NCBI RefSeq assembly: GCF_001404515.1
Contig: NZ_CXWE01000001.1
Coordinates: forward strand, 372,001 to 436,000
Source: Roseibium album
Lineage (GTDB): Bacteria > Pseudomonadota > Alphaproteobacteria > Rhizobiales > Stappiaceae
DNA length: 64,000 nucleotides
Direction of reading: 5' to 3'
The notes under the pieces were generated by a model. The model was not told the DNA's origin, did not search any database, and was given only the letters and a program-made list of their open reading frames with translations. The position numbers and the translations under genes were made by a program. Every line of letters begins with the position of its first letter. Within the stretch, counting starts at the first letter, position 1. Positions 1 through 64,000 of the stretch are shown in pieces.

Positions 1-213
1 GAGTTCGGTCGCACATCTCAGGCTGTCGGCATCCATCGCCTCCAGCTCTTCCTTGACGACGGACTTCATGCGCATGCGCGAGGAATGGAACGTGAAGCGG
101 TCCGGCAGGATCGTCTCTCGCGCTTTCAGCAGGGCCGGTATCTCGGTTTCCATGGTAACATTGGAGCTTGGGACAATCAGTCCGATGCGGCGATACTTTG
201 ATGAGTTGGTCAT
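1..213 (-). CDS. Maleate cis-trans isomerase-like protein (Asp/Glu racemase superfamily), N-terminal part only
   Basis: The minus strand opens with ATG at 211-213 behind a clear AGGAGA ribosome site and stays open to the window edge, giving the first 71 residues. The N-terminus reads RRIGLIVPSSNVTMETEIPA, followed by HSSRMRMK and VVKEELEAMD, which is the typical start of maleate isomerases. These enzymes interconvert maleate and fumarate in the cytoplasm through paired cysteines; the cysteines lie outside the window. The gene begins 24 bases after the dctM stop and is read in the same direction, so it is probably the last or a late gene of the TRAP operon. This suggests that the transported substrate or one of its products is a maleate-like dicarboxylate. 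Arylmalonate decarboxylase-type relatives share the fold, so the exact reaction is inferred. Confidence 0.8.
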   Translation of the reverse strand, partial: MTNSSKYRRIGLIVPSSNVTMETEIPALLKARETILPDRFTFHSSRMRMKSVVKEELEAMDADSLRCATEL

Positions 214-237
214 GTTGTTTCTCCTTTCGAGGCCGGT

Positions 238-1551
238 TTAGTAAGCGGGTCCCATGACGAGGTCCGGAAGCCAAGTTGCGAGACCCGGGAACAGGCACAG
301 CAGGAGAATCGCAACAAGCATGCAGAGGACGAACGGCAGGGACCCGACCAGGATCTTCTTGAGCGAAATATCCGGTGCGATTCCGTTGATCACGTAGAGA
401 TTGAGGCCGACCGGCGGGGAAATCAGCCCGATTTCCATGTTGATGGTCAGCACCACCGCGAACCAGATCGGGTCGAATCCGGCGCTGACGATTACCGGCA
501 AGAGGATTGGGGCTGCCATCAGGATGACTGCAACCGGTGGCAGGAAAAACCCTGCTACGATGAGGAAGAAATTGATCGCCGCCATCAGCACCCAGCGGTT
601 GACTTCAAGGTCGCCGATCCAGGCGGCGATCGATTGCGTGATGAACAGACTGGACAGCATGTAGGAAAACACGCCGGCGGCCGCGATGATGAAAAGGATC
701 ATCACGCTCTCCTTGGTGCTGTCGCGCAGAACTGCCCAAAGGGATCTGGGGCTTAGGAGCCTGTAAATCACCATGGCAACCAACAGGCACAGAAGAGCGC
801 CGACCGCGGCGGTCTCGGACGGTGTCGCAACACCGCCATACATCGCGTAGAGCACACCCACGATAATCGCGATGAAGGGAAGAACGCGCGGGAGGATCTC
901 TACCCTGTCACTCCAGGAATAGCTGACTTGTGCCGCCGATCGTTCCCCTGAGCGCCACGTTGCATAGATCGACCAGGCCATAAAGAGGCTTACCAGCAAC
1001 AGGCCCGGGATCACCCCGGCAAGAAACAGCCGTCCAATGGATGTCTCGGTGGCGATACCATAGACGATCATTGTGATGGAAGGAGGAATGAGAATGCCGA
1101 GAGTGCCGCCGGCGGCGATCGACCCGGTGGCGATTTCCTCAGGATAGCCGCGCTTGCGCATTTCCGGGATGCCCATCTTGCCGATTGCGGCACAGGTCGC
1201 AGGACTGGATCCGGACATGGCGGAAAAGAGCGCACAGGCACCAAGATTGGAGACGACAAGGCCGCCGGGAACCCTCGTCAGCCAGCGTTCGAGCGCTTCA
1301 TAAAGATCGGCACCGGCTCTGGTCGAGGCAATTGACGCGCCCATGATGATGAACATCGGGATAGACAGGAGCGCAAAGCTGTCGAGCTTGCCGAAGAATA
1401 TTTCCGGCATCAGTTCCAGAGATCTCATGCCATCGAAGATGACCAGGAAAACGGCAGACACGAGAAGCAGGCCCATGGCGACCGAAATGCCGCTGAACAA
1501 TATCAGGATTGTGATCAGTCCGACGACTGACCCAAGTAGAAGAGGGTCCAT
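238..1551 (-). CDS. dctM: TRAP transporter large permease DctM
   Basis: A 437-residue protein, the usual DctM length, with about a dozen hydrophobic segments. It is the large membrane subunit that drives sodium-coupled uptake of organic acids delivered by DctP. Family-typical stretches include GILIPPSITMIVYGIATE near the middle and NMEIGLISPPVGLNLYV near the end. I chose the ATG at 1551 (MDPLLLGSVVG) because it overlaps the dctQ stop by one base (TGATG); an upstream in-frame extension to 1761 is only readthrough of the dctQ region. Translational coupling to dctQ is likely. The transported substrate cannot be read from the sequence; the neighbouring maleate isomerase-like gene and the enolase-superfamily operon point to a dicarboxylate or sugar acid. 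Confidence 0.95.
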   Translation of the reverse strand: MDPLLLGSVVGLITILILFSGISVAMGLLLVSAVFLVIFDGMRSLELMPEIFFGKLDSFALLSIPMFIIMGASIASTRAGADLYEALERWLTRVPGGLVVSNLGACALFSAMSGSSPATCAAIGKMGIPEMRKRGYPEEIATGSIAAGGTLGILIPPSITMIVYGIATETSIGRLFLAGVIPGLLLVSLFMAWSIYATWRSGERSAAQVSYSWSDRVEILPRVLPFIAIIVGVLYAMYGGVATPSETAAVGALLCLLVAMVIYRLLSPRSLWAVLRDSTKESVMILFIIAAAGVFSYMLSSLFITQSIAAWIGDLEVNRWVLMAAINFFLIVAGFFLPPVAVILMAAPILLPVIVSAGFDPIWFAVVLTINMEIGLISPPVGLNLYVINGIAPDISLKKILVGSLPFVLCMLVAILLLCLFPGLATWLPDLVMGPAY

Positions 1552-2084
1552 CAGACTGCTCCATTCGATTTTTCGGAAAGGTTGAAAAACGTATCCGCGC
1601 AATCCGATGCAAGCTGAAGAAACAAAAGCCCGAACCCGACCGGCAGGGCCAGGTAGGGAATCCAGAGCGGTACGGCGGTAACGGTGTCCGATGTCCAGCC
1701 TCGGGTAAGGGCAAGATGCCAGTACTCGTAGCCGTAGAAGCTGCAGACGCCGATGATACAAAGAGAGGAGAGGGTGGTTGCCACCCTCAGCAGCTTGGCA
1801 CCCTTAGGCCCAAGCCACATCGGCAGAAGGTCAACATTGACGTGCCCTTTGTGCTTCTGCACGAAGGGCAGTCCGAGAAGCGTTGCGGCGACAACCAGGT
1901 ACACGACGATTTCGGTCTGCCAAACAGTCGAGCCGTTGAGGACAAAGCGGATGAAGATCATCTGGCAGGTGAGGAACACTGCGCCGAGGATCATGGTCGC
2001 CGCGATCCAGCCGGAGACTTCGGAAATCTGCCTTATGACGCCGGTCGCTCCGACCCGCGCACCACCAGTGCGTTCTTGAGCCAT
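1551..2084 (-). CDS. dctQ: TRAP transporter small permease DctQ
   Basis: A 177-residue protein with four hydrophobic segments, matching the small membrane subunit of TRAP transporters. The segment around GSTVWQTEIVVYLVVAATLLG and the following HVNVDLLP are typical of DctQ. The gene lies between dctP and dctM on the same strand and shares one base with dctM. It probably forms a stable complex with DctM in the inner membrane. The start at 2084 is the first ATG and sits about 60 bases after the dctP stop. No unusual residue was seen. Confidence 0.93.
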   Translation of the reverse strand: MAQERTGGARVGATGVIRQISEVSGWIAATMILGAVFLTCQMIFIRFVLNGSTVWQTEIVVYLVVAATLLGLPFVQKHKGHVNVDLLPMWLGPKGAKLLRVATTLSSLCIIGVCSFYGYEYWHLALTRGWTSDTVTAVPLWIPYLALPVGFGLLFLQLASDCADTFFNLSEKSNGAV

Positions 2085-2143
2085 TTTTCACTCCATTTGC
2101 GTTTTGAGGAATGGACGGCCTGGGTCAGGCCGCCCTGACTGGG

Positions 2144-3127
2144 TCATTCGACCGAAAGCGCCAAATCCAGCAGGAACTGTCCGTTGGGCACGGACTCGAC
2201 GAAGGACTTGTAGGCAGTGTCTTTTGCGAGCGCGCGCCAGGCCTTGAAATCTGCTGGTGTCATCTCTGCAATCTCGACGCCTGCTTCTCGAAAGACTTCG
2301 ACTGAAGCGGCATCCTGTATTTTTGCCTGGCTCAGATAAAAGGCCTCGGCCTTCTCGGCCGCTGCAAGCAGAGATTCCTGCTGACTGCTGTTCAATCCCT
2401 CGAAAGTGGACTTGTTCATCAACAATGGCTGATAGAGAAACCAGAGCGCCACATCGCCAGCCGGAGTGTAGCAACTGACCTGCTCGAATATCCGGTACGA
2501 CACGAAAGATGATGACGAGGTATTCGCGGCATCCAGAACTCCGGTCTGCATCGCGCTGTAGATTTCGGACGATGCCATGGATGCAATCGAAGCGCCTGCG
2601 CCGACCAGCATTTGCTCGAAGGACTTTCCGGCTGCACGGGTCTGAAGCCCGGAAACATCTTCCGGCCTGGTGATGCACTTGTCTTTTCCGACAAAACCGC
2701 CGGCGAGATAGCCGTCAACGAGCACCATGACGTCGTCTTTCTCCATTTCCGCCTTCAATTCATCCATGAAGGGCGAGTCCGAAAGGCGGGACGCATGGTC
2801 GTGATTCTTCACCAGACCGGGCATCAGGGTCAGGTTGAACGCCGGTCGCTGGCCGCCGGCATAGCTCAGGGGAAAGACCGTCATGTCGAGCTGTCCCCTG
2901 CTGAGCGGCTTGTACTGCTCGCGCGGTTTGAACAGCGATTTTGACGGAAAGATCTTGATGGTGAGATCCACGTCTGCGGCGGCAACCTCGTCCGCCACCA
3001 TCTGTGCCACGTTGTGGCGAATGTCCTTGGTGGACCATTGATGCGACAGGCGAAGTTCCGATGCCTGTGCGGAGTGGGTGGAAAAAATCGAGGCAATTGC
3101 AGCCGCGGCGAGCAGGGTTGATTTCAT
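2144..3127 (-). CDS. dctP: TRAP transporter substrate-binding protein DctP
   Basis: A 327-residue periplasmic protein starting MKSTLLAAAAIASIFSTHSA, a classical Sec signal peptide that ends near QAS-EL. The body is of the DctP type: LSHQWS near the mature start, a basic middle segment with QTRAAGKSFEQMLVGAG, and a GVLDAANTSSSSF stretch. I chose the ATG at 3127 because it is preceded by AGGAGGAAG and opens directly into the signal peptide; a start at 3172 would put extra residues in front of it. It is the first gene of dctPQM and is divergent from the GntR gene, with the shared promoter between them. It binds the ligand and delivers it to DctQM. The ligand is unknown. Confidence 0.93.
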   Translation of the reverse strand: MKSTLLAAAAIASIFSTHSAQASELRLSHQWSTKDIRHNVAQMVADEVAAADVDLTIKIFPSKSLFKPREQYKPLSRGQLDMTVFPLSYAGGQRPAFNLTLMPGLVKNHDHASRLSDSPFMDELKAEMEKDDVMVLVDGYLAGGFVGKDKCITRPEDVSGLQTRAAGKSFEQMLVGAGASIASMASSEIYSAMQTGVLDAANTSSSSFVSYRIFEQVSCYTPAGDVALWFLYQPLLMNKSTFEGLNSSQQESLLAAAEKAEAFYLSQAKIQDAASVEVFREAGVEIAEMTPADFKAWRALAKDTAYKSFVESVPNGQFLLDLALSVE

Positions 3128-3160
3128 GATAGCTTCCTCCTGTTGGTACAAATAAGACTT

Positions 3161-3211
3161 ATATGTATACATATAGGTAATTTAAAAATACATATGTGTC
3201 AACATACGTAT
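3161..3211. promoter_or_regulatory. Candidate GntR operator sites in the divergent dctP/gntR promoter
   Basis: The 139-base AT-rich gap between dctP and the GntR gene contains a perfect 14-base palindrome, ATATGTATACATAT, at 3161-3174. Two shorter perfect palindromes follow: ACATATGT at 3190-3197 and ATACGTAT at 3204-3211. FCD-type GntR regulators usually bind short palindromes of the GTATAC kind next to their own gene. The role as operator is inferred from position and symmetry. Confidence 0.5.
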
Positions 3212-3266
3212 CGACAAGCTGAAAGGTGCAGTCTAAAAAGAGACAGAAATCAAGGGATTGACTAAG

Positions 3267-3914
3267 ATGGCGCGCGTTGCTGACCAATTGATCGAGACAC
3301 TGCGGAATGAAATTCGTTCCGGTGCCTTGCGACCGGGGGATCAATTGGAAGAGGCTGCATTGGCCGAGCGTTTCGATGTTTCGCGCACACCCGTTCGAGA
3401 GGCGGTGAGATCTCTCGTCGACAGCGGGTTGCTCGAAACCAGGCCTCGAAAGGGAGCTTTCGTAAGAGTTCTGACGGCAAAGGAACTCATTGACTTGTTC
3501 GAAGTCGCTGCCGAATTGGAAGGCATGGCTTGCCGCCTGGCAGCGGAGCGATTGACCGGTGAGGACGCCTCATCGATCGAGACGGCCATGCAGTTGTGCC
3601 GCGACGCGGTCAACCGGGATGACAAGACCGCATACGCAAAGGCCAACCTGGCATTTCATGAGTCTATTCATCTGGCAGCAGGCAACAGCAGGCTTGTTGA
3701 ACAGATCGAACAGCTTGCCGGACATATCAACCCATATCGCGCGATGCCGTTCCAGATGCGCGGAAGGCTTCAGAAGTCAACCGAGGAACACGCAAGAATC
3801 GCAGAGGCGATTCTTGAAAACAAAGGTGCGGAAGCTGATGATCTCATGAGGGATCACATGATGCTGCAAGGTCAGCGACTACCTATTATTTTGGAGGCAA
3901 TCGAATCCAGATAG
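3267..3914 (+). CDS. GntR-family transcriptional regulator, FCD domain
   Basis: A 215-residue regulator. Residues 1-70 form the winged helix-turn-helix with the GntR hallmarks IRSGALRPGDQLEE, LAERFDVSRTPVREAVRSL and RKGAFVRV. The rest is an all-helical FCD ligand domain with the metal-binding-type pattern NLAFHESIHLAAGN and a later EHARIAEAI. I chose ATG 3267 because AAGGGA lies nine bases upstream; an in-frame TTG at 3258 is possible. It is transcribed away from dctPQM and is the likely local repressor that responds to the transported acid or a catabolite. It could also control the enolase-superfamily operon further on. Confidence 0.93.
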   Translation: MARVADQLIETLRNEIRSGALRPGDQLEEAALAERFDVSRTPVREAVRSLVDSGLLETRPRKGAFVRVLTAKELIDLFEVAAELEGMACRLAAERLTGEDASSIETAMQLCRDAVNRDDKTAYAKANLAFHESIHLAAGNSRLVEQIEQLAGHINPYRAMPFQMRGRLQKSTEEHARIAEAILENKGAEADDLMRDHMMLQGQRLPIILEAIESR

Positions 3915-4081
3915 CATGTCCCAAATAGCGTGTCCCAGATGTCAGGCAGGCCCTTCGCCCAACGGATCCCATCGTTTTTGCAAACACGGAACATAGTCGC
4001 GTCGCGCCACGAGGCTGGCCGACCGGACTGTTTCGTTTTCTGCCCGACTAACGTGTCAGACCGTTCACGACGTCATTTCCA

Positions 4082-5293
4082 TCAAAGTGGCCGGGCCGGA
4101 TCTTCCTGCAGACCCAGGTGTAACTCGTTGCCTTCATAAGGATGTGCACGGGCCACGTCTTCATCAAGATCATGCCCCAGTCCGGGTTCACAAGAGGGAA
4201 GAACGTAGCCGTTTTCCCATCGGATCGGGGTGGTCAGCAGATCGGAATAGATACCATCGAACGTCCGGATCGACTCCAGCACCAGGAAATTCGGACTGCA
4301 TGTCGCCAGCTGGATATTGGCAAGTGCTACCAGTGGGCCGCAGTAAAGATGGGGAGCGACCTGGGCGGAATGGCACTCCGCCATGGCGGCGATTTTCTTG
4401 GCTTCGAGCAGGCCGCCAACGCGGCCGAGATTCATCTGCAGAATGCTGGCGGCCCGGGTGTCCAGAACGCGTGAAAACTCGTATTTCGTGCACAGCCTTT
4501 CACCCGTCGCGACCGGTATGGATGTGTAGCGTGCAACTTCAGCCATGTCTTCCGGCTTTTCCGGCGGGATCGGCTCTTCGAACCAGAGCAGATCATAGGC
4601 TTCCAGACGGCGGGCCATGCGCTTGGCGCCGGACACGGTGAACTGGCCGTGTGTTCCGAAAAGAAGATCAGCCCTGTCACCGACAGCCTCTCGGATGGTC
4701 CTGCAAAATCCTTCCGAGCGATCCAGATCCCGAAGGCTCGGCTGGTGACCATCATAGATCGTGTAGGGTCCGGCCGGGTCGAACTTGACCGCGGTAAAGC
4801 CCTGTTCGACGGCCTTGATGGCTGCCGCAGCAGCAATGTCGGGATCGTTGTAGACATTTGGAGTGTCCGGATCCGGATAAACGTCACCATCGTTGGGATA
4901 GAGATAGGTATAGGACCGAAGACGCTCGTGAACCCGGCCACCAAGTAGCTCATAAACAGGTTTGCCTGCCGCTTTTCCGATGATGTCCCAGCAGGCCATC
5001 TCCAGACCGGAGAGAACTCCCATCACGGAAACATCCGGCCGCTGGGTATAACCGGCACCGTAGGTCTTGTGCCAAAGCCGCTCGATGTGGTGAGGATCTT
5101 CGCCCTCGAACTGACGTTGGAACACATCTCTGGCCATTTCCGCCACGAGATGCGGGCCGAACGTGGCGTTGTAGATTTCGCCATAGCCGACTGTACCGCA
5201 ACGTGTGACCAGCTTGACGAAAATGAAATACCGGCCGCCATGACGAGGCGGTGGGTTTCCGACAACGAAGGTCTCGATTTGGTCGAGTTTCAT
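4082..5293 (-). CDS. Mandelate racemase/muconate lactonizing enzyme family protein (probable sugar-acid dehydratase)
   Basis: A 403-residue member of the enolase superfamily with the usual alpha/beta capping domain (GVLSGLEMACWDIIGKAAGKPVYELLGG, about 92-119) and barrel. Barrel landmarks are VKFDP near Lys170, FGTHGQFT near 212-219, WFEEP at 237-241 and ATGER at 262-266; the two Glu residues are probable Mg ligands. The position that is usually the first Asp ligand reads Thr-His instead. The start is ATG 5293; a TTG lies just before it. It is the third gene of an operon with the aldehyde dehydrogenase (15-base gap) and the GMC oxidoreductase. Together they suggest oxidation of a sugar or polyol to an acid, followed by dehydration. 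The substrate is not determined. Confidence 0.85.
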   Translation of the reverse strand: MKLDQIETFVVGNPPPRHGGRYFIFVKLVTRCGTVGYGEIYNATFGPHLVAEMARDVFQRQFEGEDPHHIERLWHKTYGAGYTQRPDVSVMGVLSGLEMACWDIIGKAAGKPVYELLGGRVHERLRSYTYLYPNDGDVYPDPDTPNVYNDPDIAAAAAIKAVEQGFTAVKFDPAGPYTIYDGHQPSLRDLDRSEGFCRTIREAVGDRADLLFGTHGQFTVSGAKRMARRLEAYDLLWFEEPIPPEKPEDMAEVARYTSIPVATGERLCTKYEFSRVLDTRAASILQMNLGRVGGLLEAKKIAAMAECHSAQVAPHLYCGPLVALANIQLATCSPNFLVLESIRTFDGIYSDLLTTPIRWENGYVLPSCEPGLGHDLDEDVARAHPYEGNELHLGLQEDPARPL

Positions 5294-5308
5294 CAAACAG
5301 GTCCTGAC

Positions 5309-6796
5309 CTAACTGGCGTTGCTGATCGTGATCGACTTTACCTTGGTATAGGCATCGAGTCCTTCCCAGCCTTTTTCGCGTCCATAGCCGGATTTCTTGT
5401 TGCCGCCGAATGGCAGTTCCAATCCGCCGGCCCAGTAGTCGTTGATCGATACCTGGCCGCAGTCCATGGCCGAGGCGACCCGCATTGCCCGGCTGACATC
5501 CTGGGTATAAACGCTCGCGATCAGGCCGAATTCCGTGCCGTTGGCCAGTTGTATGGCCTCGTCTTCGGTGTCGAAGTTCTGAACCGAGAGCACCGGCCCG
5601 AATATCTCTTCCTGTACTGCCGGGTCATCAGGTTCAAGGTCGGCAATTACGGTCGGCTGGAAGAACCAGCCCTTGCCGGTGTCGGCGTCGACCGTCACGT
5701 CGCCGCCGGTCAGAAGGTGGGCGCCGCGGCCTTTCGCTGCTTCGACATGCGCCTTGATCCGCGACAGGTGCAGCTCCGAGTTGATCGCACCCATATCCGG
5801 TGCGGTCAGTCCGTGTGCGGTCCTGATCGACTTTGCCCGCTCACCAAGAATGGCAAGAACATCGTCGCGGATCGCCTTGTGCATGATGAGCCTGGACCCG
5901 GCAGAGCAGATCTGACCGGAATTGGAGAAGATCGCCCAGTAGGCTCCGTCCGCCACTTTTTCAGGGTCTGCATCACTGAAGGCGATCAGGGGAGACTTGC
6001 CGCCAAGTTCCAGGGTCAGCCGCGTGACGTTGGGGGCTGCCATCTGGGCAACATTGATGCCTGTCGAAACGGACCCTGTGAACGTCAGTTGCTTGATCCG
6101 CGGGTCACGTGCCATCCGGGCACCGATATCCGCGCCAAGGCCGGTGACGACATTGACCAGCCCCGCCGGCACACCTGCCTCGCAGAGCAGTTCTGCCATC
6201 ACGAGGGCGGTGAAGGGTGTTGTCTCCGCTGGCTTTGCAACAACCGAACATCCTGCGGCAAGCGCAGGTGCGACACCGCGCGCAAAGGTCGATGTTGGAT
6301 AGTTCCAGGGAATGATATGCCCGGTAACCCCGACCGGTTCGCGCACGGTAAAGGCTGTGTAGGCTGGCCCGAGATTGACGGACCGCCCGTCAAGCTTGTC
6401 GGCGGCGCCTGCGTAATATTCGAACAGCCGCGCGGAGGATTGAATGTCGCCCTGTGCTTCCGCCAGGGTCTTGCCGCTGTCGACCACTTCGATCACTGAA
6501 AGCCGGTCGGCATTCTCTCGAAACAGGCGGGCGACATTGTTCAGGATCCTGCAACGCTCGCCCGGCGTCACCTGCCGCCAGTGCCGTGCGGCTGTTTCGG
6601 CTGACGCAATGGCAAGATCCATGTCGGTCTCTTCACCGAGGGAGAATTCCGCGAAGGCCTCCGCCCGTCCCGGATCGAAGCTTTCCATTTTCCGGTTCGA
6701 TGGCTGCGTGGTCTTGCCGTCAATGAAGTGGCCATCGGGCAGGGCTGCAAGCCTGCCGGTCTTCAGATAATCTTGTGCGATGTCATGAGCTGTCAT
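5309..6796 (-). CDS. NAD(P)-dependent aldehyde dehydrogenase
   Basis: A 495-residue ALDH superfamily enzyme of standard length. Visible landmarks are the cofactor region IIPWNYPTS (about 161-169) and VVAKPAE (185-191), LTFTGSVSTG (237-246), the general base in LELGGKSP (Glu263) and the nucleophile in NSGQICSAGSR (Cys297). It oxidises an aldehyde to a carboxylic acid in the cytoplasm. Its ATG overlaps the stop of the GMC gene by four bases (ATGA), so the two are translationally coupled. A simple reading is that the GMC enzyme makes an aldehyde from an alcohol, this enzyme makes the acid, and the enolase-superfamily enzyme processes the acid. The actual aldehyde is unknown; betaine aldehyde dehydrogenase-like activity is an alternative given the choline dehydrogenase-like partner. 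Confidence 0.92.
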   Translation of the reverse strand: MTAHDIAQDYLKTGRLAALPDGHFIDGKTTQPSNRKMESFDPGRAEAFAEFSLGEETDMDLAIASAETAARHWRQVTPGERCRILNNVARLFRENADRLSVIEVVDSGKTLAEAQGDIQSSARLFEYYAGAADKLDGRSVNLGPAYTAFTVREPVGVTGHIIPWNYPTSTFARGVAPALAAGCSVVAKPAETTPFTALVMAELLCEAGVPAGLVNVVTGLGADIGARMARDPRIKQLTFTGSVSTGINVAQMAAPNVTRLTLELGGKSPLIAFSDADPEKVADGAYWAIFSNSGQICSAGSRLIMHKAIRDDVLAILGERAKSIRTAHGLTAPDMGAINSELHLSRIKAHVEAAKGRGAHLLTGGDVTVDADTGKGWFFQPTVIADLEPDDPAVQEEIFGPVLSVQNFDTEDEAIQLANGTEFGLIASVYTQDVSRAMRVASAMDCGQVSINDYWAGGLELPFGGNKKSGYGREKGWEGLDAYTKVKSITISNAS

Positions 6797-8409
6797 TGCG
6801 TGGCTCGTTTCCGGTCTTGAAGGATGAGGTCAGCCCCTTTCAGGGCAAGCATCATGGTTGGGGCATTGGTATTGCCCGAGGTAATATTTGGAAAGGCAGA
6901 GGCGTCGACAACTCTCAGGCCGTCAACTCCGTGAACCTTGAGACGGCTGTCGATCACCGATGTTTCTGCATTTTTACCCATCCGGCAGGTCGAGACCGGA
7001 TGATAGACGGTGCTGGCACGGTCGCGGAAATCGGCCAGAATTCCTTTGCCGTCGAGCGTTTCCAGATGAGGTGCGACGGATGCGTCCACAACAGAGCGCA
7101 TGGCCTGGCTCGACATGATTTTCTGGCAAAGCCGGCCGCCGGCAATGACCGCTTCGCGATCTTCTTCCGTTGCAAGCGAATTCGGCTGGATCAAGGGAGC
7201 AACAGTACTGTCCACGCTTTTGATATCGATGCGTCCCCGGCTGGTTGGCCGGGTCGGTTGCGCACAGATGATGAAGCCGTTGAAGGGATCCAGGGTCAGC
7301 TTTGCCGTGTTGCCGTTCGGGAGCAGCCGATAGCTGATGGGATTGAAGTAAAGCTGTTGATCTGGATGTTCCAACCCGGATTGCGATTTCAGGAACCCGC
7401 CGCACTGGTTCACAGACAGCGCAAGAGGGCCCTTTCGTGTAACCGCATATTGCAGGGCGGCACGTGCCCGGCCCGCCAGGGGGCGCAACACGGCATTGAG
7501 CGTTGCTTCTTTGGCCCGAAACGTGAAGTTGGCGGCAAGGTGATCCTGTAGGTTTCCGCCGACATTGGGGTTGGCAACAAGCACGGGAACTCCAAGATCC
7601 TGCAACAGGTTACCCGGACCTATCCCGGATACTTGCAACAGCTGGGGTGAGCCGATGGCGCCGGCTGAAAGGATGAGCTCCCGATCGGCACGAAGCACTT
7701 CACCGCTCGTCAGCTCGATGCCGACAGCCGTGTTGCCCTCAAAGAGGACCCGTTTGGCCTGTGTTTCCGTAAGCAGTTCGAGATTCGGGCGGGACAGGGC
7801 CGGATGCAAGAAGGCGCGTGCGGACGAACAGCGCTTCCCGTCTTTCGTATTGATGTGGTAGTTGCCACCGCCTTCGGGCGCTGCGCCGTTGAAATCGTCC
7901 GACCGTGGCAGGTCTGCCTCGTCGAGTGCCGAAAAGAAATGGCGATTAAGTCTGTGTATCTGTTTCGACGTGTCCTGGACGTGGATCCAGCCGCATCCCA
8001 TTTTTCTGCCGCTGGGCGACACTTTCGTTTCCAGGCGTTCGAATACAGGTTTGACGTCCCGCCAACCCCAGCCTTCTGCTCCGGATGCCTCCCAGTCTTC
8101 AAAATCTCTTGGAAGGCCGCGGCAATAAACCATGGCATTGACAGAACCCGATCCCCCCAGCATGCGGCCCCTCGGCCAGGAAATACTGCGTCCATTCAGG
8201 CCCGTGTCCGGCTCCGTCTTGAATTGCCAGGTGCACTTTGGATCTGAGACAAGCTTGGCATATCCCAGAGGCAATCGTACCCAGGGTGAATTGTCGGCGC
8301 TCCCGGCTTCCAGCAAAAGCACGGTGGAGTGCGGGTCGGCACTCAGGCGCTCCGCAAGGATGCATCCGGCAGACCCGGCTCCGACGATGATGTAATCGGC
8401 TCTTTGCAT
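6793..8409 (-). CDS. GMC-family FAD oxidoreductase (choline/alcohol dehydrogenase-like)
   Basis: A 538-residue GMC flavoprotein. The dinucleotide motif ADYIIVGAGSAGCILAERLS starts at residue 4, SWPRGRMLGGSGSVNAMVYCRG is the first GMC signature region, and ILSAGAIGSPQLLQVSGIGP is the second. The C-terminal active-site region shows YHPVSTCRMG and NITSGNTNAPTMM, which supply the expected His and Asn. I chose ATG 8409 because the FAD motif then lies at the usual distance from the N-terminus; a TTG at 8463 would add 18 residues. It is the first gene of the three-gene catabolic operon and is divergent from a LysR gene. It oxidises a primary alcohol, most likely with a membrane electron acceptor or oxygen. 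Choline is one candidate but no other betaine genes are nearby. Confidence 0.92.
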   Translation of the reverse strand: MQRADYIIVGAGSAGCILAERLSADPHSTVLLLEAGSADNSPWVRLPLGYAKLVSDPKCTWQFKTEPDTGLNGRSISWPRGRMLGGSGSVNAMVYCRGLPRDFEDWEASGAEGWGWRDVKPVFERLETKVSPSGRKMGCGWIHVQDTSKQIHRLNRHFFSALDEADLPRSDDFNGAAPEGGGNYHINTKDGKRCSSARAFLHPALSRPNLELLTETQAKRVLFEGNTAVGIELTSGEVLRADRELILSAGAIGSPQLLQVSGIGPGNLLQDLGVPVLVANPNVGGNLQDHLAANFTFRAKEATLNAVLRPLAGRARAALQYAVTRKGPLALSVNQCGGFLKSQSGLEHPDQQLYFNPISYRLLPNGNTAKLTLDPFNGFIICAQPTRPTSRGRIDIKSVDSTVAPLIQPNSLATEEDREAVIAGGRLCQKIMSSQAMRSVVDASVAPHLETLDGKGILADFRDRASTVYHPVSTCRMGKNAETSVIDSRLKVHGVDGLRVVDASAFPNITSGNTNAPTMMLALKGADLILQDRKRATQ

Positions 8410-8572
8410 TGGTGACACCGGCTGTCGTGTTGTGTCTGCCGCGAAGTTTCCACGAGATTGCAAAATCCATGAAACGAAAAAATATTTGGAGAAGCATTGA
8501 AAAATTTTGTAGGAAGAACCTGTTTCCGAATACGAAATGTCGGGTGTTGCAAAAAACGCTGAGCCTAGAGAT

Positions 8573-9466
8573 ATGGTCTATAGCCTCCCACCCCTGTCAT
8601 GGCTTCGTGCGTTCGAAGCTTCGGCTCGCCTTGGCAACTTTACCCGGGCGGCAGAAGAACTGTTGATTACACCGGCAGCGGTCAGTTACCAGGTGCGTCA
8701 GCTGGAGCAGAAGCTTGGCTATCCGCTCTTTGAAAGGGTTCACCGTGAACTCGTCCTCACAAGACTGGGCCAAACCTATTTGCCCAGTGTCGAAAAGGCG
8801 TTCTCGGACCTTTCCATCGCCACGGTCTCGGTTTTCGGCGAACGGGATCGCAAGCCGGTCCGTTTCCGCTGTCTGAACAGTTTCAGCCAGCTCTGGATGA
8901 TTCCGCGTTTGAAGTCGTTCCAGCAGGCTTTTCCGGAAATTGAACTGCAGATGATGTCGGCGTCTTGGGCCGAAACGCTGAACCCGGATCTCTTTGACAT
9001 TGATATCCGCTTTGGTGACGGCAGCTGGCGGGACGGAGCTGTTGAGTTCCTGTTGAACGATCCGATCGTCCCCGTTTGTCATCCCCAATTCTCGTTTGAC
9101 GTCAGGGAGAGGGATCTTGATACGCTGGCGCATGCCTCGCGGCTCGACATCATGGGCGTGATAGACACCTGGGAGAGCTTCTTCAGGGCTTTCGGGCATC
9201 CTGCGCCACGACGGACCGGGCTTCAGGTGGACCAGACGCTGTCTGCATTGGAACTGGCCGCTCTCGGCCATGGCCATGCTCTCGTGCTTGAAACGCTCGC
9301 GCAGCCCTACCTGGAAACCGGGCGGCTGGTTCTTTCCTGTGACAGGAAAATCAAGAGCCGCCACAGCTACTATCTGGTCACCTCCGGTCCGCGGCAGGGT
9401 CTGGGGTCAGACGCTCAGATTTTTTGCAGCTGGTTGATCGGTGAACTGGGAGCCAAGGATCTGTGA
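8573..9466 (+). CDS. LysR-family transcriptional regulator (GcvA-like)
   Basis: A regulator of about 297 residues. It begins SLPPLSWLRAFEASARLGNF and continues with TRAAEELLITPAAVSYQVRQ, the GcvA-type LysR winged helix. The rest is a periplasmic-binding-like effector domain, with RFRCLNSFSQLWMIPRL at its start and LELAALGHGHALV later. The start is uncertain: ATG 8573 gives the usual short GcvA N-terminus, while ATG 8537 adds 12 residues; neither has a strong ribosome site. It is divergent from the GMC-ALDH-enolase operon and is the obvious candidate activator. It ends eight bases before the end of the convergent cti gene. Confidence 0.92.
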   Translation: MVYSLPPLSWLRAFEASARLGNFTRAAEELLITPAAVSYQVRQLEQKLGYPLFERVHRELVLTRLGQTYLPSVEKAFSDLSIATVSVFGERDRKPVRFRCLNSFSQLWMIPRLKSFQQAFPEIELQMMSASWAETLNPDLFDIDIRFGDGSWRDGAVEFLLNDPIVPVCHPQFSFDVRERDLDTLAHASRLDIMGVIDTWESFFRAFGHPAPRRTGLQVDQTLSALELAALGHGHALVLETLAQPYLETGRLVLSCDRKIKSRHSYYLVTSGPRQGLGSDAQIFCSWLIGELGAKDL

Positions 9467-9473
9467 CCGTTCA

Positions 9474-11861
9474 TCAATCGACCGAAAAGGTGAATTGAAA
9501 CAGCCTTTCGATGGGATCCAGGGGTTTGGGGTCGCGGTATCGGTTGATGTCAAGAAGTCCGGCCTGGACAGCACTCTGCTCGTTGAGGCGGGACTGGACA
9601 AGATCGTAGGTTTGCCAGAACCGGGGATCGGTTCTGCGCACACCATATGTCTCTACCACCTTCAGATAGTCCTGTTGGCTGCGGATGGACCTGACATCCT
9701 CAACAAAGGCGGGGACGTCTTTTGCATCCATTCTGAATGCGAAATTCGGGTAGCTGCTGAACTGGCCCGGCACGATTGTAAGTTCGTCCTCTTCCGGTTC
9801 CCGCCGCAGATCTTCGTTGAAGATAAATGCAACATTGCTGTGGGCCATATCGTGCGCAATCGTGAAAATGTCCTCCGTCTGCCCGTCCTCGATAATGAGT
9901 ATTGAAATGTCGGGCAGGAATTTCACGAATGGAGCAGGATGTCCGCTCAGCGGACGCAACTGACCGGCGACAGTGGTCTGCTGCGCACAATTATTGCCGT
10001 CGCAACGGTTGATAGGGTCGCTCGCTGGCCAGAGATCGGGTTCAGTCTTGAGCAGTTCAGACAGGAATTCGGACTTGGGATGGTCCGTTTTGAAGTCAAC
10101 ACCTGTTGGTGTCTCGGTATCGAGAGGACTTTCCTTCCATTGATCGATCAGTGTGGCGAGTGGTCCTTCGTACCAGCTGTCATGGAGTGGTTCCCTGACG
10201 TCGGGTGGCATGAAATACAGGAACATCCTTTCACCCTCGCGGCGAAGATTGTCCATGTACATCCGGGTCGTCAGCTGGTGCTCCACATTCCCGAAAACAT
10301 CAAAGCCTGCGACGAGATCGTAGTAGACCCTTTCAAACAGGGGAAAGTCGATTACCCAGGCAGTTTTCGGAAAGGCTCCCTGATACCCGGTGACCACCGA
10401 GGCGGAGGAAAAATTCCGGTAAATCGTCAGCCGTGCATCGATGTTGGTTCCATCGCCATCCCAGATATCAGAATACCCGAGGCCGCCGTCTGTCCTGGCT
10501 TTCTCGGCATAGCGCTTTTGCCGGAAGGCCTGATACTTGACGGGCCCAACCAGGAGAAAACTCTTGAGGCGCTCTGTTATCTTGTCGTCCGAAACGGCGA
10601 CCGGAAGTTCGAGGATCGGAATCGCGTCTTGAAGGTAGGTCGGATCGGTGACCGACAGATCTGAAGCGGGGTCCAGGAACGATATCCAGAATCGATCCTG
10701 GATAACATTGACCGCAACCTGCCCGTAGCAGACGGGACCTCGAATGAAGGTGCGCACGAAAAACAGCGCATCGTCCAACAGGAACTGGTACCGGCTGTGT
10801 GGCGGAAGTGCCTTAAAGGTGGAAAGGGGGTTCCCGCCAGCCTCCTTGGAGTAGGACGGAAGCTCGTCAATCGTCCAGTCGTTCGAAAGGAACAGGTCCT
10901 CGAAGCGGCGCAGCCGGTTCTGACCGATCTCGTAGACAATATGTTCCTTGTGGAGAATTGTGCCATCGATCGGAACCAGCCGATAGAAGAAGCGACCTCC
11001 GGGATCATCGAACGGACGGCGGGAGGGGATTTCATCCGGTTCGGAGCCTGGTGCCGAGCTGGATCTGATGAGGCGGAAGAAACGCCGTGGACTGTCACCT
11101 TCAATGTAGAGATGCGCCAGAAAGAGATGTTCGAAAATGTAGCGGGCAACAAGTTTCGATTTGAGCGTCTCCCTGTTGAAGAAAGCCTCAACCCTGCGGA
11201 CTTCGTCTGCAATGTTCTGGGGAATGACCGTTGCGCTCGTATCCGCGGGGGCACCATCGGATGCCCAGGCGAGAAGACGACGATAGTCCTCGTCGGGAAG
11301 CGGAGCGGTTCCGAAGGGCATGCCGGCGAAAGGGTGATCAGCCAAAAAACCGCTGATTTCAGACGGTGTCGGGCAGCTGTTCTTTCTCAGCGGGCTGATG
11401 TCGAGGCTGTCGGGCAGGGCAGCGCCCGGTTTGAAATCCTGGCTGCGTCCGGCCTTCAGGAGCTGCTCGAGCATGGACTGGTGCCCGCTGCCGCCGTTGA
11501 CCGAAAAAAATCCTTTTTCACGCCATTGGGGAACCGTCCTCGCATCAATGCCGAGCCGCGTCATCGGCGCATCTTCAAGGCGCGAGGAATCGTACACCCT
11601 CGCCTTCGTGGCGCCGCGTTGCCATCCGTCTGCCGATGAAAGTTTCAACTGGCAGGGCGCATCATAGCAGCCATGGCAGACAACACAGCGTTTGTTGAGA
11701 ACATCCTGGATCGTCGAATGGGATGAAGCTTCCTTCGTGTCACTCGCCGAAGCAGAATCGATGACAGCAAAGATCAGGGGCAGCAGCAGAAGACAGAGCA
11801 TGCCATGGATCTTTCCAAGACTGGCAACCTGCCGAATTAGTGAAAGAATCCTGCGCCGCAT
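9474..11861 (-). CDS. cti: Fatty acid cis/trans isomerase Cti
   Basis: A 795-residue protein, the usual length for Cti, which converts cis unsaturated phospholipid acyl chains to trans and so stiffens the membrane under solvent or heat stress. A hydrophobic export segment at about 20-38 is followed by a single c-type heme site, CVVCH (Cys59, Cys62, His63), in the context KRCVVCHGCYDAPCQLKLSS; both are hallmarks of Cti and place it in the periplasm. The later segments HKEHIVYEIG and THMYMD-like regions fit the family. The start is ATG 11861 with GGGGGAT upstream. It lies seven bases after a small membrane protein gene and is probably co-transcribed with it. Its 3-prime end nearly meets the convergent LysR gene. 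Confidence 0.93.
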   Translation of the reverse strand: MRRRILSLIRQVASLGKIHGMLCLLLLPLIFAVIDSASASDTKEASSHSTIQDVLNKRCVVCHGCYDAPCQLKLSSADGWQRGATKARVYDSSRLEDAPMTRLGIDARTVPQWREKGFFSVNGGSGHQSMLEQLLKAGRSQDFKPGAALPDSLDISPLRKNSCPTPSEISGFLADHPFAGMPFGTAPLPDEDYRRLLAWASDGAPADTSATVIPQNIADEVRRVEAFFNRETLKSKLVARYIFEHLFLAHLYIEGDSPRRFFRLIRSSSAPGSEPDEIPSRRPFDDPGGRFFYRLVPIDGTILHKEHIVYEIGQNRLRRFEDLFLSNDWTIDELPSYSKEAGGNPLSTFKALPPHSRYQFLLDDALFFVRTFIRGPVCYGQVAVNVIQDRFWISFLDPASDLSVTDPTYLQDAIPILELPVAVSDDKITERLKSFLLVGPVKYQAFRQKRYAEKARTDGGLGYSDIWDGDGTNIDARLTIYRNFSSASVVTGYQGAFPKTAWVIDFPLFERVYYDLVAGFDVFGNVEHQLTTRMYMDNLRREGERMFLYFMPPDVREPLHDSWYEGPLATLIDQWKESPLDTETPTGVDFKTDHPKSEFLSELLKTEPDLWPASDPINRCDGNNCAQQTTVAGQLRPLSGHPAPFVKFLPDISILIIEDGQTEDIFTIAHDMAHSNVAFIFNEDLRREPEEDELTIVPGQFSSYPNFAFRMDAKDVPAFVEDVRSIRSQQDYLKVVETYGVRRTDPRFWQTYDLVQSRLNEQSAVQAGLLDINRYRDPKPLDPIERLFQFTFSVD

Positions 11862-11868
11862 GCTGCAT

Positions 11869-12123
11869 CTATCCCCCGTCTTCGTCCATTCTTGGCCGGG
11901 TCTGCCGGGTGGGGTCTTCAGGTCCCTTGTATGCGTAAAGATAGGACCAGGCCGCGTAAAGTGCGACAGCTCCGACGAAAATTGCCCATCCGGAATTTCC
12001 GAGAGCGTATTCCATCACTGCCCAGCCACCACAAAATACGACAAGCACAATGCGTCGCCACAACGGATCTAGCCAGGGGTGTTCTGCAGGTCCTAACACA
12101 GTTTTGCCTTCCTTCCGGGTCAT
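11869..12123 (-). CDS. Small two-helix membrane protein (DUF3329-like)
   Basis: An 84-residue protein with a polar N-terminus (HPWLDPLWRR), two hydrophobic segments (about 24-40 and 46-62) and an acidic, Arg-rich tail. The sequence pattern HP-x2-DPLWRR followed by GWAVMEY and AVALYAAWSY resembles small alphaproteobacterial DUF3329-type proteins; this match is from memory and not certain. It precedes cti by seven bases on the same strand, so both are probably made from one mRNA. A role beside Cti in the membrane is possible but not shown. No strong ribosome site is visible before the ATG at 12123. Confidence 0.7.
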   Translation of the reverse strand: MTRKEGKTVLGPAEHPWLDPLWRRIVLVVFCGGWAVMEYALGNSGWAIFVGAVALYAAWSYLYAYKGPEDPTRQTRPRMDEDGG

Positions 12124-12327
12124 GCGGGCTCGATCATTTCATCGGACGCGCCGAAACTGTCAAGACCGTCAATTTAACGCAAGGTGAATGGCAAGGGCTT
12201 GCAAAATCAAGCAAAACTTGCTCACCGAAGGTTGATTTCGTCTTGAATCCGCCGCGTGAACGAGAGAAGGTGAGCGCAATTCGGACCAGAACACGCAATC
12301 CTTTCAAAAGGGAGCTGGCGATCCGCG

Positions 12328-13653
12328 ATGCTGACAACGCTTGATCTCCTGACGGCGAACGACACGCCGGGATGCCACGCGCCTTCCTACTATGCTGCGA
12401 CAGCAAATGCGATGACGGCTCACCCGCGGCTTGATGAAACGCTGAACTGCCAGGTCTGCATCGTCGGAGGAGGCTATACCGGCCTGTCCGCTGCCCTTCA
12501 TTTGGCCGAGAAAGGGCTGGATGTTGTTCTTCTGGAAGCAAACAGGATTGGTTGGGGGGCTTCAGGGCGCAACGGCGGGCAGGTTGGATCGGGGCAGCGT
12601 GTGGAGCAGACCGAGCTGGAGCAACGTCACGGACAGGCACATGCAAAACTCCTGTGGGGTCTGGCGGAAGAGTCAAAAGCCCTCGTCAGGGGGCTGATTT
12701 CGCGTCATGGCATCGCCTGTGATTACTCCCCTGGCATTCTTCATGCTGACCACCGAAAGTCATATGTCGAGGAGAGCCGTGACTATGTCGAGCATCTGCG
12801 GCTCGTTTATGGCTATGAGGACATCCGGTTCGTCGATGGTGACGAGATAGGGCAACATGTCGGCAGCCCGCGTTATTTCGGCGGATCGCTCGACCTGGGC
12901 GCCGGACATCTTCATCCACTGAACTTTGCGCTGGGGATCGGCGGTGCCGCCCAGGCCGCCGGTGCGAAGATTTTCGAAGAAACGAGGGTCACCGGGATTG
13001 ATGGCAAGGGTAGCGGGCGGATTACGGTCAGGACGGCAACGGGCGACGTCAAGGCCGACCACCTTATCCTGGCATGCAACGGCTATCTCGGCCGCCTCGA
13101 TCGCCAGACGGCTGCTCACGTCATGCCGATCAACAACTACATCGTGGCGACAGAACCTTTTTCCGAAGAAGAAGCAAAGCAGCTCATTGGAAACAATGCC
13201 GCCGTTGCCGACAGCAAGTTTGTCATCAACTATTTCCGTCTTTCCGCGGACCGCCGCCTCCTGTTCGGCGGTGGTGAAAATTACGGTTACAGGTTTCCGG
13301 ACGATATCAAGTCCTTTGTCCGTGCTCCCATGCTGGAGATATTCCCGCAACTGAAAGATGTCGGCATTGACTATGGCTGGGGAGGCACGTTGGCGATAAC
13401 GCCGAAACGCATGCCCTATTTTGCAAGGCTGGCCCCCAACATGCTGACTGCGACGGGCTATTCAGGGCACGGTGTCGCCATGGCGACCCTCGGCGGACAG
13501 ATCCTGGCAGAGGCAGTATCGGGGACCGCCGGTCGGTTCGATGTTTTCGACAAGCTGGAAATTCCCGCATTTCCGGGCGGGGATCGTCTGCGGTTTCCGC
13601 TTCTGGTTCTGGCAATGACATGGTTTTCGCTTCGCGACAGGCTCGGGTTTTGA
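12328..13653 (+). CDS. FAD-dependent amine oxidase, gamma-glutamylputrescine oxidase-like (PuuB/OrdL type)
   Basis: A 441-residue DAO-family flavoprotein. The N-terminal HAPSYYAATAN is typical of PuuB-like enzymes; it is followed by the FAD motif CQVCIVGGGYTGLSAALHLA (about 43-61) and WGASGRNGGQVGSG, where the flavin is held. The C-terminal TATGYSGHGVAMATLGGQILAE closes the FAD site. These enzymes oxidise secondary or primary amines such as gamma-glutamylputrescine to an aldehyde, with release of hydrogen peroxide. No puuA, puuC or puuD gene is near, so the substrate is open. It is followed after one base by a second enzyme of the same family. The start ATG 12328 has GGGAG about 12 bases upstream. 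Confidence 0.9.
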   Translation: MLTTLDLLTANDTPGCHAPSYYAATANAMTAHPRLDETLNCQVCIVGGGYTGLSAALHLAEKGLDVVLLEANRIGWGASGRNGGQVGSGQRVEQTELEQRHGQAHAKLLWGLAEESKALVRGLISRHGIACDYSPGILHADHRKSYVEESRDYVEHLRLVYGYEDIRFVDGDEIGQHVGSPRYFGGSLDLGAGHLHPLNFALGIGGAAQAAGAKIFEETRVTGIDGKGSGRITVRTATGDVKADHLILACNGYLGRLDRQTAAHVMPINNYIVATEPFSEEEAKQLIGNNAAVADSKFVINYFRLSADRRLLFGGGENYGYRFPDDIKSFVRAPMLEIFPQLKDVGIDYGWGGTLAITPKRMPYFARLAPNMLTATGYSGHGVAMATLGGQILAEAVSGTAGRFDVFDKLEIPAFPGGDRLRFPLLVLAMTWFSLRDRLGF

Positions 13654-13654
13654 C

Positions 13655-14977
13655 ATGTTGCAGCAGAGCAGGACCCCGCGCGAAACGATAGGCAGCTATT
13701 GGGAGGCAAGCGTCGACCACGTGCGTCAGGACCGGCAGCTGATCGGCAATGCGCATTTTGATGTCGCTGTTATCGGGGCTGGTTACGCCGGTCTCAGCGC
13801 GGCGTTGAAGCTTGCAAAGAGCGGACTTTCGATTGGAGTTCTGGAAGCCGAACATGTCGGTTTTGGTGCGTCCGGACGAAACGGAGGTTTCTGTTGCCTG
13901 GGTGGAACGAAACTCGATGCACGCCAGCTGATCAGGAGGTTTGGGCTTGATGAGGCGCGGAAATTCGCCGCCTATCAGGTCGCGGGGATCAATCTTGTTG
14001 CACAACGGCTCGAAAACTGGGGTGTCGATGCAGACTGTCACTCGAAGGGAGAAATCTGTCTGGCGCATCGTCCGAAGGATCTTGCAAGCCTGAAGGAAGA
14101 GGCGGCATTCCTCAAGGATAACTTCGGCATCAGGACCCGCGTTCTTGGAAAGAGTGAACTGGATTCGGAAGGGTATGGTGGTCCGGAATTCCATGGTGGC
14201 CTGCATATGCCATATGGCTTTGCCCTCAATCCGCTGAAGTATCTACTCGCACTCGGTGATCAAGTGCGCCAGGCTGGTGGTCGGATCTTTGGCAAGTCAC
14301 CGGTCACTGGTGTGAATCAGGATGGTGAGTGCTGGCGCCTGGAAACGGAGCATGGATACGTCAGGGCCAAAAAGATCGTGCTGGCAGGCAACGGTTATGC
14401 CCGTGAGACCGTGCCGAAATGGTTGCATGGCCGCACGTTGCCGGTCATGTCATCCATCCAGGTAACGCGTCCGCTGAGCGAAGGAGAGCTGTCCGATCAG
14501 GGATGGACCGCGGACACGATGGCTGCAGATACAAGAAAACTGCTGCATTATTTTCGCCTGTTGCCCGACAGACGGTTCCTGTTTGGAACCCGCGGAGGGA
14601 TCTTCGAAAAGGCGCCCGCGCTGACAGCCATGCAAAAGCGCGCCCGCAACGACTTTGAGACCATGTTTCCGGCATGGGCGCATGTCGAGACGGAATTTGC
14701 CTGGCACGGCAATGTCTGTCTCGCGCGCAACCTGACGCCATTCGTCGGGGAAGTCCCGCGCATGGACGGCATCTACGCGGCCATGGGCTGGCATGGCAGC
14801 GGAATAGCGATGGCGTCCCTATCCGGTGAGAAGATCGCCGGTCTGGTAACCGGCTCTCTGAGACGGGACGATCTGCCGTCTCCTTTGCAAATTCCGTTTC
14901 GAAAGTTCCCCTTGCCGGCCTTCCGAAAATTGTATCTGCAAGGCGCCTACTGGATTTACGGGTGGCTTGACCGGTAA
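13655..14977 (+). CDS. Second FAD-dependent amine oxidase of the DAO family, paired with the preceding gene
   Basis: A 440-residue protein of nearly the same length and plan as its neighbour. It has an N-terminal GSYWEASV, an FAD motif FDVAVIGAGYAGLSAALKLA (about 37-55), FGASGRNGGFCCLGGTKLD, and a C-terminal AMGWHGSGIAMASLSGEKIAG. The ATG follows the stop of the first oxidase after one base, so the two are translationally linked. The proteins are clearly related but diverged, which points to an old duplication with separate substrates or a heteromeric enzyme. Relatives are annotated as gamma-glutamylputrescine oxidases or glycine/D-amino acid oxidases. No terminator was seen behind it. Confidence 0.9.
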   Translation: MLQQSRTPRETIGSYWEASVDHVRQDRQLIGNAHFDVAVIGAGYAGLSAALKLAKSGLSIGVLEAEHVGFGASGRNGGFCCLGGTKLDARQLIRRFGLDEARKFAAYQVAGINLVAQRLENWGVDADCHSKGEICLAHRPKDLASLKEEAAFLKDNFGIRTRVLGKSELDSEGYGGPEFHGGLHMPYGFALNPLKYLLALGDQVRQAGGRIFGKSPVTGVNQDGECWRLETEHGYVRAKKIVLAGNGYARETVPKWLHGRTLPVMSSIQVTRPLSEGELSDQGWTADTMAADTRKLLHYFRLLPDRRFLFGTRGGIFEKAPALTAMQKRARNDFETMFPAWAHVETEFAWHGNVCLARNLTPFVGEVPRMDGIYAAMGWHGSGIAMASLSGEKIAGLVTGSLRRDDLPSPLQIPFRKFPLPAFRKLYLQGAYWIYGWLDR

Positions 14978-15011
14978 CGCAACCAGCCGGTTAATCAGCC
15001 TTTCCGGAAAT

Positions 15012-15407
15012 CTATTTGACCTGGATGATGTATTTGTTGGACACGTTTCTGATTTTGGCAGTCCCATAGGTGTGCATGTCCATTGTAAATCTTACATTGA
15101 AGACATCTTCGCCGCGGAAGCCCCGGTTCGGTTTGTAGACGATGACCGTACCCTTGACCGTTTTTCCCGCACAACGACCGGCATTTTCGCCAAGCTTTCC
15201 GCTGACCTGCTTGAACGAAACCGAGCCGTTTTTCGGAGCTCTGGTAACTTTCATTTTCGGAATGATGCCGGCGCCGCAATAGGGTCCGTAAACGGCGTGA
15301 GAGCCGACGGCAGATGCTCTGTTCGCCGGCACTGTTTCCCGGATCGTGTCAGCGAGGCTAAAGGTGGAAAACAGGGCTAGGAATATGAAGCCGAGTAGAA
15401 TGCGCAT
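15012..15407 (-). CDS. Secreted hypothetical protein
   Basis: A 131-residue protein with a signal peptide (MRILLGFIFLALFSTFSLA, cut near ADT). The mature part is about 110 residues, basic, rich in Lys/Gly/Val, with a Cys in YGPYCGAG and another in GRCAGK that could form a disulfide. Alternating hydrophobic residues (VSFKQVSG, GTVIVYKPNRGF, DVFNVRF) suggest a small beta-sandwich. I do not recognise the family. It stands alone between the amine oxidase pair, which converges on it, and the divergent ClbS-like gene. Confidence 0.75.
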   Translation of the reverse strand: MRILLGFIFLALFSTFSLADTIRETVPANRASAVGSHAVYGPYCGAGIIPKMKVTRAPKNGSVSFKQVSGKLGENAGRCAGKTVKGTVIVYKPNRGFRGEDVFNVRFTMDMHTYGTAKIRNVSNKYIIQVK

Positions 15408-15685
15408 TGTCTGACCTTGTCATTATTATCGAGTGTAACTTGGCTAAAAGACACCCTTTTTAATTGCAATGACTGATGCTGTTTGACGCGTAAAAATAAT
15501 CACGTGTTGCCAAGATGCAGCTCTGGATAGGTTGCTCGGGTTGTTCTATCCGGAAGGCCAGCGATTCCCGCATTGATTTGCCGGATGCCCGGCGACTTGA
15601 CAGGCATTCGACATGCGGCTTGGCAAAGATCAATGCCGCTTTTTACTGGCTGCGCTTTATTCACGGAAACAGGTGGGAGAATGCA

Positions 15686-16192
15686 ATGGCGGCCAAATCG
15701 AAACAGGAACTCCTGTCACTTGCACTGAAGGAATTTGAAAAACTCTGCCGGTTGCTTGATATCCTGCCTGCCGGTCTTCGCCTTGAACTGGACGATGAAG
15801 GCGTTTCGCCCAAGGACATAGTCGCTCATCGGGCGCACTGGATCGACCTGTTCCTTGGCTGGTATCTGGATGGGCAAGAGGAAAAGACAGTTTACTTTCC
15901 CGCCGAGGGGTACAAATGGAACGAAACAAAGCGGTACAACGCCGACCTTCGTGCTCGGCAGAAGGGGATGACCTGGACAGAAGCAGTTGCGCTGCTTGAA
16001 CGTAATCACAACAAGCTGCTGCGATTGATTGAGTCCCTGTCTGACGATCAGCTCTACAGCGCACCGATGAAAGGCGCCAACAATGCCTGGCCGACGGGCC
16101 GTTGGGCGGAAGCAGCGGGACCGAGCCACTATCGTTCGGCAACAAAGTATTTGCGCCAGGGGATCAGGCGGTTCAATTCCAAGCCCCAATAA
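15686..16192 (+). CDS. ClbS/DfsB-family four-helix bundle protein (DUF1706)
   Basis: A 168-residue, mostly helical protein. Family-typical features are the start KQELLSLALKEFEKLC, a central HRAHWIDLFLGWYLDGQ, then YKWNETKRYNADLRARQKG and a C-terminal SHYRSATKYLRQGIRR. ClbS is the colibactin self-resistance cyclopropane hydrolase, and DfsB is a related protein; most homologues outside such clusters have no known role. I chose ATG 15686 because AGGTGGGAGA lies just before it; upstream in-frame sequence back to 15515 looks non-coding. The gene is monocistronic and converges on the GNAT gene. Confidence 0.85.
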   Translation: MAAKSKQELLSLALKEFEKLCRLLDILPAGLRLELDDEGVSPKDIVAHRAHWIDLFLGWYLDGQEEKTVYFPAEGYKWNETKRYNADLRARQKGMTWTEAVALLERNHNKLLRLIESLSDDQLYSAPMKGANNAWPTGRWAEAAGPSHYRSATKYLRQGIRRFNSKPQ

Positions 16193-16239
16193 GGTGGGAA
16201 CTTTGCCGGGTTGTCGTGCATGACAGTTCTGCCTGCAGC

Positions 16240-16926
16240 TCAGGAACTCCGGCGGACGACCGCGACGTTTACTTCGCTCCAGATGTCAAAGCCGAGCTTG
16301 CGGTAAAGTGCAATCGCGCCATGATTGTCTGCATAAGCGTGAAGAAATGGTTTGTCGCCGCGGCTCCGTATGACTTTGGCAATGTGAAGCGTTAGGGCGG
16401 TTGCCAGTCCACGCCCCTGAAAGTCCGGATGCGTGCAAAGACCGCTGATCTCCGTGTAACCTTCAAGGTTCAACCGCGTGCCGCCCATGGCAGCCAGCCG
16501 ATTGTCCAGTTTTACGCCCCAGAACGTCCCGAGTTCCGGGGTGCGTCTGGTGAAAGGGCCTGGCTGAGTGAGGTCCGCAAGTGCGACCATTTCCGGAATG
16601 TCGTCACTCGACAGGGGCACGATCATGGGAGCGGAGGCTTCAGGTTCCCGGGCGGTGTTTTCCATCATCAGAACGCCAAGTGCGGTCTTGTCCGCGACCA
16701 GCGTTTCGGGAAGCGTGATCTGTTCAGCCTGTAGCAGGAAGACCGGTTTGTCGCCGGGGCAAATCAGCTCTGTCAAGGCTGCGAGCGCATCTGCCGAATT
16801 GTCTTTCGAGGCTGCAAACGGCGAAATTTCTGGATCGAACCTCCGAGCGAGCGTTCCCCGCTTTGAAAAGTGATCCTGGCGGGTCGTGAGAGCAGACCAG
16901 ACAACTCGGTTCAGCAAACTGGTCAT
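16240..16926 (-). CDS. GNAT-family N-acetyltransferase
   Basis: A 228-residue protein. The C-terminal half is a GNAT fold with the acetyl-CoA loop in CTHPDFQGRGLATAL (about 163-177) and the NHGAIALYRKLGF motif typical of the last helix. The first 90 residues are a less conserved domain, as in FR47-like GNATs. It transfers an acetyl group to an unknown amine. The ATG overlaps the stop of the upstream monooxygenase-like gene by four bases, so it is the third gene of the marR operon. A role in detoxification or antibiotic modification is a guess from this context. Confidence 0.88.
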   Translation of the reverse strand: MTSLLNRVVWSALTTRQDHFSKRGTLARRFDPEISPFAASKDNSADALAALTELICPGDKPVFLLQAEQITLPETLVADKTALGVLMMENTAREPEASAPMIVPLSSDDIPEMVALADLTQPGPFTRRTPELGTFWGVKLDNRLAAMGGTRLNLEGYTEISGLCTHPDFQGRGLATALTLHIAKVIRSRGDKPFLHAYADNHGAIALYRKLGFDIWSEVNVAVVRRSS

Positions 16927-17255
16927 GTCATGGCACCTGCAGCGTTCCGGGATAAAAGGAATTCATAGTGTTCGGCCGTCTGGTCCCAACGCTTCAGAAC
17001 TTCCTGTGCAGCACCGGGAACATGGCTTCTTGCATAATTCGGCCCCTGAAAGGCAATGACATCGTCAATCGAGCGAAAACTCATGATGGTTTTGAATTCC
17101 ACTTCATCTGTCAGATCGCGTCTCAGAACTTCAATGCCGAGATAACCTGGAATGGTCTTGGCCTCGATGCCGGGAATGACCGTGTCCGTCAGGATACCGA
17201 AGTACCGATCGGCGTTTTCATGCGTCGTCCAGCCATGCCAGATGCGTTTGATCAT
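16923..17255 (-). CDS. Antibiotic biosynthesis monooxygenase (ABM)-like protein
   Basis: A 110-residue protein with a dimeric ferredoxin-like pattern: IKRIWHGWTTHENADRYF at the start, GYLGIEVLRRD in the middle and FKTIMSFRSIDDVIAF before the C-terminal helix. This matches small ABM/NIPSNAP-like proteins, whose functions are usually unknown. I chose ATG 17255, since it overlaps the marR stop by four bases (ATGA) and gives a normal ABM start. It is the middle gene of a tightly packed marR-ABM-GNAT operon. Confidence 0.82.
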   Translation of the reverse strand: MIKRIWHGWTTHENADRYFGILTDTVIPGIEAKTIPGYLGIEVLRRDLTDEVEFKTIMSFRSIDDVIAFQGPNYARSHVPGAAQEVLKRWDQTAEHYEFLLSRNAAGAMT

Positions 17256-17782
17256 CGGGGGTCCTCCATCTCCTGTGCCAATCGACTCCAGTCGGGAAGG
17301 GAATCCGAGGAGCATCGTTTCCTAAGCGGTTGCTCGTCAAGCGCGTCTTCCAGTTGGGAAAGCTGTTGCAAAAGCGACCCCTCCAGTCCTGCACAGGCAT
17401 CCTTGACCGCCAGCATGACTTTGGGCCACAGGGTCTGCTGCAGATGCCAGACGAGCGCAACGCCGCGATCGGTCAGTGCGATTCTGTTGACACGCCGGTC
17501 TTTTTCATCCGGCTGGCTCTCGACAAGCCCTGCAGCCTTCAGCTTGTTGACCATGCGTGTGACACCGGGCTGGCTTTGTCCAAGCGCCTCTGCAAGATGA
17601 CCGATACTAAGGGAGCCGTTTCGATCAAGAGTCGCCAGCACCGGATTGAGCGACGCGGACAACTCCGCCTTGGCAACTTCGTTGCTGATTTCCTGTGTTT
17701 GCGACTGCAGTTTTTCACCGATCCGTTTCAGCCTGCTGCCAAGTGTGCCGTACCCGAGTGATCGGACAACATCTTCAATCAT
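17252..17782 (-). CDS. MarR-family transcriptional regulator
   Basis: A 176-residue protein with a MarR winged helix in the middle: GSLSIGHLAEALGQSQPGVT, then RMVNKLKAAGLVESQPDEKD and the wing RRVNRIALTDRG. Helices before and after it form the dimer interface. It is the first gene of an operon with the ABM-like and GNAT genes, joined by four-base overlaps, and probably represses this operon in response to a small aromatic or lipophilic ligand. It is divergent from the ArsR-SRPBCC pair across a very AT-rich 90-base gap. Confidence 0.92.
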   Translation of the reverse strand: MIEDVVRSLGYGTLGSRLKRIGEKLQSQTQEISNEVAKAELSASLNPVLATLDRNGSLSIGHLAEALGQSQPGVTRMVNKLKAAGLVESQPDEKDRRVNRIALTDRGVALVWHLQQTLWPKVMLAVKDACAGLEGSLLQQLSQLEDALDEQPLRKRCSSDSLPDWSRLAQEMEDPR

Positions 17783-17799
17783 GGTTAGACTCCATAAGC

Positions 17800-17823
17800 A
17801 TAACTAGTAATATAATAAGTTAT
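17800..17823. promoter_or_regulatory. Candidate MarR operator in the marR/arsR divergent promoter
   Basis: The AT-rich gap 17783-17872 between the divergent marR and arsR genes has an inverted repeat with arms ATAACT (17800-17805) and AGTTAT (17818-17823) around a 12-base spacer. MarR proteins usually bind such symmetrical AT-rich sites next to their own gene. The assignment is by position only. Confidence 0.35.
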
Positions 17824-17872
17824 ATAAATTAATCAACTTGACAATTCGATTGCTTGATATAACCATTAAGTT

Positions 17873-18232
17873 ATGGAACAAGTTGGTTATATGTCTGGCA
17901 AACCTGGCCTCGATGCAGTGTTTTCCGCCCTGTCCGACCCGACTCGCCGGGCCATCTTGACGAAACTGGCTTCAGGCGAGGCGTCGGTGAACGAACTGGC
18001 CGAGCCGTTTGAAATGAGTCAGCCCGCTGTGTCGAAACACCTCAAGGTTCTTGAGCGTGCAGGTTTGATAACGCGTGGAACCGATCGTCAACGGCGTCCG
18101 GCCCGTCTCAACGCGAAGCCGATGAAAGAGGCGGTCGCCTGGCTTGAGGAATTCAGAAAATTCTGGTCCTCCAGTTTCGACCAGCTCGACAATCTTCTTG
18201 AAGAACTCAAAAACACCGATCAGTGGGAGTAA
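17873..18232 (+). CDS. ArsR-family transcriptional regulator
   Basis: A 119-residue winged helix protein. The pattern LDAVFSALSDPTRRAILTKL, then VNELAEPFEMSQPAVSKHLK and VLERAGLITRGTDRQRRPA is the metal-independent ArsR subfamily that travels with SRPBCC genes. No cysteine pair for metal binding is present. The SRPBCC gene begins four bases after its stop, so the two form one operon. It probably represses its own operon. ATG 17873 is used; ATG 17891 is an alternative. Confidence 0.9.
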   Translation: MEQVGYMSGKPGLDAVFSALSDPTRRAILTKLASGEASVNELAEPFEMSQPAVSKHLKVLERAGLITRGTDRQRRPARLNAKPMKEAVAWLEEFRKFWSSSFDQLDNLLEELKNTDQWE

Positions 18233-18236
18233 ATTA

Positions 18237-18728
18237 ATGTCATTGCCTGAATACATTCTTGAAAGACGTTTCAATGCGCCGCGCGAACTTGTCTGGAAAA
18301 CCTGGACCCAACCGGAATTGCTGGCCCGTTGGTATGGGCCCGGTGTTGAAACGGTTATTCACAAACTGGACGTGCAGCCGGGAGGTCTCTGGCTGAACGA
18401 GATGAAATTCGGCGGTGGCTCCCACTTTCAACGCGTCGAATATACTGAAGTCGTCGAGCCTGAAAAACTTGTCTGGCTACATTCGGTCTCCGACGCGGAC
18501 TGGGAAATCTCAGCAAATCCGATGATGCCCGACTGGCCGCGCACTCTCCTGACGACCGTGACCTTCATACAGGCTGGAGATCAGACCGAAGTACGCCTCA
18601 TCTGGACACCCCATGAGGCGAGCGAAGCGGAAATAACCTGCTTTGCCGGAGCCATCAGTGGCCTCGACAAGGGTTGGGGCAAGGGCATGGAAATGCTGGC
18701 GAACCTGCTGGAAGAATTACAGGGCTGA
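18237..18728 (+). CDS. SRPBCC (AHSA1-type) domain protein
   Basis: A 163-residue START/SRPBCC protein with the AHSA1 pattern: ERRFNAPRELVWKTWTQPEL at the start, LARWYGPG, then GGLWLNEMKFGG and TTVTFIQAGDQTEVRLIW. The fold binds small hydrophobic ligands in the cytoplasm. ArsR-SRPBCC pairs are common and mostly uncharacterised. The ATG at 18237 is preceded by GGGAG and follows the arsR stop by four bases. The protein ends with a KGMEMLANLLEEL helix, as usual for the family. Confidence 0.88.
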   Translation: MSLPEYILERRFNAPRELVWKTWTQPELLARWYGPGVETVIHKLDVQPGGLWLNEMKFGGGSHFQRVEYTEVVEPEKLVWLHSVSDADWEISANPMMPDWPRTLLTTVTFIQAGDQTEVRLIWTPHEASEAEITCFAGAISGLDKGWGKGMEMLANLLEELQG

Positions 18729-18809
18729 CGATCTCGGGCGGCACTCCTGGAAACCGAACCTGCTGTGCCGTCCCGGACCCAAACAGGACAGGTCCCTTTG
18801 CAAAAGCTG

Positions 18810-18828
18810 CCCCGGCTCGAGGCCGGGG
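18810..18828. repeat. GC-rich inverted repeat between SRPBCC and dnaJ-like genes
   Basis: The arms CCCCGGC (18810-18816) and GCCGGGG (18822-18828) frame a five-base loop, TCGAG. There is no T-run in either direction, so it is not a simple terminator. It sits between two convergent genes, a common place for dispersed palindromic repeats. Confidence 0.45.
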
Positions 18829-18896
18829 TGGCGTCAGATGACAAAATTTGTGGGCCAAATCTTTATGCCACGTTGGCGCTGCAAGCCGGTCAGTAT

Positions 18897-19904
18897 CTAG
18901 TCGAACTCCGGTCCACGCGCTCGGTAGGGCGTGATTTCCTTCCAGGCCTTCATCAGTGTTTCCAGCTCTTCGTCGCTATGATGCGGCATGATGATCTGGG
19001 GTTTGACAAGAAGGTCGCCATGGCCGTCGTTCTTGTTGGGCAGGCCCTTGCCTTTCAGGCGCATGGCCTTGCCGCTTGACGTATTTGGCGGAATGGTCAG
19101 GTTCACGGCACCGGAAAGCGTTGGTGTGCGGACCTTGGCGCCGAGCACTGCCTCGTAAAGCGTCAGCGGCAAGTCCAGGTGGAGGTCGGAACCATTCACC
19201 TCGTAGAGTGTGTGTGGCCTGATCCGGATCTCGACCATCACGTCGCCTGCCGGACCGCCGTTTTCACCTGGATGACCCTGGCCTTTCAGGCGAATTTTCT
19301 CGCCTTCCTCGACACCCTTCGGCAAGGTCACGTTGACTGTTTTGCCGCTCGGCAGTGTGACTTGGGTCTTGCCGGAGTTGACGATGTCTTCCAACGACAC
19401 GCGGGCAATGATTTCGGCATTTTTGCCTTTTGCTTTGTGCGGTGTTTTCGTGCGCGCGCTGCCACCGGCAAAGCCAGCGCCTGGCCCGGCGCCGGGACCG
19501 CCTCCCGGACGGTTGCCGCGACCGCCGAAGCCGCCGAAGATGTCGTTCAGGATGTCGTCGAAGCCACCAGCGCCGCCACCAGTGCTGCCGCCGCCCGCCG
19601 ACCTGTGGCCGCGTGCACCGCCTGCAGCGCCAAAGTCCTCAAATCCGGAAAAGCCGTCAAAGCCCCTCGACTGGAAGCGCTGCTTGCCTTCCGCGTCGAT
19701 CTCACCGTTGTCGAACTTGGCGCGCTTGTCCTTGTCGCCGATGATTTCATAGGCTTGATTCACTTCGGCAAACTGCTGCTGCGCCTTCGGATCGTCCTTG
19801 TTCTGATCCGGATGGTATTTCTTGGCCAGCTTCCGAAAAGCCTTCTTGATCTCGCCCTCGCTGGCGCTTTTCGCCACACCGAGAACGCTATAGGGATCTC
19901 GCAT
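18897..19904 (-). CDS. DnaJ-class (CbpA-like) J-domain chaperone
   Basis: A 335-residue Hsp40. The J domain occupies 1-70 with the HPD motif at 31-33 (KKYHPDQNK). A Gly/Phe- and Gly-rich linker (about 80-150) follows, and then the two C-terminal beta domains ([12 protein letters not shown] onward). There is no CxxCxGxG zinc region, so it is a class B J-protein like CbpA, not DnaJ itself. It delivers clients to DnaK and stimulates its ATPase. The ATG at 19904 gives the exact J-domain start, [14 protein letters not shown]. The neighbours (lipoprotein, pdxH) are not functionally linked. Confidence 0.93.
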
Positions 19905-20106
19905 TCACATCACCAGGTTTCTAAGATTCTCCAGCCTGTCGCCTCACGCATAAACGCTCCGGACACATGACCTGCTCCGAAGCGCGCGTTTTCCTGAGAC
20001 AATACTTGACCGGACTTAACTACTATATCGGAACGAAGAGGGCAAAATTCCAGTCCTTCGCCTCCAGCAACAAAGCACTTCCTTATGAGGCGATTTGATC
20101 GGCTGA

Positions 20107-20574
20107 TCAAGCGTCGGCGACGCTGAGGGCTGTCACAGCGAATTTCTGGCTGATATCCCGGCAGGCCGTTCCGGAGTAAAGCCTGATGCCGGCAATTGTG
20201 TTTGCCGTCGTCTGGAAGGAAAGGCACCCTGTTTCAGTGAGTCCGTCAGCCTTGATGCTTGTCACGGTGCCTGAATTGCCACTGATCGGATTCAACCAGG
20301 ACAGCAGCACGTCCTGGCGGGCGTCATAGTTGTCCAGGGTCTGGTCAAGCGAATCGAGGTTTTCTGCAATGACAGCACGATCTTCCGCGTTGACGTCTGT
20401 ATAGGCCTGATCGGTCGAGGATGGAATCGAGCCCGTCAGGACAGTGGGCGTATCCACATTGTTGCTGCCTATCGGAACTGTAACCTGCGCGCAGCCTGCA
20501 AGCAGGCTCCCAAGCAGCGCAATGATGCCCATAAAGGGCTGGATCTTGTTGTACGTGAGAGTATATGAACGCAT
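20107..20574 (-). CDS. Surface antigen-like lipoprotein (RT0821/Lpp0805 type)
   Basis: A protein of about 155 residues with a hydrophobic export segment and a lipobox LLAGC near residue 28, so it is probably lipid-anchored in the outer membrane. The mature part has SWLNPISGNSGTVTSIKADG and TGCLSFQTTANTIAG, the pattern of small alphaproteobacterial surface antigens of the RT0821 kind; the assignment is from memory. Cys pairs near the C-terminus (TGCLSF, GTACRD) may form a disulfide. ATG 20574 is used and ATG 20583 is equally possible. It is divergent from pdxH. Confidence 0.75.
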   Translation of the reverse strand: MRSYTLTYNKIQPFMGIIALLGSLLAGCAQVTVPIGSNNVDTPTVLTGSIPSSTDQAYTDVNAEDRAVIAENLDSLDQTLDNYDARQDVLLSWLNPISGNSGTVTSIKADGLTETGCLSFQTTANTIAGIRLYSGTACRDISQKFAVTALSVADA

Positions 20575-20654
20575 ACGAAACATCTTACGGACAGCCTCCA
20601 AGCTGGCATGTTCTTGCCGTGCTGCAGGCGATCGAATTCTTCGACAGGTAACCT

Positions 20655-21290
20655 ATGACAGACCTCAAGCATCCCTCTGAAGAGTTAACAAAAGGTGACT
20701 TCGCGGAGGTCAAGAAACCATTTGATCTTTTTTCTGAATGGCTTGAAGACGCCAAGGCATCGGAACCCAATGATCCGAATGCCCTTGCGCTTGCAACTGT
20801 TGACCCGTCCGGCTTGCCTAATGTGCGCATGGTCCTTTTGAAAGACGTCGATGATCGCGGCTTCGTGTTTTACACGAATTTCGAGAGTGCGAAGGGCAGG
20901 GAGCTGCTGTCGTCCGGCAAGGCCGCAATGTGCTTCCACTGGAAGTCACTGCGACGTCAGGTGCGCGTGCGCGGCGTGGTCCATCAGGTAACCGTCGATG
21001 AAGCGGACACTTATTACCAGTCCCGTCCGCGCGGCAGCAGGATAGGTGCCTGGGCGTCAAAACAGTCCCGGCCTCTGGAAAGCCGTTTCGCTCTGGAAAA
21101 GGAAGTTGCCAGGTTCACCGCGAAATTCGGGATCGGAGACATACCAAGGCCGGAATACTGGTCAGGCATGCGGCTTGAGCCGACATCCATCGAATTCTGG
21201 CACGACCGGCCATTCAGGCTGCACGATCGAATTCTGTTCACGCGCGAGGGTCCCGACCAGCCCTGGGACAAGGAGCGGCTATATCCTTGA
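20655..21290 (+). CDS. pdxH: Pyridoxine/pyridoxamine 5-phosphate oxidase PdxH
   Basis: A 211-residue FMN enzyme that makes pyridoxal 5-phosphate in the last step of vitamin B6 synthesis and salvage. Conserved stretches are [63 protein letters not shown] and the C-terminal ending [17 protein letters not shown]. Length and ends match the family. Several PLP enzymes are encoded in this window (EutB-like, the aminotransferase, ArgD), but pdxH stands alone here. Confidence 0.96.
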
Positions 21291-21326
21291 GCGAAACAGC
21301 GATCGGCATACGGACGTGACACGGAT

Positions 21327-22301
21327 CTAAAGCAGCCGCTTCCAGCGGAAAAACAGAAATGTTGCGATCACGGACGCAAGCATCAGACCGAGTGCAAACA
21401 AAAAACCCTGTTCCCAGTTGAGTTCGGGCATGTTGGCGAAGTTCATGCCATAGATTGAGGCGATCAGGGTAGGGGGCAGGAAGACCAGACCCAGGACCGT
21501 AAAGATTTTTGAAATCTGGTTCTGTTCAAGTGTGACCAGCCCGACAGTGGCGTCCAGCAGAAAGGCAAGTTTGTTGTCCAGGGCGTCTGCATGTTCCTTG
21601 ATTGACCGGATATCGCGGCCATAGGTCTTCAACTCGGTTACCTGCTCCTCGGTCAGGGTGAGCCTCTTAGCGTGGGTATTCATGAAGAGAAGGGCGCGTG
21701 ACAGGCTCGTGCACACATCATGCATCTTGGCAACGTGCAGGCCGATTTGCCCAAGTTGCTTTATCACCACCTGATAGCTGGCCGTTTTGCGCATGTTGAG
21801 CCCGTCGCCGAACACCTGGAGAGCAAGGTTGTCGTAGCGGGACGATGCGCTTTCCATTTCATCTGCGCAGCGGTCGACAATAATGTCGAGCAACGCAAAG
21901 AGCACGGCCGGTCCCATATGTGCGATTGTGGGGTCAGACTGAACTTTCTTGGACAGAATGGAGATTGACTTGGGTTCCCCGTAACGAAGGGTCACCAGCC
22001 GTTTGGCACTCAGGACAAAAGTGACGGAGGACAGGATCGGATCCAGCGTCCGGGTCGCTATGGGCATCTGGGCCGTCATGACGACCGCGCCGGGCTCCAC
22101 GTAGAGTCGCTCGGAGGTTTCAATCGATGCGATTTCTTCGCGCGTTGGGATTTCCGCGCCCATCAGCTTTTCAGCGGCCTTCTGCTCTTCGCGTGTCGGC
22201 GCAACGAGATCTATCCACACCGACGTCGCAGGCAGGGGAGCCTCAGCTGCGAGTTCGATACGTTCGAGGCCTTTTACGGACGGGCAATAGGCAATGATCA
22301 T
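21327..22301 (-). CDS. corA: Magnesium transporter CorA family protein
   Basis: A 324-residue protein. The large N-terminal cytoplasmic part is followed by two C-terminal membrane helices. The selectivity motif GMN (285-287) stands in SIYGMNFANMPEL at the end of the first helix, and the protein ends with a positively charged RWKRLL. It forms a pentameric channel for magnesium and other divalent ions. I chose ATG 22301 (MIIAYCPSVKG), since longer in-frame sequence up to 22601 is Cys/Arg-rich and looks non-coding. It converges on pdxH. Confidence 0.94.
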   Translation of the reverse strand: MIIAYCPSVKGLERIELAAEAPLPATSVWIDLVAPTREEQKAAEKLMGAEIPTREEIASIETSERLYVEPGAVVMTAQMPIATRTLDPILSSVTFVLSAKRLVTLRYGEPKSISILSKKVQSDPTIAHMGPAVLFALLDIIVDRCADEMESASSRYDNLALQVFGDGLNMRKTASYQVVIKQLGQIGLHVAKMHDVCTSLSRALLFMNTHAKRLTLTEEQVTELKTYGRDIRSIKEHADALDNKLAFLLDATVGLVTLEQNQISKIFTVLGLVFLPPTLIASIYGMNFANMPELNWEQGFLFALGLMLASVIATFLFFRWKRLL

Positions 22302-22737
22302 CAGGGCAGTCTCCGATGGGACAGGGCATGCCGGTGGTAACCGGCGAAAAAGTGCCAGGGCCTGATGAGTTGCGATCGTGTCGGATGATTGCCCCGAGAG
22401 CAGCAACCGACATGAGCGGCGGCGGCATGAACAGCCAGAACGATCCGGTTGATCCGACTGGGGCAGCTTCGGGGCGAGAAGCACGTCGCAGGGGCAATCG
22501 GCGCAACGGATCAGGCAGTCACTCGAAAGGGACGGCCAGCTGTTTTCGCCTGTTGACGGACTGCGGCTTGCTTCGAAATCACGATGAATTTCGATTCTCA
22601 ATAGACCTTGTCGGCGGCAGTTTGCCTAACAGATCGGGACACGGCAAGCTCAGCGGTACCTGATGAAGAAACCGGTTGAGGCCGGCTGAGGCCGACAAGA
22701 GGTCTTGAAATAATCGGGCGCTGAAAATTGCGGCCGG
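22302..22737. other. Intergenic region upstream of corA, no gene seen
   Basis: This 436-base stretch lies between the corA start and the end of a 47-residue gene on the same strand. It should hold the corA promoter. I saw no convincing open frame, RNA gene, terminator with a T-run or long palindrome. Confidence 0.6.
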
Positions 22738-22881
22738 TTATTTGTTTTTCTTCGTCGCTGCGCCTGCGTTCTTGCAGAGTGCTGCGGCGTTCAATGCGGC
22801 AATGCCGACTGGCTTATATTGATTAATCAATTTGGCTCCCGCCGGAACTTTGGCGTTCGGGTGGGATGTTTGTTCAGACAT
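22738..22881 (-). CDS. Small conserved-looking protein of 47 residues
   Basis: A short reading frame with ATG at 22879-22881 and TAA at 22738-22740. The start is MSEQTSHPNAKVPAGAKL, followed by INQYKPVGIAALNAAALC and a Lys-rich tail KNAGAATKKNK. Balanced codon use, a compact core (INQYKPVGIAALNAAA) and a basic C-terminus make it look like a true protein rather than a chance frame. A weak purine-rich CTGGAAAA precedes the ATG. I do not recognise a characterised family; similar short proteins with a VPAG and YxPVGI pattern seem to exist in related bacteria, but that is recollection only. Confidence 0.6.
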   Translation of the reverse strand: MSEQTSHPNAKVPAGAKLINQYKPVGIAALNAAALCKNAGAATKKNK

Positions 22882-23170
22882 TTTTCCAGGTCCGTTATCT
22901 TATCCAGTTCCCGCTAACTGGCAATTGGGTGCGCGGATAACTGCGGGCCGCGTGCATGTCGTATCCAATTGCGGCATTCCAAGGGCGAGTTTCTCGCCAA
23001 TTCCATTTTTTCCGCAACCGGCATAGAAATCATGCGCTTATTTAGCCATTTCAGCCAGTCAAATTCTATAACAGGATGTAACGTAAGGGGAGTGAATTTG
23101 AAGTATATCGTTAAGTAAAGATTAACTTTCTTCCATTTTTACTACTTATGAGGGTATAAATTTATAGTTG

Positions 23171-23563
23171 CTACACCAGGTAGGACCTGTAACTTCTTGG
23201 CGGCCTGCCGCGAAGCGCACAGAATCCGCCGACCAGACAGCGTGCCAGGGTCAGAAACCCGGTCAGCACAAAAATCGCGAGCCCGACAAGGATGAGCGAG
23301 GACGACAGATCAGCCCCCAACAGGATCAGCAGACCTCCCACACAGCAACCGATCACCAAGAGAGCGATCGTTGTGCGGATGTAATAAAAATGCGCAAATA
23401 CGCTTTGTTCTGCAGGTTCGGAAAACCGCATTGCAATGAACAGCGCCAGAGGGGCCAGAAAAAACGTCAGGATAAGCGCGTAACAAACGAATACGTTTCC
23501 AAGACTCGTTGCAATCGGCCCTGCGACTCGTGCGTCCACATTCGGCTTGTTCAGGTTTGCCAT
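23171..23563 (-). CDS. Hypothetical membrane protein (possibly DUF4870/Tic20-like)
   Basis: A protein of about 130 residues with three hydrophobic segments (about 23-45, 57-80 and 84-105) and a basic C-terminus, GRPPRSYRSYLV. The segment VFAHFYYIRTTIALLVIG resembles the HFxxQxRTF pattern of DUF4870/Tic20-like proteins, but the match is loose. ATG 23563 (MANLNKPNVDAR) is preferred; a GTG at 23614 would add 17 residues. It is divergent from the DUF1499 gene. Confidence 0.75.
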   Translation of the reverse strand: MANLNKPNVDARVAGPIATSLGNVFVCYALILTFFLAPLALFIAMRFSEPAEQSVFAHFYYIRTTIALLVIGCCVGGLLILLGADLSSSLILVGLAIFVLTGFLTLARCLVGGFCALRGRPPRSYRSYLV

Positions 23564-23803
23564 AAGGTGCGCTTCATTTGGCGGTTGACGGGAATTCGGT
23601 CCAGTGATGTTCACCCTGCTTGGTCAGGGCTCCAACTTGTTGCCGGTTGCGAAAATGATTCTTGAACCTGACCGACCGAATTTATGATGAGCTGATTGCG
23701 GAAGTGAAGTTCAAAATTGACAATTTGCCTGTAAACAAGAAAACAAATCTGGTTTTGCCGATCACGGCCTCATAGCATGGCCTGCGATGCAGGTTGGAAA
23801 GAA

Positions 23804-24790
23804 ATGAAGCAATACGCCGTTTACAAAACAGCATCGGCGCCGGTGAGCCGGACCATTGGTGCGATAGCGCTTGCCATCGCATTGACCGCTTTTGTTGCAA
23901 AACGGTTCGGTCTGGTCGATGCGGATGTATTCGTTCTTTCCCTGACTTGCGCTGCAATTTTGGCCATTGTCGCGATCGTGGCTGCCTTGGCGGCATTCCA
24001 GCGCATTTGGAGCTATGGTGGACCTGGCGTCTCTGAAGCGTTGATCGGGACGTTCTTTGGTGTTCTTGCCCTCGTGCCGCCGTCTATTGTGATCGGAACA
24101 CTTGTCGCCAGTCCCGGGGCGAATGACATTTCTACAGACAAGATCGATCCTCCTGAACTCAAGTCAGAGAAGATCGCATCGTCGCAGCCGTTTTTGAACT
24201 GGGCGACTGTCAAGCTGGAAGAAAACGTTTGGCCATTGGTGTCCGGACTTTCGATCTCCCCGTCTTCTCAAGGCAGAGATCTGTCGAGAAATTCTGCTGA
24301 TATTGTGCCTCGCCGATACCGGATTGCTCCTGGCCAGCTACACGTTGCCGGCGCCAAGGCGCTGGAAAACCTGAACTGGACCGTGGTCGACGAATTGCCG
24401 CCTGACCTGCTGGATGCGGCAACGCGATTACAGGCTGAAGGTGTAACGCGTTATCTCGGACTGAAGTTCGACGTTGCGCTCCGCATACGACCCGATCAGG
24501 TCGGTGCGCTGCTGGACGTCCGCTCGCGTTCCAGAACCCCATTACAGGATCTTTCCACCAACGCGGGCCAGATCAGAACCGTATTCGCCGAAATCGATCG
24601 CGTTTTGCTGGAAACTTACGGGGATCTCGCACGGCTCTCCGTTGAGGAGGGCGAACTGGAAGACGAACTGACACCTGAAATTGTAGAAGATCCGCGAGAA
24701 GTTGTTCCTCTGCCGGGCTTCAAACCCTATTTCGGGGATGACGAGTTATCGGCTCCAGATGATCCGGATGCGACCGACCTGGAGGGTTAA
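23804..24790 (+). CDS. DUF1499 domain membrane protein
   Basis: A 328-residue protein. The N-terminal third has three hydrophobic segments. The C-terminal half is a DUF1499 domain, shown by the stretch DVRSRSRTPLQDLSTNAGQI followed by RTVFAEIDRVL. The last 40 residues are very acidic (EEGELEDELTPEIVEDPREV and SAPDDPDATDLEG). DUF1499 proteins have no settled function. I chose ATG 23804 (MKQYAVYKTAS) with GGAAA just before; ATG 23777 would add nine residues. It converges on the MBL hydrolase with a six-base gap. Confidence 0.85.
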   Translation: MKQYAVYKTASAPVSRTIGAIALAIALTAFVAKRFGLVDADVFVLSLTCAAILAIVAIVAALAAFQRIWSYGGPGVSEALIGTFFGVLALVPPSIVIGTLVASPGANDISTDKIDPPELKSEKIASSQPFLNWATVKLEENVWPLVSGLSISPSSQGRDLSRNSADIVPRRYRIAPGQLHVAGAKALENLNWTVVDELPPDLLDAATRLQAEGVTRYLGLKFDVALRIRPDQVGALLDVRSRSRTPLQDLSTNAGQIRTVFAEIDRVLLETYGDLARLSVEEGELEDELTPEIVEDPREVVPLPGFKPYFGDDELSAPDDPDATDLEG

Positions 24791-24795
24791 GGTCT

Positions 24796-25698
24796 TCAGG
24801 CGGTTCTTTTGTAGCCTGCTGTCAACGAGAGGTCTGGACGTGCCGATACCAGACCGCGTTCAACGAGATCTTCCAGGTGTGCATAGACGGACAGACCTGC
24901 TGCGGGATGCAGCGAGGGATTGACCTCTGCATAGAGCTCCGCGACGATCTCCTTTATCGTCCGTTCACGCTCCGAAACCGTCGCAAGGATCGATGCCTCA
25001 CGGTTGAGGCGGTGCTGTTTCAGATCGAGGACATAGGAATGTGCATCATGGATGCGACCGCCATGCCCTGGAAAATAAGTATTTTCAGAACGATCAAGCA
25101 TCTTTTCGATTGAAGTCATGTAATCCCGCATCGCGCCGTCAGGTGGCGCGACGATCGAAGTCGACCAACCCATAACGTGATCGGCCGACAAAATGATGTC
25201 CTCGCCCTGGATTGCGAAACATAAGTGGTTTGCGGTGTGTCCCGGAGTTGCGATTGTCTCGATGGAGAATTCAGTCGCCGTGAATGTTTCGCTGTCCGTA
25301 AGTAGCCGGTCCGGAATGTGTTCTTTGTCGCCGCTGCTGTCGAGCGGATTGACCTCGCCTTCGAACAGGTCGCGAGCTGCACGATGCGGTCCGCATCCTA
25401 CGATCGGGGCACCGGTCTCGTTCTTGAGCAAACGCGCGCCGGGCGAATGGTCCATGTGTGTGTGGGTTACAAGGATTGCCTCGATTGTAGCACCATCTGC
25501 TGCCTTCAAAATGGCGTTCAGGTGACCTGGCAATGCCGGGCCGGGGTCGACTACCACAAGCCGGCGCGATCCCAGCAGGTAACTGTTCGTTCCCCGGAAG
25601 GTGAAGGGGCCGGGATTTTCAGCGGTCAGGCGCCGGATGCCGGGGGAAATCTCAACGGGAGTTCCGTATTCCGGATTGAAGTCGCGGTCGTGTTTCAT
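24796..25698 (-). CDS. MBL-fold metallo-hydrolase (LACTB2/glyoxalase II-like)
   Basis: A 300-residue metallo-beta-lactamase fold enzyme. The metal motif is HTHMDH (79-84) in ILVTHTHMDHSPGARLL; further ligands are in TPGHTANHLCF, ILSADHVMGW and TYFPGHGG. The C-terminal 80 residues form a helical winged-helix-like extension (VSERERTIKEIVAELYAEV), as in LACTB2-type hydrolases. It probably hydrolyses a thioester, ester or RNA; the substrate is not visible. The start at 25698 gives a normal N-terminus. Confidence 0.9.
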   Translation of the reverse strand: MKHDRDFNPEYGTPVEISPGIRRLTAENPGPFTFRGTNSYLLGSRRLVVVDPGPALPGHLNAILKAADGATIEAILVTHTHMDHSPGARLLKNETGAPIVGCGPHRAARDLFEGEVNPLDSSGDKEHIPDRLLTDSETFTATEFSIETIATPGHTANHLCFAIQGEDIILSADHVMGWSTSIVAPPDGAMRDYMTSIEKMLDRSENTYFPGHGGRIHDAHSYVLDLKQHRLNREASILATVSERERTIKEIVAELYAEVNPSLHPAAGLSVYAHLEDLVERGLVSARPDLSLTAGYKRTA

Positions 25699-26036
25699 TG
25701 AGGGCCGGTTGCAGAAATTTGACTTTTTCCCGAATGAACCTCAAGCAGTTCGGTGGGGATGGCAACCATTTTCGTCAAATTCAGGCAGGCCGGCTATTGA
25801 ACTCGGGGCCGCGGCGGGCCCTTGCGTCATGTATATGACTTTCGAATCGGCTAGGGCAGCCAAAATTCGATTGAAGACGGAAGGGATCTCATAGGTCGGC
25901 CGTTTTCAACTCGGCAAGGTTGCCACTCTGTCCAATTTCGAAGGCGAGCCTCCCGGGACAGGGAACTTTGCCTGCCAATGGGTTACAGTGATTCGAAATA
26001 AAATGTGTGCAGCAGCAGAAACTTGGTGGAACAAGA
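25699..26036. other. Intergenic region, no gene seen
   Basis: These 338 bases separate the divergent MBL hydrolase and SRPBCC genes and should hold both promoters. Open frames here run through neighbouring genes and lack protein-like composition. No palindrome, RNA or terminator was recognised. Confidence 0.55.
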
Positions 26037-26516
26037 ATGGCCGATGAACAGGAATGCCGCTTTGACTTTTTGCTGGACTTGCCGCGGGATCGGGCATTCT
26101 CGCTGTGTGTTGACCGGCTCGACGCATGGTGGGTCTCACCTTTTCGAAATCCGGGCGAAGGACAGGTGGAGCCGGGGATCGAGCCATGCGTTGGAGGCAG
26201 CTGCTTCGAGATCGACGGCAATGGAAGACAGCGCATCTGGGGAACGGTGCTGTCGATAGAACCCCCGATTTATGTTCGTCTGGCATGGCAGGTTTCCCAA
26301 GAGGGCGAGGAAATTGCCGATCCCCTTACGGCCAGCCGCGTTATGGTCAACTTTCGCGAAGCCGGTGAAAAAACCCGCCTTGAAATTGTTCATAACGAAT
26401 TTCTTCGGCACGGCGAAAAAGGTGAGCAGTATCTGGTGCAGATGCAGCAAGCTGACGGTTGGCCACGGATAATCTCGAACCTGAAGACCGCTGCTGCAAA
26501 TGTAAGCTGGCGATAA
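26037..26516 (+). CDS. SRPBCC (AHSA1-type) domain protein
   Basis: A 159-residue START-like protein. The pattern FDFLLDLPRDRAFSLCVDRL, then WWVSPF, CFEIDGNGRQRIWGTVLSIE and VMVNFREAGEKTRLEIVHNE fits the AHSA1 type; the C-terminal helix GWPRIISNLKTAAANV is usual. It binds an unknown small ligand. ATG 26037 with GGTGGA upstream is chosen over an earlier frame start at 26007. It has no arsR partner, unlike the copy at 18237, and stands alone before phoR. Confidence 0.82.
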   Translation: MADEQECRFDFLLDLPRDRAFSLCVDRLDAWWVSPFRNPGEGQVEPGIEPCVGGSCFEIDGNGRQRIWGTVLSIEPPIYVRLAWQVSQEGEEIADPLTASRVMVNFREAGEKTRLEIVHNEFLRHGEKGEQYLVQMQQADGWPRIISNLKTAAANVSWR

Positions 26517-26700
26517 GCGTGCCTTTTGCATTTATATACAAATCAAATGGTCTGTCGCCTGCCTGACATGCTTGGTGTGGTAATTGGGCTGGCACCAGCA
26601 ACGAGTTGCCCTATTTCGACCTTGCAAATTATTGAGGCGTCGAAATAGTGTCAGCCAAACGTGGTGTACCCCACAGGTTTCCAAACTCACGCTTAGATCC

Positions 26701-28053
26701 ATGTCTTCACCATCATCATTAGAGGATGCCACTGAGCCTCAAATTGCCGCCTCGCCATTTACGAGGATCGGCGAAGCCAGATGGATTTTGCTGACGGCAT
26801 TCTGTTCTGCGGTCGTCGCCGTTGTCGTTTTTGGTGTCCCATTCTGGCCTGCAGCAGGTGCAGTCCTTCTCATGACTGCGGTTGCCGCCTTTGTTCCAAG
26901 GCGGTCCGTGAGCCGACGCGTCAAGTTGAAATCACAGCGCGAGTTGCGGCGGATGTGGCCGGGAACCGGAATGAAGGTGACGGTGGACGCGCTGCCAACG
27001 CCGTGTTTCGTTGCCGACGGACGCGGAATTACGCGTTACGTCAACGCCCAGGCACTGGCAACCTATGACGGGGTAAAGCCGGGAGACCCGTTGTCGTTTT
27101 CCCTGCGTGCGCCTTCTTTGCTCGAAGCGTTTGATCGTGTCTGCAGTACAGGCGGAGAAGAACGCATAAGCTGGATAGAAAAAGTACCGACGGAATCCTG
27201 GTACGAAGCTCATATCGCGCCGATTTACATGCCTGGATCCGGCAACCAGGAACGCTTGCGAGAGCGCCCGGATTTCATTCTTGTCGTTATCCAGGATCTG
27301 ACGGAAAACCGTCGTCTGGAGCGGATGCGGACAGACTTTGTCGCGAATGCGAGCCATGAGTTGCGCACACCTCTGGCCTCCCTGACCGGATTTATCGAAA
27401 CCCTCCAGGGTCCCGCCAGGAACGATACCGAAGCCCAGGAACGCTTTTTGTCGATCATGCTGGATCAGGCGGGGCGCATGCGCAGGTTGATTGACGACAT
27501 TCTTTCTCTGTCCCGCATCGAGCTAAAAGCACATGTTCGCCCTGCTACGGTAGTTGATCTCACCGAGATTATCCGTCACACGGCTGACGCGCTCTCACCG
27601 CTGGCAAGGGACCTGGAGGTCGAAATTCGCATCGATGTGCCCGACATTCCGGTCAGGTTGAAGGGCGATCGGGATGAACTAATTCAGGTGGTCGAAAACC
27701 TGATCGAAAACGCCCTGAAATACGGCAGCTCCGGCAAAGTCGTTGATGTGCGCGTGTACGAGCAATCCGTTGATCAGGACGCGGACTACTGGGTTCTCTC
27801 CGTTCGCGATTACGGAGAGGGAATACCACGCGAACACCTTCCAAGACTGACGGAACGATTCTATCGCGTGGACGTTGAATCGAGCCGGGCCTTGAAGGGG
27901 ACTGGTCTCGGACTTGCAATCGTAAAGCACATTCTCACCAGGCACCGTGCGCGTCTGGAAGTGGAAAGCAACCCCGGCGAGGGGGCGGAATTCAGGATAA
28001 AACTCCCGGCCCTTGAAAACACGGATGGTTCCGCCGAAAAAATATCCGCCTGA
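26701..28053 (+). CDS. phoR: Phosphate regulon sensor histidine kinase PhoR
   Basis: A 450-residue membrane sensor. Two hydrophobic segments (about 28-48 and 50-66) anchor it. A PAS-like domain (about 92-200, VDALPTPCFVADGRGITRYV) follows, then the phosphorylated His219 in FVANASHELRTPLASL and the ATPase domain with NLIENALKYG, RDYGEGIP and KGTGLGLAIV. It phosphorylates PhoB when phosphate is scarce and is restrained by PstSCAB-PhoU. It precedes pstS but a 420-base gap with a Pho box lies between, so it has its own promoter. I chose ATG 26701; the ribosome site is weak. Confidence 0.94.
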   Translation: MSSPSSLEDATEPQIAASPFTRIGEARWILLTAFCSAVVAVVVFGVPFWPAAGAVLLMTAVAAFVPRRSVSRRVKLKSQRELRRMWPGTGMKVTVDALPTPCFVADGRGITRYVNAQALATYDGVKPGDPLSFSLRAPSLLEAFDRVCSTGGEERISWIEKVPTESWYEAHIAPIYMPGSGNQERLRERPDFILVVIQDLTENRRLERMRTDFVANASHELRTPLASLTGFIETLQGPARNDTEAQERFLSIMLDQAGRMRRLIDDILSLSRIELKAHVRPATVVDLTEIIRHTADALSPLARDLEVEIRIDVPDIPVRLKGDRDELIQVVENLIENALKYGSSGKVVDVRVYEQSVDQDADYWVLSVRDYGEGIPREHLPRLTERFYRVDVESSRALKGTGLGLAIVKHILTRHRARLEVESNPGEGAEFRIKLPALENTDGSAEKISA

Positions 28054-28475
28054 CGGGTTTCAAAACCTGTGTTTGCCCCTGTGACTATTGAGCCGGGGAA
28101 GGCTGACGTCCTCACCTTGAGCCTCGACAGCTAAAAAAACCTCGCGCTTCCGGTCCTTCGCGCGAAGATCGGGAACGACACTTGTTGTCGTGCCACGTGC
28201 ATTCTTGTTTCCACGCGACGCCGGAATGTCAGGTCATCGGCGAGTTAGACTGCGCAAGGGGCATTCGCCGATTCTGGTGCAAGCGCTGCGCAATCTCCTG
28301 TGTAAATAGGCAAATGCAAAAAATATTTATATTTATCAGATAGTTAAATTGTCACAAAACTGAAAAAGAACTGTCATAGAACTCTCATCCATGGGGCCTA
28401 GGTTCCCGGCATCGCTCGAGCATTCTAGGGCTCGGCGATCATCTACAAACCTTGACATTCAAAGGGAGCGGTCAA
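28054..28475. other. phoR-pstS intergenic region
   Basis: A 422-base gap. The first 290 bases hold no gene or clear terminator that I can support. The AT-rich part from about 28310 leads into the Pho box at 28349-28392, and the rest is the pstS leader with a strong ribosome site, AAGGGAGCGG, at 28461-28470. Confidence 0.7.
28349..28392 (+). promoter_or_regulatory. Tandem Pho box upstream of pstS
   Basis: Four direct 11-base units are in phase: TTGTCACAAAA (28349-28359), CTGAAAAAGAA (28360-28370), CTGTCATAGAA (28371-28381) and CTCTCATCCAT (28382-28392). The third and fourth give CTGTCAT-x4-CTCTCAT, close to the PhoB consensus of two CTGTCAT repeats; the first two form a weaker second box. PhoB dimers bind such direct repeats and activate the promoter. 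The site is about 85 bases before the pstS start. Confidence 0.85.
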
Positions 28476-29513
28476 GTGAAATTTTCGACCCTCGTTAGTG
28501 CAACCGCCCTGGCTGTTGCTTCCACTGCATTCGTCGGCGCGGCCCAGGCACGCGACCAGGTTCAGGTTGCCGGTTCTTCCACCGTTCTGCCATACGCTTC
28601 CATCGTTGCTGAAGCTTTCGGTGAAAACACCGATTTCCCGACACCGGTTGTCGAGTCCGGCGGTTCTTCCGCTGGTCTGAAACGCTTCTGTGAAGGTGTT
28701 GGCGAAAACACGATCGACGTCGCAAATGCTTCCCGCAAGATTCGCGAAAAAGAAATCAAGGCATGTGCGGAAGCTGGCGTCAAAGACATCATCGAAGTCC
28801 GCATCGGTTATGACGGTATCGTTTTCGCTTCTCAGAAGTCCGGTCCCGCATTCACGACATTTCAGCCGGCCGACATCTTCAATGCTCTCGGCGCGAAAGT
28901 TCTGAAAGACGGCAAGCTCGTCGACAACCCGAACAACACCTGGGCCGACTTCAATGCCGACCTTCCGGCAGTTGAAATTGCCGCTTTCATTCCGGGTACC
29001 AAGCACGGCACCCGCGAAGTGTTCGAAGAGAAGGTTCTGGCCGTTGGTTGTGAAGCGACTGGCGCACTGCAGGCCATGATCGACAGTGGCATGTCCGAAG
29101 ACGATGCTGAAGACGCGTGTATCGATGTTCGTGCGGACGGCAAGTCCACTGACATCGACGGCGACTACACTGAAACTCTCGCTCGCATCGACTCCAACCC
29201 GAATGGCATCGGCGTTTTCGGCCTGGCGTTCTACGAGAACAACACCGACAAGCTCAAGGTTGCCACCATGGGCGGTATCGCACCGACAACCGAGAGCATC
29301 GCTTCCGGCGAGTATCCGGTTTCCCGTCCGCTGTTCTTCTACGTCAAGAAGGCGCATATCGGCGTTATCCCGGGCCTGAAAGAATATGCCCAGTTCTTCA
29401 TCGCTGATGAAATTGCCGGTGCAGACGGCCCGCTTGCCACTTACGGTCTGGTTTCCGATCCGGAGCTGGCAGCCACTCAGGCTTCCGTTTCCAACGAAGA
29501 AACAATGCAGTAA
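28476..29513 (+). CDS. pstS: Periplasmic phosphate-binding protein PstS
   Basis: A 345-residue protein that starts at a GTG, six bases after AAGGGAGCGG; this start opens into a signal peptide (KFSTLVSATALAVASTAFVG, cut near AQA-RDQ). The mature protein begins VQVAGSSTVLPYASIVAEAF, and phosphate contacts are expected in GSSTV, ESGGSSAGLKRFC and PGTKHGTREVFE. It captures phosphate and passes it to PstCA. It is the first gene of pstSCAB-phoU-phoB and lies under the Pho box. A hairpin behind it probably lowers expression of the downstream genes. Confidence 0.96.
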   Translation: MKFSTLVSATALAVASTAFVGAAQARDQVQVAGSSTVLPYASIVAEAFGENTDFPTPVVESGGSSAGLKRFCEGVGENTIDVANASRKIREKEIKACAEAGVKDIIEVRIGYDGIVFASQKSGPAFTTFQPADIFNALGAKVLKDGKLVDNPNNTWADFNADLPAVEIAAFIPGTKHGTREVFEEKVLAVGCEATGALQAMIDSGMSEDDAEDACIDVRADGKSTDIDGDYTETLARIDSNPNGIGVFGLAFYENNTDKLKVATMGGIAPTTESIASGEYPVSRPLFFYVKKAHIGVIPGLKEYAQFFIADEIAGADGPLATYGLVSDPELAATQASVSNEETMQ

Positions 29514-29534
29514 TCGAGCTCCTGCTCGATATTC

Positions 29535-29562
29535 GGGGCGGCATATTCCGCCGCCCCTTTTT
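29535..29562 (+). terminator. Intra-operon terminator/attenuator after pstS
   Basis: A perfect eight-base stem, GGGGCGGC (29535-29542) and GCCGCCCC (29550-29557), is followed by TTTTT. It lies between pstS and pstC. In many organisms such a hairpin makes pstS mRNA more abundant than the rest of the operon, since the binding protein is needed in excess. Confidence 0.85.
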
Positions 29563-29599
29563 CCTTTTTGGACCTTTTTAAAGCTTTCCGGGGGAGCAA

Positions 29600-31072
29600 A
29601 TGTCTTTGTTCTGGCTCATCTTGATCGTACTCGCCATAGCCGTGGTGGGGTATGTTCTGGGGCGGGCGCGGGCCATGTCCAGCGCCGGGGGAGTGCGTTC
29701 TGCGCTGCACTCCCTTCCGTCCTATTACGGGGCGAACGTAGCAATGAAGGCGGCAGTGCCCGCCCTTCTGCTCCTGATTGTCTGGTTGCTTGCGCAGCCG
29801 TTTTACGTCAACAGCGACATTTCGGCGATGATCCCGGACAGTGCGATCAGCGACGGTTCGTCCCGCGGACTCGTCCTGGCTGAAGTGCGCCGGGCTGCAC
29901 GTGGTCTCGATAATGCTGTTGCCGCCGGTGCCATGACGGAAGAATTCGCGCGCAACGCCCGTGCCGACTTCAACGATATCACCGTGCGTCTAAAGGAAGC
30001 CGGCCAGATCGTCACTTCGGAAATCACGCAGCCCGTCTTGCGTGCTGCGCAGCGCTATCGGGTTCTGGCCGCTGCAGGCAATTTCTATATGACAATTGCC
30101 GTAATCCTGGTTGCAATTGTCGGCGCACTTTGGGGCCTCAGAGAAACCAACGCTCAGTTCAGGGCGCGGAATACCGTCGAAAAAGGCGTCCGGGTTATTC
30201 TGATCGCAGCGGCTTCCATTGCAATCCTGACGACCATTGGTATTCTTCTGTCGCTGGTGTTCAACACCGTTGAATTCTTCAAGCTTTACCCGGCCGCTGA
30301 TTTCTTCTTTGGTTTGACATGGTCCCCAAGCTTCTCCGGTCGCGGCGGGTCTTCCGAACTGGGTATTATTCCGCTTCTCTGGGGTACGTTCTATATCTCG
30401 TTTGTGGCGCTGGCCGTAGCTGTGCCGATTGGCCTGTTTGCGGCAATTTACCTGGCTGAATATGCAGGGTCGAAGGTACGTGCCGTGGCGAAGCCACTGC
30501 TGGAAATCCTTGCAGGTATCCCGACCATCGTTTACGGCCTGTTTGCACTCCTGACTGTGGGACCACTTCTTCTATCTGTCTTTGGCGACAACGGCATAGG
30601 CATCATGAAGGCCGGTACGGCGGTTATGACGGCTGGCCTGGTCATGGGTGTCATGCTGATTCCGTTTGTGAGCTCGCTCTCTGACGACATCATCAACGCT
30701 GTACCGCAAGCCATGCGCGATGGCTCCTACGGGCTCGGCGCAACCAAGTCGGAAACGGTAAAGAATGTCATTCTGCCGGCGGCGCTGCCTGGCATTGTCG
30801 GCGCCATACTGCTCGCAGCCTCACGTGCCATCGGTGAAACAATGATCGTGGTTCTGGGAGCCGGGGCGGCGGCGCGCTTAAGCCTCAATCCTTTTGAAGC
30901 CATGACCACCGTGACGGCCAAGATTGTCAGTCAGCTGACAGGCGACGCCGACTTTGCATCACCTGTCGCGTTGGTTGCCTTTGCTCTGGGTATGACCCTC
31001 TTCGTGGTTACCCTGGGTCTTAATATTGTCGCGCTCTACATCGTGCGCAAATACCGGGAGCAGTATGACTGA
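29600..31072 (+). CDS. pstC: Phosphate ABC transporter permease PstC
   Basis: A 490-residue membrane protein. The N-terminal 200 residues contain additional hydrophobic segments and a soluble helical part (EVRRAARGLDNAVAAGAMTE), which gives the long alphaproteobacterial form. The classical permease core follows (FGLTWSP, GIIPLLWGTFYISFVALAVA). The coupling loop that docks on PstB is in MRDGSYGLGATKSETVKNVI, and ASRAIGETMIVVL is typical of PstC. It forms the channel with PstA. Its stop overlaps the pstA start by one base. Confidence 0.95.
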   Translation: MSLFWLILIVLAIAVVGYVLGRARAMSSAGGVRSALHSLPSYYGANVAMKAAVPALLLLIVWLLAQPFYVNSDISAMIPDSAISDGSSRGLVLAEVRRAARGLDNAVAAGAMTEEFARNARADFNDITVRLKEAGQIVTSEITQPVLRAAQRYRVLAAAGNFYMTIAVILVAIVGALWGLRETNAQFRARNTVEKGVRVILIAAASIAILTTIGILLSLVFNTVEFFKLYPAADFFFGLTWSPSFSGRGGSSELGIIPLLWGTFYISFVALAVAVPIGLFAAIYLAEYAGSKVRAVAKPLLEILAGIPTIVYGLFALLTVGPLLLSVFGDNGIGIMKAGTAVMTAGLVMGVMLIPFVSSLSDDIINAVPQAMRDGSYGLGATKSETVKNVILPAALPGIVGAILLAASRAIGETMIVVLGAGAAARLSLNPFEAMTTVTAKIVSQLTGDADFASPVALVAFALGMTLFVVTLGLNIVALYIVRKYREQYD

Positions 31073-32421
31073 TGACCGAGACAACTCTTTCTCCCGAGGC
31101 TGCCGAAAAGCCGGCCAAATTGCCGTTCAAGTCTAAATCGCTGTACGAAGTTGATGACCTGACCCGCAAGCGAAATGCAGCCGAAAAGCGGTTCAAGACC
31201 TATGGAATGGCAGCGATTGGTGTCGGTCTCTTTTTCCTGTTTGTTTTGGCCTACACGATTATCAGTGAAGGCATTCCTGCTTTTACAAAGACTATTGTTG
31301 AGGTTGAATTCAGCCTGACACAGGAGCAATTTGACGAAGCCGAAGGCCAGCTCTTCAAGACCAAGGCCTATGAACAGATCTTTATCGGTGCGCTCCAGGG
31401 GCAGCTGCAGGAAAGCGGCGTCAGTGTTCCATTTGACGCTACCACCATTGAGCGTATCGTCGGCAAGCCCGGCAACACGATCAGGTCGTTTTTCACTGCC
31501 AATCAGGATAAGCTGGGTGGTCCAGCGGCATTTGAACTGGCTGCGTCTTCAAGGGTCGATGGCTACATGAACGGTCGCGTCACCCGCGAAAACATGACTG
31601 ACAGCCGGTTCCTGCAGAAAACCGATCTGGACCTGGTGGACAATCTGGTTGAAGCAGGTGTCATCAAGACGGTGTTCAACTGGAACTTCATTACCGGGGC
31701 TGATTCCGGCGTGGATAATCCGGGGGCTGCGGGCATCGGGGCTTCCGTTGTCGGTTCCTTGTTCATGATGCTTGTTGTTCTTTTCCTGTCCCTGCCGATC
31801 GGCGTCGCCGCATCCATCTATCTGGAAGAATTCGCTCCGCAGAACAGGTTCACGGACCTGATCGAAGTGAACATTTCCAATCTGGCTGCGGTTCCTTCCA
31901 TTGTGTTCGGTATTCTGGGTCTGGCGGTCTTCATTCAGTTCATGCATCTGCCGCAGTCGGCTCCGATCGTTGGCGGACTTGTCTTGACGCTCATGACACT
32001 CCCGACAATCATTATTTCGACCAGAGCGTCTCTCAAGGCGGTTCCACCGAGCATCCGCGATGCCGCGCTGGGCATCGGCGCATCCAAGATGCAGGCGATT
32101 TTCCATCATGTGCTGCCCTTGGCGATGCCGGGAATTCTGACCGGCACCATCATCGGGCTGGCACAGGCACTTGGCGAAACAGCACCGCTGCTGCTAATCG
32201 GTATGGTAGGCTTTGTCGCACGTGGCTACCCGGATGGCTTCATTGCCGGCTTTACCGAGCCGAACTCCGCGATGCCTGCACAGATCTACACATGGGCGGC
32301 CCGTGCGGACTTTGCGTTCTACGAAAAAGCCTGGGGCGGAATTATCGTCCTTTTGGTGTTCCTCCTCACGATGAACATTATCGCGATAATCCTGCGCCGC
32401 AGGTTTGAGCGCCGCTGGTAA
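31072..32421 (+). CDS. pstA: Phosphate ABC transporter permease PstA
   Basis: A 449-residue membrane protein, longer than the enteric PstA because of an N-terminal DUF3333-type part (about 1-190) with one hydrophobic segment and a periplasmic domain. The permease core shows [36 protein letters not shown], the PstB-docking loop [20 protein letters not shown] and [16 protein letters not shown]. It pairs with PstC. The ATG shares one base with the pstC stop, which couples their translation. Confidence 0.95.
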
Positions 32422-32432
32422 GGATTGATCCG

Positions 32433-33230
32433 ATGAATGAGATGCCGAACATTGAACAGGCGACAGACATGACCGAGACCAAGATTTCCGCTAACAAGGT
32501 ACAGGTCTATTATGGCGATACCCATGCCATCAAAGACGTGGACATTGAAATTCAGCCGCGGTCGGTAACCGCCTTTATCGGCCCGTCCGGCTGCGGCAAG
32601 TCGACATTCCTGCGCACGATCAACCGGATGAACGACACGATTGACATATGCCGCGTAGAAGGCTCGATCAGGATTGACGGCGAAGACATTTATGATCCGA
32701 AAGTCGACCCCGTGCAGTTGCGCGCCAAGGTCGGAATGGTTTTCCAGAAGCCAAACCCTTTCCCGAAATCCATCTACGACAACATCGCTTATGGCCCACG
32801 GATCCACGGTCTTGCCCGGAACAAGGCGGAGCTCGACGATATTGTCTCCTCCAGTCTTCAAAAAGCCGGTCTTTGGGAAGAGGTGAAGAACCGTCTGGAT
32901 GAGCCCGGTACCGGGATGTCCGGAGGTCAGCAGCAGCGTCTGTGTATTGCGCGAGCGATTGCCGTCAGTCCGGAAGTGATCCTGATGGACGAGCCGTGTT
33001 CGGCACTTGACCCGATCGCAACGGCTAAAGTCGAAGAACTGATCGACGAATTGCGCGAGAATTTCACCATCGTTATCGTGACACATTCCATGCAGCAGGC
33101 GGCCCGTGTTTCGCAGCGTACGGCATTTTTCCACCTTGGAATTCTGGTCGAGGAAGGTTCAACGCAGGACATCTTCACCAATCCGAAAGACAAGCGTACG
33201 CAGGACTATATCACCGGCCGCTTCGGCTAA
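32433..33230 (+). CDS. pstB: Phosphate ABC transporter ATPase PstB
   Basis: A 265-residue ABC ATPase. Walker A is GPSGCGKST, followed by [10 protein letters not shown]; the Q-loop is [20 protein letters not shown]; the signature is [14 protein letters not shown]; Walker B is [14 protein letters not shown]; and the switch His is in VTHSMQQA. The [14 protein letters not shown] and PNPFPKSI stretches are specific for PstB. It powers uptake through PstCA. ATG 32433 has AAGGA about nine bases before it; Met13 is a second possible start. Confidence 0.97.
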
Positions 33231-33261
33231 TCGAATTACCGAAATCTGAAGGGGACACAGG

Positions 33262-33960
33262 ATGTCTGAACATACAGTCTCGGCATATGACGAAGAACTG
33301 ACGGCAATGGCCGGAAAAGTCGCCGAGATGGGTGGCCTGGCGGAGCGCGCGTTTGCCGACGCGGTGTCCGCACTCGTCACACAGGATCACGAGCTGGCGA
33401 AATCGACGATTGAGAACGACGAACGTCTCGATGCCCTTCATCAGGAGGTCGAGATGAAACTCATCGAGATGATCGCACTTCGCCAGCCCATGGGGCAGGA
33501 CCTACGTGAAATCACCGCTGCCAGCCGTATCGCGAACGATCTGGAACGTGTCGGCGACCTTGCCAAGAACGTCGCAAAGCGCGCCATTGCCATCGACAGC
33601 AATCTGAAATCAAAAAAACTTGCCATTGGTGTCGAGCACATGACCGAGCTCGCACTGGGGCAGTTGAAACAGGTCCTCGATGCCTATACGCGCCGCGACG
33701 CCGAGGCAGCCCGGCGGGTACAGGAAGCGGATGCGGAAGTCGATGCCATCTATACCTCCCTGTTCCGCGAGTTGCTCACCTACATGATGGAAGATCCGCG
33801 GGTCATCACCCAGTGCGTGCACCTGCTTTTCTGCGCCAAGAACATCGAGCGCATTGGCGACCATGCAACCAATATCGCCGAGAACGTCTACTACATGGTC
33901 ACGGGTGACCGCCTTCCTGAAGACCGCGCAAAACTCGATGAAACAACCGGTGCCGTTTAG
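33262..33960 (+). CDS. phoU: Phosphate signalling protein PhoU
   Basis: A 232-residue, all-helical protein made of two PhoU repeats. Conserved acidic motifs occur in each half: ASRIANDLERVGDLAKNVAK and HLLFCAKNIERIGDHATNIA. It links the Pst transporter to PhoR and shuts the regulon off when phosphate is plentiful. AAGGGGACACAGG precedes the ATG at 33262. It lies 31 bases after pstB and is followed by phoB. Confidence 0.96.
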   Translation: MSEHTVSAYDEELTAMAGKVAEMGGLAERAFADAVSALVTQDHELAKSTIENDERLDALHQEVEMKLIEMIALRQPMGQDLREITAASRIANDLERVGDLAKNVAKRAIAIDSNLKSKKLAIGVEHMTELALGQLKQVLDAYTRRDAEAARRVQEADAEVDAIYTSLFRELLTYMMEDPRVITQCVHLLFCAKNIERIGDHATNIAENVYYMVTGDRLPEDRAKLDETTGAV

Positions 33961-33984
33961 CCGTCGGAATTAGCGGGAAATACC

Positions 33985-34008
33985 CGGCCGGCGTCCTTTT
34001 GCCGGCCG
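33985..34008. other. Stem-loop between phoU and phoB
   Basis: A perfect eight-base stem, CGGCCGGC (33985-33992) and GCCGGCCG (34001-34008), with an eight-base loop. No T-run follows, so it is more likely an mRNA-stability or processing element than a terminator. It ends 21 bases before the phoB start. Confidence 0.5.
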
Positions 34009-34029
34009 ACAATATCGGAGCGAGAATGA

Positions 34030-34728
34030 ATGCCGAAGGTGCTTATCGTTGAAGACGAGGAACCGCTCAGCCTTCTTTTGAGATACAATTTGGAAGCAGA
34101 GGGATATCAGGTGGAGTCCTGCATTCGCGGGGACGAAGCGGAAATCCGCCTGCGTGAAAGCCAGCCGGATCTTCTGCTGCTTGACTGGATGCTGCCGGGA
34201 TTGTCGGGGATCGAACTTTGCCGGCGCTTGCGCGCCCGCGAAGACACCGAGCGCCTCCCGGTTATCATGCTGACAGCACGCGGCGAGGAGGCTGAACGGA
34301 TCCGGGGTCTGTCCACGGGCGCAGACGACTATGTCGTTAAACCTTTCTCCGTCCCGGAATTGATGGCGCGTGTCAGGGCCATTCTGCGCCGAGCGAGTCC
34401 GGAAGTCGTTTCGACCATGCTCCGGTCCGGGGACATTGAACTGGACCGCGAAACTCACCGTGTGCGCCGGAATACCAGGGAAGTCCATCTGGGACCGACC
34501 GAATTCAGGCTTCTGGAGTTTCTCATGACATCGCCCGGCCGCGTTTTCTCCCGGGAACAACTTCTCGACGGTGTCTGGGGTCATGACGTCTATGTTGATG
34601 AACGCACGGTCGATGTTCATGTCGGGCGCCTGCGCAAGGCGCTCAACAAGGGCAAGGCCAAGGATCCGATCCGCACGGTCCGCGGTGCCGGTTACGCGTT
34701 CAATGACCAGTTCTCGGTCGCCGGCTGA
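34030..34728 (+). CDS. phoB: Phosphate regulon response regulator PhoB
   Basis: A 232-residue OmpR-class regulator. The receiver domain has the acidic pocket EDEE (8-11), the phosphorylated Asp52 in LLLLDWMLPG, Thr82 in MLTARG and Lys104 in DDYVVKPFS. The C-terminal winged helix contains LGPTEFRLLEFLMTSPGRVF and DVHVGRLRKALNKG. It binds Pho boxes such as the one before pstS. It closes the operon and is followed by a strong bidirectional terminator. Confidence 0.96.
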   Translation: MPKVLIVEDEEPLSLLLRYNLEAEGYQVESCIRGDEAEIRLRESQPDLLLLDWMLPGLSGIELCRRLRAREDTERLPVIMLTARGEEAERIRGLSTGADDYVVKPFSVPELMARVRAILRRASPEVVSTMLRSGDIELDRETHRVRRNTREVHLGPTEFRLLEFLMTSPGRVFSREQLLDGVWGHDVYVDERTVDVHVGRLRKALNKGKAKDPIRTVRGAGYAFNDQFSVAG

Positions 34729-34770
34729 TCCGTTCCAGGACAGGCCCCTTCTGGCAAAGCTCCAATAATG

Positions 34771-34800
34771 AAAAAGCCCGCCGAATGGCGGGCTTTTTTT
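34771..34800. terminator. Bidirectional terminator between phoB and the vWA gene
   Basis: The stem AGCCCGCC (34775-34782) and GGCGGGCT (34787-34794) has a GAAT loop, is preceded by AAAA and followed by seven T. It therefore works on both strands and separates the convergent phoB and vWA genes. Confidence 0.92.
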
Positions 34801-34817
34801 AAGACCGGTTCGATGTC

Positions 34818-36470
34818 TCACATCTTCGCCGTGATGAACTGACCGGGTTTGATGGATACCTCAGGGACGATCGTCATTGGTGCCGAGCCCTTGATCTGCA
34901 TGTCGATCTGGTAGCGTCCGGCTCCCAGGGGCATCGGTGGCCAGCGGTTGCTGGATGAACCGCTCCAGCTGATGCTGGCTTCCTTGCCCGTATCCAGGTT
35001 CTTGGCTGTCACCTTGATTTCACCCGGGATCTGGGTGTCGAATTTGATTCCGGAAGTCAGTTTGGCGTCGACAAAGCCTTTTTCGGATACGGTTATTGTT
35101 CCGAAATCGGCTTCGCTGTGATTGTGCTCGGTCAACCTGAGCGCCAGATCATAAGTGCCCGGAGCCAGAAAAATCGGGCCCTGTCCGTCGAACTTGGTTT
35201 CGTTGCCGGCCGCATCCGTGACTTTGAGATAATAAATCTGGTCCCAGTCCGCGTTCCAGCTAAGGTTCAGCCCCTGGTCAAGCGCAATCTGAGTGAGCTT
35301 ACCCTTGTCCAGCGAAATCCGACCCAGATTGACTTCCGCATGGTCATGCTCACTTTGGCGCACGATCAGAGTGTAGTCGCCAGGAGGAACCGGAACAGCG
35401 TCCCAGACCCAGTACCAGGCAGCAGGTTCCCGTTTGCGGAAACTGTTCTCAAGATCGCTGTCATTGGTGAGCAATTGCCAGTAATAGGGCTTGTCCTCAC
35501 CGGTGGGTGGCACGAGCTGAAGGCCGGTATCGATTGCTACCTCAGTCGTCTGTCCGGATGACACCGAGACCACCTCGGGAAGTGTCACTTCCTGGGCACC
35601 GTGTTCAAGATGTCTCCAGACCAGCTGATAGGCACCGGGCATCGCCGAGACGCTGTCTTCTGTGACCTTTGCAATCTCGTCGGCTGTTTCCGGGTTCGTT
35701 ATCTTCCAGTACTTCGGCATTTTCACCCAGTCGGCGAGCTTCAGCTGGATCGTGCCGGGACCTGCAATCTGCAACTGAATTGTGTCGGCTGCCTCGGTGA
35801 CTTCCGGTGCCTCAACAACGATGGTCTCCTGTGTGGCGATGCTTTCCGTAACTTGTGAAAGAGCCTCGACAAGACCTGATGTGTCGTTGGCCGGGAAGTA
35901 GGCGCCGCCGCCCTTTTCCGCCACGCATTGCAACTGCTTCTGTGCGTCTACGTCCACACCATATCCGACAACATGGATCTTGAGGCCGGCATCGGATTTT
36001 TGCAATGCTTCAGCGAGCGCGCACGGATCGCCCTCGCAGGTTTCAATTCCGTCGCTGACCAGAACAATGGTCCTGTCGTCTTCCTGTCCCGTCAGCTTTT
36101 CTGCGGCAAGGCGCAAGGCTTCGGTAATCGGGGTCTTTCCGCGCGGAGACAAAGAATTGAGCTTGCCGCCGATCGCCGCCCCTCCCGCGGCGGAAATGGG
36201 ATGAACCAGCTCGATGTCGGAGCAGTCTCCCTTGCGTCTGTGCCCGTAGGCAATCAGTCCTGCATTTACCGAAACCGGAAGCTTCGAAGTAACGCTGCTC
36301 AAGACTTCCCGCGCGACGGATATCTTGGGGCGGCCGTCATCAAGACGTCCCCACATAGACCCGGAAGCGTCAAGGATAAACATGGAAGACGGATCAGCCA
36401 GGACTTGCGTACCAGTGGTCAAGCCGAATGCGAGAGCAGTAGATGCTGTAAGTATCTTAAGGCTTTTCAT
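34818..36470 (-). CDS. Secreted von Willebrand factor A protein with C-terminal beta repeats
   Basis: A 550-residue protein. A signal peptide (MKSLKILTASTALAFGLTTG, cut near VLA-DPS) is followed directly by a vWA domain with a complete MIDAS motif, DASGSM (34-39), and a later VLVSDGIETCEGDPC. After a short linker the last 270 residues carry four related beta units starting near 278, 363, 437 and 516. The first three have the pattern PG-x-Y-x-L followed by EH (for example PGDYTLIVRQSEHDHAEVNL); the fourth, AGRYQI, is degenerate. It is exported to the periplasm or beyond. The vWA domain suggests metal-dependent adhesion. It sits downstream of the phosphate operon but is convergent to it, so no functional link is claimed. 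Confidence 0.88.
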   Translation of the reverse strand: MKSLKILTASTALAFGLTTGTQVLADPSSMFILDASGSMWGRLDDGRPKISVAREVLSSVTSKLPVSVNAGLIAYGHRRKGDCSDIELVHPISAAGGAAIGGKLNSLSPRGKTPITEALRLAAEKLTGQEDDRTIVLVSDGIETCEGDPCALAEALQKSDAGLKIHVVGYGVDVDAQKQLQCVAEKGGGAYFPANDTSGLVEALSQVTESIATQETIVVEAPEVTEAADTIQLQIAGPGTIQLKLADWVKMPKYWKITNPETADEIAKVTEDSVSAMPGAYQLVWRHLEHGAQEVTLPEVVSVSSGQTTEVAIDTGLQLVPPTGEDKPYYWQLLTNDSDLENSFRKREPAAWYWVWDAVPVPPGDYTLIVRQSEHDHAEVNLGRISLDKGKLTQIALDQGLNLSWNADWDQIYYLKVTDAAGNETKFDGQGPIFLAPGTYDLALRLTEHNHSEADFGTITVSEKGFVDAKLTSGIKFDTQIPGEIKVTAKNLDTGKEASISWSGSSSNRWPPMPLGAGRYQIDMQIKGSAPMTIVPEVSIKPGQFITAKM

Positions 36471-36905
36471 CCGATTCCTCTAAAATTCGTAGTTGGCTGG
36501 AAGGTCTATCAACCAGTCATTTAGAGAGAGAGTTGCGAAATAGTTACTTGAACTTTCTCTCGATCGGCCTCAGGTTAGAAGAGAACGGAAGTTTATCTGT
36601 AATATTGGTCACAATTCCGTATATCTACGGGAATATCTTGAAGGTATCGCTAAGTAAGGTAAACAAACAAAAAAGAGCGACTGTTTGGCAGGCTTTTAAA
36701 TCTGATGGATCTGCTCTTGACCGACCGGGTGGAGCGCATATTCACTTGCTGTGTCGAAGCAAGAATAGTTGGCGTGCACTGAAAGGCCGTCCGAGTGCAT
36801 TGGCGTTGGTATCGGTCGGCATGATACCAAGCTGACGCAATCGGTTCCGGCGCGACGATTGTACTCACGCTGGAGCGCGGTCCCCGTCTGGGAAAATTGA
36901 TGTCG
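36471..36905. other. AT-rich intergenic region, no supported gene
   Basis: A 435-base gap between two genes on the minus strand. The part from about 36480 to 36690 is clearly more AT-rich than its surroundings. Short open frames on both strands here lack protein-like composition and ribosome sites. It should contain the promoter of the vWA gene. A degraded mobile element is possible but no residue pattern supports it. Confidence 0.5.
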
Positions 36906-37895
36906 TCAGCAGGCAGGCTCAGGCTCTGACTCCGGGTCGAGGTCCATGGCCTTGAGGGCCCGGTCCAGGCTGATGTTGTTACCGGTCAACAGCGTTGCTG
37001 CCGTTCTGCCATCGAGCGTGTCGACGCACTTGCGAAGGGCCGCGATCCCGGCCGCGGCTCCACCTTCAATCAGGCACTTCTCATGCGTAAGCGCGTATCT
37101 CATTGCGTCCACGATCTCTCGTTCCCGGACTTGTACAAATTCGTCAACGAGTTCGCGGCACATGGAAAATGTGTATTGATTATCGGTCGGAATCGGGCCG
37201 GGAAGAGCATCGGCTATCGACGGTTTTTCATCGACTTCGACAATCCGGCCCGCCTTGATGCTTTCCATCATCGCCGCACCGTGTTCCAGGGAAACACCGA
37301 CAATTCTGATTTCCGGTTTCAGGCTTTTGAGTGCTTTGGCCACACCGGACATCAAGCCGCCGCCGCTGAGCTGAATGAAGACGATTTCAAGATCAGGCCG
37401 GTCTGCCAGCAGTTCCAGGCCGATCGTTCCCTGGCCAGCTATCACATGCGGATCGTCGAACGGAGAGATGAAGACGAGATTGTCCCGATCCGCAATGCGA
37501 CGCGCTTCAGCATCCGCTTCATCTTGGTTCTCGCCGAACACGATCACCTCGGCTCCGAAGTCGTGAAGTCCCTTTACTTTTTCCGGTGGAACGATGTTGG
37601 TGACGCAAACAACAGCGCGGATGTTCAATAGCCTGGACATATAGGCGACGGCCCGACCGTGATTGCCGCTCGAAACGGTGATGACACCGCGCGATTTCTG
37701 TTGGCCATCCAGCGTGAGCAATCTGTTTGCCGCACCGCGCAGTTTGAATGCGCCCGTATCGTGCATCGTTTCCATCTTGAGCCAGATCGGGGCGTTCAAA
37801 TCCCTCGACAGTCCATGCGACTTGCGCAAGGGCGTCGGCCGAACAAAGTCCGCAATGCGGTTCTGTGCGGCATGGATGTCTTCCAGCTCCACCAT
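36906..37895 (-). CDS. PLP-dependent threonine/serine dehydratase family protein, EutB-like
   Basis: A 329-residue fold type II PLP enzyme. The cofactor Lys is Lys51 in TGAFKLRGAANRL, the substrate loop is SSGNHGRAVAY, and the phosphate loop is QLSGGGLMSGVAKAL. The stretches GVSLEHGAAMMESIKAG and DNQYTFSMCRELVDEFV are close to EutB of hydroxyectoine use rather than to biosynthetic IlvA, and there is no ACT domain. Related enzymes such as BhaB dehydrate beta-hydroxyaspartate. The start ATG 37895 has GGGAAAAC upstream. It is divergent from the EutC-like gene across a 143-base promoter with overlapping palindromes. The substrate is inferred to be a beta-hydroxy amino acid. Confidence 0.88.
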   Translation of the reverse strand: MVELEDIHAAQNRIADFVRPTPLRKSHGLSRDLNAPIWLKMETMHDTGAFKLRGAANRLLTLDGQQKSRGVITVSSGNHGRAVAYMSRLLNIRAVVCVTNIVPPEKVKGLHDFGAEVIVFGENQDEADAEARRIADRDNLVFISPFDDPHVIAGQGTIGLELLADRPDLEIVFIQLSGGGLMSGVAKALKSLKPEIRIVGVSLEHGAAMMESIKAGRIVEVDEKPSIADALPGPIPTDNQYTFSMCRELVDEFVQVREREIVDAMRYALTHEKCLIEGGAAAGIAALRKCVDTLDGRTAATLLTGNNISLDRALKAMDLDPESEPEPAC

Positions 37896-37951
37896 GTTTT
37901 CCCGTTTCTCCTGTCTCTGAAACCATTGCAGATTGAGTATTGACAAAATAA

Positions 37952-37973
37952 TCTAAATTAGACAATTTGTCTA
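37952..37973. promoter_or_regulatory. Overlapping palindromes in the eutB-like/eutC-like divergent promoter
   Basis: Two perfect palindromes overlap: TCTAAATTAGA (37952-37962) and TAGACA-ATT-TGTCTA (37959-37973). A TTGACA at 37940-37945 could be a -35 element on the plus strand. Such a site could be bound by the YheO-type regulator at the end of the cluster or by an unlinked GntR protein; this is a guess from position. Confidence 0.45.
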
Positions 37974-38038
37974 GAAATTCGATACGAGCCAGCCAAATCC
38001 GGGGCGTCGGCTCGTGGCGTTCTGGCAGAGAGAGACAG

Positions 38039-39007
38039 ATGCGGCTGGTAAACAAGCAGGAAATTCTGGCGCAGATCGACGAATGCGCCGCGCTTGCGGA
38101 AATCGAAGAAGCTTTCAGAACCTTTGCGCGAGGGGAGGCCCAGGTCGCGCCGGTAACCCATCTCGCCTTTCCCAAGGCTGATGGCGAGTGCCATATAAAA
38201 TGCGCGCATCTGGGGGATGACGAGGTTTTCACCGTCAAGCTGGCAACCGGATTTTACGGAAATCAGGAACTGGGTCTGTCTTCCAGCAATGGCTTCATGG
38301 CGGTTGTCTCCGCAGCAACGGGAATGCCGCTGGCGATCCTTCTGGACGAGGGCGCGCTCACGGACCTGCGCACGGCTCTGGCGGGTGTCATTGCGGTCCG
38401 TGTCGGGGCCCGGCGAGGGTCGACAACGCTTGGAGTTATCGGCACTGGCATTCAGTCACGTTTGCAGGCGATGCTGATCTGCAGGCAATTGGGATTCAGC
38501 CGGGTTGTCGTCTGGGGGCGTTCGCCGGACAAGGTCTCTGCCGTGGTCGAAGACCTGAAGGCGGAGATGAGTGATGTCAGCGTTTCGCAAGCGGATACCG
38601 TTGAGGCGCTCTGCGCGATTTCTGAGGTGATTGTCACGACGACCGCATCCCGCGAAGCGATCGTCAAGTCCCCTGCTGTCAGGCCGGGTACGCATATCGT
38701 GGCGATGGGTGCGGATTCACCCGGCAAGCAGGAGCTGGAACCGGCGCTGTTTTCAAAAGCATCACACGTGGTTGTCGATTCCCTGGATCAATGCACCGAG
38801 CACGGCGAAACCGCCAACGCATTGAAGACCGGCGACATTTCCAGGAGCCGGTTGACCCTTCTTGGCGAAGTGCTGCTTGAGGGCGGGCTCGACCGGGCGG
38901 AGGAAGATATCACGATAGTCGATCTCACCGGGGTCGCTGTTCAGGATGCTGCCATCGCAAGGTCCGTGTGGCGCAAGCTGAAACAGGCGGAACTGCAAAA
39001 CCATTGA
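38039..39007 (+). CDS. Ornithine cyclodeaminase/mu-crystallin family protein, EutC-like
   Basis: A 322-residue protein with an N-terminal dimerisation part ([20 protein letters not shown]) and a Rossmann NAD(P) domain starting [20 protein letters not shown]. The segments [36 protein letters not shown] and [18 protein letters not shown] are typical of the family and close to EutC. Related enzymes include the iminosuccinate reductase BhaD. Paired with the EutB-like dehydratase, the most likely role is reduction of an imine formed by dehydration. ATG 38039 has AGAGAGA just upstream. It opens a plus-strand operon that runs through the ABC transporter. Confidence 0.88.
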
Positions 39008-39063
39008 ACAGGTTTTTTTCGGGTCTGGCCCTCGTGCATCAAAACGATACGGATAACTACGAA

Positions 39064-39828
39064 ATGTCAGCTGCAACAACGCGTTTGTCGGTTCAAAACC
39101 TTAGCAAATCATTCGGTTCGCTGCGCGTTCTCCACGACATCTCGCTTGCGGCCGATGAGGGTCAGGTGATCACGATTATTGGCTCCTCGGGTTCGGGCAA
39201 GAGCACGTTCCTCCGATGCCTGAATTTGCTGGAGGTGCCTGATGGGGGGGCGATATCCCTGGACGGCAGGCCTGTCGCATATTCCAGCAATGCCCACGGT
39301 CTGAAGGTAACGAAGGAAGTGCGGGCTCTGCGAACGGCCTTGCCGATGGTGTTTCAGAGTTTCAATCTGTGGCGGCACATGAGTGTCCGCGACAATGTGG
39401 CGATCGCTCCGATCCATGTGCTGGGTAAGCCCCGCGCCGAAGCGAATGAGCGTGCACACGACCTGTTGGTGCGTGTCGGCCTCGGTGAACGAATGCACTT
39501 TTATCCGCATCAGTTGTCCGGCGGCCAGCAACAGCGTGCAGCGATCGCGCGTGCGCTGGCGATGGAGCCACGCGCGCTGCTGTTCGACGAACCGACATCC
39601 GCTCTTGATCCGGAACTGGTTGGAGAAGTTTTGAAGGTCATCGAGGAACTGGCCGCCGCAGGCAACACGATGCTGATGGTGACACACGAAATGGGTTTTG
39701 CCCGCAATGTTTCCGACCGGGTGATTTTCCTCGATCAGGGGAGGGTTGCGGAAAGCGGGACGCCTGAAGAGCTTTTTGACGCACCAAGAACCGAGCGCGC
39801 CGCTCAGTTTCTGGCGTCCGTAATGTGA
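39064..39828 (+). CDS. Polar amino acid ABC transporter ATPase (HisP/GlnQ/EhuA type)
   Basis: A 254-residue ABC ATPase of the PAAT family. Walker A is GSSGSGKST, the Q-loop [17 protein letters not shown], the signature [15 protein letters not shown], Walker [14 protein letters not shown], and the switch His is in [20 protein letters not shown]. The last stretch is a hallmark of HisP/GlnQ. It powers the two permeases encoded downstream. ATG 39064 is chosen; an earlier frame start at 38968 lies inside the EutC-like gene. Confidence 0.93.
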
Positions 39829-39845
39829 CTAGGAGGAGGAGTGAA

Positions 39846-40622
39846 ATGAAAAAACTGGTAATCGCGGCAGCGCTTTCCGCATTTGCGGTTTTGCCTGCCG
39901 GCGCCGAGACATTGCGAATTGCAACAAGCGCTGACTATCCGCCCTGGGAATCTGTGAATTCTTCCGGTGAAATGCTGGGTTTCGATCTGGATGTCGGCAA
40001 TGCCATCTGCGCAAGGATCGAGATGGAATGCGAATGGACCAACCAGGCGTATGACGGGCTTTTGCCGGCACTCGTTGCCGGGCAGTACGATCTGATCATG
40101 TCCGCGATATCCATCACCGAGGAACGGAAGAACAGCATCGATTTTTCGACCGCATATGCGCAGGCCCCGGCATCGTTCGGTACGCTCGGCGAGAGCTTTG
40201 GCGAAATTTCGGACAAATCCGGCCTGCAGGCCGCGATCGACGGCAAGGCGGTCGGCGTGCAGGGGTCGAGCATTTTCGAGCGGGTGGTTGCCGAACATTT
40301 CCCGACCGCCAACGTCAAGACCTATCAGCAGGCGGATCAGATCATCGCAGACCTGAAGACCGGCCGGATTGACGCCGCCGTGATGGAAGTTTCAGCCTGG
40401 GATGAATTCGGTGGCGCCGACAAGGACGCAAATTTGACCATGTTCGGTCCGTTGATGACCTATGCGGAGTATCCGCAACTCGGTGACGGGATCGGACTGG
40501 GGATCGGCAAGGGCAATGCCGAACTGAAAGCCAGGATAGACGATGCGATTGCCGAACTCCTGGCCGACGGCACGATCGCCAAAGCCTCGGACAAGTGGTT
40601 CGGCTACGACGTTACGCCCTAA
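39846..40622 (+). CDS. Periplasmic amino acid-binding protein (family 3)
   Basis: A 258-residue protein with a signal peptide (KKLVIAAALSAFAVLPAGA, cut before ETLRIA). The mature protein is of the HisJ/ArtJ type: RIATSADYPPWESVNSSGEM, then LGFDLDVGNAICARI, YDGLLPALVAGQYDLIMSAI and SITEERKNSIDFS. The acidic loop and an Asp-Ser-rich ligand pocket suggest a cationic or zwitterionic amino acid derivative, but the ligand is not known. AGGAGGAGG stands seven bases before the ATG. Confidence 0.93.
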   Translation: MKKLVIAAALSAFAVLPAGAETLRIATSADYPPWESVNSSGEMLGFDLDVGNAICARIEMECEWTNQAYDGLLPALVAGQYDLIMSAISITEERKNSIDFSTAYAQAPASFGTLGESFGEISDKSGLQAAIDGKAVGVQGSSIFERVVAEHFPTANVKTYQQADQIIADLKTGRIDAAVMEVSAWDEFGGADKDANLTMFGPLMTYAEYPQLGDGIGLGIGKGNAELKARIDDAIAELLADGTIAKASDKWFGYDVTP

Positions 40623-40709
40623 GTCCCGGCAAGATTTCGGATCTCAGGTATCGAAGAGGCAACGCACGATCCTGCGGATGCCTCTTCAAGAAAACAAGGG
40701 TCGCAGGGA

Positions 40710-41411
40710 ATGCTTGAGCTGCTGTCATTTGGCAAATCCGGGTGGGGCGACGAGCTGTTGTCGGGCCTCGCAACCACCATGGCGCTTGCAGTTCTCGCAT
40801 TTGGGGTGGGTCTGGTCTGCGGTCTGCTTCTCATGCTTTTCCGACGCCGGGGAACCATGGCCCGCTATGTCACGGTCAGTTACGTCACGGTTTTTCGCGG
40901 CGTCCCGGAACTCCTTGTTCTGTATCTCTTTTTCTTCGGAACAGGCACTGTCATTCAGTCCGTGGCATCCAGTCTGGGATACACCCCGCGTATCAACCTG
41001 AGCGGATTTGCACTCGGTGTGTTTGCCCTTGCCGTGATTGCGACCGCCTATGCTGCCGAAGCCTTTCGCGGAGCAGCCAGCAGTATTCCAAAGGGTCAGC
41101 TGGAAGCGGCTGATGCCTACGGTTTCGGGCCTGTCAAACGCTTCACCCTGATTGAGCTTCCCCAATTGCTGCGGGTCGCCTTGCCGGCGATGGGAAACAT
41201 CTGGCTTGTCATGTTGAAGGACACGGCTCTTGTATCGATGACAGCCGTTGCGGAATTGATGCGCCAGGCAAGTGTCGCGGCCGGTGCCACTCACCGGCCC
41301 TTTACATTTTATGCCGTGGCAGCGCTGATCTATCTGTGCGTGTCCTTTCTCTCCGAACGGCTGTTCAAGCGAGCTGAAGCCCGGTTTGCGCTCAAGGAAG
41401 CAAGCGCATGA
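40710..41411 (+). CDS. Amino acid ABC transporter permease (HisQ type)
   Basis: A 233-residue permease with five hydrophobic segments. Family marks are YVTVFRGVPELLVLYLFFFG in the first half and the ATPase-docking loop AADAYGFGPVKRFTLIELPQ with LPAMGNIWLVMLKDTAL. It pairs with the following permease to form the membrane channel. Its stop overlaps the next start by four bases (ATGA). Confidence 0.92.
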   Translation: MLELLSFGKSGWGDELLSGLATTMALAVLAFGVGLVCGLLLMLFRRRGTMARYVTVSYVTVFRGVPELLVLYLFFFGTGTVIQSVASSLGYTPRINLSGFALGVFALAVIATAYAAEAFRGAASSIPKGQLEAADAYGFGPVKRFTLIELPQLLRVALPAMGNIWLVMLKDTALVSMTAVAELMRQASVAAGATHRPFTFYAVAALIYLCVSFLSERLFKRAEARFALKEASA

Positions 41412-42112
41412 ATTGGGATCTTCTGCTCTCCTTTGTTCCGCAATTGGTGGCTGGTTTGCCCGTTACGTTGAGCATTCTGGTCTGCAGCCTGGCCATTGGA
41501 CTTGTCCTGGGAGCACTGTTGTGCTGGGCAAGAATGCGTCGCGCACCTGTCATTGCCCAGGCCGCAGACTTTTATGTACTGTTCTTCCGTGGCACACCGC
41601 TCCTGGTACAACTTTTCGCGATTTACTATGGCCTGGGGCAATTCGAAGTCGTTCGCGACAGTTTCGCCTGGCCATTGCTCAGGGAAGCCTGGTTCTGTGC
41701 GGTTTTGGCGCTTGGATTGAATTCGGCCGCCTTTACCTCCGAAATCATGCGGGGAGGCATTATCGGCGTTGAGCGCGGACAGATCGAAGCCGCAGAAGCA
41801 TATGGCTTTTCCCGGCTGCAGATCGCGCGGCTGGTTCTGGGGCCACAGGCAGTGCGTTTCGCCCTGCCGTCGTACAGCAACGAGACCATCCTCATGCTCA
41901 AGGGCACGGCACTGGCGAGCACCATTTCGATCATGGATCTCACCGGGATCGCCCGCAAACTGTCGGCGCTGCACTTTGCCCCCTTTGAATCCTTCATTGC
42001 GGCAGGAGGAATTTACCTCGTGCTGGCAATGGTTCTGACACTGTCCTATTCGGCGATTGAAAAGCGCCTTGCATGGGAACGAGAGAGGAAAACCAATGTT
42101 TCACCCGTTTGA
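41408..42112 (+). CDS. Amino acid ABC transporter permease (HisM type)
   Basis: A 234-residue permease, partner of the preceding one. It has DFYVLFFRGTPLLVQLFAIY, an EAAEAYGFSRLQIARLVLGP docking loop and LPSYSNETILMLKGTALAST. Five hydrophobic segments are visible. The gene ends 17 bases inside the next gene, the aminotransferase, in another frame. Confidence 0.92.
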   Translation: MNWDLLLSFVPQLVAGLPVTLSILVCSLAIGLVLGALLCWARMRRAPVIAQAADFYVLFFRGTPLLVQLFAIYYGLGQFEVVRDSFAWPLLREAWFCAVLALGLNSAAFTSEIMRGGIIGVERGQIEAAEAYGFSRLQIARLVLGPQAVRFALPSYSNETILMLKGTALASTISIMDLTGIARKLSALHFAPFESFIAAGGIYLVLAMVLTLSYSAIEKRLAWERERKTNVSPV

Positions 42113-43223
42113 CGTTGAACAGTTTCTTTCTGAGCTGGAGCATGGCGTAAAGTACAACTACTCGGAAAGTGGCGTTCATCCCATGACACTCCGGGAGCTG
42201 GTCGACCTGGTCGGTCTGGAGCCGGATGTTTTGTGGAACACGATGCTCGACTATCCGCAAGTGAACGGAAGTACGTTTCTTCGAGAGAAGATCTCGGCAA
42301 TGTATCCGGGAACCAATGCCGACAACGTTCTTGTGACTGTTGGTGCCACTGAAGCCAACACGCTGATTGCCAATACGTTGCTTCAACCGGGCGACAGTAT
42401 GGTTGCCTTCAGGCCCATCTATGAACAGTTGACCGGTGACGCGCGGAACCGGGGTGTGGATGTGCGCTATGTCGACATGGAAGCCGACAACGGCTGGGCG
42501 ATAGACCCCGAAGCCGTCATGGCAGCTGTGGGCCCGACGACCAAGCTGATTCATGTCATCAATCCGAATAATCCGACAGGTCGTGTTTTGAGCAATCGTG
42601 AGCGCGAGGGTATCATTGCCGCTGCCGCCAGCGTGGGAGCATGGATCGTCGCGGATGAAGTCTATATCGGGACCGAGCGGGACACCGACGAGGCGACCCC
42701 CAGTTTCTGGGGAGCATATGACAAGGTGATGGTGCTCAACTCGACCAGCAAGGCCTATGGCTTGCCCGGCTTGCGTCTGGGCTGGCTGGTTGGTCCGGCC
42801 GATGCAATCACGGCTTGCTGGCGTCGGCACGAATATGCTTCGGTTGCCACAAGCACTGTTTCCATGAAGCTGGCTGAAGCAGCTCTTGCGGAACCCGCGC
42901 GCACTGCGCTCGTCGAGCGGGCGCGCCGTTTGATCAGGACCGGCTTTGAAACACTGACCGAGGCTCTGGCGGTTCATCACAACATCTTCACTGTGGCACC
43001 GCCGCATGCGTCGGCAATGTCCTTTGTGCGTTTCAATCTCCCGATCGATTCAGAAACATTGGCCATGCGGCTTGTGCGCGAACAGGATGTACTTGTCATT
43101 CCCGGCAGCCGCTTCCATGTTGAAAACCATTTCAGGTTCAGCTCCGCATTGCCCGAGGCGCATCTCAAGGAGGGGCTCCGGCGGCTTAACCTGGTGGTCG
43201 AGGACGTACTGAAGTCCGCTTGA
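42096..43223 (+). CDS. PLP-dependent class I/II aminotransferase
   Basis: A 375-residue fold type I enzyme. The PLP Lys is Lys219 in LNSTSKAYGLPGLRLGW; NPNNPTG (157-163 region) and ADEVYIG hold the cofactor; an Arg near the C-terminus (HFRFSSALPEAHL) would bind the substrate carboxylate. It lacks close likeness to AspC or TyrB and resembles the MalY/capreomycidine synthase side of the family. ATG 42096 overlaps the permease end by 17 bases. Within this cluster it probably removes an amino group from the imported compound or a deacylated product. The amino acceptor is unknown. Confidence 0.88.
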   Translation: MFHPFDVEQFLSELEHGVKYNYSESGVHPMTLRELVDLVGLEPDVLWNTMLDYPQVNGSTFLREKISAMYPGTNADNVLVTVGATEANTLIANTLLQPGDSMVAFRPIYEQLTGDARNRGVDVRYVDMEADNGWAIDPEAVMAAVGPTTKLIHVINPNNPTGRVLSNREREGIIAAAASVGAWIVADEVYIGTERDTDEATPSFWGAYDKVMVLNSTSKAYGLPGLRLGWLVGPADAITACWRRHEYASVATSTVSMKLAEAALAEPARTALVERARRLIRTGFETLTEALAVHHNIFTVAPPHASAMSFVRFNLPIDSETLAMRLVREQDVLVIPGSRFHVENHFRFSSALPEAHLKEGLRRLNLVVEDVLKSA

Positions 43224-43299
43224 ACCAATCGGAACGGCGGCAGGCCGCGCGATTTTCGGTGCGACGCTCCTGTGAAATTTCTGAAACACGGATCCACTC

Positions 43300-44292
43300 A
43301 TGCTGACCACTTCCCTCGACCTGGACAAGGACGGTGTTCAAAAAGGTTACATCGATGTTCCCGTTTCGCTGGATCTGAGTGCCTGGTCCAACCAGCGTGT
43401 GCCGATTTACAGTTTCAAGAACGGGCAAGGCCCGTCTCTCCTGTTGCTCGGGGGCGCACACGGAGACGAATTCGAAGCACCTGTCGTCCTGTCGAACCTT
43501 GCCAATGGCGGGATCGATGCGGCGAACATCCACGGACAAGTCATAATCGTTCCGGCATTGAATCTACCTGCTGTGATGAACGGGTCGCGGTTGTCGCCAC
43601 TCGATGGCGGCAACATGAACAGGGCCTTTCCGGGAAACCCGCGCGGCTCGGCAACGGAGCGCATTGCTGACTTCGTGAGCCGTGAATTGATTTCCAGGGC
43701 TGACGTGGTGCTCGATCTGCATTCAGGTGGGCGATCGCTCAGGTTCCTGCCGTCAACAATTGTGCCGATGCAGACTACGGAAACCGCGACCGGTGAAATC
43801 CGTGCACTTGCTGCAGCGTTTGATGCCCCGCTCACGGTCATCCTGCGAGAGCCGCAGGTGGAGACTATGATCGATACCGAGGTGGAACGGCAGGGCAAAC
43901 GGATATTGGCCACAGAACTCGGCGGGTCGGGAACGCTGTCGCAAGAGACACTGCTTGTGACACGAAAGGGTATTGACGGTGTGATGCGGCACATGGGGCT
44001 GATGGCGGGCCCGGACAACTGCGATACAACGCAGTGTTCAAAAACGGTGCTCGTCGACGGTTTTCATCACTATGTATACGCCGACGATGCGGGCATTTTC
44101 GAGCCTCTAGCCGGACTGGGAGATCGCGTTCGGGAAGGTGATGCCGTCGGCAGACTTCATCTGGTCGACAGGGCCGAGACTGCGCCTGTGGCGGTGAAGG
44201 CGCGAACCACCGGATTTCTGTTCTGTACAGCAGGTCAGGGGCTTGTCCGCCGGGGCGATTGCATAAGTGTCATCGGCCATCCGGTTGACTGA
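43300..44292 (+). CDS. Succinylglutamate desuccinylase/aspartoacylase family protein, DoeB-like
   Basis: A 330-residue zinc deacylase of the M14-related AstE/AspA family. The zinc ligands are in GGAHGDEFEAP (His54, Glu57) and VLDLHSGGRSL (His141); a catalytic Glu is expected in ATELGGSGT. The N-terminus SLDLDKDGVQKGYIDVPVS and the segment SPLDGGNMNRAFPGNPRGS closely recall DoeB/EutE, which removes acetyl from N-acetyl-diaminobutyrate after ectoine ring opening. The C-terminal 80 residues form a biotinyl-like beta barrel (GIFEPLAGLGDRVREGDAVG). No DoeA-type ring hydrolase is present nearby, so the natural substrate may be another N-acyl amino acid. Confidence 0.88.
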   Translation: MLTTSLDLDKDGVQKGYIDVPVSLDLSAWSNQRVPIYSFKNGQGPSLLLLGGAHGDEFEAPVVLSNLANGGIDAANIHGQVIIVPALNLPAVMNGSRLSPLDGGNMNRAFPGNPRGSATERIADFVSRELISRADVVLDLHSGGRSLRFLPSTIVPMQTTETATGEIRALAAAFDAPLTVILREPQVETMIDTEVERQGKRILATELGGSGTLSQETLLVTRKGIDGVMRHMGLMAGPDNCDTTQCSKTVLVDGFHHYVYADDAGIFEPLAGLGDRVREGDAVGRLHLVDRAETAPVAVKARTTGFLFCTAGQGLVRRGDCISVIGHPVD

Positions 44293-44358
44293 CACTTTGC
44301 CTGCAGGCAAGGCTGGGATAAGAATATTGCAAAATTACTGTGTTTTCAGAGGCATTGA

Positions 44359-44979
44359 ATGAGCCAGGACGCATTGGTGGAACGCACCGCAGTTCCGATC
44401 GCGGAAGCGCTGTCGAAACTGCTGGGGTCGAATGTCGAGATCGTCATCCACTCGCTGGCAACCGAAACGGTAGCTTATATCTGCAATCCCTATTCGAAAC
44501 GGCAGATAGGTGATCCGTCCTATCTCTCCGAACTGGATTTTCGAGAAGATGATGACCGAGACGTCATCGGCCCGCATGAGCGCGTCAACTGGGATGGCCG
44601 CGTTGTGCGCACCATAAGTGCTGTCTTGAGAGGCGATGACGGCAAGCCCTTTGCTTTGACATGCTTTAATTATGACCTGTCCGATATCATGGCGGCCCAA
44701 AATGCGATCACGGCCTTGATCGGTGCGCCGGTAAGCACCGGAGAGCCGGACGCCCTGTTCAAGAACGATTGGCATGAGAAGATGAACAGGTTCATCGTCG
44801 ATTGGTGCCGCGACAAGAACAAGAACGTTGACGCCCTGGCGAAGGAAGATCGCCTTGAATTGCTGGGTGAGATTGTTCGCACGGACGGCTTGCGCGAAAA
44901 GCATGCAGCTTCTTATGTTGCGCGTGTCCTCAATGTCAGCCGCGCGACGATTTACAACGATATCAAGGTGATCCGTTAG
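44359..44979 (+). CDS. YheO-type PAS/HTH transcriptional regulator (DauR-like)
   Basis: A 206-residue protein. The first 120 residues match the YheO PAS-like domain (IAEALSKLLGSNVEIVIHSL, then ISAVLRGDDGKPFALTCFNY), and the C-terminal 60 residues hold a helix-turn-helix ending ASYVARVLNVSRATIYNDIK. DauR, the repressor of D-arginine catabolism, has this architecture. It is the last gene of the cluster and the only regulator in it, so it is the likely sensor of the imported substrate. A bidirectional terminator follows. Confidence 0.9.
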   Translation: MSQDALVERTAVPIAEALSKLLGSNVEIVIHSLATETVAYICNPYSKRQIGDPSYLSELDFREDDDRDVIGPHERVNWDGRVVRTISAVLRGDDGKPFALTCFNYDLSDIMAAQNAITALIGAPVSTGEPDALFKNDWHEKMNRFIVDWCRDKNKNVDALAKEDRLELLGEIVRTDGLREKHAASYVARVLNVSRATIYNDIKVIR

Positions 44980-45016
44980 GTTGACCTGAATTTCGATTGC
45001 GAGTTCGCAAGACATG

Positions 45017-45050
45017 AAAAACCCGCCATCGAGGCGGGCATTTTCGTTTT
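45017..45050. terminator. Terminator between the YheO-type gene and gcrA
   Basis: The stem CCCGCC (45022-45027) and GGCGGG (45033-45038) has a five-base loop. An A-run lies before it and a T-rich stretch after it, so it can end both convergent genes. Confidence 0.85.
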
Positions 45051-45060
45051 GATTAGCTGA

Positions 45061-45597
45061 TCAGGATGCCCGGGCGATGGATTTGCGTTCGCGCCGCCGG
45101 TCCGCGACGGGTTGATAGGCAATCTTGCAGTGATGCGCGCAATAGGGAACGCCCGCATCGGACTGACGGCCACAGAAATAGAAGTCGTCGGTTGCGGGAT
45201 CTCCGATCGGCCATTTGCACGTCCGCTCAGTCAGCGTGAGAATGGAAGCGCGCTGGGAGATTGGAACAACCAGTTCAGGAAGGCGCTCCAGATTGGGTTT
45301 GACCGCAACGACCGGTGCCTGATCGATATCTGCCTTCAGAGCGGTCGCGCCGATTGACTGTGGTTGCTGCGGAGCCCTCTTTGGCGAATTGCCCGGTGAA
45401 GCCGTGGAGGTCCGGGGGCGACGAGGTTTGGCACTTGAATTGGACGTTTTCGCACGTCCGGAAAGTCCGAGCCGGTGAACCTTGCCGATCACGGCATTCC
45501 GGGTCACACCACCAAGTTCACCTGCAATCTGGCTTGCACTCAGGCCGTCGCTCCAAAGTTTCTTGAGCAGTTCAACCCGTTCGTTCGTCCAACTCAT
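45061..45597 (-). CDS. gcrA: Cell cycle regulator GcrA
   Basis: A 178-residue protein. The N-terminal DNA-binding domain is unmistakable: MSWTNERVELLKKLWSDGLS, then ASQIAGELGGVTRNAVIGKV and HRLGLSGRAK. A Pro/Ser/Arg-rich linker of about 60 residues follows, and the C-terminal domain that binds sigma-70 region 2 shows CKWPIGDPATDDFYFCGR and GVPYCAHHC. GcrA activates cell-cycle promoters, many with CcrM-methylated GANTC sites. ATG 45597 gives the exact family start; three residues earlier is also open. A CtrA-type site lies just upstream. Confidence 0.96.
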   Translation of the reverse strand: MSWTNERVELLKKLWSDGLSASQIAGELGGVTRNAVIGKVHRLGLSGRAKTSNSSAKPRRPRTSTASPGNSPKRAPQQPQSIGATALKADIDQAPVVAVKPNLERLPELVVPISQRASILTLTERTCKWPIGDPATDDFYFCGRQSDAGVPYCAHHCKIAYQPVADRRRERKSIARAS

Positions 45598-45630
45598 TGC
45601 CCGCACCCTTCAGCTTGGCTTTTGCAGCCA

Positions 45631-45661
45631 TTAACCCCGTGTTAAGCATGCATATGCATGC
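45631..45661 (-). promoter_or_regulatory. CtrA box and adjoining palindrome in the gcrA promoter
   Basis: TTAA-CCCCGTG-TTAA at 45631-45645 is an exact full CtrA site (TTAA-N7-TTAA, with the preferred TTAACC half). The 16-base perfect palindrome GCATGCATATGCATGC follows directly at 45646-45661. Both lie 34-64 bases before the gcrA ATG, where a repressor would block transcription. In Caulobacter CtrA represses gcrA, which fits this position. The palindrome may bind a second factor. Confidence 0.8.
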
Positions 45662-45864
45662 CCAGCGATGGCATATCTAGTGCCTCTGATTGATTTGCCT
45701 CACGAGATATCGTGTTTGATGGAGCAGAGGTTACAATAACGTTAATTTGTCAGGCAACCGCTTCACCCAAACCAGTTGGGGAAGAAACGACTTTTCCCCA
45801 GTTATGGTAAGGCCTTCGAGAAATTTATGAATTCCCGATTGGAAGCCCCGGCGCAGCAGTACCA

Positions 45865-45895
45865 TTGACAGATAACGGTGCTGACGGTGTATAAG
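45865..45895 (+). promoter_or_regulatory. Candidate sigma-70 promoter for argD-argF-hslO
   Basis: A perfect -35 element, TTGACA, stands at 45865-45870. A -10-like TGTATA lies 17 bases later (45888-45893), with TATAAG two bases further as an alternative. Transcription would begin near 45900, just before the leader hairpin. Confidence 0.55.
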
Positions 45896-45906
45896 GTTTC
45901 CGCTGC

Positions 45907-45940
45907 GTGCCGCCTCATCGGGGCGGCACATTGCGTTTTT
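45907..45940 (+). terminator. Terminator-like hairpin in the argD leader
   Basis: The stem GTGCCGCC (45907-45914) and GGCGGCAC (45922-45929) is perfect over eight pairs with a seven-base loop and is followed by ATTGCGTTTTT. No plus-strand gene lies between the preceding terminator at 45017 and this hairpin, so it seems to act within the argD leader, either as an attenuator or as the end of a very short RNA. Confidence 0.6.
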
Positions 45941-46127
45941 GGCTCATCTGCACCTGTGAGACATACCGGCATGAGATGGAAATTTCACCGGGTGGACGAG
46001 CTGTTCCGGACCAGTGAATGTTCAGGTCGAAATTGATGACATTCATGACTGGTCATTGTCACAACGTTGGAGGCATCTGGTTCGCATAGCAACGAATGCA
46101 GACTGCTCTAGGGAGTTGAAAGAGGTT

Positions 46128-47327
46128 ATGTCCGCGACTGCGCTTTTCGGAAATTACGCAAGATCGAACCTGAGTTTCGATCACGGGGAAGGTGTCTGGC
46201 TTGTTACCAAGGACGGCCGACGATTTCTCGATTGCGGTTCCGGCATTGCAGTGAATTCCTGCGGGCACAGTCATCCCCATCTTGTAAAGGCGTTGCAGGA
46301 CCAGGCAGCGAAACTCTGGCACATTTCCAACCTGCACCAGATGCCGGAAGGTGAACGCCTGGCACAGCGACTGGTCGACAACACCTTTGCAGACAAGGTG
46401 CTTTTCGTGAATTCCGGTGCCGAGGCGATGGAAGCCGCCATCAAGTGCGCGCGTCGCTACCAGTATGACAACGGTCAGCCGGACAGGTTCCATGTCATAA
46501 CATTCGAGGGTGCCTTTCACGGTCGTACACTCGGGACTATCGCGGCAGGTGGCCAGGCCAAATACATGGAAGGTTTCGGCCCGAAAGCACCAGGCTTCGA
46601 CCAGGTGCCGGCAGGCGACCTGGAGGCTTTGAAAGCGGTGATCGGTCCGCAGACGGCTGCGATCGCGATCGAACCCATTCAGGGTGAGGGCGGTATCAAG
46701 GAGATGCAGCCCGAGTTTCTGCGTGCGCTGCGCCAGTTGTGCGACGACAATGGTTTGCTGCTCATATTTGATGAAATCCAGACTGGTGTCGGACGCACGG
46801 GCAAGATGTTTGCCTACGAATGGTCCGGTGTCGCTCCGGACCTGATGGCTGTGGCGAAGGGGATCGGCGGAGGATTCCCGGTCGGGGCCTGTCTGGCGAC
46901 CGCGGAAACCGCGGCGGCTCTTGCACCGGGAACGCACGGAACGACATTTGGCGGCAATCCGCTTGCAATGGCGGTTGGTAACGCGGTGCTCGATGTCATC
47001 CTGGCAGACGGCTTTTTGCAAGACGTGCAGAAAAAAGGGCTGAATTTCAAGCAGAAGCTTGCGGGCCTTGTCGACAGCCATCCCAAGGTCCTTGAGCTTG
47101 TCCGTGGGTCAGGTCTGATGATGGGGTTGAAGTGCGTCGTGCCGGCGGGAGACTATGTTGCTGCGGCACGCGATGCCGGGCTTCTCGCGGTGCCGGCCGG
47201 TGACAATACCGTGCGCATCATGCCGCCACTTACGATGACCGAAGACGAAATCGCGACCGCCGTGGAGCGCCTTGAACAGGCTGCCCAGGCGGTTGAAGCA
47301 AAGCTTGTGGAAGGAGCGGCCGAATGA
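46128..47327 (+). CDS. argD: Acetylornithine/N-succinyldiaminopimelate aminotransferase ArgD
   Basis: A 399-residue class III aminotransferase. It shows [20 protein letters not shown] at the start, [20 protein letters not shown] for PLP binding, [20 protein letters not shown], the cofactor Asp in [16 protein letters not shown] and the PLP Lys in [17 protein letters not shown]. It makes N-acetylornithine in arginine synthesis. ATG 46128 ([12 protein letters not shown]) has GAGG before it and gives the usual N-terminus. It overlaps argF by four bases, a common alphaproteobacterial arrangement. Confidence 0.94.
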
Positions 47328-48253
47328 CCGCGAACGGAGCTTATAGAAATTTTCTGGACCTCACCGATTTCGAGGGTGACGACCTTCGCGGCATTCTGGA
47401 TATCGCCCGAAAGATAAAGGCATCCCGCGATGGTGTCCGCCGGGGCGAGGGACCGCTTGCCGGCAAGGTGCTGGCCATGATTTTCGAACAACCGTCCACA
47501 CGTACGCGTATATCTTTCGATGTCGGCATGCGCGAACTCGGCGGCGAGACGCTCATGCTGACGGGTACGGAGATGCAGCTTGGCCGTGGCGAAACCATTG
47601 CGGACACCGCACGGGTCCTGTCCCGTTTTGTCGACGCCATCATGATCCGCATCCTGGACCACAACGAATTGAACGAGCTCGCAGAACACGCGACCGTTCC
47701 CGTCATCAATGGCCTGACCAAGATTTCGCATCCTTGCCAGATCATGGCCGACCTGATGACGTTCGAAGAACATCGTGGATCGATCCGCGGAAAGAGCGTC
47801 GCCTGGACCGGGGACAGCAACAATGTGCTCGCATCCTGGGTTCATGCAGCACCTCGCCTCGACTTCGAGTTGCGCATCGCCACACCGGGGGAATTGGCAC
47901 CGCCGCAGGAACTGATTGAAGCAGCACGCGCCAAGGGTGGTTCCATTCAGGTGACCTCGGACCCATATGAGGCGGTCAAGGGAACCGACTGCGTTGTGAC
48001 GGATTGCTGGGTATCCATGGGAGACGACGATGCGGAATCGCGTCACAATCTCCTGGGAGCCTATCAGGTGAACGAGCGTCTCATGGCTGAAGCAAACAGC
48101 GAAGCTCTGTTCATGCACTGTCTGCCGGCACATCGCGGCGAGGAAGTGACTTCCGAAGTCATGGACGGTCCCAATTCTGTGGTGTTTGATGAAGCCGAAA
48201 ACAGGCTCCATGCCCAGAAGGGCATTCTGGCCTGGTGTTTCGGAAGGGATTGA
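47324..48253 (+). CDS. argF: Ornithine carbamoyltransferase ArgF
   Basis: A 309-residue transcarbamylase of standard length. The carbamoyl-phosphate site is [15 protein letters not shown], with [12 protein letters not shown] and the ornithine loop DCWVSMGDD following; the catalytic segment is [13 protein letters not shown]. It forms citrulline from ornithine. The start overlaps the argD stop (ATGA), so the two are translationally coupled. hslO follows after 12 bases. Confidence 0.96.
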
Positions 48254-48265
48254 GGCAAGGCCGAC

Positions 48266-49240
48266 GTGGCACTGAATCTTGAGGAACTGGGTATTGCACC
48301 CGCAGGGCTGGACGCTGTCCGGCCCTTTGCCGTCGAAGGTCTAGACGTGCGCGGCCGCTCGGTCGCGTTCGGTCCGGTTCTGCAAAGCATCCTGGATCGG
48401 CATGACTATCCTGAGCCGGTTTCGCGCCTGCTGGCCGAAGCGATTGTTCTGGCGAGCTTGCTCGGGACATCCCTGAAATTCGATGGCCGGTTCACACTGC
48501 AGACCCAGACCCAGGGACCAGTGTCGATGCTGGTTGTTGATTTTGCGTCTCCCGATGCGATACGCGCTTGCGCCACATTCGATACCGGGCGTGTCGAAGC
48601 GCTGGTGAAGGCCGGCAAGGCAACACCGGAAGCACTGCTTGGTCACGGCCATCTTGCCATGACAATCGACCAGGGCCAGCACATGCAGCGCTATCAGGGG
48701 CTGGTGGAGCTGGACGGGATTTCGCTGGAAGAGGTTGCACGGCGCTATTTTGACCGGTCCGAGCAGATCCCGACGGAAGTCCGGCTCGGTGTCGGCGAGC
48801 TCTACACCCGCAACGAAGGTGAGGGTCACTCCAAAACCTGGACCGCGGGCGGCATTCTCATTCAGTTCCTGCCGGAGGCGCCGGAGCGGTTGAGGCAGGC
48901 GGATATTGACCCTGGAGATGCCCCGGAAGGGACACAGCTGCACGAAATGGAGGAGGACGATGCCTGGGTGGAAGCCAAGGCGCTCGTCGACACCGTGCAG
49001 GACGTTGAGCTGACCGACCCGGAAGTCAGCGTCGAAATGCTGTTGTTCCGCCTCTTCCACGAACGCGGCGTCCGTTTGTTCGATCCGCAGCCGTTGTCGG
49101 ACAAGTGCCGTTGCTCCAGGGAAAAGATCGAAGGTGTCCTGTCAGGCTTCAGCGTCGAGGAAAAAGACGAAATGACCGTTGATGGCCGGATCGTCGTGAC
49201 TTGCGAGTTTTGTAACGCGAAGTACGAATTCGACGGCTGA
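48266..49240 (+). CDS. hslO: Redox-regulated chaperone Hsp33
   Basis: A 324-residue protein. The start is a GTG at 48266 behind AAGG. The C-terminal zinc switch has CRCSREKIEGVLSGF and VTCEFCNAKYEF, giving the expected CxC and CxxC pair. Zinc release and disulfide formation under oxidative stress activate the chaperone. The central AMTIDQGQHMQRYQGLVEL is typical. Its position after argDF is a frequent alphaproteobacterial layout. Confidence 0.95.
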   Translation: MALNLEELGIAPAGLDAVRPFAVEGLDVRGRSVAFGPVLQSILDRHDYPEPVSRLLAEAIVLASLLGTSLKFDGRFTLQTQTQGPVSMLVVDFASPDAIRACATFDTGRVEALVKAGKATPEALLGHGHLAMTIDQGQHMQRYQGLVELDGISLEEVARRYFDRSEQIPTEVRLGVGELYTRNEGEGHSKTWTAGGILIQFLPEAPERLRQADIDPGDAPEGTQLHEMEEDDAWVEAKALVDTVQDVELTDPEVSVEMLLFRLFHERGVRLFDPQPLSDKCRCSREKIEGVLSGFSVEEKDEMTVDGRIVVTCEFCNAKYEFDG

Positions 49241-49417
49241 AGACCGCGGTTCGTTTGCAATCATGGACAGTCGGACACACTTCGTTACAATTTTGCGAGT
49301 GCCAATTATCCTGCTTAGGCGTATTCGGGTCTTGAATTTTGCACTGCGAATAAAATCTATTTGCATGCGTGATAGTATTTAACCCGATCAGAACGAAGAA
49401 GCTCCGGTGCGCCGATA

Positions 49418-50833
49418 ATGTTGCAATCCTTGCCTCAGGAATCCGGAAATGAACCGGCCTCCGAAATCCTCCCGCCGCCCGACCCGCAGCCAGGTGGTCG
49501 CTGGCGGCGAACCTTGCTCGTTCTCAAGGCGCTGCTTCAGGCACTGATTGCCTTCGCGATACTGATTGGTGCGTTCATGGGCATGAACACCCTGGTCGCG
49601 ACAAAGCCGGACGTTCCCAAGCGCCCGATTCAGGAACGAAGCTATGCCGTTGAAACCGTCACCGTGGCGCAGGGCGATTACGCGCCGGACATCAACGTGT
49701 TCGGTGAAACCACGGCTGGGCGTGAGGTCGAATTGCGCGCCCTTGTCGGCGGCGAGGTTGTCGGTGTCCATCCCAATCTGAAGGCGGGTGGCCATGTTTC
49801 GGAAGGGGATGTGCTTGTTGCCATTGACCGCTTTGAATATGAAGGCGCCGTCACCGAAGCGGAAGCCAATCTTGCAGAAGCAAATGCAGGGCTTGTGGAA
49901 AGTGAAGGCCGGGTCGAACTTGAAAGGGTAAATGTACTTCGCGCCCGCGAACAGCTGGAATTTGCTCAAAGAGACCTGAAGCGTGCTGAAGAACTGGTCG
50001 ATCGTGGCGCGGTCACGGAAAGAACAGTCGATGACCGCAAGCTGCTCGTGTCACAACGCCAGCAGTCGGTCGAGCAGACCCAGAACACGCTTGCGCTCGA
50101 AGAAGCAAAGGTGGTGCAGCAAAAGGCTACGGTCAAACGTCTCGAGTGGCGCCTCGAAAATGCGATGCGGCAACTGGACAACACCATCCTGAGCGCCCCA
50201 TTTGATGCGATTGTGCGCACGGAAGCAGCCGAACCGGGACGACTTGTCAGTGTCAATGATGCTGTCGTTGCGCTTTACAGCAGCGACGAATTCGAGGTCC
50301 GTTTCACCCTTTCCGACAATCAGTATGGACGCCTGCTTGCCGAGAGCGGCACTGTGGTGGACCGCCCGGTTGAAGTGATCTGGTATCTCGGCAATGCGCC
50401 GGTTACCTATCCCGCAACCGTGAGCCGGATCGGCGCCGATGTCGCCAGCACACGTGGTGGTGTGGATCTCATTGCAACGATCGACAGCGCAAACGCGGCC
50501 GTGCCGCTTCGCCCGGGTGCATTTGTAGAGATCTCGTTACCGGATCAGACGTATCGGGACAGTTTTCGGATTCCCGAGACAGCCTATTACGGCGAAGGCA
50601 CGGTCTATGTGATTGAAGACGGAAGGCTCAGGCCGCGCCAGGTCGATGCGCTGGCGATTGATGACGGCTTCATACTGGTCAGCGGTGATCTTCAGTCTGG
50701 TGAAACCCTGCTGACGACACGCATTCCCGAAGCCGGCTCCGGCCTGCTTGTGAATGACGTCGCGAAGCAGCCAGAAGGATCTCAGGACGGTGCTCCTCAG
50801 ACGGCGAACAACCGCAAATCCGAGACCGAGTAA
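49418..50833 (+). CDS. RND efflux membrane-fusion (periplasmic adaptor) protein, HlyD family
   Basis: A 471-residue adaptor. A cytoplasmic N-terminus of about 35 residues leads into one membrane helix (LLQALIAFAILIGAFMGMNT). The barrel-sandwich half-motifs are GEVVGVHPNLKAGGHVSEGD and ILSAPFDAIVRTEAAEPGRL, and between them a long helical hairpin (about 145-255) shows heptad-like ERVNVLRAREQLEFAQRDL. It connects the inner-membrane pump to an outer-membrane channel. The pump gene follows after 15 bases. No TolC-type gene is in the window. Confidence 0.92.
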   Translation: MLQSLPQESGNEPASEILPPPDPQPGGRWRRTLLVLKALLQALIAFAILIGAFMGMNTLVATKPDVPKRPIQERSYAVETVTVAQGDYAPDINVFGETTAGREVELRALVGGEVVGVHPNLKAGGHVSEGDVLVAIDRFEYEGAVTEAEANLAEANAGLVESEGRVELERVNVLRAREQLEFAQRDLKRAEELVDRGAVTERTVDDRKLLVSQRQQSVEQTQNTLALEEAKVVQQKATVKRLEWRLENAMRQLDNTILSAPFDAIVRTEAAEPGRLVSVNDAVVALYSSDEFEVRFTLSDNQYGRLLAESGTVVDRPVEVIWYLGNAPVTYPATVSRIGADVASTRGGVDLIATIDSANAAVPLRPGAFVEISLPDQTYRDSFRIPETAYYGEGTVYVIEDGRLRPRQVDALAIDDGFILVSGDLQSGETLLTTRIPEAGSGLLVNDVAKQPEGSQDGAPQTANNRKSETE

Positions 50834-50848
50834 CGGAAGGGTTGCGCG

Positions 50849-53800
50849 ATGAGAGAAATTCGATCCCGCGGTTTCCTTGAACTGATCGTTCGCCACGCGA
50901 ATGCAGCGAACCTGATCATGGCGGTCATGGTCTTGTTCGGTGCGTACGGTCTGGCCAAGCTGAACACGCAATTCTTCCCGACGGTCATAACGGACAGGAT
51001 TTCCGTTTCCATCTCCTGGCCCGGTGCCAGCGCGGAAGACGTTGCCGCCAATATTCTTGAGGTGATCGAGCCTGAGCTGCGGTTCATCGACGGGCTCGAT
51101 GAAATCGTGTCCTATGGCCGCGAAGGGGCCGCATCGGTGCAGATGGAATTCATCGAAGGCACCAATATGCAGCAAGCGCTGTCCGATGTGGAACAGGCCG
51201 TGTCAGGCGTCACGACGCTGCCACTCGATGCCGAAACACCTGTCGTATCCGCCTCCACATTCACAGACGGCGTCGCAACAATAGCACTGCGTGGCCCGTT
51301 TTCGGAGCAGGCGCTCAAGGTCTTTGCCCGCCAGATCCGTGACGATCTTCTTGCGCGGGGCATCGACAAGGTTGAACTCTACGGCTACCGGTCCCCGGAA
51401 TATCTGGTTGAAATTCCGGAGCGCGAGCTCAGACGGCTGGATCTGACCATAGCCGACATTGCGGGACGGATCGCCGGTAATACAATTGATCTTCCTGCCG
51501 GCAATCTCGACGGCGCGGTCGAGCGTCAGATCAGGGCCCTGTCCGAGGACCGGTCCCCAGAAGCGGTTGGCAGGATCGAGGTCAAGTCCTTTGCATCCGG
51601 CGAAAAAACGCGTGTTGAAGATATCGGCACTGTTGTCCGGGACTTTGATTCAAGTGAAAATCAGGGCTTTTCGAAGGGGACGCGGGCGATCGAACTGCAG
51701 ATCCTGCGGACGGAAAAAACCGACACGCTGAAGGCTGCCCAGATTGTCGATGACTATCTTGACGACATCTCCCGGCAATTGCCGCAGACGCTTGAGATCC
51801 TGAAATACGATGTACGCGCAGACGCGGTGAAAGGTCGGATTTCACTCCTCGTTGAAAACGGTCTTACGGGCCTGGTTCTGGTCGTTGCCATCCTCTTTCT
51901 TTTCCTGAATGCGCGGATCGCGCTCTGGGTCGCAGCCGGAATTCCGGTCGCAATGATGGCGACGCTCGGCATCATGTGGCTGATGGGCGAGAGCATCAAC
52001 ATGATCTCCATGTTTGCGCTCATCATGATGCTTGGCGTGATCGTCGATGACGCCATTGTCGTGGGCGAACACACGGCAACGCGCCAGAGTATGGGTGACA
52101 GTCCGGACGACGCTGCGGTCAACGGTGCGACCACGATGCTTGCACCGATTTTTGCCGCCAGTCTCACCACGATTGCAGCCTTTCTGCCGATTCTTCTGGT
52201 GAGTGACGTGCTTGGCCAGATTATGGGAACTTTGCCGGTTGTCGTGGTCGCGGTGGTAATCGCCTCCCTGATCGAATGTTTCCTTGTTCTGCCGGGTCAC
52301 TTGTCGCATGCCCTTGGCAGTCGCCCTGGATGGAGCTGGTGGCGTGTTGTTATCGTGGCGGGTGTTCCGGCGTTTTTTCTGAGCGCGCTGGTTGCACAAC
52401 CGGATATTTCAGTTCCGCCCTATCTCGATATTGTCGATGATCCGCTCCGCAGTCTCAGGGACACGGCAGGCGTTTTCGTATTCGAGATGATTGTTGTCAG
52501 TGTCTGTTTCGTTTTGGCGCTGGCGCTGGAAACACTCCTCATGGCCCTGCGTCGAAGCAAGCAGCGGCAGGAAGACCCCGACCGGCCAAGCTGGTTCCGC
52601 CGGGGCTTCGATACGGGCTTTAACTGGGTGCGCGACTATCCATTCCGGGCCTTTGTTGCTGTCGCGGTGCACTGGCGTTATGCCACGCTGGCCGTGGCGA
52701 TCGCAGCCATGGTCCTTGCGGTGGGCCTGGTGCGCGGTGGACGGGTCGGCTTTACGTTCTTCCCGTCTCCGGAGGCGGAAAACCTGACGGCGTCGATCTT
52801 CTTCCATGCAGGGATTCCCGAAACGGAAGCAATTGCAGGTATCGGCAGGATCGAAGAGGCGCTGAAAGACGCGGAAGCCGGATTGACACGTGACAACGGT
52901 GAAACGCTTGTCCAAGCCACCTATGCCACGTTGGGCAGGGCCGGAAACAACCGCGGCGACAACGTTGCCAACATCACGGTTCAGCTCAGTCGTTCGGAGG
53001 ACCGGACTGTTCGCACCCCTGATATCGTGCGCGCCTGGCGAGAAGCAATTCCGTCCATTCCCGGCACATCGCGCATAGCAGTCGCGGAGCGCCGGGGAGG
53101 GCCTCCAGGCCGGGATCTCGATATACGCCTGACGGGGGCTTCCCTGCAGGACCTCAAAGTCGCCGCTGAGGAATTGCAAGAGGAACTATCTGCATTTCCC
53201 GGCACAAGCGCAGTCGAAGACGATCTGCCTTTCGGCAAACCGGAACTGCTGGTGGAACTCACTCCACGAGGGCGTGCGCTCGGCTTCACCGTGGAAAGTG
53301 CGGCCCGGCAGATCCGCAATGCCTTTGAGGGCAATATTGCAAGACGTTTTGCCGAAGGTGACGAGGAAGTTGCCGTCCGGGTGAAGCAGGTCTTCGGCGC
53401 GGACGGAACGGCGGCGCTTCGGCAATTGTCTGTGCGGACTCCGGCTGGCGAATTCGTTCCGTTGACAGAAGTGGTCAACCTGACGGACGCACAAGGGTTC
53501 TCCGTTATCCTGCGGCGAGACGGTGGAACCGTGGTTTCGGTTGTCGCGGACGTGGACAGCACGATCACGTCGAACAACCAGATCATTGCCGAACTCAGCG
53601 CGGAATTCCTGCCTGCACTTACTCAGAAATACGGCTTGGAATACTCGTTTGCGGGCCGTGCGGAAGAACAGTCCAATGCCTTTTCGGACCTCCTGACAGG
53701 CGTCATGATGGCCGTCGCTGGCATATACATAATCCTGGCGGCGATCTTTGGCAGTTACTCCAGGCCGATCGTTGTGATGTCGATCATTCCCTTCGGGATC

Positions 53801-54247
53801 GTCGGCGCGATTGTCGGCCACTATCTGATGGGCTTCAACCTCACGATCCTCAGTATGATCGGCCTTCTGGGACTGGCCGGAATTCTGGTCAACAACTCGA
53901 TAATTCTGGTCGCGCGCTTCGAGGAGCGTTTGTCACTTGGCGAAGCAATTGATACGGCGGCAATCGGTTCCAGCTGCGATCGCCTGCGTGCCGTGTTGCT
54001 GACCTCGATGACCACGATCGGCGGTCTGCTGCCGCTGATGTTCGAAACCAGTCTTCAGGCGCAATTCCTGTTGCCGATGGCAATCACCATTGTCTTCGGC
54101 CTTGCGACGGCGACAGCCCTGGTTCTTGTCCTGGTTCCGGCGTTGGTCATGATCGGCGACGATATCGGCAGAATAGTCTTTCTGAGCCGAAGGCGACAGG
54201 AGCATCCAGGTTCTGGAGACGGACGGAACCTTACTCCGGCCGAGTGA
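50849..54247 (+). CDS. RND multidrug efflux pump (AcrB/HAE1 type) with enlarged central linker
   Basis: A 1132-residue pump. The first helix is at about 22-40 (LIMAVMVLFGAYGLAKL). The proton relay Asp pair stands in MLGVIVDDAIVVGEHTAT in helix 4. The second half repeats the plan with MAVAGIYIILAAIFGSYSRP and LGLAGILVNNSIILVARFEE. The porter domains contain SISWPGASAEDVAANILEVI near the start. The linker between helices 6 and 7 is about 130 residues instead of about 45 and appears to contain two extra membrane segments (about 498-516 and 538-566). Substrates are not known. The adaptor is encoded just upstream. Confidence 0.93.
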   Translation: MREIRSRGFLELIVRHANAANLIMAVMVLFGAYGLAKLNTQFFPTVITDRISVSISWPGASAEDVAANILEVIEPELRFIDGLDEIVSYGREGAASVQMEFIEGTNMQQALSDVEQAVSGVTTLPLDAETPVVSASTFTDGVATIALRGPFSEQALKVFARQIRDDLLARGIDKVELYGYRSPEYLVEIPERELRRLDLTIADIAGRIAGNTIDLPAGNLDGAVERQIRALSEDRSPEAVGRIEVKSFASGEKTRVEDIGTVVRDFDSSENQGFSKGTRAIELQILRTEKTDTLKAAQIVDDYLDDISRQLPQTLEILKYDVRADAVKGRISLLVENGLTGLVLVVAILFLFLNARIALWVAAGIPVAMMATLGIMWLMGESINMISMFALIMMLGVIVDDAIVVGEHTATRQSMGDSPDDAAVNGATTMLAPIFAASLTTIAAFLPILLVSDVLGQIMGTLPVVVVAVVIASLIECFLVLPGHLSHALGSRPGWSWWRVVIVAGVPAFFLSALVAQPDISVPPYLDIVDDPLRSLRDTAGVFVFEMIVVSVCFVLALALETLLMALRRSKQRQEDPDRPSWFRRGFDTGFNWVRDYPFRAFVAVAVHWRYATLAVAIAAMVLAVGLVRGGRVGFTFFPSPEAENLTASIFFHAGIPETEAIAGIGRIEEALKDAEAGLTRDNGETLVQATYATLGRAGNNRGDNVANITVQLSRSEDRTVRTPDIVRAWREAIPSIPGTSRIAVAERRGGPPGRDLDIRLTGASLQDLKVAAEELQEELSAFPGTSAVEDDLPFGKPELLVELTPRGRALGFTVESAARQIRNAFEGNIARRFAEGDEEVAVRVKQVFGADGTAALRQLSVRTPAGEFVPLTEVVNLTDAQGFSVILRRDGGTVVSVVADVDSTITSNNQIIAELSAEFLPALTQKYGLEYSFAGRAEEQSNAFSDLLTGVMMAVAGIYIILAAIFGSYSRPIVVMSIIPFGIVGAIVGHYLMGFNLTILSMIGLLGLAGILVNNSIILVARFEERLSLGEAIDTAAIGSSCDRLRAVLLTSMTTIGGLLPLMFETSLQAQFLLPMAITIVFGLATATALVLVLVPALVMIGDDIGRIVFLSRRRQEHPGSGDGRNLTPAE

Positions 54248-54250
54248 CCG

Positions 54251-54892
54251 TCAGCGCGACAGGGCGAAGGTCGCCGTTGCCGCCGCCGCTGCCCGGATAT
54301 TGCCATCGAGCGTTGCCGGAGACTTTCCGCGCGGACCAAAATCGTGATTGCCGTCTTCCAGGTAGGTGAGGGAGACGTGTTTAGGCAGTGCAACAGCGTC
54401 GAGTTCGGCTTTCGAACCGAAGGGATCGCGGTCGCCTTGAAGGATCAGCACAGGGCGCTTTGCCTCATCGAGCGGGGCCAGGCGCCAATCCGCGTCTGGC
54501 TTGCCTGTCGGGTGGAAGGGATAGCCGAAACAGCAGATGCCCTTGACCCGGGCAGGCAGGGAGCCGCCACCGCCGAGCATCGCCGCAACGCGCCCACCCA
54601 TGGATTTTCCGCCGAGAAAAAGCGGTCCTTCCGTGCCCGACAACAAGGATTGTAGCGCAGTCTGGAATTCACCGATCAGTTTGTCAGCGCGCGGCGGGGG
54701 CTTCTTGGAACCTCCCGTTCGCCGACCGGCCATATAGGCAAATTCGAACCTCGCAACGGCTATGCCTTCTGCCGCAAGTGCTCCGGCCAGCTTTTCCATA
54801 AAGGCGGAATCCATCGGTGCACCGGCGCCATGCGCCATTAGAAGCGTGGCTTCGGGAGAGGTGTCGGTACGGTTCCAGATTAGGTTGCTCAT
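54251..54892 (-). CDS. Alpha/beta hydrolase family protein (KANL3/Tex30-type)
   Basis: A 213-residue hydrolase. It begins with TLLMAHGAGAPMDSAFMEKL (oxyanion region); the nucleophile Ser is in FLGGKSMGGRVAAML, the Asp in ILQGDRDPFGS and the His in YLEDGNHDFGPRG, so the triad is complete. It is of the small bacterial type related to KANL3/Tex30. The substrate is unknown. It converges on the RND pump with a three-base gap and is divergent from the desaturase gene. Confidence 0.88.
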   Translation of the reverse strand: MSNLIWNRTDTSPEATLLMAHGAGAPMDSAFMEKLAGALAAEGIAVARFEFAYMAGRRTGGSKKPPPRADKLIGEFQTALQSLLSGTEGPLFLGGKSMGGRVAAMLGGGGSLPARVKGICCFGYPFHPTGKPDADWRLAPLDEAKRPVLILQGDRDPFGSKAELDAVALPKHVSLTYLEDGNHDFGPRGKSPATLDGNIRAAAAATATFALSR

Positions 54893-55038
54893 GGTGATGT
54901 GATCTGTCGCAGCTTCAAATGAGGGAATGCGGACTATACTTTCAGGAATGAAGAACTAGATGATGTCCATGTTGTTTGCCTTATCGTTCCTTGCTGGATG
55001 TTACAAGCGGCTTCGGGACCTTCCGGAAGAGAGACGGC

Positions 55039-55920
55039 ATGTTTGAACAGTTCGACATCAACCAGCTGCGCATGGCCTGTTTTGGCGGAATTTTTCTGGT
55101 CATGGCCCTGTTGGAAGCGGGACTGCCCAGGCGCCAGATGGAAAACGGCCGGCTCAAACGCTGGCCTACCAACTGGGGCCTTATCCTCCTCGATTCCATT
55201 CTTGTGCGCCTGATTTTTCCAATTGGAGGGGTTGGACTGGCGCTTCTGGCGCAGGAAAATGGCTGGGGTCTCTTCGGCTTGCTGGGTTGGACCGGTCTTC
55301 TCGCCGGGATTGTCACGTTCCTGGTTCTGGACCTCGCCGTCTGGGCCCAGCACGTGGCCTCGCACAAGGTTCCGCTGTTCTGGCGCATTCACCGCGTCCA
55401 TCATGCGGACAGCGAAGTCGATGCCACAACCGCGCTCAGGTTCCATCCGATCGAGATCCTTCTTTCCTTCGTTTGGAAGGGCCTCGTGATTGTCGCCCTT
55501 GGCGGACCTGTCGAAGCTGTTCTGGCCTTTGAAATCGTGCTGAACGCGTCCGCGGTTTTCGGGCATGCGAATATCCGGATTCCGAAAGGCTTCGATTGGC
55601 TGCTGCGCCTTTTGATCGTGACACCGGACATGCACCGGATCCACCATTCCGTGATACGACGGGAAACCGATTCAAACTACGGTTTCTATCTCTCCATCTG
55701 GGACAGGCTCTTCGGAACATATGTCGAGGAACCCGAAAAAGGACACCAGGCAATGGAAATCGGCCTCGGACCGTCTTTGACGCCCAACGCTCACAAGCTG
55801 CCATTCAGTCTTGTCATTCCGTTTCTTGAAAACAGGCGGATCAAGGAAGATGAGGGCGACAAGGCCGAAAGTGCGGACAAGGCATCAGTAAAAACTGAAG
55901 GGAAAATAACGCAGGTATAA
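55039..55920 (+). CDS. Sterol desaturase/fatty acid hydroxylase family protein
   Basis: A 293-residue integral membrane di-iron enzyme. Four hydrophobic segments are visible, and the histidine clusters are HVASHK, HRVHHAD and HRIHHS, with a fourth HP in ALRFHPIEI. It probably hydroxylates a membrane lipid. ATG 55039 with GGAAGAGA upstream gives a normal N-terminus. The last 60 residues are charged and lie in the cytoplasm. Its 3-prime end overlaps the convergent binding-protein gene by 36 bases. Confidence 0.88.
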   Translation: MFEQFDINQLRMACFGGIFLVMALLEAGLPRRQMENGRLKRWPTNWGLILLDSILVRLIFPIGGVGLALLAQENGWGLFGLLGWTGLLAGIVTFLVLDLAVWAQHVASHKVPLFWRIHRVHHADSEVDATTALRFHPIEILLSFVWKGLVIVALGGPVEAVLAFEIVLNASAVFGHANIRIPKGFDWLLRLLIVTPDMHRIHHSVIRRETDSNYGFYLSIWDRLFGTYVEEPEKGHQAMEIGLGPSLTPNAHKLPFSLVIPFLENRRIKEDEGDKAESADKASVKTEGKITQV

Positions 55921-56724
55921 CTCGCGGTAGATACCTTTTTGCTGCAATTGCCTGAGCGCGTAGTTGAGCGCGGCGGCGCGCTCGGTGTCCTCCGGTCTGG
56001 TCGCTATCGCCATGCCCTGGTCGAAATATCCAGGCTCCAGCCAGGGGCCGCCGACGAAGTCGCAACACCCCTCCGCCGCCTCGCTGGGCAACCAGAAGGC
56101 AAGACCCAGGCCGTCACCGAAATGCACGTCCGCTTCGCCGTTTTTGACCGCCGCACGGGCGGCGGCGACGGAGTCCAGTCCGAGTATGTCTGCACCGGGC
56201 CAGAAACGTTTTGCAAATGCCTCGTACCGTGATCCTGACACGACCGAAATGCTTTTGCCTGCAAGGGCTTGTTCGTCGAACGCTTTGGTGTCTTCTTTCT
56301 GGACAACGAATCTTGCGGGAAGTTTGAGATAATCGTCGGTAAAATTCAGCCGGCGCGTTGCGGGTAAGCTTCGCGAAAGGCCGGAAATGATGGCGTCGCC
56401 TTCTTCCTCGTCAAGTGCAGACAAAAGCACATTGAAGTTTTTGATCCTGAGCGCACAGGAACTTCCAAGTTCCTGGCAAAGGGCGCGGGCAAGATCGACA
56501 TTGAACCCGGTCAACCTGCCTTGAGGGTCGCGGAACACGAAGGGGGGATAGTTGTCGGTTGCGAGGAACTGGATCTTGTCCGGAATTGAATTTGGCCTGT
56601 CATGGACAGCTTTGGGATCCCAGAAGTTCGGAACGCGGACATCTGCGGACTGTCCGTAACCGGAAGCCGGAAGCAGAAAAACAACAAATACCGCGAACAG
56701 GGACGCGACCTGAAATTGCTTCAT
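55885..56724 (-). CDS. Periplasmic substrate-binding protein, family 3
   Basis: A 279-residue protein with a signal peptide (KQFQVASLFAVFVVFLLPAS, cut near GQS). The mature part starts with an unusual 30-residue extension containing NFWDPKAVHDRPNSIPDK, then the family pattern IQFLATDNYPPFVFRDPQGR, GFNVDLARALCQEL and DAIISGLSRSLPATRRLNFT. It binds an amino acid-like ligand. No permease or ATPase gene is adjacent, so it is an orphan binding protein or a signalling sensor. The last 36 bases overlap the convergent desaturase gene. Confidence 0.88.
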   Translation of the reverse strand: MKQFQVASLFAVFVVFLLPASGYGQSADVRVPNFWDPKAVHDRPNSIPDKIQFLATDNYPPFVFRDPQGRLTGFNVDLARALCQELGSSCALRIKNFNVLLSALDEEEGDAIISGLSRSLPATRRLNFTDDYLKLPARFVVQKEDTKAFDEQALAGKSISVVSGSRYEAFAKRFWPGADILGLDSVAAARAAVKNGEADVHFGDGLGLAFWLPSEAAEGCCDFVGGPWLEPGYFDQGMAIATRPEDTERAAALNYALRQLQQKGIYRELYLRYFPFSFY

Positions 56725-57032
56725 GAAACCTGAGCTCGTGAGACCGGGTTGCTTGTCATGGTTTCGGGCGACTGTCCATGTGACCGGGGCAGGCGAGTCG
56801 CCTTTCTTTCAGCAGATCATAGCGGAAACCGACACCGTGCGTCAGAAAAATAGGTTCCCTTGATCTCGGCACAAGATCACAAACACGGACAACGACGTCA
56901 GCGACGCGGCTCCATCCGGTCTGCGTGACAATCAGCCGGCTTCGTCCGCATCGCACCGTGTTGGTACGTGCAGATCGCCGAACAGGTATTCGCTGACCAA
57001 ACGCACCGAACTGGGAAAAGGAGCGTCAATGT
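56725..57032. other. Intergenic region, no supported gene
   Basis: These 308 bases lie between two minus-strand genes. A minus-strand frame at 56756-56956 with a GTG start is open for 66 codons but has no ribosome site and no recognisable pattern. The promoter of the binding-protein gene should be here. Confidence 0.45.
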
Positions 57033-57233
57033 TTAGTGAAGCTCATCCTTCTCCAGGTCCGTAAGACTGACCCGGTCAGCCATCTTGACCAGCCAGCGCA
57101 GGGTCTTTTTCTGTTCGCTATCCAGTTGATCCATCTCAGAAATTTTTAATACGGTTTCACGATGATTGTTCCAGGCCAGGAAAAAATCAACAACATCGGA
57201 CACATCATCAATTATAGAGCTTTTTTCAGACAA
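57033..57233 (-). CDS. Small acidic hypothetical protein
   Basis: A 66-residue, mostly helical acidic protein: SEKSSIIDDVSDVVDFFLAW, then NNHRETVLKISEMDQLDSEQ, KKTLRWLVKMADRVSL and a final TDLEKDELH. The composition looks like a real protein. The only start that covers it is TTG at 57233 with no good ribosome site; a start at an internal ATG would leave only 33 residues. No family is recognised. It is divergent from the SARP/TPR regulator. Confidence 0.45.
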   Translation of the reverse strand: MSEKSSIIDDVSDVVDFFLAWNNHRETVLKISEMDQLDSEQKKTLRWLVKMADRVSLTDLEKDELH

Positions 57234-57376
57234 TTTTCTTGCTCGCGGTTCTGTTCCTCACTGCGTGAGTTTAGAGGGAGTTGGCTGGACACGAGTGTGA
57301 AAAAAGTGTGAAGCGGTTGGATAGAGGCTATAACTGCTGTTCTATAGAATACGTATTTTTCTCGAGGCGATGGGGC

Positions 57377-59017
57377 ATGCGCGCAAAGTTATTGGAAATC
57401 AGTTTGTTCGGTTCCTGTATCGTCCGCTCGCTTGAGCCCGGGGCGTTCGAGATCACAGGCAAGAAGCACCGTGCAATCTTCGCGTTGCTTGCAACGGCGC
57501 CTCATGGCTGCAGAAGCCGGACTTTCCTGCAGGAAACCCTTTGGGGAGCCTCCTGTTATGATACGGGCAGGCAAAGCCTGCGGCGCGCCTTGTCAGACAT
57601 CAAGTCTGCAATGGGGCCATATTACAGTCAGCTCATCAACACCAACAATTCTGAAGTCACACTTGATTTGAGCAACGTCGTCTTCGCGGGTCAACCCGGA
57701 CAGGGGACGTTCCTGGAAGGCCTTGACGTGCCTGCGCCCCTGTTTGAGGAGTGGCGTGATTCGGTCAGAGCCAACCCTGAACAGATCCATGCGCTGTTCC
57801 GCGCGCCAACCTCCGCGTTGCCAAGACCGCCTGTGCCGACGGTAACGGTGATGCCGTTGCTCAGCATTGAAAGCAATCCCGAGCTGACGATACTGGGAGA
57901 CTGGTTTGCCGAAGAGATTTGCCGTTCGCTTTCCAGAACGAACCTCCTGGCGGTCATATCGCATTTTTCCAGTCGCTCACTTGCCGGACGCCGGATCGAT
58001 ATCGAGGTCATCCGTTCCAAGCTGAAAGTTGATTATTGCGTGGCAGGAAGCATCCGGCAGATCAACGACGAAGTTATTACAGATGTCGATTTTCTGGACG
58101 CCGAGACCGGGCGCATTTTGTGGACCCGGCAGTTCAGCGGAAAGCTGAATGACTTTATAAGTGACGCCGGTCAGGGCCTGACCAACATCGTGACATCCGT
58201 CGGCAATGCCATTGCTTCCGACACGCTGCGCTATGTTCGCGGTCGGCCGATCAGCGAAATCGCCGACCACAAGCTTCTGATGGCAAGCGTAAGCCTGATG
58301 CATCGTTCGACCCTGCGTGATTTCGCGAAATCACGCGAATTGCTTGATGAGGCCCTGAGGCGATCGCCACGGTCGGCGGAGGTGCATGCCTGGCGCGGCA
58401 AATGGCACGTCCTGAGTGTCATCAACGGTTGGAGTTCAGATCCGGCGAAAGACACGAAGAGTGCCGTTGGCAGTACTACCAAGGCGCTTGATATCGATCC
58501 GGAAAACGCGTTCTGCATGACAATCGACGGTTTTGCGCACAACAACTTGCTGCGACGGTTGGATGTGGCATCCAACCGCTACGAAATTGCACTTGACCAG
58601 AATCCGAATGAGGCACTCTCGTGGCTTTTGCGCGGAGCGCTCTACGCGTTTCAGGATTCAGGTGAACAAGCGGTTCATGCGGTCGACAAGGCCCGCAAGT
58701 TATCGCCCATTGATCCCTTCAGGTATTTTTACGATTGCCTGAGCGCGACAGCTTACCTGGCGGCAGAAGATTACGAAAAGGCGTTGCAGTTCGCCAACAG
58801 TTCGTTGGAGCGTAACCAACGACACCTTTCAACGTTGCGTGCAAAGATTATTGCACTTCATTTCCTGGATCGAACTGCGGAAGCAAAGGAAATTGCAGAT
58901 GAATTACGGCGCAGGCAGCCGACATTTTCGGTTGAGGGCTACATGAACGCACACCCGGCGGCCGACTATCAGGTTGGCCAAAATGCAATGCGCGCCCTGC
59001 GGGCGGTTGGTTTTTAG
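57377..59017 (+). CDS. SARP-like winged-helix regulator with TolB-like and TPR domains
   Basis: A 546-residue protein. Residues 1-100 resemble the SARP DNA-binding domain (ISLFGSCIVRSLEPGAFEIT, GKKHRAIFALLAT, LQETLWG and RQSLRRALSDIKSAMG). Residues 153-290 match the TolB-like region of adenylate cyclase-type regulators (TVTVMPLLSIESNPELTILG, YCVAGSIRQINDEVITDVDF, GRILWTRQFSGKLNDF). The remainder is a TPR-like helical array (LLDEALRRSPRSAEVHAWRG, ALDIDPENAF, ALSWLLRGALYAF). There is no catalytic cyclase domain. It opens a co-directional set with the PAP2 and subtilase genes (23- and 17-base gaps) and probably regulates them. ATG 57377 is preceded by GAGG. Confidence 0.85.
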   Translation: MRAKLLEISLFGSCIVRSLEPGAFEITGKKHRAIFALLATAPHGCRSRTFLQETLWGASCYDTGRQSLRRALSDIKSAMGPYYSQLINTNNSEVTLDLSNVVFAGQPGQGTFLEGLDVPAPLFEEWRDSVRANPEQIHALFRAPTSALPRPPVPTVTVMPLLSIESNPELTILGDWFAEEICRSLSRTNLLAVISHFSSRSLAGRRIDIEVIRSKLKVDYCVAGSIRQINDEVITDVDFLDAETGRILWTRQFSGKLNDFISDAGQGLTNIVTSVGNAIASDTLRYVRGRPISEIADHKLLMASVSLMHRSTLRDFAKSRELLDEALRRSPRSAEVHAWRGKWHVLSVINGWSSDPAKDTKSAVGSTTKALDIDPENAFCMTIDGFAHNNLLRRLDVASNRYEIALDQNPNEALSWLLRGALYAFQDSGEQAVHAVDKARKLSPIDPFRYFYDCLSATAYLAAEDYEKALQFANSSLERNQRHLSTLRAKIIALHFLDRTAEAKEIADELRRRQPTFSVEGYMNAHPAADYQVGQNAMRALRAVGF

Positions 59018-59040
59018 ACGAGTAATTGAAGGGGGTAATC

Positions 59041-60156
59041 ATGGCCTATTTCGGTGGAATTGGCGGTATCGGTGGAATTGGTGGCATAGGTGGCATTGGA
59101 GGTATCGGTGGCATTGGCGGCATCGGGAACCTGAATGCAACCGGTCTCGGCAGCTTTCTTGGAGGCAGTGGAGCGCTTGACCCTCTGACGATTCAAGGTC
59201 TGCAAACCAGTGCCCAGGCGATAAGTCATGCAGCCGGGGATGGAACCACTCATCCATCCAGGGAAATGAATTTTTCGTCGAGCGAAAACCTCGACAAATG
59301 GGCGGACTGGGTCCGGGCATCCCTTTATTTAAGCGATTTCATGAGCGAACTTTCCTGGGAAGCGAAACAAGGCCCCACCGATGAAGTGACGCTGTCCTAT
59401 CGCTCTCACGGCGGAGGTGCACTGCAGCCGTTCTTCTCCGTGGTCCGCCCCGATGGTGAACTGTTCGACAAACAGCTGGACCTTGTTCGTTCCTATATGG
59501 ACCAGCGCCCTGAACGCACTGCGGAAATTACGTCGCAACTCGGGTTCCCGACCCCTTATTTCGCAATGATAATCGGTCTCATCCCCGGCAGGAACAACAA
59601 GACCCTTGAACTGATCACCCTGACACAGGTTCTGGCAGCGCATGTTGCGATGATCGTGAAGCATCATCTGGCAATTCGGCGCCCTGACCGAATTGGAGTA
59701 TCGATCCTGCCAATGATCCCGACACCGGGTCATGGCAGCTTTCCGAGCGCGCATGCGACCGAGGCCTTCGCGGTCGTGCGTATGCTCGAGGGACTGATTG
59801 ATGCGTCGGGGTCTCATTATCCCGATGGTGACAAGCGCAAGAACCTGCTGCGCAAACAGGCCGAACGCATTGCCGTCAGCCGGACGGTTGCCGGAGTTCA
59901 TTACCCTGTCGACAGCTGGGCCGGTGCGTTGCTGGGCAAGATGGTTGGCGAGATGGTGTTGAACAAGTGTGGCGTGCAGACCGAAATGCGAGGGCTGAAA
60001 TACGAAGCCCGCGCGGAGTCGGACTTCATGATCTCGCAATATCAGCCGACCAAATGGGGCGCTCACGGTGTCTCCGAACTGGAGCTTTGCACTGTCGACA
60101 AGAGTGACCAGTTTGAATGGCTCTGGAAGAGTGCGGTCGATGAGTTTGACCTCTAG
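59041..60156 (+). CDS. PAP2/vanadium haloperoxidase-family protein with N-terminal Gly-Gly-Ile repeat
   Basis: A 371-residue protein. After MAYF come eight GGI repeats (residues 5-28), then a soluble helical domain and a PAP2 core. The three PAP2 motifs are complete in spacing: KX6RP (Lys207, Arg214, Pro215 in KHHLAIRRP), PSAH in GSFPSAHATEAFA (235-238, Ala replacing the usual Gly) and SRX5HX3D in SRTVAGVHYPVD (280-291). The absence of clear membrane helices fits soluble vanadium haloperoxidases or acid phosphatases rather than lipid phosphatases. There is no signal peptide. GAAGGGGG precedes the ATG. The repeat is unusual and probably structural. Confidence 0.87.
   Translation: MAYFGGIGGIGGIGGIGGIGGIGGIGGIGNLNATGLGSFLGGSGALDPLTIQGLQTSAQAISHAAGDGTTHPSREMNFSSSENLDKWADWVRASLYLSDFMSELSWEAKQGPTDEVTLSYRSHGGGALQPFFSVVRPDGELFDKQLDLVRSYMDQRPERTAEITSQLGFPTPYFAMIIGLIPGRNNKTLELITLTQVLAAHVAMIVKHHLAIRRPDRIGVSILPMIPTPGHGSFPSAHATEAFAVVRMLEGLIDASGSHYPDGDKRKNLLRKQAERIAVSRTVAGVHYPVDSWAGALLGKMVGEMVLNKCGVQTEMRGLKYEARAESDFMISQYQPTKWGAHGVSELELCTVDKSDQFEWLWKSAVDEFDL
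59053..59124 (+). repeat. Nine-base tandem repeat encoding (Gly-Gly-Ile)8
   Basis: Eight in-phase units of nine bases, each GGN-GGN-ATH, run from 59053 to 59124. Units vary only at third positions; GGTGGAATT and GGTGGCATT each occur twice. The synonymous variation shows selection on the protein sequence, while the near-identity would still allow length changes by slippage. Confidence 0.95.
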
Positions 60157-60173
60157 GAAAGGGCGAACCGAGC

Positions 60174-62318
60174 ATGACCGATACAAGCACAAATGACGGT
60201 GGTCTCGCAGACGCCGTCGCGATCAAGAACTATCTTGGCCCCTACGAAGCCTGGAATTTTGGTCTCGGCAAGGCCTACGCTTTTCCAGCTTATCGCGGTG
60301 ACGACGTTCGTTTTTTATCGGCATTGGCGGAACATCCAGAACCGCAAAGGCCGCATTCTCTTCTTGATAGTGTGGCGAGCGATGGTCACGGAATGTGGCT
60401 TCCGACCGTCTGGGGCAAGGAGGACGACGTTGCCCTGCGCTTCTGGCCGATCGTTGTTGAAAACCGTTCAGATGACGGCATTGCACCAGACAGCTTGGCC
60501 CTGAACCTCACGGAAGCGATGCCGTCGGACCCGATTGGAGAGGCACGCTTTCGCATGGCCTTTCCTGTTGAAGAGGAAGCGATGCACCGCCACGCCAGGC
60601 GAATGACGGCTGATCCGGACTGGAAACCGGATACAGGCGTCGGGACCGGTGATGGACCCAAAAGGACGATTAATGTGTTGGGGGTGATCGACGACGGCAT
60701 CCCGTTTGCTCACCGGAATTTCCGTGCTGCCGATGGCAAGAGAACCAGACTGGAATTCTGCTGGTTGCAATCGGCACACAAGAAAGAGGGGCAAGACCAT
60801 CCAAGTGTGCTGTTTGGCCGGGAGTTCACCCGAGAAACCATTGAACAGCTTATCGCGAAGCACCCGGAGGATGAGGATGCGCTTTATGCAGAGGCAGGAG
60901 CTTCCGACCAGCAGTTCGGTTCGGGGGCGGCCATCAACCGGCTTGCAACCCATGGCTCGAATGTCATGGATATTGCTGCTGGCTCAAATCCGGACAAGGG
61001 ACACGCCCCACCGGAAGAAACCCGTCTGATCGCCGTGCAGCTTCCCAACACCTATGGTTGGGACACGTCCAGTTTCGGCAAGGACATGTATATGCTGTCC
61101 GCCGTGCATTACATCCTTGAACGCGCAGAACGGATTGCTGAAGGTTACGGGGTCAAGGATATTCGCGTAACCATCAATATCAGTTACGGATTCTCGGCCG
61201 GTCGCCATGACGGGGAGGGAGAACTGGAAGCTGCGATGGATGAGATCGTCGCAAAGCGGCGCCAGTTGGGCAGACCGACCGCGATCGTCATACCATCCGG
61301 AAACACTTTCCAGGATCGGCTGCACGGGGAAATCACATCCGGTCACCTGGGGTCGGGGTCTTTTGAATTCAGCTGGAAAACCCAACCGAACGACCTGTCG
61401 TCAAACTACCTCGAAATATGGTTTCCCGATCAGCTGGATCCCGGTGACTTTGATCTTGAAGTCAAGGGTCCGTTTGGCAAAATCAGCGCTGAAATGGCGT
61501 TGAAACCCGATCCGTCATACCAGCATGGCGACCCGCGAAACTTCAAGTCAATTCAGCTCGATCCACCTCATCAAGGCGACGCCATCGGGCAGATCAGTCT
61601 CGACAATCACAGGAAGTCCGGTCGCTGGCGTGTCCTGATCGCGCTTGCGCCCAGTGAACCGCATGACCCTGCCTTGCCGGCAGCCCCTGCGGGTGAATGG
61701 AAGATTGTCCTGAGCCGCGGAGATGTGGCCCCCAGGGATCACGAACCGATCTATCTCTGGGTGCAACGCGATATCGATCTGGAGCCCTTTTTGACCGGTT
61801 CCCGTCAGAGCTATCTTCACGATGATGACTATCGCCTCGTAAGCGAAAAGGGTGCTGAAGAAGAGAGCGATCAACCAGACAGCAATGTGAAACGTTTCGG
61901 CAGCCTGAACGGGATGGCAACCGGCGCGACCACTTTGGTCGTTGCAGGATCGCGACCAGTGATCGGATCCCGTTTCGAAAGGGGTGAGTTGACGGCATCG
62001 ACCTTCAGCTCCGCCGGAAAAACCGCCTCCGGTCCAGCGGTCGGCGGCGTCGATTGCACGGCACGGGCTGACCGGTCGAACATAGTTCCCGGCATCGTCG
62101 GGGCAGGAACCCGCAGTGGTTCCTATTCTTCTGTTCAGGGTACAAGCGTTGCCGCGCCGCTGGTTGCAAGGCGACTTTCGGAAGCATTTGCCAGATGTTC
62201 GGACCAGGAGATCAAGAGCGCGGAAAAAGACAATTACCTTCCGATCGTGCAATCGATTGCATTATCGGATCAAAGTGTCGAGGGTCGTGCGCGATTAGGT
62301 GAATTTCTGGTTATTTGA
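60174..62318 (+). CDS. Subtilisin-like S8 serine protease without signal peptide
   Basis: A 714-residue protein. The catalytic set is in the subtilase order: Asp173 in NVLGVIDDGIPFAH, His260 in LATHGSNVMDIAAG, the oxyanion Asn377 in VIPSGNTF and Ser658 in VQGTSVAAPLVARR. About 165 residues precede the Asp and are not a typical I9 propeptide. Between Asn and Ser lies an insertion of some 200 residues (about 395-600) that looks like beta-rich domains (SGSFEFSWKTQPNDLSSNYL, SGRWRVLIALAPSEP). No signal peptide or membrane segment is visible, so it is intracellular or exported by another route. It starts 17 bases after the PAP2 gene and ends at a terminator. Confidence 0.9.
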   Translation: MTDTSTNDGGLADAVAIKNYLGPYEAWNFGLGKAYAFPAYRGDDVRFLSALAEHPEPQRPHSLLDSVASDGHGMWLPTVWGKEDDVALRFWPIVVENRSDDGIAPDSLALNLTEAMPSDPIGEARFRMAFPVEEEAMHRHARRMTADPDWKPDTGVGTGDGPKRTINVLGVIDDGIPFAHRNFRAADGKRTRLEFCWLQSAHKKEGQDHPSVLFGREFTRETIEQLIAKHPEDEDALYAEAGASDQQFGSGAAINRLATHGSNVMDIAAGSNPDKGHAPPEETRLIAVQLPNTYGWDTSSFGKDMYMLSAVHYILERAERIAEGYGVKDIRVTINISYGFSAGRHDGEGELEAAMDEIVAKRRQLGRPTAIVIPSGNTFQDRLHGEITSGHLGSGSFEFSWKTQPNDLSSNYLEIWFPDQLDPGDFDLEVKGPFGKISAEMALKPDPSYQHGDPRNFKSIQLDPPHQGDAIGQISLDNHRKSGRWRVLIALAPSEPHDPALPAAPAGEWKIVLSRGDVAPRDHEPIYLWVQRDIDLEPFLTGSRQSYLHDDDYRLVSEKGAEEESDQPDSNVKRFGSLNGMATGATTLVVAGSRPVIGSRFERGELTASTFSSAGKTASGPAVGGVDCTARADRSNIVPGIVGAGTRSGSYSSVQGTSVAAPLVARRLSEAFARCSDQEIKSAEKDNYLPIVQSIALSDQSVEGRARLGEFLVI

Positions 62319-62343
62319 ATTAGTAAAAGTTGAAAATTTACTC

Positions 62344-62370
62344 AAAAGCCCGGTTTCAGCCGGGCTTTTT
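62344..62370 (+). terminator. Terminator after the subtilase gene
   Basis: The stem AAGCCCGG (62346-62353) and CCGGGCTT (62360-62367) has a six-base loop and continues into TTTTT. It ends the SARP-PAP2-S8 operon and separates it from the SGNH gene. Confidence 0.9.
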
Positions 62371-62674
62371 CATTTGTTCGGAACTTAATTCACGCTTTTC
62401 TCACGCGCGTGAGCGCAATGAATATTGTAACTAATAGCCTCAAGAGCAGAGCAACAGCACAGACGCGTTCCGGAGACGGAAACAAGTGCGACAGAAGTAT
62501 CCCTCGAAAGGTGGTTCCGTGAAGAGGGAAGATTGAGCGTCCGGCTTTGAAACGGATATTTGCGGGCCACGATGCACCGGGAAACGGTTGCCACGAGGCC
62601 CGACGCGAGGAAGACAGCCCCATCGACTGCCTGCTTCCTCAAACAACGTATCGACGAAAGCTTTGGAGGTAATC
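62371..62674. other. Intergenic region upstream of the SGNH-like gene
   Basis: About 300 bases with no supported gene. A perfect 14-base palindrome, CTCACGCGCGTGAG, lies at 62400-62413. The region should contain the promoter of the following gene; TTGGAGGT at its end is that gene's ribosome site. Confidence 0.5.
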
Positions 62675-63574
62675 ATGTACGCCGACATCCTGGAAGCGAC
62701 AGTCTTGAACAACACGCGATATGAGAAGGATCCCAACAGATGCCTTGCCTATCACGTTCTGGATGACAATCGTGTTCCACTTACTCAAGAGCAGGTTGCT
62801 GTTGAGTGGTCAGCGTCAGGCAAGGGAGAAGATGCGCACCCGATCAGGATTCGCCGGTCGCCGATCCGCATCTGCGCAAGTGGTGACTCCTGGATCAACG
62901 TTGTGATCGAAGTGTCACGGTATCTTGGCTACAACAAGACCTTCTTCGACATCCTCGAATGTTACTACCAGACAGCAAGCTCTGCCTGGCCGGGATACAC
63001 CTTCGACGACCTGATCGAGCAAAAGCCTTTCCGCGTTCACGTGGATACCGGTGTCTATGATTATTTCGTGTTTTCAGGCGGCGGCAACGAGCTGCTGGGC
63101 GGCTGCGCTCTTTCCAGGCTGCTGAAGGACAGAAGCGCTGTATTGGGGTCCGATCGTGCGGAAGACTATCTGCACATGGATCGACTGGAAGCGGTTCTGG
63201 AGAAGTTGAAAAAGGGATATGTCGAGATTGCCGAACACGTCCTGAAACAGGCGCCGCGCACGCAGTTGCTTGTCCAGGGATACGACTATCCGGTCGCACA
63301 CAGCGACGGGCCATGGTTCGGTCGTCCCTTCGCAAAGCGCAATTTCCGCTTCGAAGCTGACAAGGAACTGATCAACGCGATCCTGACTTATCTCGTCGAC
63401 CGTTTCTACGGCTTCCTTCACGATGTCGATTCTCAGTTTCCGAACGTGACCGTGGTTGATATCCGGAACATGGTTCGCGGTCGCTGGACGGACGAATTTC
63501 ACCCCGAAGTCGAGGCATCAAAGGATATTGCCGGTTACTATCGAAACGTGATTGACGGGTATCATTTTGTGTAA
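62675..63574 (+). CDS. SGNH/GDSL-like hydrolase
   Basis: A 299-residue protein with the blocks of SGNH hydrolases in order. The nucleophile motif is RICASGDSWINVV (Gly70, Asp71, Ser72), the Asn block is FVFSGGGNELLGG (Asn138), and the Asp-x-x-His block is TDEFHPEVEAS (Asp273, His276). The family cleaves esters or acyl groups. There is no signal peptide and the 60 residues before the Ser are extra. ATG 62675 has TTGGAGGT upstream. It lies after the subtilase operon in the same direction, with its own promoter region. Its link with that operon is inferred only from position. Confidence 0.82.
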   Translation: MYADILEATVLNNTRYEKDPNRCLAYHVLDDNRVPLTQEQVAVEWSASGKGEDAHPIRIRRSPIRICASGDSWINVVIEVSRYLGYNKTFFDILECYYQTASSAWPGYTFDDLIEQKPFRVHVDTGVYDYFVFSGGGNELLGGCALSRLLKDRSAVLGSDRAEDYLHMDRLEAVLEKLKKGYVEIAEHVLKQAPRTQLLVQGYDYPVAHSDGPWFGRPFAKRNFRFEADKELINAILTYLVDRFYGFLHDVDSQFPNVTVVDIRNMVRGRWTDEFHPEVEASKDIAGYYRNVIDGYHFV

Positions 63575-63678
63575 GTTTTCAGTTTTGCGGGCAACCGCAC
63601 CAGATCTTTTGCCGACGGTCCGAAAGGACCTGAAGCGCTAGGCATTTAATCTGAAATTTGTTTTTAATCGTGTTCGGT

Positions 63679-63709
63679 GGCGGGGCTTGTCCCCGCCGCT
63701 TATTTTTTT
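63679..63709 (+). terminator. Terminator after the SGNH-like gene
   Basis: The stem GGCGGGG (63679-63685) and CCCCGCC (63691-63697) has a CTTGT loop and is followed by GCTTATTTTTTT. It lies between two convergent genes. Confidence 0.88.
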
Positions 63710-63719
63710 GAGGCGAGAC

Positions 63720-64000
63720 TTAATGTTCGAGCCTGCGGGCGCTGGCGGAAACATCATTTTGTTCTGGGGCAGGTGCTTCGGTCGCCGCTTCCGATTTGCC
63801 GAAAATCTGCGGATAGGCCTTTTTCGTAAAGGGATAGATCAGTTGACCGCGAAGGCTCTGCTTCATGTTGTCCGTAACACCCGTGGGAACGTCACAGGGT
63901 CCTGGAACACGACAGGTGCCGAACATCTGGTCCCAGAGCGAGAATACGGTTGCGAAATTGGTGTCGAAGGCCCTTGGGTCGGTCGCATGGTGCCAGCGGT
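63720..64000 (-). CDS. Sterol desaturase/fatty acid hydroxylase family protein, C-terminal part only
   Basis: The minus strand is open from the window edge to a TAA at 63720-63722 and gives the last 92 residues. It begins RWHHATDPRAFDTNFATVFS, then LWDQMFGTCRVPG, which contains the last His box and the conserved WDxxFGT of this family. The tail is charged, with SEAATEAPAPEQNDVSASAR. The N-terminal part lies outside the window. It is the second enzyme of this family in the window, next to the complete copy at 55039. Confidence 0.82.
   Translation of the reverse strand, partial: RWHHATDPRAFDTNFATVFSLWDQMFGTCRVPGPCDVPTGVTDNMKQSLRGQLIYPFTKKAYPQIFGKSEAATEAPAPEQNDVSASARRLEH

Follow-up and report, generated by a model that had tools for sequence, protein, structure and literature searches.

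Why should an enzyme carry a tail of identical units when the unit itself hardly matters? This question is raised by a locus of Roseibium album in the window, i.e. the whole stretch of 64,000 nucleotides analysed here. The locus comprises four genes, all on the + strand: the regulator gene REG, a PAP2 gene, an S8 protease gene and an SGNH-like gene (Table 1). The reading favoured here, to which a probability of roughly 40% is assigned, is that of an intracellular PAP2 enzyme that is regulated and bears a repeat tail; this tail would serve as a self-matching element of assembly or control and would be policed by the partner protease.

Table 1. Genes and sequence elements of the R. album locus (window coordinates).
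Feature	Position	Strand	Remarks
Predicted operator upstream of REG, TGTGAAAAAAGTGTGAA	57296..57312	+	GTGA direct repeat, 11-bp spacing; 1 mismatch to CGTGARAAAAGYGTGAA
REG	57377..59017	+	546 aa; TPR by Pfam; N-terminal winged-helix-type domain predicted; TolB/FlgO-like middle predicted from homologues
PAP2/vanadium-haloperoxidase superfamily enzyme	59041..60156	+	371 aa; PF01569, E 1.3e-7; gap to REG 23
(GGI)8 array, PAP2 N-terminus	59053..59124	+	8 perfect units, 6 DNA versions
S8 subtilase	60174..62318	+	714 aa; PF00082; gap to PAP2 17; without evident signal peptide
Terminator-like stem-loop 3' of S8	62344..62369	+	Stem scan
Predicted operator upstream of SGNH gene, CGTGAGAAAAGCGTGAA	62389..62405	-	0 mismatches to pattern
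SGNH-like protein	62675..63574	+	299 aa; GDSW, GGGNE and DEFHP motifs; distant relatives match Lipase_GDSL_2
Terminator-like stem-loop 3' of SGNH gene	63676..63700	+	Stem scan

A first-pass annotation had described a gene set in one direction with two short gaps and a stem-loop behind S8, and the open reading frames (ORFs) are found just there. Its single terminator stands in part: a stem does follow S8, but the SGNH gene has a terminator-like stem of its own. Since the stem scan of the window found 14 stems where 10.2 were expected, a lone stem is weak evidence for a terminator. The start of the SGNH gene was corrected; the ATG listed in Table 1 is the likely one and is preceded by GGAGG. The REG start is supported because the conserved operator upstream of it falls within a longer ORF with a TTG start. 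In agreement with the earlier description of enzymes lacking a signal peptide, a simple hydropathy window revealed no strongly hydrophobic N-terminus in any of the four proteins. In the PAP2 protein, one 19-residue window reaches 1.67 (residues 188-206). The DNA of the cassette stretch has a single match in the whole own genome, which is itself. Fatty-acid-hydroxylase-type genes flank the cassette site on both sides (window 54976-55920 and L032:11546-12451). The product of the former is OlsE-like, albeit under the NCBI cut-off, and the product of the latter is 32% like it.

REG, PAP2 and S8 had been suggested to form an undescribed module, and a search for their homologues bears this out: the outcome named beforehand as refuting the idea, homologues scattered apart from each other, was not observed. 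S8 relatives are present in 25 of 101 genomes including the own one, and PAP2 and REG lie beside S8 in 20 of the 20 regions fetched around such relatives. Altogether 69 loci were scored (the window, 20 S8-neighbour regions, 8 plasmid loci and 40 further loci). The 66 in which PAP2 scores over 40 bits were counted; L165, L166 and L169, which had entered by weak S8 matches and are without PAP2, were left out. REG, the TPR regulator, is found near PAP2 in all 66. Because 32 of the 69 loci had been picked via S8 homologues (20 + 2 + 8 + 2 plasmids), the 36 picked by PAP2 and not by S8 yield the cleaner linkage figure: REG in 36/36 and a protease in 33/36. The gene set is conserved far more than chance would allow, and REG, PAP2 and the protease almost certainly constitute one functional unit. 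No description of such a cassette was encountered in the literature searched, which consisted mostly of titles and abstract openings, besides passages of PMC12419801.

The REG-PAP2-protease set is a conserved, mobile cassette across Pseudomonadota, found in Alpha- and Betaproteobacteria. At E 1e-10 or better, the PAP2 profile matches 17 of 385 genomes of the class and 24 of 398 genomes of the phylum, the two draws overlapping. At E 1e-5, 36 plasmid records contain PAP2 and 53 contain S8 relatives; conjugative Phaeobacter plasmids and a betaproteobacterium are among the carriers. Soil and plant-associated bacteria have cassettes, too. R. album itself possesses a second one, L057 on contig 5 (G000:C5:365000-384900, 5480-10748), whose REG is of the class III cyclase type and whose tail is (GSL)12; no GTGA operator was found near its REG. 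The SBP gene is present in 42 of 45 genomes of the genus and is adjoined by the cassette in 7. A profile search of the SBP neighbourhood in 20 other genomes, 19 of them with about 10 kb visible, detected neither a PAP2 nor an S8 homologue. The 20th locus, L211 (G028), is cut by a contig end and has a REG-like ORF (666-2234) beside SBP; if a cassette exists there, its other genes would be located beyond the contig end. A phage origin of the cassette is not supported: searches of phages and viral contigs gave no match for PAP2, and a comparison with PHROG yielded nothing beyond one weak match for REG (E 0.0033).

How is the cassette controlled? The window REG has no DNA-binding match in Pfam. 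Among its homologues, Pfam detects BTAD in 1 of 42 (L161) and Trans_reg_C in 6 of 42, FlgO occurs in some, and Guanylate_cyc is an alternative N-terminus. The winged helix of the window protein is therefore a prediction from these homologues and from the operator. Among the 66 cassettes, 40 have a winged-helix N-terminus, 25 a cyclase and 1 is untypable; typing is uncertain for L083, L133 and L134, the first of which is annotated as winged helix in its record. The predicted domain layout of REG is that of SARP/OmpR-like regulators containing TolB-like and TPR regions and of cyclase-TolB-TPR proteins. Unlike these, REG is tied to a repeat-tailed PAP2 and a protease, and its two N-terminal types swap within one cassette.

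SARP regulators have a direct-repeat operator at one helical turn. The alignment of promoters from 11 close loci revealed CGTGAAAAAAGTGTGAA 5' of REG and the SGNH-side motif of Table 1, on the opposite strand, 5' of the SGNH gene. Each is located in the same place with 0-1 mismatches in 11 of 11 loci including the window. With at most 1 mismatch, the own 6.9-Mb genome contains the operator only at these two cassette sites; when two mismatches are allowed, one further site appears, and the reversed pattern used as a control gave 2 forward and 2 reverse sites. GTGA-N7-GTGA (at most 2 mismatches, between 250 bases before and 100 bases after the start of the REG ORF) is present near REG in 20 of 40 winged-helix cassettes versus 0 of 25 cyclase cassettes (Fisher 5e-6; base-shuffled controls 0/1320), with 11 of the 20 belonging to one clade that includes the window. 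In the other half of the winged-helix cassettes, e.g. L048-L050, no operator within 2 mismatches was found near REG. In the window alone, the pattern with 3 mismatches is not unusual (2 found, 0.67 expected), so that the weight of the operator derives from its conservation across loci and from the whole-genome search. REG is predicted to bind this GTGA direct repeat. Operator-like sites are also located 3' of S8 in two plasmid cassettes without an SGNH gene (L080:11381-11397 and L081:11229-11245, with 1 and 2 mismatches, respectively). A palindrome, CTCAC-N3/4-GTGAG, was found twice in the window (57257-57269 and 62400-62413) against 0.09 expected. It is present at both promoters in the window, L038, L039 and L046 and at the REG promoter alone in L040 and L041. 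Retained in a part of the clade only, it is possibly the site of a second regulator; of the two elements, the GTGA direct repeat is the more widespread.

The SGNH gene had been counted in with the module, and this is likely for one clade only. Of 101 genomes searched, 12 (the own one among them) encode an orthologue, with 64-100% identity. Every orthologue is located less than 2 kb from a cassette, and the operator is common to both; distant cassettes, on the other hand, are without SGNH, which rules out a universal fourth member. Cassette and SGNH gene are found together in at least three genomic settings. In G032, the adjacent cassette is a divergent allele, and in G042 the SGNH copy is broken. 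Since the operator recurs before it, the SGNH gene is likely a clade-specific regulon member. The window protein has no Pfam match and is assigned as SGNH-like by its motifs and by the Lipase_GDSL_2 matches of distant homologues. The window copy has the complete catalytic set of Ser, Asn and His. Ser is replaced by Ala in six copies (L039, L042, L043, L044, L047 and the broken L045), and the Asn of block III by Gly in L046 and by Asp in L039. Both residues are kept in 5 of 12 copies and at least one is changed in 7 of 12, so a catalytic role is not general. The altered orthologues (L039, L042-L047) are otherwise well conserved and possibly pseudoenzymes. A further SGNH (Lipase_GDSL_2) domain is part of an 835-aa protein that is encoded about 3 kb from a cassette in a different family of the order (L051:17017-19524).

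The protease was correctly described as an S8 enzyme with a full triad. Peptidase_S8 exceeds the Pfam cut-off in the window protein, and H260, N377 and S658 are conserved in 55 of 55 homologues and D173 in 53 of 55, with Glu in L046 and L082. A protease is encoded near PAP2 in 63 of 66 loci. It is S8 in 58 of them, 55 by the own profile and three (L154, L159 and L160) by Pfam; in L154, the S8 gene adjoins REG. In the other five (L150-L153 and L155), an eqolisin-type Peptidase_A4 replaces S8. Peptidase_A4 (PF01828) is found in 3 of 240 genomes of the class, always beside a repeat-tailed PAP2, and in none of the 14 control genomes. Neither S8 nor A4 was detected among the ORFs scanned at the distant REG-PAP2 pairs L156, L158 and L161. 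In L156, PAP2 is followed by a Peptidase_M24 gene (9580-11016), which could either serve metabolism without any link to the cassette or encode yet another type of partner protease. The best profile relatives of S8 in NCBIfam and PDB are the Csp-type germination subtilases (CspB, CspBA), with which it shares a long segment separating the oxyanion Asn from the catalytic Ser; with 38 bits against 1250, it stays far below the curated NCBIfam cut-off for Csp. In contrast to the Csp-type enzymes, it is found in Pseudomonadota, is paired with PAP2 and has the full triad. Compared with their counterparts in L038, the four window genes have dN/dS values of 0.004 (REG), 0.065 (PAP2 body), 0.093 (S8) and 0.082 (SGNH).

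The first-pass annotation had proposed a role in modifying a surface polymer, which the results neither favour nor contradict, or in competition or defence. An accessory, mobile cassette with interchangeable proteases and sensor domains, carried on conjugative plasmids and located beside SBP in 7 genomes but absent there from 19 of 20 others, could be an anti-phage or conflict system. REG would sense an intruder, and the released protease would activate PAP2 as a toxic effector acting on membrane lipids or nucleotides. Divergence fits this as well: S8 has diverged more than PAP2 and REG in the majority of the listed close pairs. However, PADLOC gave no convincing match (best IetS, E 0.043), PAP2 is without matches in phages or viral contigs, and on six plasmids the genes annotated nearby serve transport, metabolism or replication or are transposase or hypothetical genes. 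The sole hints are a SIR2-family gene (L085) and a gene with a VWA domain (L083). A conflict system is considered rather unlikely.

The assignment of the second gene to the PAP2/vanadium haloperoxidase superfamily is confirmed by a Pfam match over the cut-off and by its site residues. K207, R214, H238, R281, H287 and D291 show no variation among the 66 homologues, and the Ser of the PS[AG]H motif is kept in 64 of 66. The protein has the same complete site (K-x6-RP, PS[AG]H, R-x5-H-x3-D) as the soluble acid phosphatases and bromoperoxidases of the superfamily. It differs from these relatives in its uniform N-terminal repeat array and its constant neighbours REG and protease. With all vanadate/phosphate ligands kept and a profile likeness to vanadium bromoperoxidases (E 1e-9), the enzyme might halogenate signals or polymers by means of vanadate and peroxide, with the protease maturing it. 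Yet an acid phosphatase matches better (E 1.6e-11), the site residues are common to both activities, the hydropathy window showed no secretion signal, and the cassettes extend to soil and plant-associated bacteria. A haloperoxidase module is thus improbable.

The (GGI)8 array, treated in the first-pass annotation as a detail, is one case of a general rule and the most unusual part of the locus. A uniform tandem array of at least 3 units is present in 65 of 66 PAP2 proteins; L163 has no array by this criterion and contains a short HGD stretch. Among the 65, the period is 3 in 59, 4 in three and 2 in three, and 35 different units occur. Nearly all arrays are N-terminal, the exceptions being L159-L161 (period 2 or 4); the array of L161 consists of 3 units only, identical in DNA. 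Outside PAP2, at least 5 perfect units were found in 15 of 7335 mechanical ORFs of the loci, of which 14 overlap the PAP2 gene and 1 is clear of it. Units can be swapped between close orthologues: L043 has (GGV)10 and L044 (GGI)9, with PAP2 bodies 92% identical. Paralogous cassettes with unlike units in one genome are uninformative, because the units of most pairs are unlike in any case. Among the units are hydrophobic (GGI, GGF) as well as charged ones (AGR, NAE, DAR), and we would not expect a single sorting receptor to read all of them. In spite of its N-terminal position in nearly all cases, the tail is quite improbable as a signal for targeting or secretion with repeats that arose by accident.

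Within the arrays, codons have drifted to near randomness and the peptide has stayed uniform. For 639 pooled units, 44 of them imperfect, pS is 0.75, pN 0.077 and pN/pS 0.10. pN is lower than pS in 64 of 65 arrays and is 0 in 37; the window (GGI)8 itself has a pS of 0.75 and a pN of 0. Since synonymous sites are near saturation and amino acids hardly vary, the arrays are very probably selected for uniformity of the peptide, beyond slippage alone. That they are meaningless, neutral simple-sequence DNA kept uniform by slippage is extremely improbable and ruled out by codon saturation, for although the unit number varies and the array of the window, compared with L038 (about 97% alike), has matching ends and a reshuffled interior, slippage would have copied the codons, too.

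For the regulated PAP2 enzyme with a self-matching tail, the following course of events is proposed. REG, a TPR sensor with a TolB-like middle and a winged-helix or class III cyclase N-terminus, would control the PAP2 enzyme, which is probably soluble, and the protease, which would be cytosolic. The winged-helix type would bind the observed GTGA-N7-GTGA sites, which lie at the REG promoter itself and, within this clade, also at that of the SGNH gene. The array would have to be uniform, with a nearly free choice of unit. Period 3 would suit an extended helix with three residues per turn, in which identical side chains form a ladder, and through such a self-matching tail the subunits might assemble or be kept inactive. 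The partner protease, S8 or A4, would most likely cut the tail or the assembled enzyme and thereby switch it on or off; cleavage of the tail itself is a tentative proposal. Pairwise distances gave no sign that S8 co-evolves with the unit (AUC for unit identity 0.85 for S8, 0.89 for the PAP2 body and 0.90 for REG). It is conceivable, if rather doubtful, that the array is a new protein element: a self-matching tag that insulates each PAP2 from the PAP2 of other cassettes. In such a sensor-protease-effector system, the tag would be read by a dedicated protease whose family can be exchanged.

Gasdermin-protease pairs and Craspase are protease-controlled effector systems of bacterial immunity. The cassette with its sensor, cytosolic protease and effector resembles them in logic. 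Bacterial amyloid signalling sequences are short N-terminal elements and, like the PAP2 array, could match themselves. In contrast to amyloid signalling, the REG and S8 genes of the scored loci contain no array of at least 5 units, and the PAP2 unit is freely replaced. The tail separates selection for periodicity or self-similarity from selection for sequence, and the exchange of the protease (S8, A4) and of the sensor (winged helix, cyclase) around a constant PAP2 provides natural controls.
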